A stretch of DNA of 49,193 nt from Pseudomonadota bacterium (GTDB taxonomy: Bacteria; Pseudomonadota; Alphaproteobacteria; GCA-2731375). This document shows, one piece after another, positions 1 through 49,193 of the stretch. Numbering within the stretch: position 1 is the first letter of the stretch; each line of letters starts with the position of its first letter. The notes under the pieces are model-generated. The model saw only the letters and a program-made list of their open reading frames with translations, ran no database searches and was not told the DNA's origin. The DNA lies in the NCBI GenBank assembly GCA_027623205.1, contig JAQBYC010000023.1, forward strand, positions 1 to 49,193. The letters are read 5' to 3'. Position numbers and translations under genes: made by a program.

Positions 1-215
1 GATAATTTCCGCATCATATCACCCAAGGATTTTCGGGTTCTTAGGTGAGCGGGGTATAGTTGGGAGCGGTAGAGCAGGGATAGTGACACGCCGACAGTCG
101 ATGTGATTATCGCGACTATTACAGCTGCAAGTATGAGTAACCTACTTTTTTGCGCGCCCGAATCCGTGGCCAAAATGGATGCCGCGCCAATCGTCCGATG
201 ATCGCCGGGCACCAT
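1..215 (-). CDS. N-terminal part of a membrane-anchored protein, cut by the window edge
   Basis: An open frame reads leftward from an ATG at 213-215 and stays open for 71 codons to the window edge, so only the N-terminus is visible. Residues 26-48 (beginning RLLILAAVIVAIITSTVG) form a clear transmembrane helix, preceded by a polar stretch containing Q-K-S-R and followed by a basic juxtamembrane segment starting LYRSQLY. A single N-terminal helix followed by a polar, probably helical stretch is common in membrane-bound sensor kinases and GGDEF/EAL proteins. That assignment is inference, because no domain is in view. The Shine-Dalgarno signal for this ATG is weak; a TTG at 171-173 is another possible start. 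The neighbouring gene at 565 is on the same strand. Confidence 0.42.
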   Translation of the reverse strand, partial: MVPGDHRTIGAASILATDSGAQKSRLLILAAVIVAIITSTVGVSLSLLYRSQLYPAHLRTRKSLGDMMRKL

Positions 216-564
216 ACTGGGTCCAGCTTGTCCCGTGTCGTCAATAACGGAACTTTTGAGCACCAGCTCTCTCCTGTTCCCGCAAACGCGAATTTTGCAT
301 GTCTGCTCTTGTCGGTTGCAAAAATCGTTTCATTCGTGGCTTATGCTGGCAAGGTTTGGTTAATTCTCTCTTAACACCTGGTAGACGGAGATCGTTGAAT
401 CTGTTGAAAATAGCCTATGATTCTGTGGCTGGGTGGCTCAAAGGAATCGGCTGGTGCGACGCCACGGCGCTTGGCCAGTGCTGGTCGTCCTCACCGGACA
501 GGTTTGGAAAACGCAGCGGATATCAAAGATTGGTCCGTTGACGGCCAATCCGTCCACTTTTCTA
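216..564. other. Intergenic gap with no recognised gene
   Basis: This stretch lies between the left-edge partial gene and the 3' end of the acyl-CoA synthetase gene. Short frames exist on both strands, but none has a convincing start with ribosome binding site, recognisable motif or coding-like composition. It should hold the promoter of the leftward partial gene, though I cannot point to good -35/-10 boxes. Confidence 0.4.
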
Positions 565-2121
565 TTAGTTCACGGCCTTGTCCCGATCGGCCCAGAAGGG
601 GTCGCGCAACGTGGATTTCAAAATTTTTCCGGCGCCTGAAAGCGGCAGGGGATCGGTGCGGAATTCGACGGATCTGGGGCATTTGAAGGCGGCGATCAGG
701 GCATGGCAATGGTCGATGATCGACTGAGCATCGACATTTTGGCCTTCGTGCTGGCGGATGATGGCGTGTACCTGCTCACCCCATTTTTCGTGCGGTATGC
801 CGATCACGGCGCATTCCGCCACGGCCTCGTGGCGGTAGACCGCGTCCTCAACCTCTACCGAATAGACGTTTTCACCACCCGAAATGATCATATCCTTGAC
901 CCGGTCGACAATATAGACGAAGCCATCCGCATCCATGCGTGCACCATCGCCCGTATGCAGCCAGCCATTGCGCAGGGCGTGCGCGGTCAGTTCCGGCTGT
1001 TGCCAATAACCAAGCATGATATTGTCTCCGCGGGCGCAGATTTCGCCAACGGTGCCGGCGGGAACCTCATTATCGTCCTCATCGACGATCCGCAGTTCGA
1101 CGCCCATGAGGGCCTGGCCACAGGAGCCCAACTTGCTCAAATCGGGATCGAGCACGTGGCGATCAGGTTCCAACATGGTCAGGATGGGCGCGGATTCAGT
1201 TTGCCCATAGGCGTGGTGAAAACGCGTATGGGGCATCACCTCCATGGCGCGGCGAACGACCGCTTCGGGCATGGGAGAGGCGCCATACATCATATCGATC
1301 AGGCTCGACAGATCGAACTCTTCGACCCCTGGGTAATGCACGGCCATGTTGACCATGGTCGGCACCCAGAGCGTGATCGAGATCTTGTGATCCTGGATTG
1401 CGCGCAACGCCATTGCCGGCTCGAAGCCGGGTATGATGACGGACGACCCGGCGGAAGTGGCGATGGCATAGGTGCAGGTGCCGTCAGCGATATGAAACAT
1501 TGGCGCGGCGTGCAAATACACGGAATGGCTACGATAGCCAACCTTTGGCGCGAACTGCAATGCGTTGTAAAGTACATTGTGCTGGCTCAACATCACGCCT
1601 TTGGAACGCCCCGTGGTGCCGCCGGTATAGTACAGCATGGCGAGATCTTCGCTTTGGCTCTCGGCCGCCGCCATGGCGGAAACGCCCTCCACCAACCCTT
1701 CAAACGACAGCAGACCCTGCGGCGCCGGACCATCGCCCATAAAAACCACATGTTTGACGGTTTCCAACTGGTCCTGAATTTTCGGCAGCATGGCGGTGAA
1801 GTTTTCATCCACCATTAATACCGAGGCGCCGGAATCGTTCAGCCAGAAGACGATTTCAGGTGGCGCCAAACGGGTGTTGATAGGCACCAGAACATAGCCG
1901 CCCCAGGGCACTCCAAAATAGCACTCCATATAACGGTCGTTGTTCAGAGATAGAACCGCCACCCGGTCGCCGCGCCGCAGGCCTAGCTTCGCCAAGCCGG
2001 CCGCCTGTCTGGCAATACGCTCACCGAACTGGAGCCAACTGTGTCGCCGGTCCCGAAAAATCGTTGCGGTGCCGCTACCGTTGACCTGCATATTGCGGCG
2101 GATCGTGCTGGAAATTTTCAT
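565..2121 (-). CDS. Acyl-CoA synthetase (AMP-dependent synthetase/ligase family)
   Basis: This is a 518-residue member of the ANL superfamily, which activates a carboxylic acid with ATP to an acyl-adenylate and then forms the CoA thioester. The phosphate-binding motif LYYTGGTTGRSKGVM, the adenine-site motif YGQTES, the hinge region KDMIISGGENVYSVEVE and the C-terminal PLSGAGKILK with the catalytic lysine are all present in order. Length is normal for long- or medium-chain fatty-acyl-CoA ligases. The frame is open further upstream, but the ATG at 2119-2121 (MKISSTIRRN) starts where the family starts and has a GGAG-like ribosome site. The substrate cannot be told from sequence. It probably serves the beta-oxidation enzymes found farther right, though it is not in an operon with them. 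Confidence 0.9.
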   Translation of the reverse strand: MKISSTIRRNMQVNGSGTATIFRDRRHSWLQFGERIARQAAGLAKLGLRRGDRVAVLSLNNDRYMECYFGVPWGGYVLVPINTRLAPPEIVFWLNDSGASVLMVDENFTAMLPKIQDQLETVKHVVFMGDGPAPQGLLSFEGLVEGVSAMAAAESQSEDLAMLYYTGGTTGRSKGVMLSQHNVLYNALQFAPKVGYRSHSVYLHAAPMFHIADGTCTYAIATSAGSSVIIPGFEPAMALRAIQDHKISITLWVPTMVNMAVHYPGVEEFDLSSLIDMMYGASPMPEAVVRRAMEVMPHTRFHHAYGQTESAPILTMLEPDRHVLDPDLSKLGSCGQALMGVELRIVDEDDNEVPAGTVGEICARGDNIMLGYWQQPELTAHALRNGWLHTGDGARMDADGFVYIVDRVKDMIISGGENVYSVEVEDAVYRHEAVAECAVIGIPHEKWGEQVHAIIRQHEGQNVDAQSIIDHCHALIAAFKCPRSVEFRTDPLPLSGAGKILKSTLRDPFWADRDKAVN

Positions 2122-2652
2122 GATCTTGCATGCTCCGAACTGGTTGACCGCAGCATATCCAGAGCCGGTCCCCTTTGCCATCCGTTTTGCCAACCGTTTT
2201 GAGCGCAATTTGCCGCGCCTGTCGCGAGAGAATGCGTAGCCCGGTCGCCGTCTACTAAAACTTGGCCGGAACCTGACCCTGCAGCGCGCTTACGGGCTCC
2301 TGCGTCAGTCTGGCTTCACGGGGGCGAATTGGCGGCTCTGTCAAGCGGCTGCGCACGGCATCGACAATAGGGTGCAGTACCTGTCTGAAACCGTGCGCTC
2401 GGTGATTCAGGCCCTGTTGGACCCCGAACTGATTGCGGCGCAAGAAGGGGAGAATTCCTGCCGTCTGCGAGGTTTGCTTACAGGGCCGGGCACCAAATCG
2501 ATCCATACTAGTGCACTGCAAGTCTGGGGCCGCAAACCGGGCTAGCACCTGAATTCGACGGGCCAGGTACCGGTGTCGGCATCTTGAACATTGCGATTTG
2601 ACGTGCCAGGCGGCATATTGCACCAGGCATGCACTTATGGGCGGAGGTCGGG
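2122..2652. other. Intergenic region with a start-less open frame (possible gene remnant)
   Basis: The region separates the leftward acyl-CoA synthetase from the rightward aldolase gene and should hold divergent promoters. On the + strand, 2240-2545 is open for about 100 codons up to a TAG, with a protein-like composition (for example LSETVRSVIQALLDPELIAA), but it has no ATG or GTG in a useful position and no ribosome site. It may be the tail of a decayed gene. I do not recognise the family. Confidence 0.3.
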
Positions 2653-3405
2653 TTGGACACCAGTTTGAGTATGGGGCAAATGCGGATGGAGCTGGCGGCG
2701 TCGTTACGTTGGGCGGCCCGTCTCGGCTTCAACGAAGGGGTCGACAATCATTTCTCCATGGCCGTGGCGGGTGACGATGGCGCCGGGCGCGCCGGCCGTT
2801 TTTTGATCAACCCTTTTGGCTGGCACTGGTCTGAAATTACTGCGTCGTCGCTGGTTCTGTGCGATGTGGACGGCACCGTGCTGGAAGGCGACAACAAGGT
2901 CGAGGACACGGCGTTTTATATTCATAGCCGTGTGCATCTGGCCTGTCCGGCGGCAACGGTGGTTATGCACACCCACATGCCCCACGCTACGGCCCTGACC
3001 CTTTTGGAGGGCGGGCGCCTCGAAATGTGCGAGCAAAATGCCCTGATGTTTGACGAACGTATCGCCTATGACGATGAATATGAGGGCTTGGCCCTGGATG
3101 CGGCGGAAGGCGATCGTCTGGCGCATAAAATGGGCAATAACAGTCTGTTGATGATGGCCAGTCATGGGGTATTGGCGACCGGGCCCAACGTGGCCGAGTG
3201 TTTCAATGATCTCTATTATCTCGAACGGGCGGCGCAGTTCCAGGTTCTGGCCCGCTCAACAGGCGGAACATTGCGGACGATTTCCAGCGATGTGCGCGAG
3301 CGAGTGCGCCAGCAAATGGGCGCGGAGCGGTGCAGGGTAGCGGATCGCCATTTTACCGCCCTGCGCCGCATATTGGACCAGGAAGAGCCTGACTATAGGC
3401 ACTAG
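2653..3405 (+). CDS. Class II aldolase/adducin family protein
   Basis: A 250-residue class II aldolase/adducin domain protein. Members are zinc enzymes such as fuculose-phosphate and rhamnulose-phosphate aldolases, but many bacterial paralogues have unknown substrates. Zinc-ligand histidines are visible in HTHMPH at about residues 106-111, and a later MASHGVL supplies the usual further conserved histidine. The segment GFNEGVDNHFSM corresponds to the substrate phosphate or glycine-rich region near the N-terminus. I chose the TTG start at 2653 because a strong GGAGGT lies at 2643-2648; an ATG at 2629 in the same frame lacks such a site. The gene stands alone and is followed directly by repeat copy A. 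Confidence 0.82.
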   Translation: MDTSLSMGQMRMELAASLRWAARLGFNEGVDNHFSMAVAGDDGAGRAGRFLINPFGWHWSEITASSLVLCDVDGTVLEGDNKVEDTAFYIHSRVHLACPAATVVMHTHMPHATALTLLEGGRLEMCEQNALMFDERIAYDDEYEGLALDAAEGDRLAHKMGNNSLLMMASHGVLATGPNVAECFNDLYYLERAAQFQVLARSTGGTLRTISSDVRERVRQQMGAERCRVADRHFTALRRILDQEEPDYRH

Positions 3406-3505
3406 ACCAGTTTTCGATTAGTCGGAGTCGCTCTTGCGACTTAAGTAATTGGCTCAATTGCATTAATCTTTAGGAATCTGAGCGTGTTTCAAGGAAACAT
3501 GCGCT
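3406..3505 (+). repeat. Dispersed hairpin repeat, copy A
   Basis: An intergenic repeat directly after the aldolase stop codon. Hairpin 1 pairs AGTCGC (3426-3431) with GCGACT (3436-3441) around a TCTT loop. Hairpin 2 pairs GCGTGTTTC (3482-3490) with GAAACATGC (3494-3502) around AAG, using one G-T pair. Both hairpins and the text between them (TTAAGTAATTGGCTCAAT, then TCTTTAGGAATCTGAGC) recur in copies B, C and E. It may act as a terminator or mRNA 3'-end stabiliser; that role is inference. Confidence 0.7.
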
Positions 3506-3550
3506 AGTCGATCCTCGTTTGGAACCAACGGAATTTGGCTGCGATTTTGT

Positions 3551-4522
3551 CTAAATAAGGCCGCTTTGCTCCAACAGGTGGCGATGGGCCTGCAGACTGG
3601 CGGTAATTTTCAGGGCCGCCTCTACAGCGTCCCGGCCCGCTTCCCCGGTAACCGCCGGGGTTTCTCGCCGGCGAACGCAGTTGATAAAGGCCGAGATCTC
3701 GGTCGCCAGGGCATCCGCCTCCTCGAAACTGAACTCCTCGGTCTCAATATTCGGGATGCCGGGAAACATTTCGCCATCTCCCTTGCGCCGGGACGTCACT
3801 TTGCGGTTGGCTAGATCGGCCACCAGATAGGCGTCGGGCTGAAAAATTCGCATGCTGCGTTCGGTTTTCAGGGATACCCTGCTGGCGGTCAAGTTCGCCG
3901 CACAGCCCGAGGCGAAGCCAAGGCGCGCCGAAACGATATCTTCCATTTCCGAGACCACCGCCGCGCCCACCGCATCGACCGAGATAAGCGGCGCCCGCAC
4001 CAGCGCCATGATTAAATCAATGTCATGGATCATCAAATCCAACACCACATTCACATCCGTCGCCCGGGGCCGGAAGGCAGCTATACGGTTGGCTTCGATG
4101 AATAGAGGCTTGTTTACCCGCTCCGCCAACGCGAAGTATGCCGGCGAGAAGCGCTCCAGATGCCCGACCTGCAGGGTCAAGCCGCGCGCCTTCGCCGTGG
4201 CGATCAGTGTTTCTGCACTTTCGACGGTTTCAGTGATCGGCTTTTCGACCAATAGATGGATACCCATTTCCAATAGCTCCCGGCCTACCTGATGGTGCAG
4301 GCTGGTGGGAACGGTAAGGGATGCCGCATCGACCTGGCCGGCCAATCGCCGGTAATCCTGCAGCGCACGGCAACCCAGGGCGGTGGCGACCTCCTGGCTG
4401 CGCGCCTGGTCCCGATCAACCACCGCGACCAAATCAACGTCGGCCATGGCAGCATATTTTTGCCCGTGCAGGCTGCCAAAATGGCCAACCCCGACAACAG
4501 CAACACGCATTTTTTCAGGCAC
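3551..4522 (-). CDS. Gfo/Idh/MocA family NAD(P)-dependent oxidoreductase
   Basis: A 323-residue oxidoreductase of the glucose-fructose oxidoreductase/inositol dehydrogenase family. The N-terminal Rossmann motif GVGHFG lies at residues 11-16 and the EKP motif (VEKPIT), whose lysine contacts nicotinamide and substrate, at 93-95. A second conserved region with DLMIHDIDL lies in the C-terminal alpha/beta domain. The substrate is unknown; sugars, inositols and UDP-sugar acids are typical. The start is a GTG at 4520-4522 preceded by AGAGGA at good spacing; the in-frame ATG at residue 5 has no ribosome site. The gene starts 9 bases after the stop of the upstream SDR gene, so the two are almost certainly co-transcribed. 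Confidence 0.88.
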   Translation of the reverse strand: MPEKMRVAVVGVGHFGSLHGQKYAAMADVDLVAVVDRDQARSQEVATALGCRALQDYRRLAGQVDAASLTVPTSLHHQVGRELLEMGIHLLVEKPITETVESAETLIATAKARGLTLQVGHLERFSPAYFALAERVNKPLFIEANRIAAFRPRATDVNVVLDLMIHDIDLIMALVRAPLISVDAVGAAVVSEMEDIVSARLGFASGCAANLTASRVSLKTERSMRIFQPDAYLVADLANRKVTSRRKGDGEMFPGIPNIETEEFSFEEADALATEISAFINCVRRRETPAVTGEAGRDAVEAALKITASLQAHRHLLEQSGLI

Positions 4523-4531
4523 GGCTATCCT

Positions 4532-5371
4532 CTATTTTGGCATGCCGGCAAAAGCAGCCAGAATGCTATCGAAGCGCTCGCTCAAGATCGCCTCGTTTTC
4601 CCGATGGGTGAAGATATGCAGGCGTCTGGACCGAATGCCTGACAACACTGTTGCTGCCACTGCGTCCGGGTCCAAGCCGTCGGCGATGACCTGAGCTATT
4701 TCCGACCGCCGCGCGGGGTCCACATTCACAGGCCGCGTACCGCGTAGGCTGGCCGGACGATTGCGGTCGCTTTCGTGAATTCTGGTGCGCACCCACATGG
4801 GACAAAGCACCGAGACACCAATATTGCTTCCCGCCAGTTCCGCCGCCAGGGTTTCGGTCATGGCAACGACGGCAAATTTCGTGGCGCAATAGGGGCCCAT
4901 ATGGGGTAGGCAGAGCATTCCGGCGACGGAGGCGGTATTGACAATATGGGCCTCCTCGCCATGCTTTTTCATATGTGGGATGAAGGCTTGCAGGCCGTGC
5001 ACGACGCCCATCAGGTTGACGCCGATAATCCATTGCCAGCTTTCCGTCGTCACCTCTTCCAACGGTCCGCCGGTGCCCACGCCGGCGTTGTTGCAAAGGA
5101 CATGGACATTACCAAATCGGGCAATAGTCCGTTGCGCCGCATCCCCGACCGCATCCGCATTCGCAACATCGCAGATCAGGCTGTCGACCTGGCCGCATGC
5201 AGCCGCCCGGTCGGCCGCTTCCAGGCTGGCCACGGCATGCTTCAACGCCTCTGTCTCAATATCCGCCAGCATCACGTTGGCGCCCTCGGCCAGGAGCGCG
5301 CGGGCCAGTGACAGGCCAATGCCGCTGGCCGCTCCCGTCACAAACGCCGTCAGGCCCTGAAAATTCTGCAT
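4532..5371 (-). CDS. Short-chain dehydrogenase/reductase (SDR)
   Basis: A 279-residue classical SDR. The cofactor motif TGAASGIG is at residues 12-19, NNAG at 94-97, the catalytic serine in NTASVAG at about 148, and the YxxxK pair at Tyr161/Lys165 (GPYCATKF). The open frame extends to 5605, but homologues start at MQNFQGL, and the ATG at 5369-5371 is preceded by an AGGG-containing site. The residue before the glycine-rich motif does not settle NAD versus NADP use. It forms a two-gene operon with the downstream Gfo/Idh/MocA gene, which suggests two successive redox steps on one carbohydrate-like or alcohol substrate. That is inference from context. Confidence 0.9.
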   Translation of the reverse strand: MQNFQGLTAFVTGAASGIGLSLARALLAEGANVMLADIETEALKHAVASLEAADRAAACGQVDSLICDVANADAVGDAAQRTIARFGNVHVLCNNAGVGTGGPLEEVTTESWQWIIGVNLMGVVHGLQAFIPHMKKHGEEAHIVNTASVAGMLCLPHMGPYCATKFAVVAMTETLAAELAGSNIGVSVLCPMWVRTRIHESDRNRPASLRGTRPVNVDPARRSEIAQVIADGLDPDAVAATVLSGIRSRRLHIFTHRENEAILSERFDSILAAFAGMPK

Positions 5372-5516
5372 CGCTTCGCCCTTTGCTGTTCGATGTCCGA
5401 ACAGTTGATGCGTACCCCATGGTGGCGCCGGGGCAAAGGTTAAATTGGCACCGGAGTAGTCGCATTCGCCTCCATCCTCTGATTTGTTGCTTTGGAATGC
5501 CGCAACATTTTGAGGA

Positions 5517-6513
5517 TTGGAAGCTACGTTGAAGCGCCGGCCGTTCGGTGCCACTGGATTGAATATTTCAGAACTGGTTCTAGGTGCTGGGTACGTAGGC
5601 GGCATCGTTTTACATCCGGATGACGATACCCGGCGGGCCTTGATCCGCCGTATTCTGGATGCTGGAATCGATTGGATAGATACGGTGGAAAGTTATGGGG
5701 ACGGTGCTTCCGAAGAGGCGCTGGGCTGGTTGCTGGCGGAACTGCCAGAAGAACAGGTGCCCCATCTGTCCACTGAATTCCGTCTGGATCTGCGGCGCTT
5801 GGATGATGTTCCCGGCCAGATCGAAGCTTCCGGCGGGCAGTTTGAAACGACTGGAGTGAGAGCGGATGGATCTGTATCAATAGCACAATCCGCTGGGCCA
5901 GGATAGATTCGATCTTGGCCATGTCCTTGGTGCCGGCGGGGTCTGTGATTGCCGGGACAACTTAAAAGGCCCAGGGACTGTTTAAAAGGCCCAGGGACTG
6001 TCCGATCATATCGGCTTTATTGCCTTGGGCGATCGGGCGCAATGCAAGCAATTGATCGCCGGCGGCCGGATGGCCTCGGCCCAGGTCTACTACAATCTGC
6101 CTAATCCCTCGGCTGGCCGCGGGCAATCCGGCCCCTGGTCGACCACCAATTTGATAGTTTGATCGCGACCTGCCAGGCGGCGGGCGTCGGTGTACTGAAT
6201 TTACGTATCTTTGCCGGCGGCGCTCTTGCGTGTCCGACGCCACATGGCCGCGAGATGCCCATCACCCGCGACGGATGTAGCCATGGAGCATGCCAGAGCC
6301 GAATAACTGTTCGCGGCGCTATCGCCGGATCAGGGCAGCCCGGCCCAAGCTTCCCTGCGCTTTGGTTTGGCTCATCCCGGCATTTCTGCCGTTGTTCTAG
6401 GGCTGGCGGAATTATCCCATTTGGAAGAAGCCCTTGCCGCCGCGGCCATGGGCTCGTTGTCCGAAGATGTTAGCGCCGGATTGCAACTTGTTTGGGAGAG
6501 TGATTTTGCCTAA
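5517..6513 (+). pseudogene. Aldo/keto reductase pseudogene with several frameshifts
   Basis: The first 110 or so codons encode a good aldo/keto reductase N-terminus (RRPFGATGLNISELVLGAG, then ILDAGIDWIDTVESYGDG with the cofactor-side Asp and catalytic Tyr). After 5820 the protein continues in pieces in different frames. ERMDLYQ is followed by a TAG at 5881-5883 and then HNPLGQDRFDLG. DHIGFIALGDRAQCKQLI is followed by AQVYYNLPNPSAG. Next come LIATCQAAGVGVLNLRIFAG and, in another frame, the C-terminal part ISAVVLGLAELSHLEEALAA, ending with TAA at 6511-6513. A 20-bp tandem duplication near 5962-6001 adds one frameshift. The start is uncertain, because only TTG codons (5517 or 5529) follow the GAGGA at 5511-5515. 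The gene is clearly dead as one polypeptide, and it ends 8 bases from the convergent DsbA-like gene. Confidence 0.85.
5962..6001. repeat. 20-bp perfect tandem duplication inside the aldo/keto reductase pseudogene
   Basis: The 20-base unit TTAAAAGGCCCAGGGACTGT occurs twice head to tail, at 5962-5981 and 5982-6001. Since 20 is not a multiple of three, the duplication shifts the reading frame just before the DHIGFIALG segment. It looks like a replication-slippage event. Confidence 0.9.
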
Positions 6514-6521
6514 TTAGCCAC

Positions 6522-7304
6522 TCAGCAGACAGTGCAGTTTGTCCGGGCCTGATCGATCAAATTAGTCAGTTGTTCGTAACTGATGGCGCCGGGCGCCAAT
6601 TGTTCACCAACCACGATGCTGGGTGTGCCCCGAATGCCCAAGGCTTCGGCCAATGCCCGGTTGTCCTTGATGATCCGAGAAATTTCCGGCCGGTCCATAT
6701 CGCTCTTCAGGCGGGCGATGTCTATGTTCACGTCCGTAGCCGTCTGATATATCAGGTCTTCCGACAGGGGGCGGCGCAGGCCCATCATCGCATCATGAAA
6801 GGCCTGGTATTTACCCTGCATTTTGGCAGCCAGTGCGGCCCGGCTCGCAATCACCGACATTTCGCCAAGGATCGGGAACTCCTTAAAAACAAAACGTACG
6901 GTCTTATCCGTATTCAAAAGCCGCGTTACAGTCGGCGTGAAACGTTTGCAATAGCCGCACTGGTAGTCGAAAAACTCGACGACTGGAATTTTGCCTGCCG
7001 GGTTGACGATGAAATCATCGGCGGACGCGAACAAGGCGCCGCGGTTCGCCATAATTTTGTCAACCAGACCGGCCTTTTCCTCCGCTTTTTGCCGCGCCTC
7101 CAGTTTCCGCATGACTTCGACCAGCAACTCCGGGTTATCCAACAGATAATTGCGAATGATCTGTTCGATGCGGCTCCGTTCCGGGTCGGTGGATTGCAGC
7201 GCCGCCTTGCCATCCGACGCCAGCAAAGACGCGGCGGGCAGCAGCGCAGCCATGATCACGACCGCGAATGTCAGAGCAATGCGTTGAACAATTGTTGGGA
7301 TCAT
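6522..7304 (-). CDS. DsbA family thioredoxin-like protein, exported
   Basis: A 260-residue periplasmic thiol oxidoreductase of the DsbA/DSBA-like thioredoxin type. Residues 1-30 form a signal peptide or membrane anchor (IALTFAVVIMAALLPAASLL). A helical segment with RNYLLDNPELLVEVMRKLE follows, typical of the ScsC/BdbD-like group in alphaproteobacteria. The redox motif CGYC is at 116-119 in VVEFFDYQCGYCKRF, and the cis-proline loop is in GIRGTPSIVV. The ATG at 7302-7304 has a GGAGA ribosome site five bases upstream; the longer open frame is spurious. Oddly, the protein ends in a second CxxC, CTVC at 257-260. It probably forms or isomerises disulfides in exported proteins. In related genomes a gene like this lies next to the M48 protease gene; here glpK separates them. 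Confidence 0.88.
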   Translation of the reverse strand: MIPTIVQRIALTFAVVIMAALLPAASLLASDGKAALQSTDPERSRIEQIIRNYLLDNPELLVEVMRKLEARQKAEEKAGLVDKIMANRGALFASADDFIVNPAGKIPVVEFFDYQCGYCKRFTPTVTRLLNTDKTVRFVFKEFPILGEMSVIASRAALAAKMQGKYQAFHDAMMGLRRPLSEDLIYQTATDVNIDIARLKSDMDRPEISRIIKDNRALAEALGIRGTPSIVVGEQLAPGAISYEQLTNLIDQARTNCTVC

Positions 7305-7389
7305 GATGTCTCCGTGCTGGTCATCGGCGGATTTTCGCCAAAATTTCTGGAAAATAATGTGGCTGGATTGGATGGAACGCAAGGGCTGA

Positions 7390-8913
7390 TCACGTAACCG
7401 TGCGCACCCGCGCCACCGCTTCTTGCCAGGTTGTGTATAGACGATCACGTACTTCCATCGCCATTTTGGGGACGAAACTATCCTTTTTGCGCCATTGGGC
7501 CGTGATGGCGTCCACCGAAGGGAACACGCCCGTTTGCAGGCCGGCCAAATACGCCGCGCCCAGGGCGGTGGTCTCGGTAACAGCGGGCCGGTCAACCGCA
7601 ACGCCCAGAATGTCCGAAAGAAACTGCAGCAGCCAATCATTTTCAGCCATGCCGCCGTCCACCCGCAAAACGCTTAACGACAGATTGCCGTCAACCCCAA
7701 AAGCCGTTGCGGATTTAGCATCCGCCTGCATGGCCAGCAATAAATCACGGGACTGATAACAGACTGCTTCCAATCCGGCGCGAACGATCTGGGCGATTCC
7801 GCTATCCCGGGTCAGGCCCAATATGGCGCCCTTGGCATCGGCATCCCAATAAGGTGCACCGAGGCCCGTGAAGGCCGGGACCATAATCACCCCATTGGTG
7901 GAGTCCAGACTTCTGGCCAGAGCCTCGGACTCGGGTGCCGCGTCGATTAGTTTCAGGCCGTCTCGCAGCCATTGCAGCGCGGCCCCGGCAACAAAAATAC
8001 TGCCTTCCAAGGCGTAGGTGGTATGGCCATCCAGGCGATAGGCTACAGTGCTCAACATGCGGTTTTGCGATACCACGGCCTCCGTGCCGGTATTCAGCAT
8101 AACGAAGCAACCGGTGCCATAGGTCGACTTGATCATGCCCGGCGTAAAACAGGCTTGTCCGACCATCGCGGCCTGTTGGTCCCCAGCCATGCCGGCGATG
8201 GCGATGGGGGCTTCGAACAAGTGCTTCGCCGTATGGCCGAAATCGGCGGCGCAATCGCACACCGCCGGCAACAAAGTCATGGGGATATTGAAAAGCTGGC
8301 ACAGCTCTTCGTCCCAACATTGCCGGTGGATATCGAACAGCATTGTGCGGGAGGCGTTGGTCGCGTCGGTGGCATGGCGGGCGCCGTCCGTCAAATTCCA
8401 TAACAGCCAGCTATCGATGGTGCCAAATGCCAATTCCCCTGCCTCGGCCGCCGCCCGCGCGCCATCGATATTATCCAGCAGCCAGGCGATCTTGGTGGCC
8501 GAGAAATAGGGATCAACAATCAGACCGGTCCGTGCCTGTATCAATCTGTCATCTCCACTCTGCCGCAGGCGCTCGCAATGGGCGGAGGTGCGCCGATCCT
8601 GCCAGACGATCGCATTGTGGATCGGTTGTGAATTATCCCGGCGCCAGATGACCGTGGTTTCCCGTTGGTTGGCGATCCCAATGCCGGCGATCTGACCCGC
8701 TTCGAGCCCGCTGTCGGCCATTGCCGCCTGGGCCGTGGCCAGGGTATCGTGCCATATTCTTTGGGCATCATGTTCGACCAAGCCGGGTTCCGGAAAAATT
8801 TGCGGCAATTCCCGTTGCGCCCTGGCCCTCACGATCCCATCACCATCGAACAGAATCGCGCGGCTGGAAGTGGTGCCTTGATCCAGGGCGAGAATGAAGT
8901 CGTCCGCGCTCAT
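7390..8913 (-). CDS. glpK: Glycerol kinase
   Basis: A 507-residue FGGY-family glycerol kinase that phosphorylates glycerol to sn-glycerol 3-phosphate in the cytoplasm. Diagnostic features are the N-terminal ATPase motif [14 protein letters not shown], the substrate loop IVWQDRRTS, the [11 protein letters not shown] and STYGTGCFV motifs, and the C-terminal [20 protein letters not shown]. Length is exactly that of GlpK. The start ATG (8911-8913) shares four bases with the TGA of the upstream M48 gene (ATGA), so the two are probably translationally coupled. No glpF, glpD or glpR is in the window, so glpK is separated from the usual glycerol genes. Its substrate assignment rests on overall similarity. 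Confidence 0.95.
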
Positions 8914-10262
8914 TTATCTTTTCTTCGTTGCTCAGCGCGTTCAGCCGCTATCTTGAGATCTTGGGCCCGCAGCCAACCCGGTGTGCCTTTGGTCAGGTCC
9001 CGCTCCGCCCGTGCCGCCAGACCGGCGGCATCGCGAAAATCGCCCGTCAACATGTAACGTTCCGCGGTGGCCAGGGACGCCAGGCCGGTATTCCCAAGGC
9101 GGCCGTGGGCCATGCCCAACCAACGCCAGGCGGATGCGTTGTCAGGCGCCAGTTGCACGGCGCGGCGCATATTCTCGACCGCTGTTTCTAAATAGCGGTC
9201 ACTCTCGACGGAAACCTGTGCCTGGCCCAATCCGATACGCAACAACGCCTCATCCGGGAGCAGGGCCACCGCCCGTTCATAGGGCGCAATGGCCGCTTCC
9301 GCGTTGCCGCTTTCGAACAGAATTTGGCCATGAAATTCATGGAAATAGGGATCCAAGGGATGCTCCGCCAACAAACCTTCGATTAAAGCTAACGCCTGGT
9401 CGGTTTCCTGTTTCTTGTGCCTGGCGATTGACCGGGCGTAACGGCTTGACAGGCTGTTGTCTTTGACCGGGTATATGCGAAAAGTCGTAGTCGGAGCACT
9501 TAGAAAAGCGATCAGTTTCGCCCGCATGCGGCTATGCCGTTCAACAAACTCGGGCCGTTCGACCGCATTGGACCTGGTCGAGCGCGCCACGTGGGCGCGG
9601 ATCGTATCGATCCGGTCACGGGTTAAGGGATGCGTGCGCACATAGGGATCCTGGCTGGCTGTTAGCAAGGCTTCCTGATCACCGAGCTTATCAAAAAAAG
9701 CCAACATGCCCTTGGCCGATTGCCCGGTTTGATCCAGCATGGTCAGGGCGGCCTGATCCGCCGAGCTTTCCTGAATACGGCTATATCTCAAAAAAGAGCG
9801 CTGCGCTATTTGTGCGCCACCCGCAACGATGGCCCCTCCCGCCCCGGCCTGGCCGGCGACGGCCGCGGCCGCGCCCAGGACAAAGGCCACGATGGATTGG
9901 GCTGAAGCATCGCGCAGGGCATCCTGGGAGCGGGCCAGGTGACCGCCGGTTATATGGCCGGTTTCATGGGCGATCACGCCGATCACCTGATTGGCATTGT
10001 CCGAGGCGATCAGCAGGCCAGTATTTATGAAGATCTTTTGGCCGCCGGCGACAAAGGCGTTGAGAGACGGATCATTGATCAAGTATACCTGCACTGCGGA
10101 TGGTTCCAAGCCTGCGGCGGCAAACAGTGGTGCGCCAAACAGGCGGATGGTATCCTCAATCTCCGCATCGCGGATAAAACTGAATGATCGCGCCTGAACT
10201 GGTTTCCACAGGATCAGAAGCGTCAAGATAGGTAGTAATAAAACTCCGATGATGTATCGCAA
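8910..10262 (-). CDS. M48 family metalloprotease with C-terminal TPR repeats (BepA-like)
   Basis: About 450 residues. A hydrophobic N-terminal signal segment ([16 protein letters not shown]) precedes an M48 zinc metalloprotease domain with HEXXH in [12 protein letters not shown] and a downstream glutamate ligand in the ESSADQAA helix. The C-terminal third is built of TPR-like helices ([19 protein letters not shown], then [17 protein letters not shown]). The domain order matches BepA/YfgC-type periplasmic proteases that check outer-membrane assembly. I prefer the TTG start at 10260-10262, preceded by GAGGCGG at good spacing; an ATG at 10307 in frame is possible but would overlap the divergent gene more. 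It is transcribed with glpK, whose start overlaps its stop codon. Confidence 0.88.
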
Positions 10263-10329
10263 GGGTACCGCCTCAAGTTCTAAACATGAACAAACTAGGT
10301 TCGGCATAGGTCGCCGTCAACGCAGGGCT

Positions 10330-11643
10330 ATGCTGGCCCTATTGTTGACCGTCGCAGCCTGTGGCGGACCGGCGCCAAAGCTTGGGGAAATTGGCGCAAT
10401 TGGTGGATTTTTGGGCGCGGCCGTGGCTGAAGAACCACGTGCCGCCTTGATGGCCCGTGATGTCCTATCGGCCGGCGGCACCGCGGCTGATGCGCTCACG
10501 GCGGCGTTTTTCACCATGACCGTGACTTATCCGGTGGCTGTCGGACTGGGTGGCGGCGGGCTGTGTCTATATTACGATCATCGCAGTAACAAGACTGAAA
10601 CCCTGGATTTCAGGCTGTCGGCGGCGGCGGCGGGCGGCACTGTAGCGGTGCCGGGAGCTTTGCGCGGGATGGCGTTGTTGCACAGCCGTTATGGCCGTTT
10701 GCCGTGGGCAAAATTGGTGGCGCCAGCTGAAACCATGGCCCGCTTCGGCCATCAGGTCAGCCGCGCCCTGGCGAAACGCCTGCGCCCGCAGGCCGCGCGA
10801 TTACGAGGCGATCCGACGGCGGCGGCGCTATTTTTGCATTCAAACGGCACGGCGCGGGCAGAGGCGGAGAATTTGATCCAGATTGAATTAGCTTCGATCC
10901 TGACCCGCATACGGACCCGTGGGGTCGGCGATTTATATGGTGGCGAGGCAGGTCAGCAATTGGTTCAGGCCAGTACCATGCAGGGCGGCAAGGTCACGAT
11001 TGCTGATTTACGCCGGTATCGCGCGGTTTGGCGCGAGACCGCGCGGCGACCCGTTGGCGACAATGTTCTTCATCATCCAATGCTCGGCCCGGGCGACGAC
11101 CCTGCGTATGAGTTGACCGGCCTGTTGCGGGAAAAATCCATGTCCGTTGCTGCTGCTCACGTTTTCGCCCGGGACGATATGGCCATGACAGTTGACAGGG
11201 GCGAGGGGGCTATTGTTGTCGGCGACAGTTTTGGCTCAGCCGGCGCCTGCGTTTATAATATGAACGGCGCCTTTGGCAACGGAGCCATGGTGTCCAGCCT
11301 GGGCGTCTTTCTGGCACACAGCCCTGCAAGTCCCTGGCGGGGCTATCCTTTGCCCTTGCTGGGGGTCAATGAACATGTCCACCAGGCGCTATTGGCGATT
11401 GCAGGTGCAGGTGGACCTTCCGGCGCGATGGAAACGGCGGCGGTCAGCCTTGCGGTGATGGCGAACGGCAGAACCTTGAGCCAGGCCATGGAGATACTTG
11501 GACCGTCTGCGGAAAGCAACGGTAGAGGTGCGGGCCGGGTACAGGCCCTATGGTGTTCAAAAGGCCTTCGCGATGGGCCGGAAAGCTGTCAGTTCGGGTC
11601 TGATCCCAGGGCCTTTGGCTTAGCCGCATTTGATAAATTTTGA
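10330..11643 (+). CDS. Gamma-glutamyltranspeptidase-like lipoprotein, catalytic threonine not found
   Basis: A 437-residue protein resembling gamma-glutamyltransferases. GAAVAEEPRAALMARDVL then GGTAADALTAAFFTMTVTYP and VGLGGGGLCLYYD match the start of the large subunit, and GTVAVPGALRGMALLH plus YGRLPWAKLVAPA match its middle. The small-subunit region (MNGAFGNGAM) is recognisable, but the TTH-type nucleophile motif expected before it is absent; the equivalent stretch reads VVGDSFGSAGACVYN. It is probably not an autoprocessed transpeptidase. The N-terminus MLALLLTVAACGG has a lipobox (VAAC), implying a lipoprotein. The ATG at 10330 has an AGGG site; an upstream ATG at 10249 would add a basic leader but overlaps the divergent M48 gene. 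The next gene starts 8 bases after the stop. Confidence 0.75.
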   Translation: MLALLLTVAACGGPAPKLGEIGAIGGFLGAAVAEEPRAALMARDVLSAGGTAADALTAAFFTMTVTYPVAVGLGGGGLCLYYDHRSNKTETLDFRLSAAAAGGTVAVPGALRGMALLHSRYGRLPWAKLVAPAETMARFGHQVSRALAKRLRPQAARLRGDPTAAALFLHSNGTARAEAENLIQIELASILTRIRTRGVGDLYGGEAGQQLVQASTMQGGKVTIADLRRYRAVWRETARRPVGDNVLHHPMLGPGDDPAYELTGLLREKSMSVAAAHVFARDDMAMTVDRGEGAIVVGDSFGSAGACVYNMNGAFGNGAMVSSLGVFLAHSPASPWRGYPLPLLGVNEHVHQALLAIAGAGGPSGAMETAAVSLAVMANGRTLSQAMEILGPSAESNGRGAGRVQALWCSKGLRDGPESCQFGSDPRAFGLAAFDKF

Positions 11644-11650
11644 GGTGGAC

Positions 11651-12802
11651 ATGAAAATCTCTCAACGCGGCGCTATTCCGGCTTTTATCGTGATGGACGT
11701 GATGAAGGCTGCGGCCGACCGGGAAAACGCGGGCGAAGGGGTTCTGCACATGGAAGTAGGCCAGCCGTCCACGCCGGCGCCAAAGGGCGTAGTGGCGGCT
11801 GCCAAACAGGCTCTGGACGAAGGTGTGCTGGGCTATACCCTGGCCATGGGGATCACGCCGTTGCGGGAGCGCATCGGTCAACATTACCAGGAGTATTATG
11901 GCATTGCTGTGCCAAGCGAGCGGATCTGCGTCACGACCGGGTCGTCCGGCGCCTTCTTGCTGACATTCCTGGCTGCCTTTGATCCAGGCGATAAAGTCGC
12001 CATCCTGCGCCCAGGCTATCCCTGTTACCGAAATATTCTTGGTGCGTTGGATATTGAGCCGGTGGAAGTGCCGGTAGGGCCGGAAAACCGCTTTCAACCA
12101 ACTTTGGAGGCGTTGGAGGCGGCGGGGGGCCGCGCCCTGGACGGTTTGCTGATCGCCTCACCCGCCAACCCGACCGGATCCATGTTGCACGGGGACGAGT
12201 TGCGGCAAATCCTGGATTATTGCCGGGCCAACGAAATTCGTTACATCTCGGACGAAATTTACCATGGCATTACCTATGGCGAGCCGGCGGTGACGGCTGC
12301 TGCCCTTGATCCAAACGCCGTGGTCATAAACTCGTTCTCAAAATACTATTCCATGACCGGTTGGCGGCTGGGATGGATGGTGCTGCCCGAGGAGATGATC
12401 CGCCCCATCGAGCGGTTGGCCCAGAATCTTTTTATTTCCGCGCCCAGTCTGGCTCAGCATGCCGCCATCGCGGCCTTTGATTGCCGGGGCGAGCTGGACG
12501 CCAACGTAGCGCGTTATGCGCGCAATAGGGAACTACTGTTGGCGGAATTACCCAAGGCCGGCCTGGACAAATTCGCCCCCGCCGATGGTGCGTTCTACAT
12601 CTATGCCGATGTGCGCAAATTCACCAATGATGCCGTAGTCTTCTGCGCCAAGTTATTGGAACAAACAGGCGTGGCGGCAACGCCGGGTAATGATTTTGAT
12701 CCGATAGACGGCGCATCCTATATCCGCTTTTCGTTCGCAGGGTCCACCAAGGATATGGCCGAAGCCTGCCGTCGTCTGAACAAATGGCTGGCGCGACCCT
12801 AA
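11651..12802 (+). CDS. Pyridoxal-phosphate-dependent aminotransferase, class I/II
   Basis: A 383-residue fold-type I aminotransferase, close in style to aspartate/tyrosine-type enzymes. The PLP lysine is Lys231 in NSFSKYYSMTGWRLGWM. The aspartate that contacts the pyridine nitrogen lies in YISDEIYHG, and the NPTG motif in SPANPTGSM. The C-terminal arginine that binds the substrate carboxylate is in SYIRFSFAGS. The start ATG at 11651 follows AGGTGG closely, so the open frame from 11630 is not used. It is almost contiguous with the upstream GGT-like gene and is probably co-transcribed. It converges on rne, with about 100 bases between. The exact amino-acid substrate cannot be inferred. Confidence 0.9.
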   Translation: MKISQRGAIPAFIVMDVMKAAADRENAGEGVLHMEVGQPSTPAPKGVVAAAKQALDEGVLGYTLAMGITPLRERIGQHYQEYYGIAVPSERICVTTGSSGAFLLTFLAAFDPGDKVAILRPGYPCYRNILGALDIEPVEVPVGPENRFQPTLEALEAAGGRALDGLLIASPANPTGSMLHGDELRQILDYCRANEIRYISDEIYHGITYGEPAVTAAALDPNAVVINSFSKYYSMTGWRLGWMVLPEEMIRPIERLAQNLFISAPSLAQHAAIAAFDCRGELDANVARYARNRELLLAELPKAGLDKFAPADGAFYIYADVRKFTNDAVVFCAKLLEQTGVAATPGNDFDPIDGASYIRFSFAGSTKDMAEACRRLNKWLARP

Positions 12803-12902
12803 AGCGAACCGACGCCACGGGCCTGATAGTTGGAGTTCTTGCCGGGCCGCCCACGAGTAACACCAATGGGTTGCAGGGCTGTGCGCGCGACCCCCGACAG
12901 AT

Positions 12903-15509
12903 TTAGAACAGCCGGCCCTTTTGCCACCAACCGCGCCGCTTCGGCTTGGCCGTTTCATCGGTTTCTTCGCCTGCAACGGCTGCAGTGTCGGCCTCGTCGG
13001 TATCGCCTTGAACAGCGGTACCGTCCGCGATTTTAGGCGCCGTCGCCTCGATAGGTTCGGCCACGGCGTCCGGTTCCGGCATGATTGGTTCCGGTATCAC
13101 CGGTTCTGGCGATACAACTTCGGGCGCGAAGGGCGCGTTCACGGGCGGGGCATCGTCGTTCGCAGGCGCCTCGATCGAGGCGCCGCGATTGGTCTCTGCC
13201 GCGGCAGTGGACTCGTTCATCAACATTCCCGAGGCCCCATAGCCAATGGGCGCCGTCGGTTCGATTGGGTCAACGGACCCATCGTCTTCATTGGCGGCGG
13301 TTGCGGCGTTGCCATTATTCTCGACCGGATCCGCGACCTGATCAAGTTGTTCATCATTGGTCCGACGCCGCCGTCCGCCACGGCGGCCACGCCGACGTCG
13401 GCGGGTCTTCTCTTCAGCATCGCCGGACCCGCTTTCGTCAGATTGCCCGCCGCCTTGAGCGCCGTTAGCGTCCGTATTGACCTCGTCGCCGGCATCCGCT
13501 GCGGTTTCGCCGGCTTCAAGACTTTCGCCGTTTTCCCCGCTCTTCTTTTCCTCACCACGGCGGCGGGGCCTGCGACGGCGGCGTGGGCGCCGTTCTTTGG
13601 CTTTATCGCCGTCCTCTTCATCGTTGGCTTCGGCCTCCATGCTTGCATCCGCGTCGTCATCGTCTTCGAGGTCATCGCTATCGCTATCGTCATCGTCATT
13701 CGATGCAAGCTGCAGGGCCGCGGTCCGCAGCCGCTCTGACTCAATTTCTTCAACCTCTTCCGCCGTTCGGGATTGGTCGATGGTCACGCGGCAGTCCGGC
13801 GCCACCAGGGTTTCATCTCCCAAAACATAGACCTGCATGCCGTAACGCCGTTGAATTTCCGCCAGATGGTCGCGCTTTTGGTTTAGCAGATATAGCGCCA
13901 CTTCCGCCGGCGCGTGGACCGTCAATTGGGAGGCGCGGCCCCGGATGCCTTCTTCCTCGATCGTCCGCAGGACATGCAGAGACGTTGATTCCGTGGTCCG
14001 GACAAAGCCAGTGCCACTACAAATTTCGCAGACTTTAGTGGACGCTTCGAACAGGCTGGGGCGCAACCGCTGTCGTGACAGTTCCATCAGTCCAAATGAT
14101 GATATGCGGCCGACCTGGATTCGCGCCCGATCATCCTTCAAGGCTTCCTTCATACGGCGCTCCACCGCACGGTTGTTGCGGTTCTCGTCCATATCGATGA
14201 AGTCGATCACCACCAGGCCGGCGAGATCTCGCAGGCGTAATTGTCGGCCGATTTCATCGGAAGCTTCCAGATTGGTTTTCAGCGCGGTTTCTTCAATATT
14301 CCGCTCTTTTGTCGAACGGCCGGAATTTACGTCGATTGCAACCAATGCCTCGGTTTGGGCCAGAACCAGATAGCCGCCGGATTTTAGCTGCACCACATTG
14401 GAGTGCATGCTGTCCAGTTGCTGTTCGACCTGATAACGATGCAGCAGGGGGATGCGGTCACGATAAGGTTGAACCTTCTTTGCGTGCGACGGCATCAGCA
14501 TGCGCATGAAATCCTTGGCGACACGATAGCCGTCTTCGCCATCGACCAGAATTTCGTCAATTCCCTTGGCGTACATATCCCGGATGGCGCGCTTTATCAG
14601 GTCGGCCTCTTCATAGACCACGGCAGGTGCGGTGGAATCCAGAGTCAGGTCTCGCACACTGTTCCAAAGCCGAAGCAGATACTCGAAATCACGGCGGATC
14701 TCGGCTTTGGTGCGGTTTTGCCCAGCGGTTCGGACGATGACGCCCATGCCCTCGGGCACGTCCAGATCGCTAACGATGCTCTTCAATTTGCGCCGCGAAG
14801 TCTGGTTGGCGATCTTGCGGCTAATGCCACCGCCCCGTGCCGTATTGGGCATCAGAACGCAGTAGCGGCCAGCCAGGGACAAATAGGTGGTCAATGCCGC
14901 GCCCTTGTTGCCGCGTTCTTCCTTGACGACCTGAACCAATAAGATTTGCCGCCGCTTGATAACTTCCTGTATTTTGTATCTGCGGCGACTGCGGCCACGG
15001 GGGCGGGGCACCTCATCCATAGCGTCGATGGCGCCGGCTTCCTCGCTTGCCTCGGGACTATGGTCGTCGCCATCTTGATCATCGCTGACCAGCGCGGCTT
15101 CGGCGAAGACGTCGAAATCGCCGTCAGGTTCACCATCCTCCGCGCGGGTGACAATTTTATGGTCGTCGATATCGACGCCGTTACCGTCCACCCGGTCTTC
15201 CAACTCCGCCTGTCGGGCAGCCTGCTCAGCTTCATCCAGCAGCAGCGCTTCGCGGTCGGCCACTGGGATCTGATAATAATCCGGGTGAATTTCGTTGAAA
15301 GACAAAAAACCGTGGCGATTGCCACCGTAGTCGATAAAGGCCGCCTGCAATGAGGGCTCAACCCGCATCACCTTGGCCAGATAAATGTTGCCTTTGATCT
15401 GCCGTTTGGTGGCCGTTTCAAAATCGAAATCGATCAATCGCTTACCATCAACGACAACGATGCGGGTTTCTTCCGCATGCGTCGCGTCAACTAACATACG
15501 CGTCGTCAT
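12903..15509 (-). CDS. rne: Ribonuclease E
   Basis: An 868-residue RNase E, the endonuclease that starts mRNA decay and processes rRNA and tRNA. The N-terminus (MLVDATHAEETRIVVVDGKR, then GNIYLAKVMRVEPSLQAAF) begins the S1 domain. That domain is split by an acidic insertion of about 80 residues (roughly 100-180), as usual in alphaproteobacteria. Catalytic acidic residues lie in VAIDVNSGRST and VVIDFIDMDENRNNRA. The zinc-link is CEICSGTGF. The C-terminal half is a disordered alternation of acidic stretches and arginine-rich RNA-binding patches (RRPRRRRRPRRRGEEK, RRRRRGRRGGRRRR) and ends KRRGWWQKGRLF; such tails scaffold the degradosome. The start MTTRML fits homologues. Confidence 0.96.
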   Translation of the reverse strand: MTTRMLVDATHAEETRIVVVDGKRLIDFDFETATKRQIKGNIYLAKVMRVEPSLQAAFIDYGGNRHGFLSFNEIHPDYYQIPVADREALLLDEAEQAARQAELEDRVDGNGVDIDDHKIVTRAEDGEPDGDFDVFAEAALVSDDQDGDDHSPEASEEAGAIDAMDEVPRPRGRSRRRYKIQEVIKRRQILLVQVVKEERGNKGAALTTYLSLAGRYCVLMPNTARGGGISRKIANQTSRRKLKSIVSDLDVPEGMGVIVRTAGQNRTKAEIRRDFEYLLRLWNSVRDLTLDSTAPAVVYEEADLIKRAIRDMYAKGIDEILVDGEDGYRVAKDFMRMLMPSHAKKVQPYRDRIPLLHRYQVEQQLDSMHSNVVQLKSGGYLVLAQTEALVAIDVNSGRSTKERNIEETALKTNLEASDEIGRQLRLRDLAGLVVIDFIDMDENRNNRAVERRMKEALKDDRARIQVGRISSFGLMELSRQRLRPSLFEASTKVCEICSGTGFVRTTESTSLHVLRTIEEEGIRGRASQLTVHAPAEVALYLLNQKRDHLAEIQRRYGMQVYVLGDETLVAPDCRVTIDQSRTAEEVEEIESERLRTAALQLASNDDDDSDSDDLEDDDDADASMEAEANDEEDGDKAKERRPRRRRRPRRRGEEKKSGENGESLEAGETAADAGDEVNTDANGAQGGGQSDESGSGDAEEKTRRRRRGRRGGRRRRTNDEQLDQVADPVENNGNAATAANEDDGSVDPIEPTAPIGYGASGMLMNESTAAAETNRGASIEAPANDDAPPVNAPFAPEVVSPEPVIPEPIMPEPDAVAEPIEATAPKIADGTAVQGDTDEADTAAVAGEETDETAKPKRRGWWQKGRLF

Positions 15510-16058
15510 ATTTGCTATGCCCGCAACAACCCGACACAGCTATGCCGGACGCCACGGTCCCTATTTATAGCGAAGCCGGTCATGGGGATATCAACCCGTC
15601 AAACGGTGCGGCCCAAGATTGCGGTCTTAACATTCTTGCCTTGATCTTCAACGCGGAACAAAAAAGCCGCGCTGACACCATGGACCAACCAGGACGGGGA
15701 TCCTTCTACCATCACCCGATCAGCATAACGCCAAATCTGGCTTCGAATTCACCTATCCAATCCGTCTATCCAACCGCGGAACAGCGTCGGTCTGAAACCG
15801 GCGGCGACCAAAAATATTTTGGCGCCGAAACAACTCAGCCTTTCGCTGCCACGCTTTCGCTGGATACGAATATCCAGCAAAATGGCGACGGTACTTTTAC
15901 TCAGCACGCATGATATACGCCTAAATTTCGTTTTCCCAAAGAAAAATACTTCCCGCCGACAGCTGACATTAAAATTTGACACTATGGTTGGCCCACGATG
16001 GCTATTCGTGACGACATTGGATATTGTGGTTTAGCGATTCGCGACTACTAGATGTTGG
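15510..16058. promoter_or_regulatory. Long divergent intergenic region: rne leader and amidase promoter
   Basis: These 549 bases separate the divergent rne and amidase genes and hold no convincing gene on either strand. The rne leader is likely long; in other bacteria rne is autoregulated through its 5' leader, but I cannot draw a specific structure here. On the + strand a TTGACA at 15976-15981 is a candidate -35 box for the amidase, with only a poor -10 (around TGGCTA, 15999-16004). Treat the promoter placement as tentative. Confidence 0.35.
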
Positions 16059-17258
16059 ATGTTTGGTAAAATACGCCCTTATTTAATTTTGATCGTCGGG
16101 CTGTGCTGCGCGCTGTCGCAACGCGCTTGGGCGGAGCCTGTTGTCCGCGACATCAGAATTGGCGTGCATGACGGTAAGACCCGGGTCGTGCTCGATTTGT
16201 CGGCGACGCTCGAATTTTTGGTTTTCGCCTTGGCCGATCCCTACCGTATAGTATTGGATTTGCCCGATATCGGTTGGCAGGTACCCGCCGGCACCGCCCA
16301 GCGCAAAGGTGGCCTGATCGCGGGCTTGCGCTACGGCCATTTCCAACAGGGCAATGCGCGGGTTGTGCTGGATTTGACGGGTCCAGGGGTGGTGGCCAAG
16401 TCGTTCCTGCTCCCCGCTGCGGAAGGCTATGGCCCGCGCCTGGTAATCGACATCAAGCCGGCATCGCGGCAGGCTTTTATGGCAGTTCAGAAACCGCCGC
16501 CAATAAGGGACGGAGGAGCAGTCGAAACGCCGCAAACGGTGAAACCGAAACGGCAACCCGCGCAGAGACCTTTGGTCATGATTGATCCTGGCCATGGCGG
16601 TGTGGATCCTGGTGCCATCGGCATCAGCGGTAGCTTTGAAAAACGAGTAACCTTGGGCATGGCGCGTCAGATCCGTAAGGCGATTTTGGCCGGTGGCCGG
16701 CAGCGCGTCCGTCTGACCCGTGACAGGGATGTCTTCATTTCCCTGCGCCGGCGGGTGGCCGTGGCCCGGGCCGCCGGGGCGGAACTGTTTATTTCCATCC
16801 ATGCCGATTCTATCGCCAACAGTCGGGTCCGCGGTGGCGGCATCTATACGTTGTCGGAAAACTCATCCGACAAGGAATCCGAAGCCCTGGCGGCTAAGGA
16901 AAACCGTGCCGATGTGATTGCAGGGGTGAACTTGACTGGCCATGATGATCAGGTTGCCTCGATCTTGATTGATCTGACCCAGCGCGAGACGATGAATTAC
17001 TCGGCTCAATTTGCGGCCGCTCTGGTGCCTGAACTGAGGCAATTAATTCAAATGCGCCGCAAACCCCACCGGTTCGCCGGGTTCCGGGTGCTTAAAGCAC
17101 CGGATGTTCCATCGGTGCTGATCGAATTGGGCTATTTATCGAACCGGCGGGACGAAAAAATGCTGACGGATATAGACTCCCGCACCGCCATAGCCACTGC
17201 CATCGCGCGCGCGGTCGACAACTACTTCAAGGCCCAGAAACCGCAGCTGAATCCATAG
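16059..17258 (+). CDS. amiC: N-acetylmuramoyl-L-alanine amidase (AMIN plus Amidase_3)
   Basis: A 399-residue exported amidase that cuts the bond between MurNAc and the stem peptide, as in septum splitting. A signal peptide (about 1-25, ending QRAWA) is followed by an AMIN domain (about 27-130, VVRDIRIGVHDGKTRVVLDL) for envelope targeting. The zinc-dependent Amidase_3 domain covers about 172-390. Zinc ligands are His179 in MIDPGHGGVDPG, the Glu in GSFEKRVTL, and the His in FISIHADS; the catalytic Glu is in VLIELGYLSN. Domain order and length match AmiC-type enzymes; the choice between AmiA, AmiB and AmiC is not certain. Its position between rne and mrcA is a conserved alphaproteobacterial arrangement. 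Confidence 0.93.
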   Translation: MFGKIRPYLILIVGLCCALSQRAWAEPVVRDIRIGVHDGKTRVVLDLSATLEFLVFALADPYRIVLDLPDIGWQVPAGTAQRKGGLIAGLRYGHFQQGNARVVLDLTGPGVVAKSFLLPAAEGYGPRLVIDIKPASRQAFMAVQKPPPIRDGGAVETPQTVKPKRQPAQRPLVMIDPGHGGVDPGAIGISGSFEKRVTLGMARQIRKAILAGGRQRVRLTRDRDVFISLRRRVAVARAAGAELFISIHADSIANSRVRGGGIYTLSENSSDKESEALAAKENRADVIAGVNLTGHDDQVASILIDLTQRETMNYSAQFAAALVPELRQLIQMRRKPHRFAGFRVLKAPDVPSVLIELGYLSNRRDEKMLTDIDSRTAIATAIARAVDNYFKAQKPQLNP

Positions 17259-17325
17259 CGGATCTAATGCTATGCCAACAGTCCGTACAACAGTTTGTTC
17301 CCGCACCAACGACAGGACGTTACGA

Positions 17326-18042
17326 ATGAGCGGTACTGAATTATTGGAAATACAGCCATTGGGCGTGCATTGGCCGACCCTGGATCCGTTTTTGTTTTGT
17401 GCCCATCACAACGATACATATCCGGCCGGCAATGAGCAGATGGGCCCGGCCGCCACCTTGGCTGGGCGATCTGTCGGCCAGGACTTCAGCGGCACGGACG
17501 GTTGGAGCATGTATCACGGCGATCAAGTCCCCGGATTTCCCCGGCATCCCCACCGTGGTTTCGAAACCGTGACCCTGGCGCGCCGGGGATATATCGATCA
17601 TGCCGGCTCCATGGGTGCTTGCGCCCGGTTTGGCGAGGGGGATCTGCAGTGGATGACGGCCGGAAGCGGCATCCTGCATTCGGAGATGTTTCCACTGAGA
17701 CAACGGGACGGGGGAAACCATACAGAGTTGTTTCAGATTTGGCTTAACCTGCCAGCCAGGGACAAAATGTTGGAATCCCGTTTCACCATGTTCTGGCAGG
17801 ATAGCATTCCAAGTTTGACCACCATAGATGCCGCTGGCCGGGAAACAACAGTGGTCAGTTACTGCGGTGCCCTGGCCGATAGTAGGCTGCCGCCATCACC
17901 ACCCCCCCATTCATGGGCTGCGGACAGGGATAATGGTGTTGTGATCTGGCTTATCAAATTGGCGGCCGGCGCCGTTTGGGCGCCAGCTACCGTGTCTCGC
18001 GGTGACGAAAAACACATGCAACTTATTCGGATCGGGCCGTGA
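17326..18042 (+). CDS. Pirin family protein, C-terminally short
   Basis: A 238-residue pirin-like cupin. The N-terminal barrel carries the metal site in FPRHPHRGFETVTLARRGYI, a later ligand in DLQWMTAGSGILHSEMF, and ELFQIWLNLP, all diagnostic of pirins. Some pirins are quercetin 2,3-dioxygenases and others are redox-sensing regulators. Normal pirins run to about 290 residues with a second cupin barrel. Here the frame stops soon after VVIWLIKLAAGAVWAP, so most of the second barrel is missing, and no continuation is evident in the other frames. It may be a truncated, possibly nonfunctional copy. The ATG at 17326 has an AGGA site. It sits between the amidase and mrcA, which are normally adjacent. 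Confidence 0.75.
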   Translation: MSGTELLEIQPLGVHWPTLDPFLFCAHHNDTYPAGNEQMGPAATLAGRSVGQDFSGTDGWSMYHGDQVPGFPRHPHRGFETVTLARRGYIDHAGSMGACARFGEGDLQWMTAGSGILHSEMFPLRQRDGGNHTELFQIWLNLPARDKMLESRFTMFWQDSIPSLTTIDAAGRETTVVSYCGALADSRLPPSPPPHSWAADRDNGVVIWLIKLAAGAVWAPATVSRGDEKHMQLIRIGP

Positions 18043-18199
18043 CGCCGCGCCATGAAGCTGCCACATTAATCCTATATTTGCGAAATTCGTGGTTTAGAGA
18101 GCGGGCAGGTTCGGCGTTCATGAAACCGCTCGGTCAGCAGATGCGAATATGCCCGTGTGGGCTTGAATTGACGCATTAGAGAGGCATTTTGACAGCAGA

Positions 18200-20632
18200 A
18201 TGATACGATTTGCGGCGCTATTTTTCTCTCTCGTCCTGCTATTGGCGGCGGCTGTGGGAGGTGCCGGCTTGTATGTGTTATGGCGTTATGGCCAGGATCT
18301 GCCCGAATACAGCCAGTTGGCCGACTACCGCCCGCCAGTGATGAGCCGGCTGCATGCGGGCGATGGCACCTTGATCGCCGAATTTGCCCATCAGCGCCGC
18401 CTGTTTGTACCTATTGCCGCCATGCCGCGCCGGATTATTCAGGCCTTCCTTTCGGCCGAGGATAAAACCTTCTACAGCCATCCTGGGATAGATATTGCCG
18501 GCATCGCCGCCGCCTTGATCCGCAATATCCGCAATTTTGGGGCGAACCGCCGCCCGGTGGGTGCCTCGACAATAACGCAGCAAGTGGCAAAAAACTTTCT
18601 GCTGACCAGCGAGGTTTCCCTGGCCCGCAAAATCAAGGAAGCGATTTTAGCCTTTCGTATCGAACATGCCTTCTCCAAGGACCGGATTCTAGAGCTGTAC
18701 TTGAACGAAATTTACCTTGGCCTGGGCAGTTATGGTGTGGCCGCTGCCGCACTGAACTATTTCGATAAATCGCTTGACGAACTCAACCTGGAGGAAACCG
18801 CTTTTTTGGCGGCGTTACCCAAGGCGCCAAATAACTATCACCCCATTCGCCATCGCAAGGCAGCCCAGGCCCGTCGGGATTGGGTCTTGAGCCGCATGGA
18901 GGAAGACGGGATCATCGGCGCAATGGAAGCGAGACGTGCTTCGGCCTATCCACTGCTGATGCGGCGGCCGAGTTCGACAAGGTTTCTGGAGGCGGGTTAT
19001 TTTGCCGAGGAAGTGCGTCGGGATTTGCTGCAACGCTATGGTGAAAACCACCTGTACGAAGGTGGCTTGTCAGTCCGCACCACTTTGGAGCCAGCTTTGC
19101 AGGCCATGGCGGATGCCAGCCTGAGCGCCGGCCTGGAGGCGTATGACCGCCGCCATGGTTGGCGCGGACCACTCGCCCGAATTGAAGCCGGCCAGATGAT
19201 CGATCGGGAAAACTGGATTGCGGCCTTGGCCAAGGTGCCAATACCACCGGCTATTGGCACCTGGTACATGGCCGTGGTGTTGGCGTTGGACAGCGGTCAC
19301 GCTCAGATTGGTTTTTCCAATGGGGTGGAGGGGCAGATACTGCTCAAAGACCTCTCCTGGGCCCGGGCCTGGCGCAAGGGTGAGGCCTTGGGCCCGCTGG
19401 TGCGCCTGCCGGAGGATGTGTTGTCAACAGGCGATGTGGTCGCGGTCACGGCGGTGCCGAAAGAGGATGCAGACTATCAGGCCGGCAGTTATAAATTGCA
19501 GCAAATCCCGGCCGTCAATGGCGCCTTGGTCGCCATGGACCCTCATACCGGCCGGGTTCTGGCCATGACGGGGGGGTATTCCTATCGGGCCTCGCAATTT
19601 AATCGGGCTACCCAGGCTCTGCGCCAGCCCGGGTCCGCCTTCAAGCCATTTGTCTATGCCGCCGCCCTTGAAAACGGCTTCACACCTTCATCCCTGGTGT
19701 TGGACGCTCCTTTTGTGATCGACGCGGGCCCCGACCAAGGGAAGTGGAAGCCTGCCAATTACACCAAACGCTTCTACGGGCCTTCGACCTTGCGTCTGGG
19801 CATCGAGAAGTCGCGCAACCTGATGACGGTTCGCCTTGCCAACTATATTGGCATGCCGGCGGTGGTGGATTACGCCAATCGGTTTGGCATCATGTCGGAT
19901 ATGCCGCTTCTTCTGCCCATGTCCTTGGGTGCGGGCGAGACCACCTTGCTGCGACTGACCACAGCCTATGCCATGCTGGTCAATGGCGGCAAACGGGTTG
20001 CACCGGCTTTGATCGACCGTATACAAGACCGTCGAGGCCGGACGGTTTTTCGCCATGATGGGCGGGAATGCCCGGCCTGCGTGAGCAGTGGTTGGCACGG
20101 CCAAGAGGTGCCGGTCATTCCGGATCCAAGGGCCCAGATCATCGAACCGGGCACGGCCTACCAGGTGACCTCAATGCTGGAAGGGGCCGTGCAACGGGGC
20201 ACGGGGCGGCGCATCAAGGCGGTCGGAAAGCCTTTGGCGGGCAAAACCGGCACGACCAATCAAAGCCGCGATACCTGGTTCGTGGGATTTTCTCCGGATC
20301 TGACGGTTGGTGTTTTTATCGGCTTTGACGATCCGCGCAGTTTAGGTCGGCGTGAGACTGGCAGCTCGGTCGCGGTGCCGGTGTTTCGTGATTTCATGGC
20401 CCAGGCTCTGGCAAATCAGCCGGCCATCCCTTTCCGTATACCCCCCGGAATTCAATTGGTTCGGATTGCGGGCAGCACCGGTCTGCTGGCCGGCCCGGAT
20501 GATCAACAGGTCGTGCTGGAGGCCTTTAAACCAGGCACCGTGCCGAAAAGATCGGGGCCGGTGCTTGACGGCACCCAGGCCGAGGCGGCAATTAGCGGGG
20601 GCAAACGGGCCGGCACCGGCGGTCTCTATTAG
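18200..20632 (+). CDS. mrcA: Penicillin-binding protein 1A (bifunctional class A PBP)
   Basis: An 810-residue bifunctional peptidoglycan synthase. After a short cytoplasmic end comes one transmembrane helix (about 5-28). The glycosyltransferase domain (GT51) has its catalytic Glu87 in SAEDKTFYSHPGID and the GASTITQQVAKN motif at about 121-132. The transpeptidase domain has the acyl-ester serine Ser479 and Lys482 in QPGSAFKPF, Ser538-Arg-Asn540 (SxN) in KSRNLMTVR, and KTG at 682-684 in AGKTGTTNQSRDTWFVGF. An intervening OB-like segment, as in PBP1A, lies between the two. It polymerises and crosslinks the cell wall. It stands 57 bases upstream of prfB, a conserved pairing in alphaproteobacteria. 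Confidence 0.96.
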   Translation: MIRFAALFFSLVLLLAAAVGGAGLYVLWRYGQDLPEYSQLADYRPPVMSRLHAGDGTLIAEFAHQRRLFVPIAAMPRRIIQAFLSAEDKTFYSHPGIDIAGIAAALIRNIRNFGANRRPVGASTITQQVAKNFLLTSEVSLARKIKEAILAFRIEHAFSKDRILELYLNEIYLGLGSYGVAAAALNYFDKSLDELNLEETAFLAALPKAPNNYHPIRHRKAAQARRDWVLSRMEEDGIIGAMEARRASAYPLLMRRPSSTRFLEAGYFAEEVRRDLLQRYGENHLYEGGLSVRTTLEPALQAMADASLSAGLEAYDRRHGWRGPLARIEAGQMIDRENWIAALAKVPIPPAIGTWYMAVVLALDSGHAQIGFSNGVEGQILLKDLSWARAWRKGEALGPLVRLPEDVLSTGDVVAVTAVPKEDADYQAGSYKLQQIPAVNGALVAMDPHTGRVLAMTGGYSYRASQFNRATQALRQPGSAFKPFVYAAALENGFTPSSLVLDAPFVIDAGPDQGKWKPANYTKRFYGPSTLRLGIEKSRNLMTVRLANYIGMPAVVDYANRFGIMSDMPLLLPMSLGAGETTLLRLTTAYAMLVNGGKRVAPALIDRIQDRRGRTVFRHDGRECPACVSSGWHGQEVPVIPDPRAQIIEPGTAYQVTSMLEGAVQRGTGRRIKAVGKPLAGKTGTTNQSRDTWFVGFSPDLTVGVFIGFDDPRSLGRRETGSSVAVPVFRDFMAQALANQPAIPFRIPPGIQLVRIAGSTGLLAGPDDQQVVLEAFKPGTVPKRSGPVLDGTQAEAAISGGKRAGTGGLY

Positions 20633-20689
20633 AAATGCCTGCCCAAGGCAGCCTTGCCATTTGTGTTTTGTCAGTACCGGAGATTTTTC

Positions 20690-21818
20690 ATGCGCGCGGA
20701 GAACCAAGCTAATATCGACGAGATCGGCCAGAACCTGGCTCTTCTAAGGAGGCATCTTTGACTGGGATGTCTCGCTGAAACGTCTGGATGAACTCAACAA
20801 GTTGATCGAGGACCCCGGTCTCTGGGATGATGCCGCGCAGGCGCAAAAGTTAATGCGCGAACGAACCAACCTGGACAATGGCATCACAGGGTTGCGCCAA
20901 TTGGAAGGGGAATTGTCCGATGCGATCGAGTTGATCGAACTGGGAGAGCTTGAAGACGATACCGAGATCGTGGCCGAGGCCGAGGCGCATCTGAGCGAGC
21001 TATGCGCGCGGGCAAAGCGGCTACGATTGGAATCCATGCTATCGGGCGAGGCGGATGGTAACAATTGCTATGTGGAAATCCACGCCGGTGCAGGGGGGAC
21101 TGAATCCCAGGACTGGGCTGAAATGTTGTTACGCATGTACAGTCGCTGGAGCGATCAGCGTAATTTCAAAAGTGATTTGGTCGAGGCCAGCGCCGGTGAG
21201 GAGGCGGGGCTGAAATCCGCCACCTTGCATGTGCGTGGCGCTGATGCCTATGGCTGGATGAAAACGGAAAGCGGGGTGCATCGTTTGGTTCGCATCTCGC
21301 CGTTTGATTCCGCCTCCCGCCGCCATACCTCTTTTGCCTCCGTATGGATCTATCCGGAAATCGACGACGATATCGAGATCGAGATCAATGATGGCGATTT
21401 GCGGGTCGATACCTATCGCGCCTCGGGCGCCGGCGGTCAGCATGTAAACCGGACCGACAGTGCGGTTCGCATTACCCATGAACCGACCGGCATCGTCGTG
21501 CAATGCCAAGCCGAACGTTCCCAGCATAAAAACCGCGCCACGGCCATGAAGATGTTGAAAGCGCGTTTGTATGAATCGGAACTACAGAAGCGAGAGGCCG
21601 ATAAACAGGCCATCGAGGATCAAAAAACGGATATCGGCTGGGGGCATCAAATCCGCAGTTATGTTTTACATCCATACCAGATGGTCAAGGACCTGCGTAC
21701 CGGATTGGAACGGGGCGATGCGCAGCGGGTACTGGACGGCGATCTTGACCGCTTTATGGAAGCTTCGCTGGCAATGCGATTAGGTGCCGATGATCCAAAT
21801 GTCAAAGACCACGGCTAA
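20690..21818 (+). CDS. prfB: Peptide chain release factor 2, made by programmed +1 frameshift
   Basis: RF2 recognises UGA and UAA stop codons and releases the finished chain. The first 23 codons begin at the ATG at 20690 and end in LLRRHL followed by an in-frame TGA at 20759-20761. The product continues in the +1 frame from GAC at 20760 ([12 protein letters not shown]) to the stop at 21816-21818, giving about 375 residues, the normal RF2 length. The RF2-specific SPF tripeptide is in [11 protein letters not shown], and the peptidyl-transferase GGQ is in [16 protein letters not shown]. Frameshifting makes synthesis inversely dependent on RF2 activity, a well-known autoregulation. A gene call starting at 20802 would miss the N-terminus. 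It follows mrcA closely and may share its transcript. Confidence 0.96.
20747..20762 (+). promoter_or_regulatory. prfB programmed +1 ribosomal frameshift site
   Basis: The sequence is AGGAGG (20747-20752), then CAT, then the slippery CTT, then TGA and C. A perfect internal Shine-Dalgarno three bases before the CTT and the weak stop context TGAC are the classical elements. The ribosome slips from CTT to TTT and resumes at GAC. The amino-acid sequence fits other RF2 proteins only if one base is skipped exactly here. Confidence 0.96.
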
Positions 21819-21981
21819 ACCATTTTGAGGTTGACTGAACAACTTGCTTGTCTGGCCTTGAAATTTTTGGGCCGCCCATTGGCCGAGACACGCTCTAATC
21901 ATACCCGCCGCCGGTCAATGGCGTCCTTATGGCCCGGGGAATGGATCACCGGGTAAAGAACTCCCGGTAAACCAAGAAGCT

Positions 21982-22521
21982 CTAGTTTCCGGCCGCTGTT
22001 TTGACGAACGTGTTGCCAGCGCCGTCTTGCGCGGGCCCTTGGCCCGTGGCGGCAAGATCAGGATGCTGGGCCGGTGCCGCCTTCGCCTTTGAGATTGCTG
22101 CAGGAGCCGCACCTACAGGTGCTGTCGGGACCTGGGTCAATGGCGCGGCAGTGCTGGCCGGGGTGGATTCATTTCGCTGGCAGTGCCCTTCCAGCAAGGC
22201 GCCACCTTCTACCGTCAGGGTATCGTGCCAAATATCACCAATTACCCGGGCTGTTTTAGCCAGAAGTACGCTTCCGGCTCTAACTCGGCCTGTTATTCGG
22301 CCCTTGATAATCACCTCTTGCGCTTCGATTTGGCCAATGATGATCGCTTTTTCACCAACGATCAGCTTGCCACAAATGATATCACCTTGCATGGTTCCAT
22401 CCAACTGTACCTCACCGGAAGTTTTTATATTGCCAGTCATTTCCAGATCCGTAGAGATCAGAGACGGTGCGGCGCGCGTCGCAACCGCGGGCGCCTTGGT
22501 TTTATCAGCCCTTGAAAACAT
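21982..22521 (-). CDS. Bactofilin family polymer-forming cytoskeletal protein
   Basis: A 179-residue bactofilin. The central beta-helix domain (about 22-120) shows the repeated short beta-strands typical of the family: EVQLDGTMQGDIICGKLIVG, then AEQ/EVIIKGRITGRVRAG and SVLLAKTARVIGDIWHDTLT. The flanks (MFSRADKTKAPAVATRA, and an Ala/Pro/Thr-rich tail) look disordered, as usual. Bactofilins self-assemble without nucleotides into filaments that position cell-wall enzymes and shape stalks, buds or curvature. The start codon lies inside the 3' end of the upstream M23 peptidase gene (17-base overlap), so the pair is surely co-expressed. Bactofilin plus M23 peptidase is a known functional pairing, as in Hyphomonas and Helicobacter systems. 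Confidence 0.92.
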   Translation of the reverse strand: MFSRADKTKAPAVATRAAPSLISTDLEMTGNIKTSGEVQLDGTMQGDIICGKLIVGEKAIIIGQIEAQEVIIKGRITGRVRAGSVLLAKTARVIGDIWHDTLTVEGGALLEGHCQRNESTPASTAAPLTQVPTAPVGAAPAAISKAKAAPAQHPDLAATGQGPAQDGAGNTFVKTAAGN

Positions 22522-23980
22522 ATTTCCCCGCTTTCAGGAATTTATTCGGATTTAGCGGGTTGCCATCATAAACGACCTCGTAGTGAACATGGATGCCGGT
22601 GCTGCGGCCACTGCTGCCCATCAATCCGATTTTATGGCGAAAATCCACCTGTTGGCCCCGTTTGACAAGTATTTTATGGAGATGGCCATATCGCGTACGC
22701 AGACCAAGGCCATGATCGATTTCCACTAGGCGGCCATAAGGGCCTTTCCAGCCGACATAAGTCACCACGCCCGGCGATGTAGCGTAGATGCTGGTTCGCT
22801 TCACGCCAGCCAAATCTATACCGCCATGAAAGGCCATCCGACTGTTGAATGGGTCGCGGCGATTACCAAAATCGGAAGAAATTGAAAAATTATCCACGGG
22901 CGGTGTAATCGGCAATCGTTCCAATACCGCGTTAAGGGCGGTCCATCGCGATAGCCGGTTTTCAAGCAACCCCAATGAGGCATACAGCGGCGAGGTTTGC
23001 AGTAGTGTCCATTCACCGGCATGGACTTTTTCGTCCTCCGAGGCAAGCAACGGACCGCCAGTCCCGATTTGTTTGTAATCCACCCGATCTAGTAGTTTGT
23101 CCAAGTTCAGGCCAGTGAGTTGGACAACGGTTTCCAGTTCCGTAATATTGGCGTTGGTACGGTGATGGATATTGCGCACCAGATCAGTTTGCGCGGTTTG
23201 CAATGTTTCCAGGCGGCTTTCCAAACTGGCAATTCGATTATTCAGGGTCTGATTGGTGGAAAAGGCGCGATCACGCTGATCGGTCAATTGCGCCACCATG
23301 GTTTCACTGCTACTCAGATTGGCCTGTAAATGCTGCTGGGCTCTTTTTAAGCCCAATAGATTATCCTGCATTGTGCCCAGGTTAACGGCCAAGGCCTTTC
23401 GTTCCTGTTGCACCTGGGCGCGGCTCATCTCCGTCGTGGAAAGCTGATTTGTGACTTCGCTTAAATTCGATTGAACGTTATCGGACTCGTCCCGAGTCCG
23501 GCGCAAATTGTGTTCCAGTGTGGCAAGCCGCGTTTGTAACCTTGCGCTTCGATTCAGGGCTAAATCGCGCTGTTCACGGGTCTGACGCAATTCGCGCGCT
23601 AACTGCGCCCGCGCGCGGTCCAAGCTAGCGCGTTGTTGCAGGACATCGCCCAGGACTTCCTGGTTATATTCCAGATTGACCGTAATTTTTCGGTATCGGC
23701 TCTCGACTGCGCGCATTTCCGCGTTCAAAAGCTTTTGGGTCCCAATCATGCGGGCGATCTGACTGTCTTTGCCGGCTATGATAACCTGGTGGCGGTACAG
23801 TCCGGCGCTAGCGTACGCCAGCCAACCCAACAACATCAAACAAGCCAAGCTGAGCCCGATTTGGCTTTTTAGCCCAAATGTGACGAAGCTGATATTGCCG
23901 CCGCTGCGGAGTAATAATTGCCGCTCCGGATACCATCGGTCCAAAAGCCGCTTGCCGACGATGGTAAGGTCACCACTCAT
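22505..23980 (-). CDS. Membrane-anchored M23 (LytM) family endopeptidase with coiled coil
   Basis: A 491-residue protein. A short cytoplasmic N-terminus is followed by one transmembrane helix (about 36-56, IGLSLACLMLLGWLAYASAG). A long periplasmic coiled coil follows (about 65-270, rich in Leu, Gln, Arg and Glu heptads). The C-terminal M23 domain (about 365-485) has the zinc-binding HGGID in RMAFHGGIDLAGV and the HVHYE motif in STGIHVHYEVVYDG. Such enzymes cleave peptidoglycan crosslinks, and coiled-coil versions often act at defined cell positions. The gene overlaps the downstream bactofilin by 17 bases; the likely model is a bactofilin scaffold recruiting this peptidase through its cytoplasmic or transmembrane part. 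That interaction is inference from known pairs. Confidence 0.92.
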   Translation of the reverse strand: MSGDLTIVGKRLLDRWYPERQLLLRSGGNISFVTFGLKSQIGLSLACLMLLGWLAYASAGLYRHQVIIAGKDSQIARMIGTQKLLNAEMRAVESRYRKITVNLEYNQEVLGDVLQQRASLDRARAQLARELRQTREQRDLALNRSARLQTRLATLEHNLRRTRDESDNVQSNLSEVTNQLSTTEMSRAQVQQERKALAVNLGTMQDNLLGLKRAQQHLQANLSSSETMVAQLTDQRDRAFSTNQTLNNRIASLESRLETLQTAQTDLVRNIHHRTNANITELETVVQLTGLNLDKLLDRVDYKQIGTGGPLLASEDEKVHAGEWTLLQTSPLYASLGLLENRLSRWTALNAVLERLPITPPVDNFSISSDFGNRRDPFNSRMAFHGGIDLAGVKRTSIYATSPGVVTYVGWKGPYGRLVEIDHGLGLRTRYGHLHKILVKRGQQVDFRHKIGLMGSSGRSTGIHVHYEVVYDGNPLNPNKFLKAGKYVFKG

Positions 23981-24353
23981 GCGTCAATATTTTCCCAATA
24001 CACTCACACGCCACCCAGTATTTTTTGCCATTGCATCCGATCCAAACAGGCAATGCAATGAAAAAGACCGCGAAGACGTTCGAATTTGGCCGAAGTTCCC
24101 CTTGTGCCGTGAGGATTCCGCAGCGTTTGGATCATTTACGCATCAGATTGATAATAATTCGTTGCCATGCCAGCCAGTCGCCTGGCCGTTTGATCAAAAG
24201 GCGGTTTCAGGGCGCCTGTGCGATCGACAGTTTAACCATGTTTGCTCAGAGTTATTTAGGACGTGTCATGAAATACTCCGACATTAACGGAGCCGAAGCG
24301 CTAATGCCCGCATCGGTGGAAAGCGTACTAATAAGGTACAGGGCCATACCATT
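23981..24353. other. Divergent intergenic region, no supported gene
   Basis: This lies between the M23 peptidase start and the receiver-like gene start. A short arginine-rich frame on the + strand (from an ATG at 24058) overlaps the next gene out of frame and resembles no family, so it is not called. Promoters for both flanking genes are expected here; I see no clear consensus boxes. Confidence 0.4.
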
Positions 24354-25322
24354 ATGCAGACGATGCAATATGCCGAAGCAGTGGTTTTGCTGTTCGACCC
24401 TAAGCGCGCCGTGCGCAAGCAGACCAAGTCGATTTTGAACGTTCTTGGTTTTAAAACATTTTTGGAGTTCCAGGAATTGGCGGATGTCTACACTGTCCTA
24501 TGCAATCAGCGCGTAGAACTGGTGATCCTGGCGGTGGACGCCAAGTATAGCGGGGTTTTGAGCTTGGTCGATGACGTTCGTCGGCAGCATTGCGGCCTGG
24601 ATCCGTTTGTACCAATTTTGCTGACAGCCTGGGACAGCAAGTTGAGCACCTTGCGTCCGGTCGTTGAATCGGGCGCGGATGACGTGCTGTTGCATCCATT
24701 CTCCACCGCGCAAATGGGCGAACGGATCGATGCGTTGGTGCGATGTCGCAAGCCCTTTGTCGTGAGCGAGGCCTACCTTGGACCCGACCGCCGGACGACC
24801 GTGGACCGTTGCGCGGACCTCCCGCCTATCATCGTTCCAAACGCCTTGCAGGCCCGGGCTCTGGGCCAAAACGAGTTGGGGCCGACGGAGGACCGGATCG
24901 AGGAATCTCTCGCGAATTTGCGGCGGCTCAAATTGCGTAATATGGCGCGCCGCATCTGGCACAAGGCCAATTGCTTGAAAAACTCCCAGCTTGATCCTTT
25001 GTTGCCTGACCGATACCACGGCGAGTTGAACAGACTGGGCAAGTCGATCCAGGTTTACCGCAAGACGCTGGCGTCCGGGGATTCCACGGATTTGAAAAAC
25101 CTGTGCGATTCCCTGATAGCGGTCGTGAATAAACAACTAGGCAGCCGGCCCGTTGCCAGAGGGCTGGAATTGCTCGAGCAAAGCGCCCTGGCCCTGCGGG
25201 TCGCTTCCAAACTGGAGTTTGAACTAAATGACACGAGTGAAATTGACAATGAGGCCATTGCCAAGGCGGAAGCCAAAGCCGTAAATGTGGATGTCGATCT
25301 GATCCGCGCCGTCATGGGCTGA
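24354..25322 (+). CDS. Degenerate response-regulator receiver protein with helical C-terminal region
   Basis: A 322-residue protein whose first about 130 residues fold like a CheY receiver (VVLLFDPKRAVRKQTKSIL, then PFVPILLTAWD, GADDVLLHPF). The usual phospho-acceptor aspartate appears replaced: the strand ELVILAVDA has Ala60 at the expected position, with Asp62 two residues on. The usual Lys of the KPF loop is His114 (HPF), while the conserved Thr91 remains. After a linker with YLGPDRR, a motif I have seen in alphaproteobacterial receiver-like proteins, comes an all-helical region of unknown fold (about 185-322). It may be an atypical, phosphorylation-independent regulator. The start is not firm, as the ribosome site is weak and another ATG lies three codons on. 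No kinase is adjacent. Confidence 0.72.
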   Translation: MQTMQYAEAVVLLFDPKRAVRKQTKSILNVLGFKTFLEFQELADVYTVLCNQRVELVILAVDAKYSGVLSLVDDVRRQHCGLDPFVPILLTAWDSKLSTLRPVVESGADDVLLHPFSTAQMGERIDALVRCRKPFVVSEAYLGPDRRTTVDRCADLPPIIVPNALQARALGQNELGPTEDRIEESLANLRRLKLRNMARRIWHKANCLKNSQLDPLLPDRYHGELNRLGKSIQVYRKTLASGDSTDLKNLCDSLIAVVNKQLGSRPVARGLELLEQSALALRVASKLEFELNDTSEIDNEAIAKAEAKAVNVDVDLIRAVMG

Positions 25323-25414
25323 GGATCTGAGTTAAGCAATTCTTCCTGCGCCGCCCCAGTCTCCGATAGTGTAAGCTGTTACCAGGAACAGCAACGACGG
25401 ACGGAGACATCAGG

Positions 25415-26188
25415 GTGGAATTATTTGATTTAAGCAACCGGGTTGCCATTGTTACGGGTTCCAGCAAAGGCATCGGCAAGGCCATCGCTGCCCGAATGTG
25501 CCAGCATGGCGCCAAGGTTGTGGTCTCCTCCCGCAAGGCGGACGCCTGCCAGGCGGCCGTGGAAGAAATCAATCGCGATTATGCCGCCAATGGCGGCGAG
25601 GCCATTTCCATTCCCGCCCACGTTGCGATACCTGACGACCTGCTAAATCTGGTGGACCGCACCTTGGACAAATGGGGCAAGATTACCACGCTCGTCCCCA
25701 ATGCCGCCGTCAATCCCTATTATGGCCCATCCGCCGAGATGCCGGAATCCGCCTTTGACAAGATCTGGGAGGTCAATGTCAAAAGCGTCTTTAAGCTCTG
25801 CCACATGGTCCTGCCGGGCATGGTCGCCGCGGGCAGCGGGTCAATTATCATTATTGCCTCCAATTCGGGCCTGAAGGGCTCCGCGTCGTTATCGGGTTAT
25901 TCCATTTCGAAAGTCGCGGAACATCAGATCGCTCGTAATCTGGCGGTGGAATTCGGACCCCACGGCGTGCGCGTCAATGCCATCGCACCGGGCTTGATCA
26001 AGACAGATTTCGCCAAGACACTATGGACCAATCCGGACCGTCTGGCGCGGGTGGAAAACCTTTTGCCCCTGCGCCGTATCGGTAACCCCGACGATATCGC
26101 GGGCACCGCCGTTTTTCTCGCCAGCCAGGCGGCCGCTTTTCTGACCGGGCAGGTGTTGAATGTGGATGGCGGTAACGCGGTCGTATAG
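25415..26188 (+). CDS. Short-chain dehydrogenase/reductase (SDR)
   Basis: A 257-residue classical SDR. TGSSKGIG is at residues 14-21, NAAV at about 96-99 (the NNAG equivalent), a catalytic serine at about 149-151 in IIASNSGL, and Tyr162/Lys166 in GYSISKVAEH. The C-terminal part ends with FLTGQVLNVDGG, typical of 3-oxoacyl-ACP-reductase-like SDRs acting on hydroxyacyl or alcohol substrates. The start is a GTG at 25415 preceded by a GGAG-containing stretch. It begins a four-gene rightward run (SDR, epimerase, luciferase-like monooxygenase, APH-type kinase) with gaps of 12, 18 and 72 bases, likely one operon. Confidence 0.9.
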   Translation: MELFDLSNRVAIVTGSSKGIGKAIAARMCQHGAKVVVSSRKADACQAAVEEINRDYAANGGEAISIPAHVAIPDDLLNLVDRTLDKWGKITTLVPNAAVNPYYGPSAEMPESAFDKIWEVNVKSVFKLCHMVLPGMVAAGSGSIIIIASNSGLKGSASLSGYSISKVAEHQIARNLAVEFGPHGVRVNAIAPGLIKTDFAKTLWTNPDRLARVENLLPLRRIGNPDDIAGTAVFLASQAAAFLTGQVLNVDGGNAVV

Positions 26189-26200
26189 GAGACCCTGGTC

Positions 26201-27199
26201 ATGCGGGCTTTGATTATTGGCGGCTGCGGTTTCGTCGGACTGAATATTGCCGAGGCCCTGTTGCGCCGGGGAGACAGCGCCTTACTGTTCGACGTCAATC
26301 CGCTGCACCCTGCAGCCGCCGCTGCTTTTGAAACCCTGCCGGGCGAGATGGCGGTGTGGCAAGGCGACGTGCGGGATGCCAATTCGGTGGCCGGTGCGTT
26401 CTCAGAACAGGCAATTGATTCGGTCTTTTACGGCGCGGCCATGACATCCGGGCCGAACCGGGAGCGAGAGGCGCCGGCGCAAGTATTGCAAGTCAACCTG
26501 TTGGGCCTGGTCAATGTCATCAAGGCCGGGGCGGAGCATGGAACGGTGCGGCGGGTGATCAACATCGGTTCCGGCTCCGCCTATGGCCATCATCGCCTGG
26601 TGGGGCAGGGGGCGTTGGAGGAGGATCTGACACCCTCGGCGCCCACGAGTCTTTATGGCATTACCAAACAGGCATCGGAAGCGGTCGCGCGGCGGCTGGG
26701 GGAATTGCTGGCGCTTGATATTCGCTCCGTCCGACTGGCAGCCGTCTATGGCCCATGGGAAATCGATAGCGGCGCCCGCGATACCCTAAGCCCCTTTATG
26801 CAGGCGGCATTGGCGGCCCGGCACGGCGAGGCGGTGGTCCTGCCGCGCCGGGACAGGCAGGATTGGGTCTATTCCCGCGATGTGGCGACGGCCCTATTGG
26901 CGTTGATGGAGGCACCAGCGCCTGGCCATGATCTCTATCATATAGCCTCTGCCACGCCCTGCGGTGTCATTGACTGGTGCGCGGCATTGGCCGGTCAATA
27001 CCCGGACTTTCGCCATAGGCTGGCCAAGGCCGGTGAGGCCGCAACCATCGATTTGCATGGTGATCAGGACCGCCGGCCCCTGTCCGGCGCCCGCCTGATG
27101 GCGGATATAGGTCATGCCCTGCCCAATAATCCGAGTGCCGCTTTCACGAATTTTCTCGATTGGATGGACCAACATGGGGCATTCTGGGAAAAGCAATGA
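26201..27199 (+). CDS. NAD-dependent epimerase/dehydratase family protein
   Basis: A 332-residue extended SDR. The N-terminal Rossmann motif is GGCGFVG (MRALIIGGCGFVGLNIAEAL). The catalytic Ser/Tyr/Lys set is in NIGSGSAYG and SLYGITKQASEAV (YxxxK). Members act on nucleotide sugars, but in a catabolic setting others reduce or dehydrate non-sugar substrates, so the substrate is open. The start ATG follows AGGAGA, which overlaps the stop codon of the upstream SDR gene, a sign of tight operon packing. The next gene starts 18 bases downstream. Confidence 0.88.
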   Translation: MRALIIGGCGFVGLNIAEALLRRGDSALLFDVNPLHPAAAAAFETLPGEMAVWQGDVRDANSVAGAFSEQAIDSVFYGAAMTSGPNREREAPAQVLQVNLLGLVNVIKAGAEHGTVRRVINIGSGSAYGHHRLVGQGALEEDLTPSAPTSLYGITKQASEAVARRLGELLALDIRSVRLAAVYGPWEIDSGARDTLSPFMQAALAARHGEAVVLPRRDRQDWVYSRDVATALLALMEAPAPGHDLYHIASATPCGVIDWCAALAGQYPDFRHRLAKAGEAATIDLHGDQDRRPLSGARLMADIGHALPNNPSAAFTNFLDWMDQHGAFWEKQ

Positions 27200-27217
27200 A
27201 TTTGAGGAAACGCGGAA

Positions 27218-28477
27218 ATGAAATTCGGTATTTTTTACGAACACCAATTGCCCCGGCCCTGGCAGGAAGACAGCGAATTTAGACTGCTGCAAAATTCCCT
27301 GAGCCAGATCGAGCTGGCCGACCGTCTGGGCTATGACTATGCCTGGATGGTGGAACATCATTTTCTGGAAGAATATTCCCATGCCTCCTCGCCCGAAACC
27401 TTCCTGGGCGCCGCCAGCCAGCGTACGCATAATATTCGCCTGGGCTTTGGCATCGTTCAGTTGACCACCAACCAGCCCCACCGGGTGGCGGAAAAAGTCT
27501 CGACGCTGGATCTGCTTTCAGGCGGACGGGTGGAATTTGGCATGGGCGAGGGCGCCGGACCGGCTGAACTGCACCCCTTTGGCACCCGCGTGCGGGACAA
27601 ACGGGAACGTTGGGAAGAAGGGGTGAAGGCCACGATCCCCATGTTCACCAGGGAAGATTGGGAATTCCACGGCGAATATTACGATTTTCCGGCCCGCAGT
27701 GTGCTGCCAAAGCCGTTCCAGAAGCCCCACCCGCCTCTGTGGGTTGCCTGTTCCAATATTCAGACCATTACCCTGGCCGGGCAATGGGGCATGGGCGCCT
27801 TGGGCTTCACCTTTATCTCGCCGGATGCGGCGAAGGCCTGGGTGCACCACTATTACGACAATCTTTTGCACCATCGAAAGCTGCTGACCGACTATCCCAT
27901 CAACCCCAACGTCGCCATGGTATCCGGTTTCATGTGCGCCGATACCGACCAAGAAGCGATCGAGAAGGCGGCGGGCTGGACTTTCTTCATCTTCGCCCTG
28001 TCCCATTACGGCCGCGAGGGTATTGATGCCCCGGGAAAGGGTGACCTGTGGCGGCTATACCAGGATTGGCGCGGTTCGGAAAAAGCCCAGGCGGCCTTGA
28101 AGGCGGGACTGATCGGCTCGCCCGCGACCATTCGTGACAAGCTGCGCCAGTTCGAAGCGGCGCACGTCGATCAAGTGATCCTGTTGAATCAGGCCGGTAA
28201 GACCTCCCATCAGGATATTTGCGACAGCCTGAAACTGTTCGCCGAGGAAGTGATGCCGGAATTCCATGAACGTCAACCGAAGCACGAGGCTTGGAAGGAA
28301 CAGGTGCTGGATGGCACGATAGATCTGGAGGCTCTCGATACCCAGCCCTATGATCTCTACAGCCATCAGAACGAGGATATTGTGCGCCTCAGCCCGGGAC
28401 AGTTGAAAGCGCATATGGCCGCCAAAGAGGCCGAGCAGAGAGCCGCAGCCAGGATTGCCGACGGTGCGGCGGAATAA
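27218..28477 (+). CDS. LLM class flavin-dependent oxidoreductase (luciferase-like monooxygenase)
   Basis: A 419-residue TIM-barrel flavoprotein of the bacterial luciferase-like family. These enzymes use reduced FMN (or F420 in some lineages) to oxygenate aldehydes, sulfonates, aromatic or polyamine-type substrates. Recognisable segments are MKFGIFYEHQLPRPW, GYDYAWMVEHHF, RLGFGIVQLTTNQPHRVAEK, LDLLSGGRVEFGMGEG and, late, AGLIGSPATIRDKLRQFE. Length is near the longer members of the family. The start ATG has GAGGAAAC upstream. A separate flavin reductase would be needed unless another partner supplies FMNH2; the nitroreductase or the flavodoxin-like protein nearby could do this, but that is speculation. 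Confidence 0.9.
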   Translation: MKFGIFYEHQLPRPWQEDSEFRLLQNSLSQIELADRLGYDYAWMVEHHFLEEYSHASSPETFLGAASQRTHNIRLGFGIVQLTTNQPHRVAEKVSTLDLLSGGRVEFGMGEGAGPAELHPFGTRVRDKRERWEEGVKATIPMFTREDWEFHGEYYDFPARSVLPKPFQKPHPPLWVACSNIQTITLAGQWGMGALGFTFISPDAAKAWVHHYYDNLLHHRKLLTDYPINPNVAMVSGFMCADTDQEAIEKAAGWTFFIFALSHYGREGIDAPGKGDLWRLYQDWRGSEKAQAALKAGLIGSPATIRDKLRQFEAAHVDQVILLNQAGKTSHQDICDSLKLFAEEVMPEFHERQPKHEAWKEQVLDGTIDLEALDTQPYDLYSHQNEDIVRLSPGQLKAHMAAKEAEQRAAARIADGAAE

Positions 28478-28549
28478 TATGACCAGCTTGCGGCAGATCA
28501 ATTTGCAGCCAATGCCGTTCTGACCATCCTGATAATGGGCAAATAGACA

Positions 28550-29593
28550 ATGGATCCGCAGGAAGTTGAGCCCGAAGGCTATAACGTCAGCGCGGTCGAA
28601 GCATGGATTGCCGACAATGTGACTGGGTTGACGCCACCTTTCAGGTGGACCCGTCTGCAAGGCGGTCATTCCAATATCACTTACCGCCTGGATGACCCCA
28701 AGGGGCATGCGGCCGTTGTCCGCCGGCCGCCGCAAGGGGAATTGCTGCCCAAGGCCCATGACATGAGCCGGGAATGGGCACTGATATCCGCGCTTGGACC
28801 CACGCCGGTCCCGGTCGCACCGGCGATGGGTTTTTGCGAAAGCGCCGACGTCACCGGTGCATGGTTCTATATCATGGGGCTGATAGATGGCCGTCCACTT
28901 TACAATTCAGCGGATACCGAAGCCTGGGTGCCTTATGAGAGGCGAACGACGTTGGCGTGGTCCTTCGTCGATGTCCTCGCCGACCTTCACGCGCTCGACC
29001 CCGATCGGATCGGCCTCGGCGACCTGGGAAAAAAGGAAAACTATGTCGGGCGCCAGCTTAAGACCTGGTTCCGCTCCTGGACCTCATCAGTGGATGATGC
29101 CGAATACGATGACCCAAGGGCCCATGAGCTGCAGGAATTCTTGAGCGGCAACATACCGGACCAGGGTCCGGCTAGAGTTGTCCATGGCGACTATGGCCTG
29201 CACAATTGCCTGATCGGATCTGATGCCCATGTTGCCGCTGTCGTGGATTGGGAAATATCCACGCTTGGCGATCCCTTGGCCGACCTTGCCTACGCGCTCA
29301 ATCAATGGGCGGAACCTGGCGAGGGCCGCGAAGGTGCCGCCACCGCCTTGCCCGGATTTCCAAGACGGGCCGAACTGGCCGCCCGATATGCCGAAAAATC
29401 CGGTCGTGATCTCTCGCTGCTTGACTATTATATCGGGTTTAATTGGTGGAAGACTGCCTGTATTGTCCACGGCGTCTATGCCAGATATCGCGCCGGTAAG
29501 AAAAGTACCGATGGTGTCGATTTGGAAAATCTGCGCCTGCGCATTGGGCAATCTTTGGATCTCTCATCGCGCGCGCTGGTTTCGATGCGCTAA
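28550..29593 (+). CDS. Phosphotransferase family protein (APH/choline-kinase fold; ACAD10-like)
   Basis: A 347-residue protein with the aminoglycoside-phosphotransferase fold. The nucleotide-binding N-lobe has LQGGHSNITYRL and VVRRPP. The catalytic loop is VVHGDYGLHNCLI (HGDxxxxN) and the metal-binding aspartate is in VVDWEISTLGDPLADL. This subgroup is commonly found beside acyl-CoA dehydrogenases in bacteria and resembles the kinase half of human ACAD10, which is known to phosphorylate 4-hydroxy acids so they can enter beta-oxidation. A similar hydroxyacyl-CoA-related role is possible here, given the surrounding acyl-CoA genes, but is inference. It is the last gene of the 25.4-29.6 kb run, and converges on the nitroreductase gene. 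Confidence 0.88.
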   Translation: MDPQEVEPEGYNVSAVEAWIADNVTGLTPPFRWTRLQGGHSNITYRLDDPKGHAAVVRRPPQGELLPKAHDMSREWALISALGPTPVPVAPAMGFCESADVTGAWFYIMGLIDGRPLYNSADTEAWVPYERRTTLAWSFVDVLADLHALDPDRIGLGDLGKKENYVGRQLKTWFRSWTSSVDDAEYDDPRAHELQEFLSGNIPDQGPARVVHGDYGLHNCLIGSDAHVAAVVDWEISTLGDPLADLAYALNQWAEPGEGREGAATALPGFPRRAELAARYAEKSGRDLSLLDYYIGFNWWKTACIVHGVYARYRAGKKSTDGVDLENLRLRIGQSLDLSSRALVSMR

Positions 29594-29606
29594 AAGAACC
29601 GCCGTC

Positions 29607-30284
29607 CTATGCCATATCCAGAAAGGTTGTGAAATCGTCGATCGGCAGCTTGTCCACACGGAAATCGTTCTCCGGCGCCGCCGTATCCTCAAAGCCAATG
29701 GAGATGCCACAGGCCAGGAGTTCTTCGTCGGGCATGGCCAGGTGCCGGCGCACGATTTTATGGTACCAGGTGAAAGCGGCCTGACCGCAGGTGTGCAGTC
29801 CCTCGCCTCTGGCACCGATCAACAGATTTTCGATGAACATGCCCACATCCATGTAGGTGCCTGTGGCCAGGTCCCGATGGAAACCGACGAACATCCCGAT
29901 CGGCGCACCGAAGAATTCAAAATTGCGGTTCATCTGGGCCTGACGGGCCGCCATGTCATCGTGGGCGATGCCCAGTTTGGCGTACAGGCCAAAGCCGGTT
30001 TCACGGCGCCGGGTTTTGTACGGTTCAAACCATTTCGTCGGGTAATAAGGATATTCCGGCGCATGTGCTTCTGGGTTGCCATTGGCGATGGCATCCAGAA
30101 TATCGGCGGTCATGGCGTCTTTCGTGGCGCCGCCGACCACATACAGCTTCCACGGTTGAATATTATGGCCGCTAGGCGCCATCGCGGCACCTTCAATAAT
30201 ACGCCGCAGGCTTTCCATGGGTACGGGAGTAGGCAGAAAGCGCCGCACCGAACGGCGGCTCATGATTGCGTCGTGAACGTCCAC
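29607..30284 (-). CDS. Nitroreductase family protein
   Basis: A 225-residue FMN-dependent nitroreductase-fold protein. The N-terminal FMN-phosphate motif is SRRSVRRFLPTPV and the second is AAMAPSGHNIQPWKLYVV, both diagnostic. The C-terminal ACGISIGFED region matches the family's other FMN contact. Such enzymes reduce nitroaromatics, quinones or act as flavin reductases with NAD(P)H. The start is a GTG (30282-30284) with GAGGAG ten bases upstream, though the ATG at residue 8 is possible. It lies just downstream of the nitronate-monooxygenase-like gene on the same strand, 74 bases away, with repeat copy B in between. The substrate is unknown. Confidence 0.9.
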   Translation of the reverse strand: MDVHDAIMSRRSVRRFLPTPVPMESLRRIIEGAAMAPSGHNIQPWKLYVVGGATKDAMTADILDAIANGNPEAHAPEYPYYPTKWFEPYKTRRRETGFGLYAKLGIAHDDMAARQAQMNRNFEFFGAPIGMFVGFHRDLATGTYMDVGMFIENLLIGARGEGLHTCGQAAFTWYHKIVRRHLAMPDEELLACGISIGFEDTAAPENDFRVDKLPIDDFTTFLDMA

Positions 30285-30307
30285 GCGATGTGTACTCCTC
30301 GATTACA

Positions 30308-30358
30308 GAACAATTGCTCTTTTCTTAAGAGTCCAAGCATGTTTAGAAGAAACATGCG

Positions 30359-30360
<2 letters not shown>
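30308..30360 (+). repeat. Dispersed hairpin repeat, partial copy B
   Basis: This matches the right half of the repeat family (compare copy C: TTTTCTTAAAGAGTCCGGGC). The hairpin pairs GCATGTTT (30337-30344) with AAACATGC (30350-30357) around AGAAG. The stop codon of the leftward flavoprotein gene (30359-30361 on this strand, CTA) lies at its right end, in the GCGCTAG that is also seen at the end of hairpin 2 in copy A. Lying between two leftward genes, it can be read as RNA. Confidence 0.6.
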
Positions 30361-32424
<2,064 letters not shown>

Positions 32425-32685
32425 CCTAACGCGGATATGCTCTATATATTCCTTGCTGGCAGGGCGATATCACCGTACCGGCCGGCGAAGGCGATCCGGC
32501 GGTTGTCATCCTGGGTCCGGATGCTGCCGTTGGTTCCCACGGAGGGCGGCAGGAGGGAACATTGCAGCCGACGGGTAGAGATCATTTTCCAATAAGTCGA
32601 GTTTTGAACCCTGGTTAATATTTTATAGGCCTATAGCAGCGAGCCACGGTGCTGGCGCCGCGCTAGTACTTGGGAGTAAAATGCC
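32425..32685. other. Intergenic region between nudC and the small membrane peptide
   Basis: No gene is supported here. A start-less open frame on the + strand (about 32434-32620, WQGDITVPAGEGDPAVVILG then a run to a TAA) looks protein-like but lacks any start, so it may be a remnant. A promoter for the small membrane peptide is expected near the AT-rich GGTTAATATTTTATAGGC at about 32613-32630, which may hold a -10 box. Boxes are not well defined. Confidence 0.3.
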
Positions 32686-32874
32686 ATGCGCCTTTTGATC
32701 GCGTTGTTGCTGCCCTGGTTGCTGTTTTTTACGATCGGCCGCGTTATAGCTGGTACTATCTGCTTAATTTTGCAAGTTACCTTGATCGGTTGGGTGCCCG
32801 CCGCGATCTGGGCGGTATATGCACTCAGCCAGTACAATATGGAAAAACGCTTCGATGAATTGGATCGGGCCTAG
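32686..32874 (+). CDS. YqaE/Pmp3 family small hydrophobic membrane protein
   Basis: A 62-residue protein with two transmembrane helices: LLIALLLPWLLFFTIG and a second running through TICLILQVTLIGWVPAAIWAVYAL. The pattern of a Pro-containing first helix, then GWVPAAIWAVYAL and a charged C-terminus (NMEKRFDELD) is the YqaE/Pmp3 (UPF0057) family. Family members in fungi and plants stabilise membrane potential under salt or cold stress; bacterial roles are poorly known. A GGGAG site lies nine bases before the ATG. It precedes the thiolase gene by 32 bases but need not be functionally related. Confidence 0.85.
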   Translation: MRLLIALLLPWLLFFTIGRVIAGTICLILQVTLIGWVPAAIWAVYALSQYNMEKRFDELDRA

Positions 32875-32906
32875 TTCCACCGGACGAAAGGAAGAGGAAT
32901 ACGACC

Positions 32907-34115
32907 ATGACCGATGCATTTATTTACGACCACGTGCGCACACCACGGGGCAAGGGACGGGCCAGCGGCGCTTTGCATTCGGTAACGCCCGTGGAACTGG
33001 CATCAACGGCTTTGCGTGCGATCCGGGACCGGAACGATCTGGATACCACCGAAGTGGACGATGTGATACTGGGCTGTGTTGCGCCGGTCGGGGAACAGGG
33101 TGCCGATATTGCCCGAACTGCCGTGATCAATTCCGAATATGCCGAAAGTACCGCCGGCGCCCAGGTCAACCGCTTCTGCGCGTCGGGTCTGGAGGCGGTC
33201 AATATCGCGGCCGGGCAGATCATGTCGGGCCAGTCTGAAATGGCTATCGGCGGCGGCGTGGAAAGTATGAGCCGGGTGCCCATGGGGTCCGACGGCGGCG
33301 CCTGGCCCACGGACCCGGCGGTGGCCTTCCGCAGCTACTTTGTACCGCAAGGCATCTCCGCTGATCTGATCGCCACGAAGTATGGCTTCTCCCGCGACGA
33401 TGTGGACAGCTATGCCGTCGAAAGTCAAAAGCGCGCCCAGCGCTCCTGGGATGAAGGCCGTTTCCAAAACGCCGTGGTGTCGGTGATTGATATGAACGGC
33501 AATACCGTGTTGGACAAGGACGAGCATATGCGGCCCGAAACCGACATGCAGTCCCTGGCATCGTTGGCGCCCTCCTTTATCACCGCCGGTGAACAGTTTG
33601 GGTTTAATTCCGTGGCCATTCAGCGCTATCCGGAAATTGAGAAGATTGAACATGTCCATCATGCGGGTAATTCGTCGGGTATCGTCGACGGTGCATCGGC
33701 CATGTTGCTGGGCACGCTTGAAATTGGCGAGAAGCTGGGCCTGAAGCCAAGGGCCCGGATCCGCAGCTTTGCCTCCATTGGCTCGGAGCCGACGATCATG
33801 CTGACCGGGCCGTCCCTGGCGGCGGAAAAAGCCCTGAAGCGGGCTGGCATGAGCAAGGATGATATCGATTTGTGGGAGTTGAACGAGGCTTTCGCCGCCG
33901 TCGTTCTCCGTTTCATGCAGGCCTTGGATATTGATCATGACCAGATCAATGTCTGTGGCGGCGCCATCGCCATGGGTCATCCCCTGGGCGCTACCGGGGC
34001 AATGATACTTGGCACTGTGCTGGACGAGTTGGAACGTACCGGGAAAGGTACGGCGCTGGCCACTCTGTGTGTCGGCGGCGGTATGGGCACGGCCACCATA
34101 ATTGAGCGGCTGTAA
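32907..34115 (+). CDS. Acetyl-CoA C-acyltransferase (thiolase)
   Basis: A 402-residue thiolase that splits 3-ketoacyl-CoA with CoA to acetyl-CoA plus a shortened acyl-CoA (or runs in reverse). The nucleophile Cys91 lies in NRFCASGLEAVN. The other catalytic motifs are ELNEAFAAV, GGAIAMGHPLGATGA and the second catalytic cysteine in LCVGGGMGTA. Length and motifs match FadA/FadI/acetyl-CoA acetyltransferase. Its neighbour 53 bases downstream is the multifunctional FadB-type protein, so this is the thiolase subunit of a beta-oxidation pair. The start has a strong GAAAGGAAGAGG upstream. Confidence 0.94.
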   Translation: MTDAFIYDHVRTPRGKGRASGALHSVTPVELASTALRAIRDRNDLDTTEVDDVILGCVAPVGEQGADIARTAVINSEYAESTAGAQVNRFCASGLEAVNIAAGQIMSGQSEMAIGGGVESMSRVPMGSDGGAWPTDPAVAFRSYFVPQGISADLIATKYGFSRDDVDSYAVESQKRAQRSWDEGRFQNAVVSVIDMNGNTVLDKDEHMRPETDMQSLASLAPSFITAGEQFGFNSVAIQRYPEIEKIEHVHHAGNSSGIVDGASAMLLGTLEIGEKLGLKPRARIRSFASIGSEPTIMLTGPSLAAEKALKRAGMSKDDIDLWELNEAFAAVVLRFMQALDIDHDQINVCGGAIAMGHPLGATGAMILGTVLDELERTGKGTALATLCVGGGMGTATIIERL

Positions 34116-34168
34116 AGCTCAAGCCGTGAAACCAAGCTTTTGAAAATTAAGTATCTGGGACCAATACG

Positions 34169-36298
34169 ATGATGGATTACGACGTAGACGGTGACGGTGT
34201 CGCCACCATTTCCTGGAATGTTTCCAACCGCCCGATGAACGTTCTTAACCAGGAAACCATGGCGGCCTATTCCGCCTGCCTGGACAAGGCAATCGACGAT
34301 GAAAACGTCAAGGGCGTGATCGTCACATCGGCCCACCGGGAATTCATGGTCGGCGCCGATTTATCGGCCATGGGCGGCGGTGATATGGCGTCGATCGAGG
34401 CCTTTATTCACATTGTACATCGGATGTTCCGGCGCATGGAGAAAGCCGGCAAGCCATTCGTCGCGGCTATCAATGGTCATGCGCTGGGCGGTGGTTACGA
34501 GATGTGTCTGGCCTGCCATCATCGCATCGCCGCCGATGACCCGAAGATCAAGATCGGCCTGCCGGAAGCCAAGATCGGCCTGCTGCCCGGCGGCGGTGGC
34601 ACGCAACGGCTTTCCCGCCTGATCGGCATGCAGCCGGCGCTGCCCCTGATGCTGGAAGGCCGCGAGCTGGCGCCGAAAGCAGCCCTGAATATGGGGATGG
34701 TGGACCAGGTCGTGCCAGCGGATCAATTGCTGGCCGCGGCCAAGGCCTGGGTGCTGGGCGATGGCCAAAAGAATTTCGTGCAGCCCTGGGACAAGAAAGG
34801 TTTCAAGCTGCCAGGCGGGGCGGTGCAATCGCCGATGGGTCAACAGGCCTTCGTGGCCGGTAACGCGATGTTGCATCAACGCACCTATGGCAACTATCCG
34901 GCCCAACAGAACATTATGTCCTGCGTATTCGAAGGCTGTCAGGTTGATATCGATACGGGCCTGGCGATAGAAATACGATATCTGATTGCGACTGCCTTGA
35001 CGCCGGAAGCAAAGAACATGATCCGTCTGTTCTTCGCCATCACCGAGGCGGGCAAGGGTGCCGGGCGGCCTAAGGATATTCCAGCCGCAAAGTTCAACAA
35101 GGTCGGCGTCCTGGGCGCGGGCATGATGGGTGCCGGTATCGCCTATGTGACGGCCATGGCCGGCATCGACGTGGTCTTGTTGGATATGGCGCAGGCCAGC
35201 GCCGACAAGGGCAAGGCCTATGCGGAGGATTTGCTGAAAAAACGGGTCTCCCGCCGGCGCATGGAAAAAGAGGCGGCCGATGCCACCCTGGCGCGGATTC
35301 ATGCCACGGCGGATTTTGCCGACCTGACCGGTTGCGAACTGGTGATTGAGGCGGTGTTCGAGGATCGCGCCGTCAAGGCAGAAGTGACCGGGAAAGCCCT
35401 GGCGGTGACGGGTGATGGCATCACCTTTGCTTCCAATACTTCGACCCTGCCGATCACCGGCCTGGCGCAGGCGTCGTCCCGGCCCGAAAATTTCATCGGG
35501 CTGCATTTTTTCTCGCCCGTGGACCGTATGCCACTGGTCGAGATTATTCTTGGCGACGGGACCAGCGATGAAACCCTGGCGCGGGCGATGGATTATGTCA
35601 TGACGATCCGCAAGACGCCCATCGTGGTCAATGATTCCCGTGGTTTCTATACCAGCCGGGTTTTTGCCACCTATGTGCGCGAGGGTTTGGCCCTGCTGGC
35701 GGAAGGTGTTGCCCCGGCGTTGATCGAAAATGCCGGCCGGATGGCGGGCATGCCCGTCGGTCCATTGGCCATGGCCGATGAAGTGTCCATAGATTTGATG
35801 TACAAGGTCGGCAGCCAGACCCGGAAAGATCTGGGTGATGACTATGTGGCAATGCCGGGCGATGATCTGGTTCGCCGCATGGTCGAAGACCTGGGCCGGA
35901 TCGGCAAGAAGGCTGGAAAGGGTTTCTATGACTATCCTGAAAAGGGCAGCAAACGCCTCTGGCCCGGTCTAAGAGAGGAATGCCCCCCCGCCGCCGAACA
36001 ACCGGATGTAGAGGATGTCAAGAAACGCCTCATGTATATCCAGTCCGTGGAGACCGCCCGTTGCATGGAAGAGGGCGTGATCAGCGAAAAACGGGATGCG
36101 GACGTGGGTTCGATCATGGGCTGGGGCTTTCCTCCCTTCCGGGGCGGTGTGCTCAGTCAGGTCGATACCATCGGAATCCAGGATTTCGTTGCGGCATGCG
36201 ACCGCCTGGCCCAGGCGCACGGCGCCCGCTTCAGCCCACCGCAATTGTTGCGCGATATGGCCGCCAAGGGCGAGGGCTTCTATGGCAAGGCGGCCTGA
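34169..36298 (+). CDS. Multifunctional fatty-acid oxidation protein: enoyl-CoA hydratase / 3-hydroxyacyl-CoA dehydrogenase
   Basis: A 709-residue FadB/FadJ-type protein. The N-terminal crotonase domain (about 5-200) carries MVGADLS and GLPEAKIGLLPGGGGTQRL, whose glutamates are catalytic. The NAD domain (about 310-490) begins KVGVLGAGMMGAGIAYVTAM, then EAVFEDRAVKAEV and IGLHFFSPVDRMPLVEI with the catalytic His. The C-terminal dehydrogenase domain (about 495-709) has VVNDSRGFYTSRVF. Together with the upstream thiolase it performs hydration, oxidation and thiolysis of acyl-CoA. The gene follows the thiolase by 53 bases and was probably made on one transcript. The start is ATG ATG at 34169 with a modest ribosome site. 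Confidence 0.95.
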   Translation: MMDYDVDGDGVATISWNVSNRPMNVLNQETMAAYSACLDKAIDDENVKGVIVTSAHREFMVGADLSAMGGGDMASIEAFIHIVHRMFRRMEKAGKPFVAAINGHALGGGYEMCLACHHRIAADDPKIKIGLPEAKIGLLPGGGGTQRLSRLIGMQPALPLMLEGRELAPKAALNMGMVDQVVPADQLLAAAKAWVLGDGQKNFVQPWDKKGFKLPGGAVQSPMGQQAFVAGNAMLHQRTYGNYPAQQNIMSCVFEGCQVDIDTGLAIEIRYLIATALTPEAKNMIRLFFAITEAGKGAGRPKDIPAAKFNKVGVLGAGMMGAGIAYVTAMAGIDVVLLDMAQASADKGKAYAEDLLKKRVSRRRMEKEAADATLARIHATADFADLTGCELVIEAVFEDRAVKAEVTGKALAVTGDGITFASNTSTLPITGLAQASSRPENFIGLHFFSPVDRMPLVEIILGDGTSDETLARAMDYVMTIRKTPIVVNDSRGFYTSRVFATYVREGLALLAEGVAPALIENAGRMAGMPVGPLAMADEVSIDLMYKVGSQTRKDLGDDYVAMPGDDLVRRMVEDLGRIGKKAGKGFYDYPEKGSKRLWPGLREECPPAAEQPDVEDVKKRLMYIQSVETARCMEEGVISEKRDADVGSIMGWGFPPFRGGVLSQVDTIGIQDFVAACDRLAQAHGARFSPPQLLRDMAAKGEGFYGKAA

Positions 36299-36338
36299 CA
36301 CAAAAGGACAGCAACGGACTTACTTGTGAGGATCGCGC

Positions 36339-37184
36339 ATGGGGCGACGACAAATTGAAATCAAACCGTTGTCCGGTGCGCTGGGGGCCGAAGTTCATGG
36401 CGTTGATTTGGCCGCTGATTTGGACAACGGCACCATGGCGACCGTGCGCCAGGCCTTTGTCGACCATGGCGTGGTCTTCTTCATGGATCAGGATCTGACG
36501 CCCCAACAGCATTTGGATTTTGCCCGCCGTTTTGGACCCATCGACATCAACAAATTTTTCGAGACCGTCGACGGCTACCCTGAAATCGCTCAGGTACGCA
36601 AGGAGGCCGGCGATACCACGAACATCGGCGGCGGCTGGCATACCGATCACAGTTACGACGAAGTGCCGGCCCTGGGCTCCATGCTTTATGCGAAAGAGCT
36701 GCCGGTCGGTGGTGGCGATACGATGTTTGCCAGCATGTATGCAGCCTATGAAGCGCTGTCGCCGGGCATGAAGGATATGCTGGACGGCTTGAAGGCCGTG
36801 CACAGCGGTGCCCGCGCGTTTGGTCCGAAGTCCGGCTACAACAAGGGCCGGGATTCGCAAATGAAGCTGTCCGAAATTGCCTTGGCCGAAGTCGAACATC
36901 CCGTGGTGTGCACGCACCCGATTTCGGGCCGCAAACACCTGTACGTCAATGGTGGCTTCACCATGCGTTTTGCCCATATGACCGAGCCGGAAAGCGCGCC
37001 GTTGCTGCAATACCTTTTGCAGCATGCGGCCAAGCCCGAATTCACCTGCCGCTTTCAATGGCGGCCCGGCGCCATGGCGTTCTGGGACAACAGTTGTACC
37101 CAGCATTTCGCTATCAACGACTATCACGGACAGCGCCGCCTGATGCATCGGATCACGATCCAGGGGCGGCGCCCCCACGCATAA
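36339..37184 (+). CDS. TauD/TfdA family Fe(II)/2-oxoglutarate-dependent dioxygenase
   Basis: A 281-residue dioxygenase. Iron ligands are His101 and Asp103 in GGGWHTDHSYDEVP and, near the C-terminus, His256 in NSCTQHFAINDYHG; Arg267 in QRRLMHR is placed to bind 2-oxoglutarate. The start LSGALGAEVHGVDLAADLD is typical of TauD. These enzymes hydroxylate sulfonates (taurine), phenoxyacetates or other acids; no taurine ABC transporter lies next to it, so the substrate is open. It follows the FadB-type gene by 40 bases and has a GAGGATC site, so it may be part of the same transcript, followed by the enoyl-CoA hydratase gene 22 bases on. Confidence 0.92.
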   Translation: MGRRQIEIKPLSGALGAEVHGVDLAADLDNGTMATVRQAFVDHGVVFFMDQDLTPQQHLDFARRFGPIDINKFFETVDGYPEIAQVRKEAGDTTNIGGGWHTDHSYDEVPALGSMLYAKELPVGGGDTMFASMYAAYEALSPGMKDMLDGLKAVHSGARAFGPKSGYNKGRDSQMKLSEIALAEVEHPVVCTHPISGRKHLYVNGGFTMRFAHMTEPESAPLLQYLLQHAAKPEFTCRFQWRPGAMAFWDNSCTQHFAINDYHGQRRLMHRITIQGRRPHA

Positions 37185-37206
37185 TTTTTGCCGAGAAGGG
37201 AATGCC

Positions 37207-38037
37207 ATGTCGTTTCAAGAGGTGATCTATCAGGTCGAGGACGGCGTCGCGGTGGTGACCTTGAATCGGCCCGAGCGGTTGAACGCCATGACCTTGACCA
37301 TGGCCGGTGAAATCCGCGCCGCCATGCAGCAGGCCAGCGATGATGACGCGGTGCGGGTTATCGTTTTGACCGGCGCCGGGCGCGGCTTTTGCGCCGGCGC
37401 CGATGCGGCCCGATTGCAAAGCCGGGCCAGCGGCACCGCGGTGGACGAGGAACAAACCCTACCCTTCACGGGCGCTATTGAAGGCGGTCTCAATCTGCCC
37501 GATGCGTTTGCCGCGAAATACGCCTGGATTTCATCGGTGCCGAAACCCGTGATCGCCGCCGTCAACGGTCCGGCGGTTGGGGTCGGCATGGTGCTGCCCA
37601 TGTTTGCCGATATTCGCTTTGCCGCCGATACCGCGCGTTTCGGCACTGCCTTTGCCCAACGCGGGCTGGTGCCTGAATACGGCCTGGCCTGGCTGCTGCC
37701 GCGCCTGATCGCGCCGTCAAAGGCCTTTGACCTGCTGTATAGTGCCCGTTTGGTGGACGCCAATGAAGCGCTGGATATGGGCCTGGTGGACCGGGTTTAC
37801 CCGACCAACGAATTGCGGGCGGCGGTGATGGATTATGCCCGCCAGATGGCTAAGGGCGTCTCCCCCCGTTCTACCCGTGTCGTCAAGGAGCTGGTTTATC
37901 AGGGCCTGGACCAGAGCTTTGACAAGGCCATGGCGCGGTCCCTGGAAGAAATGGCTGAAGCCGCGCAATCAGACGACTTCCGTGAAGGTATCGCCGCCTG
38001 GAAGGACAAACGGGCGCCCGATTTCACGGGAAAATAG
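37207..38037 (+). CDS. Enoyl-CoA hydratase/isomerase family protein
   Basis: A 276-residue crotonase. The N-terminal VAVVTLNRPERLNAMT, the oxyanion-hole segment FCAGADAARL, and VPKPVIAAVNGPAVGVGMVLP give the fold. TAFAQRGLVPEYGLAWLLPRL holds the typical glutamate at the hydratase catalytic position (PEYG). Members hydrate enoyl-CoAs or act as isomerases or hydrolases. It probably ends the 32.9-38.0 kb beta-oxidation group (thiolase, FadB-type, dioxygenase, this gene). An AAGGGA site lies before its ATG. Right after its stop is the degraded repeat copy D. Confidence 0.92.
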   Translation: MSFQEVIYQVEDGVAVVTLNRPERLNAMTLTMAGEIRAAMQQASDDDAVRVIVLTGAGRGFCAGADAARLQSRASGTAVDEEQTLPFTGAIEGGLNLPDAFAAKYAWISSVPKPVIAAVNGPAVGVGMVLPMFADIRFAADTARFGTAFAQRGLVPEYGLAWLLPRLIAPSKAFDLLYSARLVDANEALDMGLVDRVYPTNELRAAVMDYARQMAKGVSPRSTRVVKELVYQGLDQSFDKAMARSLEEMAEAAQSDDFREGIAAWKDKRAPDFTGK

Positions 38038-38043
38038 GCCGGG

Positions 38044-38078
38044 TTATTCCAGAACAAATTTCAATTACTGCGAGCGGG
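38044..38078 (+). repeat. Dispersed hairpin repeat, degraded partial copy D
   Basis: The stretch TATTCCAGAACAAATTTC and AATTACTGCGAGCGGG matches the left end of copy C (CTGGGGCAAATTTC, AATTATTTGGAGCCG). The rest of the repeat is missing, and the left hairpin is lost. It lies in the 48 bases between the convergent enoyl-CoA hydratase and flavodoxin-like genes. The match is short, so this copy is less certain than the others. Confidence 0.45.
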
Positions 38079-38085
38079 AAGGATA

Positions 38086-38553
38086 CTAAAATATTCCGGC
38101 CTCCAGGCCCATGGCCATGGCCGCGCCAAGGTCATGGCATTGCTCCACGAACGCGTCTTGCCAGTCACCGCGCATGATCAACGGTTCCTGCACAGCCCGC
38201 CAGCGCAGACCGGTGACGATGGTCTCCACCGCCCGTCGGGTGCCGGTGCCGTCATGGCCGGCCCGAATGAACAGGCAATAGGGCCGTCCCTGGGTTTCTT
38301 CCAGGCAGGGATAATAGCTGCGGTCGAAGAAATCCTTCAGGGCGCCGCTCATATAGCCCAGGTTTTCCGTAGTGCCGAGAATAATGCCACTTGCGGCAAG
38401 GACGTCTTCGGGTCCCGCCTCGAACGGGCTGCGTGCAACGACTTCGATGTCTTGGCTGCCATCGGCCTGGGCCCCGGCGACCACGGCATCGAACAACCGC
38501 ACGGTATTTGGTGACGGTGCGTGCGCGACGATAAGAAGCCGCTTTTTTGTCAC
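38086..38553 (-). CDS. Flavodoxin-fold NAD(P)H-dependent oxidoreductase
   Basis: A 155-residue flavodoxin-like protein. The FMN-phosphate loop is in LLIVAHAPSPNTVRL, and the second FMN loop in GIILGTTENLGYMSGALKDF, with RPYCLFIRAGHDGTG as the third. Similar proteins are quinone reductases or carry electrons. The start is a GTG at 38551-38553 (VTKKRLLIV); the open frame goes on to 38844 but overlaps the HNH gene. The ribosome site is weak. It is the last gene of the leftward group HADH, AlkA-type, HNH, this; its function is not evidently linked to theirs. Confidence 0.8.
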   Translation of the reverse strand: MTKKRLLIVAHAPSPNTVRLFDAVVAGAQADGSQDIEVVARSPFEAGPEDVLAASGIILGTTENLGYMSGALKDFFDRSYYPCLEETQGRPYCLFIRAGHDGTGTRRAVETIVTGLRWRAVQEPLIMRGDWQDAFVEQCHDLGAAMAMGLEAGIF

Positions 38554-38599
38554 GTTATTTTCGTCATTAAATCGCCGCTGCGTTTGCGGCTTAGGCGTG

Positions 38600-39151
38600 T
38601 CAGGCTTCCAACTCCGTATCCCAATAGAGAAAATCGCTCCACGATTCATGCAGATAATTGGGCGGAAAGGCGCGGCCCTTGTCGTGCAATTGGCGCACCG
38701 TGGGACGAAGCGGCGCCACGTGAGGCTGCATGCCGCAGGCTTTTGGCATCCCACCGCCCTTGCGCAGATTGCAGGGCGCACAAGCCGCGACCACGTTTTC
38801 CCAAGTGGTGCGTCCGCCCCGGCTACGGGGGATGACGTGATCAAAGGTCAAATCATGGCCGGCGCCGCAATACTGGCAGATAAACCGGTCACGCAAAAAC
38901 AGGTTAAAGCGCGTGAAAGCGGGATATTTAGCCGGCTGGATGTAGCGCTTCAAGGCGACAACGGACGGCAATTCCATGGCAAAACCAGGCGACCGGATGA
39001 CCCGGTCATAGGCCGACAGCACCTGTACCCGATCCAAAAACACCGCCTTCACCACATCCTGCCATGACCACAAGGACAAGGGGTAGTAACTCAACGGCTG
39101 ATAGTCAGCGTTGAGAACCAGAGCGGGGCAACGTTCGAGTGAGACCTCCAT
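38600..39151 (-). CDS. HNH endonuclease family protein
   Basis: A 183-residue HNH nuclease. The zinc cysteines CQYC at about 92-95 and CAPC at about 124-127 flank the motif LTFDHVIPRSRGGRTTWENV, with the HNH histidine His105 and Asn119. The N-terminal part (CPALVLNADYQPLSYYPLSL) matches a widespread bacterial group with no known target, often chromosomal and probably not part of a restriction system. I chose the ATG at 39151 over 39202 because of the GGTGG site and because homologues start MEVSLERCPALVLN. It is in a leftward run with the AlkA-type glycosylase. Confidence 0.88.
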   Translation of the reverse strand: MEVSLERCPALVLNADYQPLSYYPLSLWSWQDVVKAVFLDRVQVLSAYDRVIRSPGFAMELPSVVALKRYIQPAKYPAFTRFNLFLRDRFICQYCGAGHDLTFDHVIPRSRGGRTTWENVVAACAPCNLRKGGGMPKACGMQPHVAPLRPTVRQLHDKGRAFPPNYLHESWSDFLYWDTELEA

Positions 39152-39266
39152 AACCACCGTGCCATAATCTATCCAAAGTCCACGATTTGGCAATTTTGGC
39201 AATTCGCCGCCTATTTTGCCAGCGCAAATTAAAGAAACCTAGATAGCGGCCATGTCGTTGGACCGT

Positions 39267-39902
39267 TCAGCCGGCGGTTTTCCGCCGGTTTATGTGCCGG
39301 TAGTGGAGCCACAAAAGGCGGGCGGCATAGGTGCGGTAAGGGCGCCAGGGCTCGGCCAAAGCAGGCATTTCCTTGATTGACGGGCGTTCCGGCAGGCCAA
39401 GCAGGTCGCGGGCCCCTTCCATCAGGGCAATGTCCGCGGCGGGCCAGATGTCAGGCCGTTGCATAACAGCCAGCAAATAGATCTCCGCCGTCCAGCGGCC
39501 AATGCCTTTGATCCGGATCAGATCCTCGATCACCGCCTCGTCGGGCATGCCCCGCAATTTGCGGAAATTCAGCTGCCCGGACGCGACCGACTCGGCCAGA
39601 CTGCGGGCATAGGACGCCTTTTGCCGGGAAAGGCCAAAGGCGCGCAAGGCATCATCATCATGGGCCAGGACGGCTTTTGGATTGACCGTGCCCAGGCCCT
39701 GGCGCAGCCGGCGCCAGATGGCATCGGCCGAGGCGATTGAAACCTGTTGTTGGACAATGATCTTCAATACCGTCTCGAACCCGCCCGGCCGCTTGCGCGA
39801 TGGCGGTTCGCCGTGCCGCCGCAGAACTTCCGCAAAGCGCGGTTCCAGCAACCCGACCTGGTAGAAGCCGTCTGGCTCGAGTCTACGCATCGCCGTCGTC
39901 AT
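39267..39902 (-). CDS. DNA-3-methyladenine glycosylase II-like protein (HhH-GPD superfamily)
   Basis: A 211-residue AlkA-type DNA glycosylase. The core fold starts with FETVLKIIVQQQVSIASADA. The helix-hairpin-helix is LIRIKGIGRWTAEIYLL (about 129-145), and the catalytic aspartate is Asp157 in WPAADIALM. It removes alkylated bases such as 3-methyladenine to start base excision repair. The start overlaps the 3' end of the upstream dehydrogenase gene by 20 bases, so the pair is likely coupled. The start choice between Met1 and Met5 is open, since neither has a good ribosome site. Confidence 0.9.
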   Translation of the reverse strand: MTTAMRRLEPDGFYQVGLLEPRFAEVLRRHGEPPSRKRPGGFETVLKIIVQQQVSIASADAIWRRLRQGLGTVNPKAVLAHDDDALRAFGLSRQKASYARSLAESVASGQLNFRKLRGMPDEAVIEDLIRIKGIGRWTAEIYLLAVMQRPDIWPAADIALMEGARDLLGLPERPSIKEMPALAEPWRPYRTYAARLLWLHYRHINRRKTAG

Positions 39903-40788
39903 CGGCGGGTGGCGGCGCGGGGGGCCGGTTGGCGTCCAGCAGGGCGAGAACCTCGGTCAACAGGGCGCCGGTTTTTTGCCGGTAGGCTGGAACATCCATC
40001 CCCCGCCAGTCATAGAATCCGGTGCCTGTCTTGGCACCCAAATGATTGGCGGCGAATTTCCGCTGCACCAGAGCGCTGGGCTCCCGGCTGAGATGCAGGG
40101 TCGGGATCAATTCCCGCTGGGCCAAAGCATGGGTATCCAGCCCGGATAGGTCTTTTTGCTCGATCATGCCGGTCACGCTCATGCGCGGTCCCAGTAATTG
40201 CTTGGCCGCGAGATCGATGTCTTCGGCGCTGCAGATACCCCGTTCGATCAGATCGTAGGCCTCGTGATAAAGGGCCTGTTGCAGGCGGTTGATCAACAAT
40301 CCGTCGATCGGCTCGGCCAGGGTGATGGGCTGCTTGCCGGCTTGGCGCAACAGGGCCACGGCCCGTTCAATGGTGGCGCGGTCGCTCTGGGCGACGGCGG
40401 CGACCTCGACGATGGGCGTGACGTCGGCGGGTTGGAAATAATGCATGCCGCAGAATTTTTCAGGATAGCGCAAGGCATCGGCCAATTTTTGCAAGGGCAG
40501 GGACGAGGTGTTGGAGGCGATAATAGCGGCACCGTGATAGGCTGCCTCGATCTGGGCATTGAGCGCCAGCTTCAGCTCCATTATCTCCGGTATCGTTTCG
40601 ACGATCAATTCCGGTGCGGCCGCGGGCAGGGCGCCCAGAACCTCGACGGCCGGATCAACGCCGCCAACCGCGTCCGGGTTGCGGCTTAGGATCGCTGTCT
40701 TCAGTCCCGCGCGGGCAAACGAGAGGGCGATGCCCTTGCCCATGACGCCCGACCCTGCAACCAGCACCCTGTTCGTGCTATCTGACAT
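39883..40788 (-). CDS. 3-hydroxyacyl-CoA dehydrogenase, short form
   Basis: A 301-residue dehydrogenase oxidising 3-hydroxyacyl-CoA with NAD. The Rossmann motif GSGVMGKGIALSFARAG is followed by ELIVETIPEIMELKLALN, SNTSSLPLQKLADAL, and MHYFQPADVTPIVEV with the catalytic His. The C-terminal helical domain has EPIDGLLINRLQQALYHEA. The stretch that normally lies between the first and second strands (a long helical hairpin) is absent, making the NAD domain about 40 residues shorter than FadB2-type enzymes. The C-terminus is Pro/Asp-rich. GGGAGAA is well placed before its ATG. It is the first gene of the leftward group. Confidence 0.88.
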   Translation of the reverse strand: MSDSTNRVLVAGSGVMGKGIALSFARAGLKTAILSRNPDAVGGVDPAVEVLGALPAAAPELIVETIPEIMELKLALNAQIEAAYHGAAIIASNTSSLPLQKLADALRYPEKFCGMHYFQPADVTPIVEVAAVAQSDRATIERAVALLRQAGKQPITLAEPIDGLLINRLQQALYHEAYDLIERGICSAEDIDLAAKQLLGPRMSVTGMIEQKDLSGLDTHALAQRELIPTLHLSREPSALVQRKFAANHLGAKTGTGFYDWRGMDVPAYRQKTGALLTEVLALLDANRPPAPPPADDDGDA

Positions 40789-40842
40789 GCTATTCTCCCG
40801 AAGTTAATTCATCCGACCTCTGATAGCCCAATAGGCCTACCT

Positions 40843-41694
40843 TTGTCACCGACCCCTGTCGTTAGATTTGCGCCCAGCCCAACAGGTTTGCTGCACCTGG
40901 GTAATGCGTATTCCGCGTTGTACAGTTTCGACACGGCCCGCCGTCTCGGCGGACGTTTTCTGTTGCGGGTGGAAGATATTGATCAGACCCGCTGCCGCCC
41001 GGCGCATGAGGCCGCCATGCTGGAGGACCTGTCTTGGCTGGGTCTGGTCTGGGAACAGCCGGTGCGCCGGCAATCGGAACATATGGCTGACTATGCCGCC
41101 GCATTGGAAGCCTTGACGGCGGGGGGCCTGACCTATCCCTGTTTCTGCACCCGCAATCAAATCACCCGGGAGATTGCCGCCGCGCCAACGGCCCCCCATG
41201 GTCCGGATGGCGCCCTTTACCCCGGCACCTGCCGCGATCTTTCGCCGGCGGCAGGGCTGGACAAGATCGCCAGCGGCATGGCCTATGCGATCCGGTTGGA
41301 CAGTGGCCGCGCTGCTGCACGGGTTGGCCCGGGGTTGCAGTGGAACGACCGGCAGCGGGGCCCGCAGGTATTGCAGGCCGGTTTGCACGGCGATGTGGTT
41401 CTGGCCCGCAAGGATACGCCCACTTCCTATCATCTGGCTGTCACGGTCGACGATGCCCTGCAGGGCATTACCCTAGTGACCCGCGGCGCCGATTTGTTTG
41501 CCGCCACCCATGTGCATCGCCTGCTGCAGGCGTTGTTGCATTTGCCGACCCCGGAATATGATCATCATCCGCTGTTGCGCGATGACGATGGCGTCAGGCT
41601 GGCCAAGCGTGACGGCGCCGTCAGTTTGGCGCAATGGCGGCGCGAAGGCCGCGCACCGGCGCAGCTTCGCCAATCCCTGGGATTTTGTTGGTAA
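40843..41694 (+). CDS. gluQ: Glutamyl-Q tRNA(Asp) synthetase
   Basis: A 283-residue GluQ, a truncated glutamyl-tRNA synthetase that attaches glutamate to queuosine in the tRNA(Asp) anticodon. The N-terminal class I motif is FAPSPTGLLHLGN (HIGH equivalent), then FLLRVEDIDQTRC. A zinc site is formed by YPCFCTRNQ and YPGTCRDL, and the KMSKS equivalent is VRLAKRDGA. The anticodon-binding domain of true GluRS is missing, as expected. The start appears to be a TTG at 40843-40845 with a TAGG upstream; the protein begins SPTPVVRFAPSPT, so little else is possible. It is divergent from the dehydrogenase gene and ends at repeat copy C. Confidence 0.93.
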   Translation: MSPTPVVRFAPSPTGLLHLGNAYSALYSFDTARRLGGRFLLRVEDIDQTRCRPAHEAAMLEDLSWLGLVWEQPVRRQSEHMADYAAALEALTAGGLTYPCFCTRNQITREIAAAPTAPHGPDGALYPGTCRDLSPAAGLDKIASGMAYAIRLDSGRAAARVGPGLQWNDRQRGPQVLQAGLHGDVVLARKDTPTSYHLAVTVDDALQGITLVTRGADLFAATHVHRLLQALLHLPTPEYDHHPLLRDDDGVRLAKRDGAVSLAQWRREGRAPAQLRQSLGFCW

Positions 41695-41695
41695 T

Positions 41696-41802
41696 TCTGG
41701 GGCAAATTTCAATTATTTGGAGCCGCGAACGCGGCGCAAATAATGGCTTCAATCGCCCTTTTCTTAAAGAGTCCGGGCATGTTTTAAGGGAACCTGCTCC
41801 AG
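41696..41802 (+). repeat. Dispersed hairpin repeat, copy C (most complete)
   Basis: It begins 2 bases after the gluQ stop. Hairpin 1 (41712-41744) pairs ATTATTTG with CAAATAAT, then GCCGC with GCGGC around GAAC. Hairpin 2 is at about 41778-41798: GCATGTTTT and GGAACCTGC around AAG, with one mismatch and two G-T pairs. The left flank (TCTGGGGCAAATTTC) and the middle (CTTTTCTTAAAGAGTCC) are shared with the other copies. Its position at the end of gluQ would let it end or protect the gluQ message. Confidence 0.72.
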
Positions 41803-41888
41803 GTATGAAGATAAGTGGCGCGGACCGGGCCTGTAACCGCTGGGCCGCGGCCGTTGGCTCCGGAGGAAGGTAACGGGGACGGCCACTC

Positions 41889-42140
41889 TCACTTGAGGCT
41901 AAAGGCACCGATCCGCGCCTGAGATAACACTAGCATTGCAAAAATCACCGAGAGAATGACCGCCATCACACTTGGTGGATATTTCCTGTCGATAAATATT
42001 GCGGTCGCGCGTAAATATGGCTGCCAATACCTGCCGGGAAGGGTACTCGACAGCGGACCCCAGAGCCGGTAATCACGACAGGTTTCGTTGCCTGCCGTCC
42101 AGCGGTGGGTGCGGGGGAAATTGGGGCTGGCCGTGGTCAC
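41889..42140 (-). CDS. Hypothetical small membrane protein
   Basis: An 83-residue frame with a GTG start (42138-42140) and AGGG seven bases upstream. The C-terminal part has one clear transmembrane helix (SVMAVILSVIFAMLVLSQ) and a basic juxtamembrane segment (RATAIFIDRKYPP). I do not recognise a family. It is divergent from the acyl-CoA dehydrogenase gene, with 53 bases between, and the region otherwise has no gene. It may be a real small protein or chance; conservation would decide. Confidence 0.33.
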   Translation of the reverse strand: MTTASPNFPRTHRWTAGNETCRDYRLWGPLSSTLPGRYWQPYLRATAIFIDRKYPPSVMAVILSVIFAMLVLSQARIGAFSLK

Positions 42141-42193
42141 GGTGCGCCCTGAATTTTCGGGAACGCTTTGACTGGGTTTGAACGAGGGTAATC

Positions 42194-43879
42194 ATGCAGG
42201 CTGCCAAGCTTCCCGATGACACGATTGCCGGTGATGAAGTACTGCCGCTCTGTGCTGCGGCGCTGGCGGCGGCGGATGATCTGGTGTCGCGGGCCCGGCA
42301 ACGTGTACGGGTCCTGGTATCCACCGATGGGAACATCGATGGGGGCCAAATCGAGGCGCAACAGTTCGCTGTGCATGGTCTGGCCTGGTTGGCCACCTAT
42401 GGCGAGGCCCTGCGGCAAAGCCTGGCCTGGGCGGAGCAATTGTCGGCGGCTGGCCGGTTTGGCGCCATGGAGCAATTGCTGCTGCAACTGGGTTTCGGCG
42501 GCTATCTGACGGAAATGACGAACGGCATCGCCATGAGCCAGATCGAAGTGGTGCGTCCGGCGGATATGGGGCTTGATGAGGATGATCTGACGGCCTTTCG
42601 AGGCGGGGCGGTGGCGCGCTTGATGCGCCTTGGCAATACCCAAAGCACCCGTGACCGCCTGGCCGTAATGCTGGTCGAGGCCGCCGGTGGGGCGGAGTTT
42701 GGCGAACTGGGTCTGGATGAAACATTGACCCTGGTGCGCGATCAATTCCGGCGCTTCACCCAGGATCATGTCACCCCCGACGCCCATGGCTGGCACCTGC
42801 GCGACGAATTGATCCCCCTGGACGTGGTCCAGGCGATGAGCGACATGGGCGTCTTCGGCTTGACCATTCCCGAGCAATACGGCGGCCATGGTATGGGAAA
42901 GACCGCCATGTGCGTGGTCTCGGAAGAGCTGTGCCGGGGTTATATCGGTATCGGCTCGCTTGGCACCCGTTCGGAAATTGCCGCCGAATTGATCCTGCAT
43001 GGCGGGACCGAGGCGCAACGGCGATATTGGCTGCCAAAAATCGCTTCGGGCGAAATACTGCCCACGGCGGTTTTCACGGAACCCAATGTGGGCTCGGATC
43101 TGGGCAGTGTGGGCACCCGGGCCATCCGTGATGGCGATGTTTACCGGGTACAGGGCAACAAGACCTGGATCACCCATGCCGCCCGCGCCGACATGATGAC
43201 CCTGCTGGCGCGGACCGATACCGATCAGCCCGGCTATCGCGGCCTGTCCATGTTTCTGGCGGCCAAGCCGCGGGGAACGGGCGATGACCCATTTCCCGCC
43301 AAGGGCATGTCGGGCGGCGAAATCCAGGTGCTGGGCTACCGCGGCATGAAGGAGTACGAAATTGCTTTTGACGGCTTTGAAGTGGGGGCGGAAAACCTGC
43401 TGGGCGGCGAGGAAGGCCACGGCTTCAAACAATTGATGGCGACATTCGAGTCCGCCCGCATCCAGACCGCGGCCAGGGCCGTGGGCGTGGCGCAGAACGC
43501 ATTCGAGTTGGGCCTGAACTATGGTATCGAACGCCAGCAGTTCGGTGGACCCATCGCGCGGTTCCCCAGGGTCGCGGGCAAGTTGGCCTGGATGGCCGTG
43601 GAAATCATGCTGTCGCGGCAATTGACCTACTATGCCGCTCGGCAAAAGGATCAGGGCCGGCGCTGCGATCTGGAGGCCGGCATGGCTAAATTATTGGCCG
43701 CGCGGGTGGCCTGGTCCTCGGCCGATAACGCGGTGCAGATCCATGGCGGCAACGGCTTCTCGTTGGAATTCCCTATCAGCCGTGTCCTGTGCGATGCCCG
43801 CATTCTGAACATCTTCGAAGGGGCCGGTGAGATCCAGGCCCAGGTGATCGCCCGGCGCCTGTTGGAAAGCCGTAACTAG
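42194..43879 (+). CDS. Acyl-CoA dehydrogenase family protein
   Basis: A 561-residue FAD-dependent acyl-CoA dehydrogenase, oxidising an acyl-CoA to the 2-enoyl-CoA. An N-terminal extension of about 190 residues (helical, with QFAVHGLAWLATYGEALRQS) precedes the usual three domains. These show FGLTIPEQYGGHGMGK, FTEPNVGSDLGSVGTRAIR, the FAD segment GNKTWITHAARADMMTLLAR, then FGGPIARFPRVAGKLAWMA and IHGGNGFSLEFPISRVLCDA. This longer type is frequent in alphaproteobacteria. The start has a GAGGG site. It likely feeds the thiolase/FadB-type pair at 32.9-36.3 kb, though it is transcribed alone. Confidence 0.93.
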   Translation: MQAAKLPDDTIAGDEVLPLCAAALAAADDLVSRARQRVRVLVSTDGNIDGGQIEAQQFAVHGLAWLATYGEALRQSLAWAEQLSAAGRFGAMEQLLLQLGFGGYLTEMTNGIAMSQIEVVRPADMGLDEDDLTAFRGGAVARLMRLGNTQSTRDRLAVMLVEAAGGAEFGELGLDETLTLVRDQFRRFTQDHVTPDAHGWHLRDELIPLDVVQAMSDMGVFGLTIPEQYGGHGMGKTAMCVVSEELCRGYIGIGSLGTRSEIAAELILHGGTEAQRRYWLPKIASGEILPTAVFTEPNVGSDLGSVGTRAIRDGDVYRVQGNKTWITHAARADMMTLLARTDTDQPGYRGLSMFLAAKPRGTGDDPFPAKGMSGGEIQVLGYRGMKEYEIAFDGFEVGAENLLGGEEGHGFKQLMATFESARIQTAARAVGVAQNAFELGLNYGIERQQFGGPIARFPRVAGKLAWMAVEIMLSRQLTYYAARQKDQGRRCDLEAGMAKLLAARVAWSSADNAVQIHGGNGFSLEFPISRVLCDARILNIFEGAGEIQAQVIARRLLESRN

Positions 43880-43901
43880 CCCGGAACCGCTCTAAGCGGC
43901 C

Positions 43902-45446
43902 CTATTGCAAACAGCACTTCTTGTATTTTTTTCCCGAGCCGCACGGACAAGGGTCGTTGCGGCCGATGTTGCGGAAGGGATTTGTGGCGGGCCCCAGACT
44001 CGCCAACATCCGCTGCTGCTTGGCAAGCGCGGCCTCATCCTGCTGTTCTGGATATTCTTCCGAAAAGCTGTGCCATTCGGATAAAACGCCCATGGTATCG
44101 GTGAACGGCTTGAGGCCCTCGTCGGCCAGGAAAGCCATGCTATCGCCAAGACCCGCGACCGTACGAGCCATGGCCTTGAAACTATCGAAGCTCGTGTAAT
44201 TGTCTGAAATAAGCTCGAGTTTCAACGCCTTTTCCACCAGATCCGACAGCTCGGTAAAACCCAGCCGGGCGATTGCTTCCATCCAGGCTATCCAGACAAA
44301 ACTGTCTGTCCGTGGCTCAAGCCGCATGAAACGGGATGCCAAATATCGTTCCGCCTCGCCACGGTCGATGTCGCCGGCGGCGACATAATAGGTCCAGGCC
44401 TCGAACACGGCGGCGCGGGCATATTCGTCTGCCTTGGGGTTGTTCATGACCTCATACAGGCGGTCCGAATTACCATCGTAGACGCTGATCAGGATATTCT
44501 GCAGTGTCTCCGTTACGGCGTCGCCAAGCGCCTCTTCAAGCCGGTCCGGGTCGCCATTCAGCAGCTCCATCAATGGCGCGAACGCCTGGGTTTCCCTAAG
44601 TTCGCCAAGGATATGGATGATGAAGAGTAGGGCGCCTGCACGCCCGTCAATGGACATGAATTCGAACTGTTGCCGGGTCAGGATGCTGATGAAAATGGGA
44701 ACGAATTCCTCGCGGCGGGCGATGCATTCGCGAATTGTTTCCCGGGGAAACTCTCTGCTGTGAGCTAGATCCTCGATCAAGCTCGCCGCCCGTTTGTACT
44801 TTGCGCGATGTGGCGGCGGGTCTGTGCGGAGGCCATTGACGATGGTGTCGATCATCGCTTCGACCGCCTGGTCAACCGCCACAATATCCGCAAGGATGTC
44901 AGCGGCCGGCCGGCCCAAGGATTTACCCTCCCGCTGGGAAACTTCCATGTGCAGTACGCCGTACGTCCTGGCCGTCTCTTCCAAGGCGGAAAGCGCGGCT
45001 GTTTCCGCGCCGGTTAGATATTGTTCGTCGTTTTCGTCCCACATGCCGTCAACAAAACCGATCACAACCTCTTCATCGCGACGGTATAGCAGTGCCATGA
45101 GGTCAGCACGGGATGTTGCCGGTCCGGCCGGCGTCAAGGTAAACGGCTCACGCCCCAATGAGGCATGGATCGCGTGCCATAACCCAAGGAATCTTTGGAA
45201 ATATGCCAGTGACTCCGCTTCGCCGGTAATGTCCGGCATCTCCATTTCAAACAAGTCTTCCAGCACGGGTTGAATATCGGCCTTATCGCCAAGACATAAC
45301 ATGACGCTCAAGAAGCGCATTCGGATCATGGCCAGGCTTGCCGGAGACTTATGGGCTGAAAGGAAGGCCGTGAACGCCTCGTCCCCGATGTAGGGCGGGA
45401 TACTCAGGATATATGGGAAAGCTTCCTGGTTCTTCTGATCACTCAT
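43902..45446 (-). CDS. DUF1186 protein with N-terminal UPF0149-like region and C-terminal SEC-C motif
   Basis: A 514-residue protein of unknown function. The last 25 residues are a SEC-C zinc motif (NIGRNDPCPCGSGKKYKKC), as at the end of SecA. Residues about 225-445 resemble DUF1186 (IEDLAHSREFPRETIRECI, FEFMSIDGRAGALLFIIHIL, ETLQNILISVYDGNSDRLYE). The N-terminal about 210 residues look like a UPF0149/YecA-type helical domain (FLSAHKSPASLAMIRMRF and FLGLWHAIHASLG), weakly. SEC-C proteins often bind ribosomes or SecB-like partners. The start ATG has a GAGGTGGG site. The gene is monocistronic, as the next gene upstream on the strand is 208 bases away. Confidence 0.75.
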   Translation of the reverse strand: MSDQKNQEAFPYILSIPPYIGDEAFTAFLSAHKSPASLAMIRMRFLSVMLCLGDKADIQPVLEDLFEMEMPDITGEAESLAYFQRFLGLWHAIHASLGREPFTLTPAGPATSRADLMALLYRRDEEVVIGFVDGMWDENDEQYLTGAETAALSALEETARTYGVLHMEVSQREGKSLGRPAADILADIVAVDQAVEAMIDTIVNGLRTDPPPHRAKYKRAASLIEDLAHSREFPRETIRECIARREEFVPIFISILTRQQFEFMSIDGRAGALLFIIHILGELRETQAFAPLMELLNGDPDRLEEALGDAVTETLQNILISVYDGNSDRLYEVMNNPKADEYARAAVFEAWTYYVAAGDIDRGEAERYLASRFMRLEPRTDSFVWIAWMEAIARLGFTELSDLVEKALKLELISDNYTSFDSFKAMARTVAGLGDSMAFLADEGLKPFTDTMGVLSEWHSFSEEYPEQQDEAALAKQQRMLASLGPATNPFRNIGRNDPCPCGSGKKYKKCCLQ

Positions 45447-45654
45447 GGTCCCACCTCACGAAAGAGAAACTTTTTTGTGGTTTGTCATGGCCTTGCATAT
45501 TGTCAGAAATTTTTTTGGCTCGTCAATCGGCCCCCTCCGTTATTGGATTGCCGGGCTGTTTTGCAGAATCAACGGCGAGGGCGCGGACGGTTCTATCTGA
45601 ATGATTCGATCAGAATCAACGGCGGGGCCGTATGGGCGATGGCGCCCAGGCGGT
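45447..45654. promoter_or_regulatory. Intergenic region with putative promoter and short direct repeat
   Basis: It lies between the TRAP operon end and the start of the DUF1186 gene. Reading leftward, TTGACG (45521-45526) is followed after 18 bases by CAATAT (45497-45502), a possible promoter for the DUF1186 gene; the -10 match is poor. A 17-base direct repeat (CAGAATCAACGGCGAGG at 45564-45580; CAGAATCAACGGCGGGG at 45611-45627, one mismatch) and a TGATTC/GAATCA inverted repeat (45602-45617) also occur. They may be operator-like, but I cannot name a regulator. Confidence 0.3.
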
Positions 45655-47100
45655 TTACCGGATCTGTTTCGGCAACCAAGTTGCCACTTCCGGGGCCCAG
45701 ATCAGCAGCGCCAGGACGAAAAGCTCGATAACAATGAAGGGCAGGGCCGATTTGACCACCTGGCCCAGGCTCACCTCGAATTGCGCGATGCCCTTCATGA
45801 CATAGAGCAAAAGCCCAAACGGCGGCGTCAGCAAGCTGATCTCCATGGTGATCAGCATCAGCACCATCAACCAGATCACGTCGATATTGAAGGCGGCTTG
45901 CAGGGATTGGGAGCCGAGTAGGAAAAACGGCAGGGTCAGCAGCAACATACTGACCTGATCCATGAAGGCGCCCAGAAACAACAGCACGGCCATCATGGCG
46001 ATCACCACCATAATCGGCGTCAGATCCAATTGAGTGATTTGCCGCAACAATCCGTCCGTCGCACCGGAATTCGCCAACGCCTGGCTGAACACCAATGACC
46101 CGGCGATGATAAACAGGATCATGGTGTTGATCTTGGCGGTTTCCAGCAGGGATCTGGCGACCTCCCGCCAGGTGAAGTCAGCCCCTTCGATGCCGGAAAT
46201 ACGGATCACGGTCTTGAACAGACGGAAAAAATAGCAGATCGCCAGGGCCGCGAGACAGCCCAGTGCGGCCGCCTCGGTGGGCGCCGCGATCTTGAAGAAG
46301 ATACTGCCCACCACGATCACGAATATCACCAGCAACGGCAGGATATAGAAGAAGAACGGCAGCACCCGGTTCAGACTGTGACGGAAACGGCCCTTGTAGG
46401 AGGCGCCGGCGATTTGCCGCCCGCCCAGATGCAGGGAAATTGTCAGCGGTCTATCCATGTCGCCATGGTCCGGTACATAGGCCGGCGCCAGGGACGGATC
46501 GATTATGCAGCGCCCAACCACATAGGCGAAGAACAGCACCGCCATGAGCAGGCCCGGCACGATGCCGGCAATCAACAACTGCGCCACCGATTGTTCCGCC
46601 AGGCTGGCCAGCAGCACCGCCAATGCGGATGGCGGGATCAACATGGCAATGCCACCCACCGCCATGATCGGACCCATGGCGATGGACGGTTGATAACCGC
46701 GTTTGATCATGTCGGGCAGCAGGACCGAACCCAGGATCGCGGTATTGGCGATGGTGGAGCCTGACAGGGACGAAAATACCGTGCCGCCAATGATCGAAAC
46801 CACCGCCAGCCGGCCGGGTACCTTGGCGATCAACCGGTCGATGGCGCCGATGGCTCTGAACGCCACGCCGGTCTGCAGCAGGATTTCACCCATCAGCAGG
46901 AATAACGCGATTGGCGCCAGGGTAAATTTGATGGCGTTATGGAACTCTATCGGCATGAACAACAGGCCGATATCGCCGTTGATGAACAGAAAGGTACCCA
47001 GGATGTTCGCGGCGAAAAAGGCAAAGGCGACCGGCAGGCCCAGAAACATGAAGACGCAGACCGTACCGAGCAGAAGACCGAGTGCGAAATACCATTCCAT
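45655..47100 (-). CDS. dctM: TRAP transporter large permease (DctM-like)
   Basis: A 481-residue polytopic membrane protein of the TRAP (tripartite ATP-independent periplasmic) family, driving uptake of organic acids using an ion gradient. About twelve hydrophobic segments are visible. Family signs include GLPVAFAFFAANILG, IGGTVFSSLSGSTIANTAIL with the loop IKRGYQPSIAMGPIMAVGGI, MDQVSMLLLTLPFFL and TPPFGLLLYVMKGI. A soluble loop of about 45 residues interrupts the middle. It begins three bases after the DctQ stop. The order P, Q, M with the binding protein is standard. The substrate cannot be inferred from the permease. Confidence 0.93.
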   Translation of the reverse strand: MEWYFALGLLLGTVCVFMFLGLPVAFAFFAANILGTFLFINGDIGLLFMPIEFHNAIKFTLAPIALFLLMGEILLQTGVAFRAIGAIDRLIAKVPGRLAVVSIIGGTVFSSLSGSTIANTAILGSVLLPDMIKRGYQPSIAMGPIMAVGGIAMLIPPSALAVLLASLAEQSVAQLLIAGIVPGLLMAVLFFAYVVGRCIIDPSLAPAYVPDHGDMDRPLTISLHLGGRQIAGASYKGRFRHSLNRVLPFFFYILPLLVIFVIVVGSIFFKIAAPTEAAALGCLAALAICYFFRLFKTVIRISGIEGADFTWREVARSLLETAKINTMILFIIAGSLVFSQALANSGATDGLLRQITQLDLTPIMVVIAMMAVLLFLGAFMDQVSMLLLTLPFFLLGSQSLQAAFNIDVIWLMVLMLITMEISLLTPPFGLLLYVMKGIAQFEVSLGQVVKSALPFIVIELFVLALLIWAPEVATWLPKQIR

Positions 47101-47103
47101 GGC

Positions 47104-47646
47104 TCAGAACCCGGAACTGGTCGGAACGGTGCCGGTGTCCGCAGTCTCGGCCGCGCGGCGCATACGGAGCAGGAATTCGATGGCGAGTAGAAAGAATGAA
47201 CCGGCAAAGACCGCCAGCATATACCAGTTGGCGATGCGTAAATCCTTGTCAGGCAGGGTGCCGTCCGCGAATTCCGACAAGGTGGCGCGGGCGCCGTAAA
47301 CACAGAGCAGCAGGCACAGCAGGGCACCCGCCATATCGACTCCTTGTTCCAGGCGGATCGCCTGCCGCCTGGGCAGCGCGGCGACAATGACATCGACACG
47401 CACATGCGCGCCATTGTGCAGCACCCATGGCGCGCCTATGAAGACGCCGACATAAAGGGCATATTCGACGGCCTCGTAAAGCCACCAGATGTTGCCCCAC
47501 TGCATGCGGGTGAGCAGCAGGTTCAGCGGGATGAGCAGCGCGATCAAGCCGATCGATATGGCCACCAGGGCGGCCAGAAAAAATGTGACCTGATTGAACC
47601 CGGTCTCAAAGGCATCAATTCGCCGGCGCATAAAATCGTCTACCAT
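47104..47646 (-). CDS. dctQ: TRAP transporter small permease (DctQ-like)
   Basis: A 180-residue protein with four predicted transmembrane helices: VTFFLAALVAISIGLIALLI, YALYVGVFIGAPWVLHNGA, MAGALLCLLLCVYGARATL and WYMLAVFAGSFFLLAIEFLL. The segment GAPWVLHNGAHVRVDVI matches the GapxxLRxGxHxrVD pattern of DctQ. It pairs with DctM, and both are needed for transport. The start is ATG at 47644-47646 with a weak ribosome site. It is separated from the binding-protein gene by 179 bases holding repeat copy E. Confidence 0.9.
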   Translation of the reverse strand: MVDDFMRRRIDAFETGFNQVTFFLAALVAISIGLIALLIPLNLLLTRMQWGNIWWLYEAVEYALYVGVFIGAPWVLHNGAHVRVDVIVAALPRRQAIRLEQGVDMAGALLCLLLCVYGARATLSEFADGTLPDKDLRIANWYMLAVFAGSFFLLAIEFLLRMRRAAETADTGTVPTSSGF

Positions 47647-47692
47647 TTTGGCGTGAAGCGGCTAATCCATAACCGACGGGAACCGCCGACCA

Positions 47693-47795
47693 GAGCCCAT
47701 TTGATCCAAATGCGCTCAGAATCTTTAAAATAGAAAAATTGAACCAATCACTTAAGTCGCGTTCGCGACTCCAATTAATTGAAAATTGCTCCAGG
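47693..47795 (-). repeat. Dispersed hairpin repeat, copy E (between dctP and dctQ)
   Basis: It is on the strand opposite to copies A-C. Hairpin 1 pairs AGTCGC (47755-47760) with GCGACT (47765-47770) around GTTC; the stem has G-C to A-T changes relative to copy C but stays paired. Hairpin 2 (47693-47717) pairs GAGC and CATTTG with their complements around a GAT loop, with one mismatch. It is read in the sense direction of the TRAP operon and lies between the dctP stop and dctQ start, a place where hairpins can stabilise the upstream mRNA. Confidence 0.68.
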
Positions 47796-47825
47796 TGGCG
47801 ATCCCCAGCGTCATGGTGTCAGCCG

Positions 47826-48803
47826 CTATTTGGTGAACAGTTTTTGCAGTTTCGGACCATGCTCTGGACTGCGCGCCAGAACTTCATTCCAGCCCTCCGT
47901 CTTGGCCGCGCTGACCCATTTATCCCGTTCCGCGCCGCTCAATGCGATGGTCTTGACGCCATTGCTTTCAAACCAGGCTTTCTGTTTCTTGGCCAAGGCC
48001 TTGAAACCGTCGCTGGCCGGATCGGCCTGGCCTTCAAACATCAGACCAACCTTGTTCAACAGCCCCTGTTGCGCCTTGTCCAGGCTATTCCATTTTTCCA
48101 AATTGACCAGGGTATGCAGGGTGCCATCATAGAATCCGGGATCGACCCGATACTTGGTAACCTTGGCCCAGGCCGGGATCCAACCCATGAGCGGCCAGCC
48201 AAAGCCCTGTACCGTGTTGTTTTCCATATAGGTATAGACCTGCGCGATGGTCGAGGTTTGCACCGTCGCGCCCAGGGACTTGAAGAACGCGGTATAGACC
48301 GGAGACACTCTGATATTCATGCCCGTCAGGTCGGCGCCGGTAATCTTTTTGTTGGTATAGAGGTGAAAGGTGCCAAAGGTGTGGTGCCGGGCAATAAATT
48401 GCAGCCCCTTGGCGTTGAACAGTTTTTGCATATAGTCGATGCCGCCGTTCTGGCGCAGTTCGGGATAGCTGTAATCGGAAAACCGCAGGACTGGCGCCTC
48501 TGGCAGGACGTTGCCGAAATAGGCTTCGGTACAGCCCACCATGTCGTAGGCGCCTTTTGCCATTTTTTGGGTCAGGGTGAAGGGACTGCCTATGGCCGGC
48601 GCGCCGCCCACCATTTTGATCTGGATGATACCTTTCCCCTGCTTGTTGACTTCATTGACCACCGCCTCGAACGGTTTCGATACCGGACTGCCAATGGGGA
48701 AACAACTGGCCCCCGTCAAGGTGACTTCCGCCGCCTGGGCCGGCATCGCCATAAGCCCAAGGACCGCCGCCGCGGCAACGCGTGCTGCGCTTTTCCTGAA
48801 CAT
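47826..48803 (-). CDS. dctP: TRAP transporter substrate-binding protein (DctP-like)
   Basis: A 325-residue periplasmic binding protein. A signal peptide (MFRKSAARVAAAAVLGLMAM, cleavage near AQA-AEV) is followed by the DctP fold. Signs are the N-terminal VTLTGASCFPIGSPVSKPFE, and ADLTGMNIRVSPVYTAFFKS holding the arginine that usually binds the substrate carboxylate. A later segment, TYMENNTVQGFGWPLMG, and the C-terminal ALSGAERDKW are also family-like. The ATG at 48801-48803 has GGAGG upstream; the longer frame to 48959 has no signal. It is the first gene of the dctP-Q-M operon. It likely binds an organic acid, but the exact ligand is unknown. Confidence 0.9.
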   Translation of the reverse strand: MFRKSAARVAAAAVLGLMAMPAQAAEVTLTGASCFPIGSPVSKPFEAVVNEVNKQGKGIIQIKMVGGAPAIGSPFTLTQKMAKGAYDMVGCTEAYFGNVLPEAPVLRFSDYSYPELRQNGGIDYMQKLFNAKGLQFIARHHTFGTFHLYTNKKITGADLTGMNIRVSPVYTAFFKSLGATVQTSTIAQVYTYMENNTVQGFGWPLMGWIPAWAKVTKYRVDPGFYDGTLHTLVNLEKWNSLDKAQQGLLNKVGLMFEGQADPASDGFKALAKKQKAWFESNGVKTIALSGAERDKWVSAAKTEGWNEVLARSPEHGPKLQKLFTK

Positions 48804-49041
48804 ATCTCTCGGACCTCCCCGTCCATTTGTGTTGAGGTCCCTTGCGCGGGCCCCGCCCCGAGCATGCCTTTGTTGCATGCATCGCTGGCATTCTAACAAT
48901 ATTGCCACGCGCCGCACAGGCAATTTTCCCCTGCCAGGCCTGGCCGTCGATTTGGACACGCGGCCCTTGAAATTTACCGAGGGCCCGTCAATTCACTTTC
49001 CAGGCGCCGGGCGATTTGCTAAACCCTTGAATTCACAGCAC

Positions 49042-49131
49042 GGATGGGTGCCCGAGTGGTTGAAGGGACCGGTCTTGAAAACCGGCAGGCGTGAAAGCGT
49101 CTCGTGGGTTCGAATCCCACCCCATCCGCCA
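49042..49131 (+). tRNA. tRNA-Ser(UGA): tRNA-Ser (anticodon UGA)
   Basis: Ninety bases fold as a class II tRNA. The acceptor stem pairs GGATGGG (49042-49048) with CCCATCC (49121-49127), followed by G and an encoded CCA. The anticodon arm pairs CCGGT (49069-49073) with ACCGG (49081-49085), with the TGA anticodon at 49076-49078. A long variable arm (about 49089-49103) is typical of tRNA-Ser. The T-arm is GTGGG, TTCGAAT, CCCAC. It reads UCA and, by wobble, other UCN serine codons. Confidence 0.95.
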
Positions 49132-49193
49132 TTCTCGTGTCCGATACCGTCGAGTAGCGTCCAAAATCTTCGTTAAAACTGCAATAAAATCAG

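Follow-up and report, generated by a model that had tools for sequence, protein, structure and literature searches.

Introduction

Among described repeats, the nearest relative in kind to the family reported here is CIR, the CcrM-associated intergenic repeats known from Caulobacter and Brucella (Chen and Shapiro, 2003, as outlined in PMC2229807), because both join a two-arm plan to GANTC sites. In the outline given there, CIR is about 110 bp long, lies outside genes, consists of two inverted-repeat arms and a linker, has TA termini and conserved GANTC and occurs in alphaproteobacteria with CcrM, all of which our family shares; landing on stop codons, as proposed here for our family, is not mentioned in the passage on CIR in that source (PMC2229807). 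The family also differs from CIR in its hundreds of copies, its terminal inverted repeats and the position of GANTC, which CIR is described as holding at a terminal loop and which here is found within the stem close to the left loop, and in the linker as well. RIME elements are said, on the strength of work by Osteras in 1995, to be intergenic alphaproteobacterial sequences of about 108 bp with two large palindromes, and on this received description they resemble our family in length, palindromes, intergenic site and alphaproteobacterial host. They are named from Rhizobium and Sinorhizobium in the passage of PMC2573895 that bears on them; our consensus had no match in 72,556 plasmid records and our covariance model none in pSymB 1-50000, a comparison that likens the two by description and not by annotated RIME sequence.

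Two repeats of Streptococcus pneumoniae supply further points of comparison. RUP, 107 bp long, has been proposed to be a miniature inverted-repeat transposable element (MITE) of IS630-Spn1 (as summarised in PMC2229807 and PMC3049150), and our family is like it, as far as those summaries go, in length, TA target, terminal inverted repeats, high copy number and the presence of IS630-type insertion sequences (IS) in the genome. The two differ in that the ends of RUP match an IS630 and no IS with matching ends was found here, and in that RUP is described as one end-to-end stem and our element has two arms. BOX elements give the stop codon in 36 of 58 overlapping coding sequences, without strong evidence of truncation, according to the part of PMC3049150 that treats them; in supplying stop codons to neighbouring genes BOX is a precedent in kind for what we describe, although its sequence is unrelated and modular and that part of the source reports no exact insertion within a codon (PMC3049150). 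The statement in the earlier note that the family resembles no known element was thus too strong, since CIR has the same plan of two arms and linker with GANTC and RUP the same length and TA target. The kind of element is already known; what is new is this family and the way in which it restores stop codons. Our literature search, covering titles and abstract openings with few subscription journals, returned no description of this family or of a stop-restoring, TA-inserting MITE, and the words "stop" and "IS630" do not occur in the text of a 2024 review of prokaryotic MITEs (PMC10969869).

Results

The window (the whole stretch of 49,193 nucleotides analysed here, from an uncultured marine alphaproteobacterium) holds three full copies of the repeat. 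All three had been proposed in the earlier note and are real, with ends that we correct to 3402-3507 (+) for copy A, 41697-41802 (+) for copy C and 47690-47794 (-) for copy E. In copy A, the TAG at 3403-3405 doubles as the stop codon of a gene ending at 3405; copy C starts 2 nt past the gluQ stop codon (the gene runs to 41694), and copy E interrupts a terminator-like inverted repeat at its loop. The claimed partial copy B (30305-30362, +) holds up as a right half of 58 nt that the covariance model finds at 33 bits (E 4.6e-5), and its terminal CTAG (30359-30362) contains the stop codon of the minus-strand gene 30359-31477. Partial copy D (38042-38078, +) is a doubtful left-end remnant, a 34-nt match of 76% to the left end of C that the model misses at E<=1. 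The claim that every copy is intergenic needs only a small correction: A and B each overlap a neighbouring gene by its TAG stop, and this shared TAG is the element's own end.

Within copy C, the left hairpin (41698-41760, +) comprises an outer stem, a CAATTA/TAATTG stem and a GCCGC/GCGGC stem, and the right hairpin (41775-41799, +) is of the GGGCATGTTT/GGAACCTGCTC type, both assigned from the consensus fold and pair counts; the linker carries a GANTC site, read from the sequence as GAGTC (41769-41773, +), and the family's first GANTC site has been lost from this copy. The change from GTCGC/GCGAC to GCCGC/GCGGC, reported in the earlier note, is a real double change and the sole one at that pair in 62 copies.

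Across the family, the element is about 100 bp long, encodes no protein and consists of two hairpins and a linker. Its consensus, CTAGAGCAATTTTCAATTAATCGGAGTCGCTCTCGCGACTTAAGTAATTGGTTCAATTGCTCTATTCTTAAAGAGTCCGGGCATGTTTTAAGGAAACATGCTCTAG, gives a fold of -40.9 kcal/mol (z -7.6) in which a long left hairpin with interruptions is followed by a right hairpin. In an alignment of 62 copies, 34 from the host's own genome and 28 from relatives, 89.9% of cells pair and double changes occur in 20 of 32 pairs, against 10.0 after shuffling, so that the compensatory changes claimed from the window extend through the family. Double-change cells number 75 against 24.6 shuffled, a value reached in 0 of 500 shuffles, and many of these cells represent one inherited change because the right stem switches en bloc between GCATGTTT/AAACATGC and GCRCATTT/AAATGYGC subfamilies. 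The covariation supports all four helices.

The unit is bounded by terminal inverted repeats TAGAGCA...TGCTCTA, in full (TA)GAGCA(A)TTTTC / GAAACATGCTC(TA), with a similarity between left and right ends that 0.8% of shuffles match. End-to-end pairing of the termini, at 87.7% of cells, is weaker than pairing within the hairpins. Conservation has sharp edges, with G4 kept in 59 of 62 copies and C103 in 58 of 62, and drops to 42-47 of 62 at the flanking TA positions; 17 of 62 copies retain TA on both sides. Compared as direct repeats, the outer 4 nt at left and right are uncorrelated (149 matches against 148.6 shuffled). Whole units are the rule, the sample containing three solo left ends and no solo right end, and head-to-tail arrays occur, namely three end-sharing units in the genus genome G010 and pairs in the stretches L101 and L087. 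Nearest-neighbour identity among 70 copies has a median of 0.83 and a maximum of 0.95, by which measure the copies are not very young. Two unusual arrangements were seen in addition. At L247:5780-6080 (G000:C169) the right half is doubled, the module TCTTAAAGAGTCCGGGCATGTTT..AACATGCTCTA being repeated head to tail, and looks as if inner and outer CTCTA motifs had recombined; at L255:2087-2193 (G001) a variant with the same ends and middle and another left-hairpin core begins at the CTAG that closes an IS630-type IS, which suggests further subfamilies or a mosaic exchange of arms.

The family is large and almost confined to one genus. The core pattern GCATGTTTN{2,6}AAACATGC occurs at 90 places in the host's own genome and at none in a reversed control, and a single-copy query of that genome gave 43 matches (40 candidates scored of 149). 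A covariance model built from 29 copies, a search that the earlier note had suggested, matched 150 of 150 scored candidates there (the best 150 of 1478). In 849 kb, the window plus 40 stretches of 20 kb, it gave 100 hits, from which the first 86 (E<=0.005) less three overlapping echoes leave 83 distinct copies; by extrapolation the 5.02 Mb genome would hold about 490, an estimate that may be somewhat high because the sampled contigs (about 17% of the genome) were already known to bear copies. All 11 genus genomes contain the family, with between at least 5 and at least 96 matches each (96 candidates scored per genome). Among other genera of the same taxonomic family, one of four genomes had one weak match (G014, 6.6e-5), and 26 other genomes of the class had no covariance-model match. 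In an even draw of 385 class genomes, scored for the 10 best candidates each, all four genus members matched, and outside the genus one of 381 had one weak match (1.9e-5) and 380 had none. An Rfam scan of the window returned only a tRNA at E<=1 and no described RNA family matching the element. Genus-wide occurrence and covariation together bear out the idea of a structured intergenic family special to this lineage.

Two side observations concern where copies may or may not be seen. The gluQ orthologues closest to that of the window (85%) belong to the metagenome-assembled genomes OFTM58 and BS150m-G9, and 80 gluQ loci of less than 6 kb each had no copy at E<=1, a null result informative only for the few loci of the genus because the density is one copy per 10 kb. 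In G000, several copies lie near contig ends (for example C44:96-201, C89:127-231 and C162:9-113), so that assembly may fail at the repeat and leave additional copies out of sight at these ends.

Copies lie almost wholly between genes. The 755 genes used for this measure were called with a gene finder of our own making; on average, coding sequence covers 3% of a copy and 88% of a random place, and none of the 83 copies is more than half coding. Eight copies at stretch edges could not be placed, and 62 of the 83 passed an end-alignment filter; the 75 placed copies occupy 48 tandem, 22 convergent and 5 divergent spacers, against 44.8, 10.4 and 19.7 expected (p 6e-6), which amounts to a shortage of divergent and an excess of convergent sites. 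Where a gene points its 3' end at a copy, the two share an orientation in 54 cases and are opposed in 38, which is no clear bias.

To compare filled with empty sites, we aligned 14 copies (A, B, C and E of the window, four in L103, three in L096 and three in L087) with the orthologous regions of the relatives G002 and G010. At least one relative has no copy at 12 of the 14 sites, which bears out the earlier suggestion of a MITE-like element; the other two are L087:5485, where a colinear flank is missing, and L087:18575, where no relative aligned. The copy is absent in both relatives at A, C, L103:4754, L096:4388 and L087:12440, and that of C also in L127, L128 and L131; it is clearly absent in G002 at E, L103:5540, L103:16529, L103:19313 and L096:17383, and in G002 only at L096:13780. 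Copy B is absent in G010, where the site is shorter by 48 of its 58 nt. The site of copy E, inside the loop of the inverted repeat GGGACCGCC..GGCGGTCCCC, measures 105 nt in the window and exactly 4 nt in G002, and that of L096:4388 corresponds to a 4-nt gap in G002; these two are near base-exact. At the clearer empty sites the lengths differ by 91-120 nt (with differences of 41 and 65 also at L103:19313 and of 61-167 at L103:16529), and most are not base-exact because the relatives are only 80-88% identical. Incidental comparisons gave differences of 218 nt at L100:5762 and 57 nt at L100:6854, and in one relative of C (L133/L244) the spacer is longer through other DNA. At the stop of L096:13780, G010 has a copy of its own (L301:1429-1533, -; 66 bits) with the same orientation and the same stop, of another subfamily, which may be either inherited or a second, independent landing. 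After the stop of A and at the L087:5485 orthologue, G010 has short AGAGCAG-like text without a convincing model match, perhaps element remnants.

Thirty-five gene ends overlap an element, and 29 of them coincide exactly by the stop codon (the other 6 overlap otherwise), where reading frame alone would lead one to expect about a third at the terminal TAG. These 29 belong to distinct copies of the 83, the neighbour's TAG being positions 2-4 of the element or the mirror of these at the other end, and 16 of the copies have the same orientation as the gene and 13 the opposite. Ten stop sites fall among the 14 copies compared, nine of them comparable with G002 or G010. Of the 16 comparisons that these allow, 13 show the relative's gene ending at the same codon, 11 of these with TAA or TAG. 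The codon is TAA and TAG in the relatives of A, TAA in both at L096:4388, TAG in both at L096:13780 and L103:19313, TAG in G002 at L096:17383, L087:5485 and L103:5540 (the last compared with G002 only), and TGA in both at L087:12440. All three failing comparisons are in G010, which has TGA one codon later at L096:17383, no stop there and TAA six codons on at L087:5485, and, by an extrapolated alignment, TAA about three codons earlier at B. The same-codon stops indicate that genes are mostly neither shortened nor lengthened by the element. In the own-genome sample (L087-L126 plus the window), 266 of 731 genes stop with TAG, a share that seems high for a genome of 60% GC, and 29 of these stops are element ends.

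Discussion

We conclude that the repeat is probably a non-autonomous MITE, its unit running G...C over about 100 bp, which inserts at TA dinucleotides, with CTAG preferred, in the manner of IS630/Tc1-mariner elements and is moved in trans by a putative transposase. The TA target, the CTAG preference, the inverted ends and the lack of coding capacity point to this manner of insertion. IS630 itself reportedly prefers TA within CTAG, as is told of work by Tenzen and Ohtsubo in 1991. Duplication of TA on insertion is stated for ISY100 (in the pertinent part of PMC2170065), and a like duplication in our family would rest on the conservation step at the element edges and on one clean empty site, since the outer 4 nt do not correlate as direct repeats. 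We rejected the ideas that these 4 nt represent a duplicated CTAG target or form a selected stem, direct and inverted correlation being no better than shuffling. CTAG is rare in the sample: base composition predicts 3051 occurrences and 415 are present, 53 of them inside elements. As RNA or single-stranded DNA, the unit would form two hairpins joined by a linker.

Genes of IS630 type are present in 9 of the 11 genus genomes, and an IS630-type IS of about 1260 bp, with HTH_32 and DDE_3 frames and CTAG on both sides, occurs in G000, G001 and G002 (in L256 its left CTAG is at the very start of the contig; in L262 the IS and an element have one CTAG in common). This IS was rejected as autonomous parent, its termini being unrelated to those of the element. 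Across 20 PF13358 (DDE_3) loci, several of which end at contig edges, no transposase gene was flanked by element ends except where a complete copy lay nearby, and the accompanying scan for TA-flanked inverted repeats is a weak one, having missed the CTAG-bounded IS that locus comparison found. Strong copies lie near three of the 20 loci and a weak copy near one, about as copy density predicts.

The strength of the structure invites the reading that the repeat is a cis-acting RNA element, a 3' UTR stabiliser, attenuator or RNase III substrate selected at gene ends: the two-hairpin fold is strong, all four helices covary, 29 copies have a stop codon at their start or end, and the stop of L096:13780 bears a copy both in its own genome and in G010. 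G-U cells also outnumber A-C cells by 112 to 62, an asymmetry between strands that we discount because by type of pair column it is only 29 to 24, cells are not independent and the aligned copies had themselves been collected by means of a structure model. MITEs too are expected to show palindromes and covariation, orientation is near even (16:13 at stop codons, 54:38 overall), and most of the sites checked are without a copy in a relative though the genes are conserved. Near-even orientation, avoidance of divergent spacers and missing orthologous copies fit a mobile element that persists where damage is smallest, and they leave the RNA-stabiliser role that the earlier note had entertained without support; we regard selection as a cis-acting RNA as improbable.

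Hairpins and head-to-tail arrays speak for a REP/BIME-like element moved as a single-stranded hairpin by a RAYT (Y1 transposase), and Y1_Tnp genes are present in 9 of the 11 genus genomes, two of them in the host's own. REPs are known to flank their RAYT genes, yet the flanking sequence covered at 12 Y1 loci (12 of 20 matches) contains no copy, and in place of a GTAG/CGTC head the element has terminal inverted repeats and TA ends, so that a RAYT-driven origin appears very improbable. Descent from or membership in CIR, with a CcrM-linked role in chromosome biology, is improbable in our judgement. The element, at about 106 nt, has two arms and a linker, TA at its ends and GANTC at two places, consensus positions 24-28 (in the stem, near the loop at 31-34) and 73-77 (in the linker); it carries up to three GANTC sites, at least one of them in 66 of the 83 copies, at a density of 11.9/kb against 1.8/kb in other intergenic DNA and 1.0/kb in coding DNA, and the host encodes a CcrM-type methylase (PF01555 plus RAMA). 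However, conservation at the GANTC positions is about that of adjacent positions, we saw no selection on GANTC beyond that on the element's remaining sequence, in the class but outside the genus 380 of 381 genomes had no model match among their 10 best candidates, and the likeness to CIR is one of plan, taken from descriptions and not from sequence.

Returning to a TA-inserting MITE as the preferred reading, the stop-codon coincidences would follow from the ends of the element. When an insertion hits the TA of a stop codon, the element's first base, G, would restore TAG. Read inward, each end starts with G, so a TAA or TAG stop that takes up an element becomes TAG whichever way the element points, and the protein keeps its sequence. 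Copies would survive at such sites and generally on the 3' sides of genes, and selection, rather than targeting, would then account for the enrichment at stop codons. We also raise, tentatively and as a possibility that we consider doubtful, that stop codons serve the element as safe harbours to which it is adapted: the outermost G...C beside the duplicated TA would be kept so that any TAA or TAG becomes TAG both ways, and the stops of hundreds of genes in the genus would have been rewritten with the proteins unchanged, by an element that also carries about a tenth of the scarce CcrM (GANTC) sites (99 of 983 in the sample).

These findings suggest a testable rule, by which a dense bacterial genome may keep hundreds of small transposons without gene loss if they insert at the TA of a stop codon and their own G restores it. 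They further show that an intergenic repeat can be structured and covarying without being an RNA regulator, and they enlarge the group of CIR and RIME, for which the mode of movement is unsettled, by a family found throughout one genus.

A separate candidate structured RNA of about 104 nt, conserved downstream of gluQ in the genus, lies next to copy C in the window (41817-41919, +). Rfam yields no match to it in the window at E<=1, the one hit being of 13.7 bits, below gathering, in L127; its consensus fold has double changes in 4 of 31 pairs and a slightly unfavourable covariation term. The candidate has a closing stem GGCGCGGATCG/CGATCCGCGCC and near-invariant CCGGAGGAA and CACTCTCAC, and it recurs at L128:3372-3472, L131:3300-3403, L133:3316-3419, L134:3374-3476, L136:3397-3501, L213:5551-5654 and L221:3539-3643 (-).
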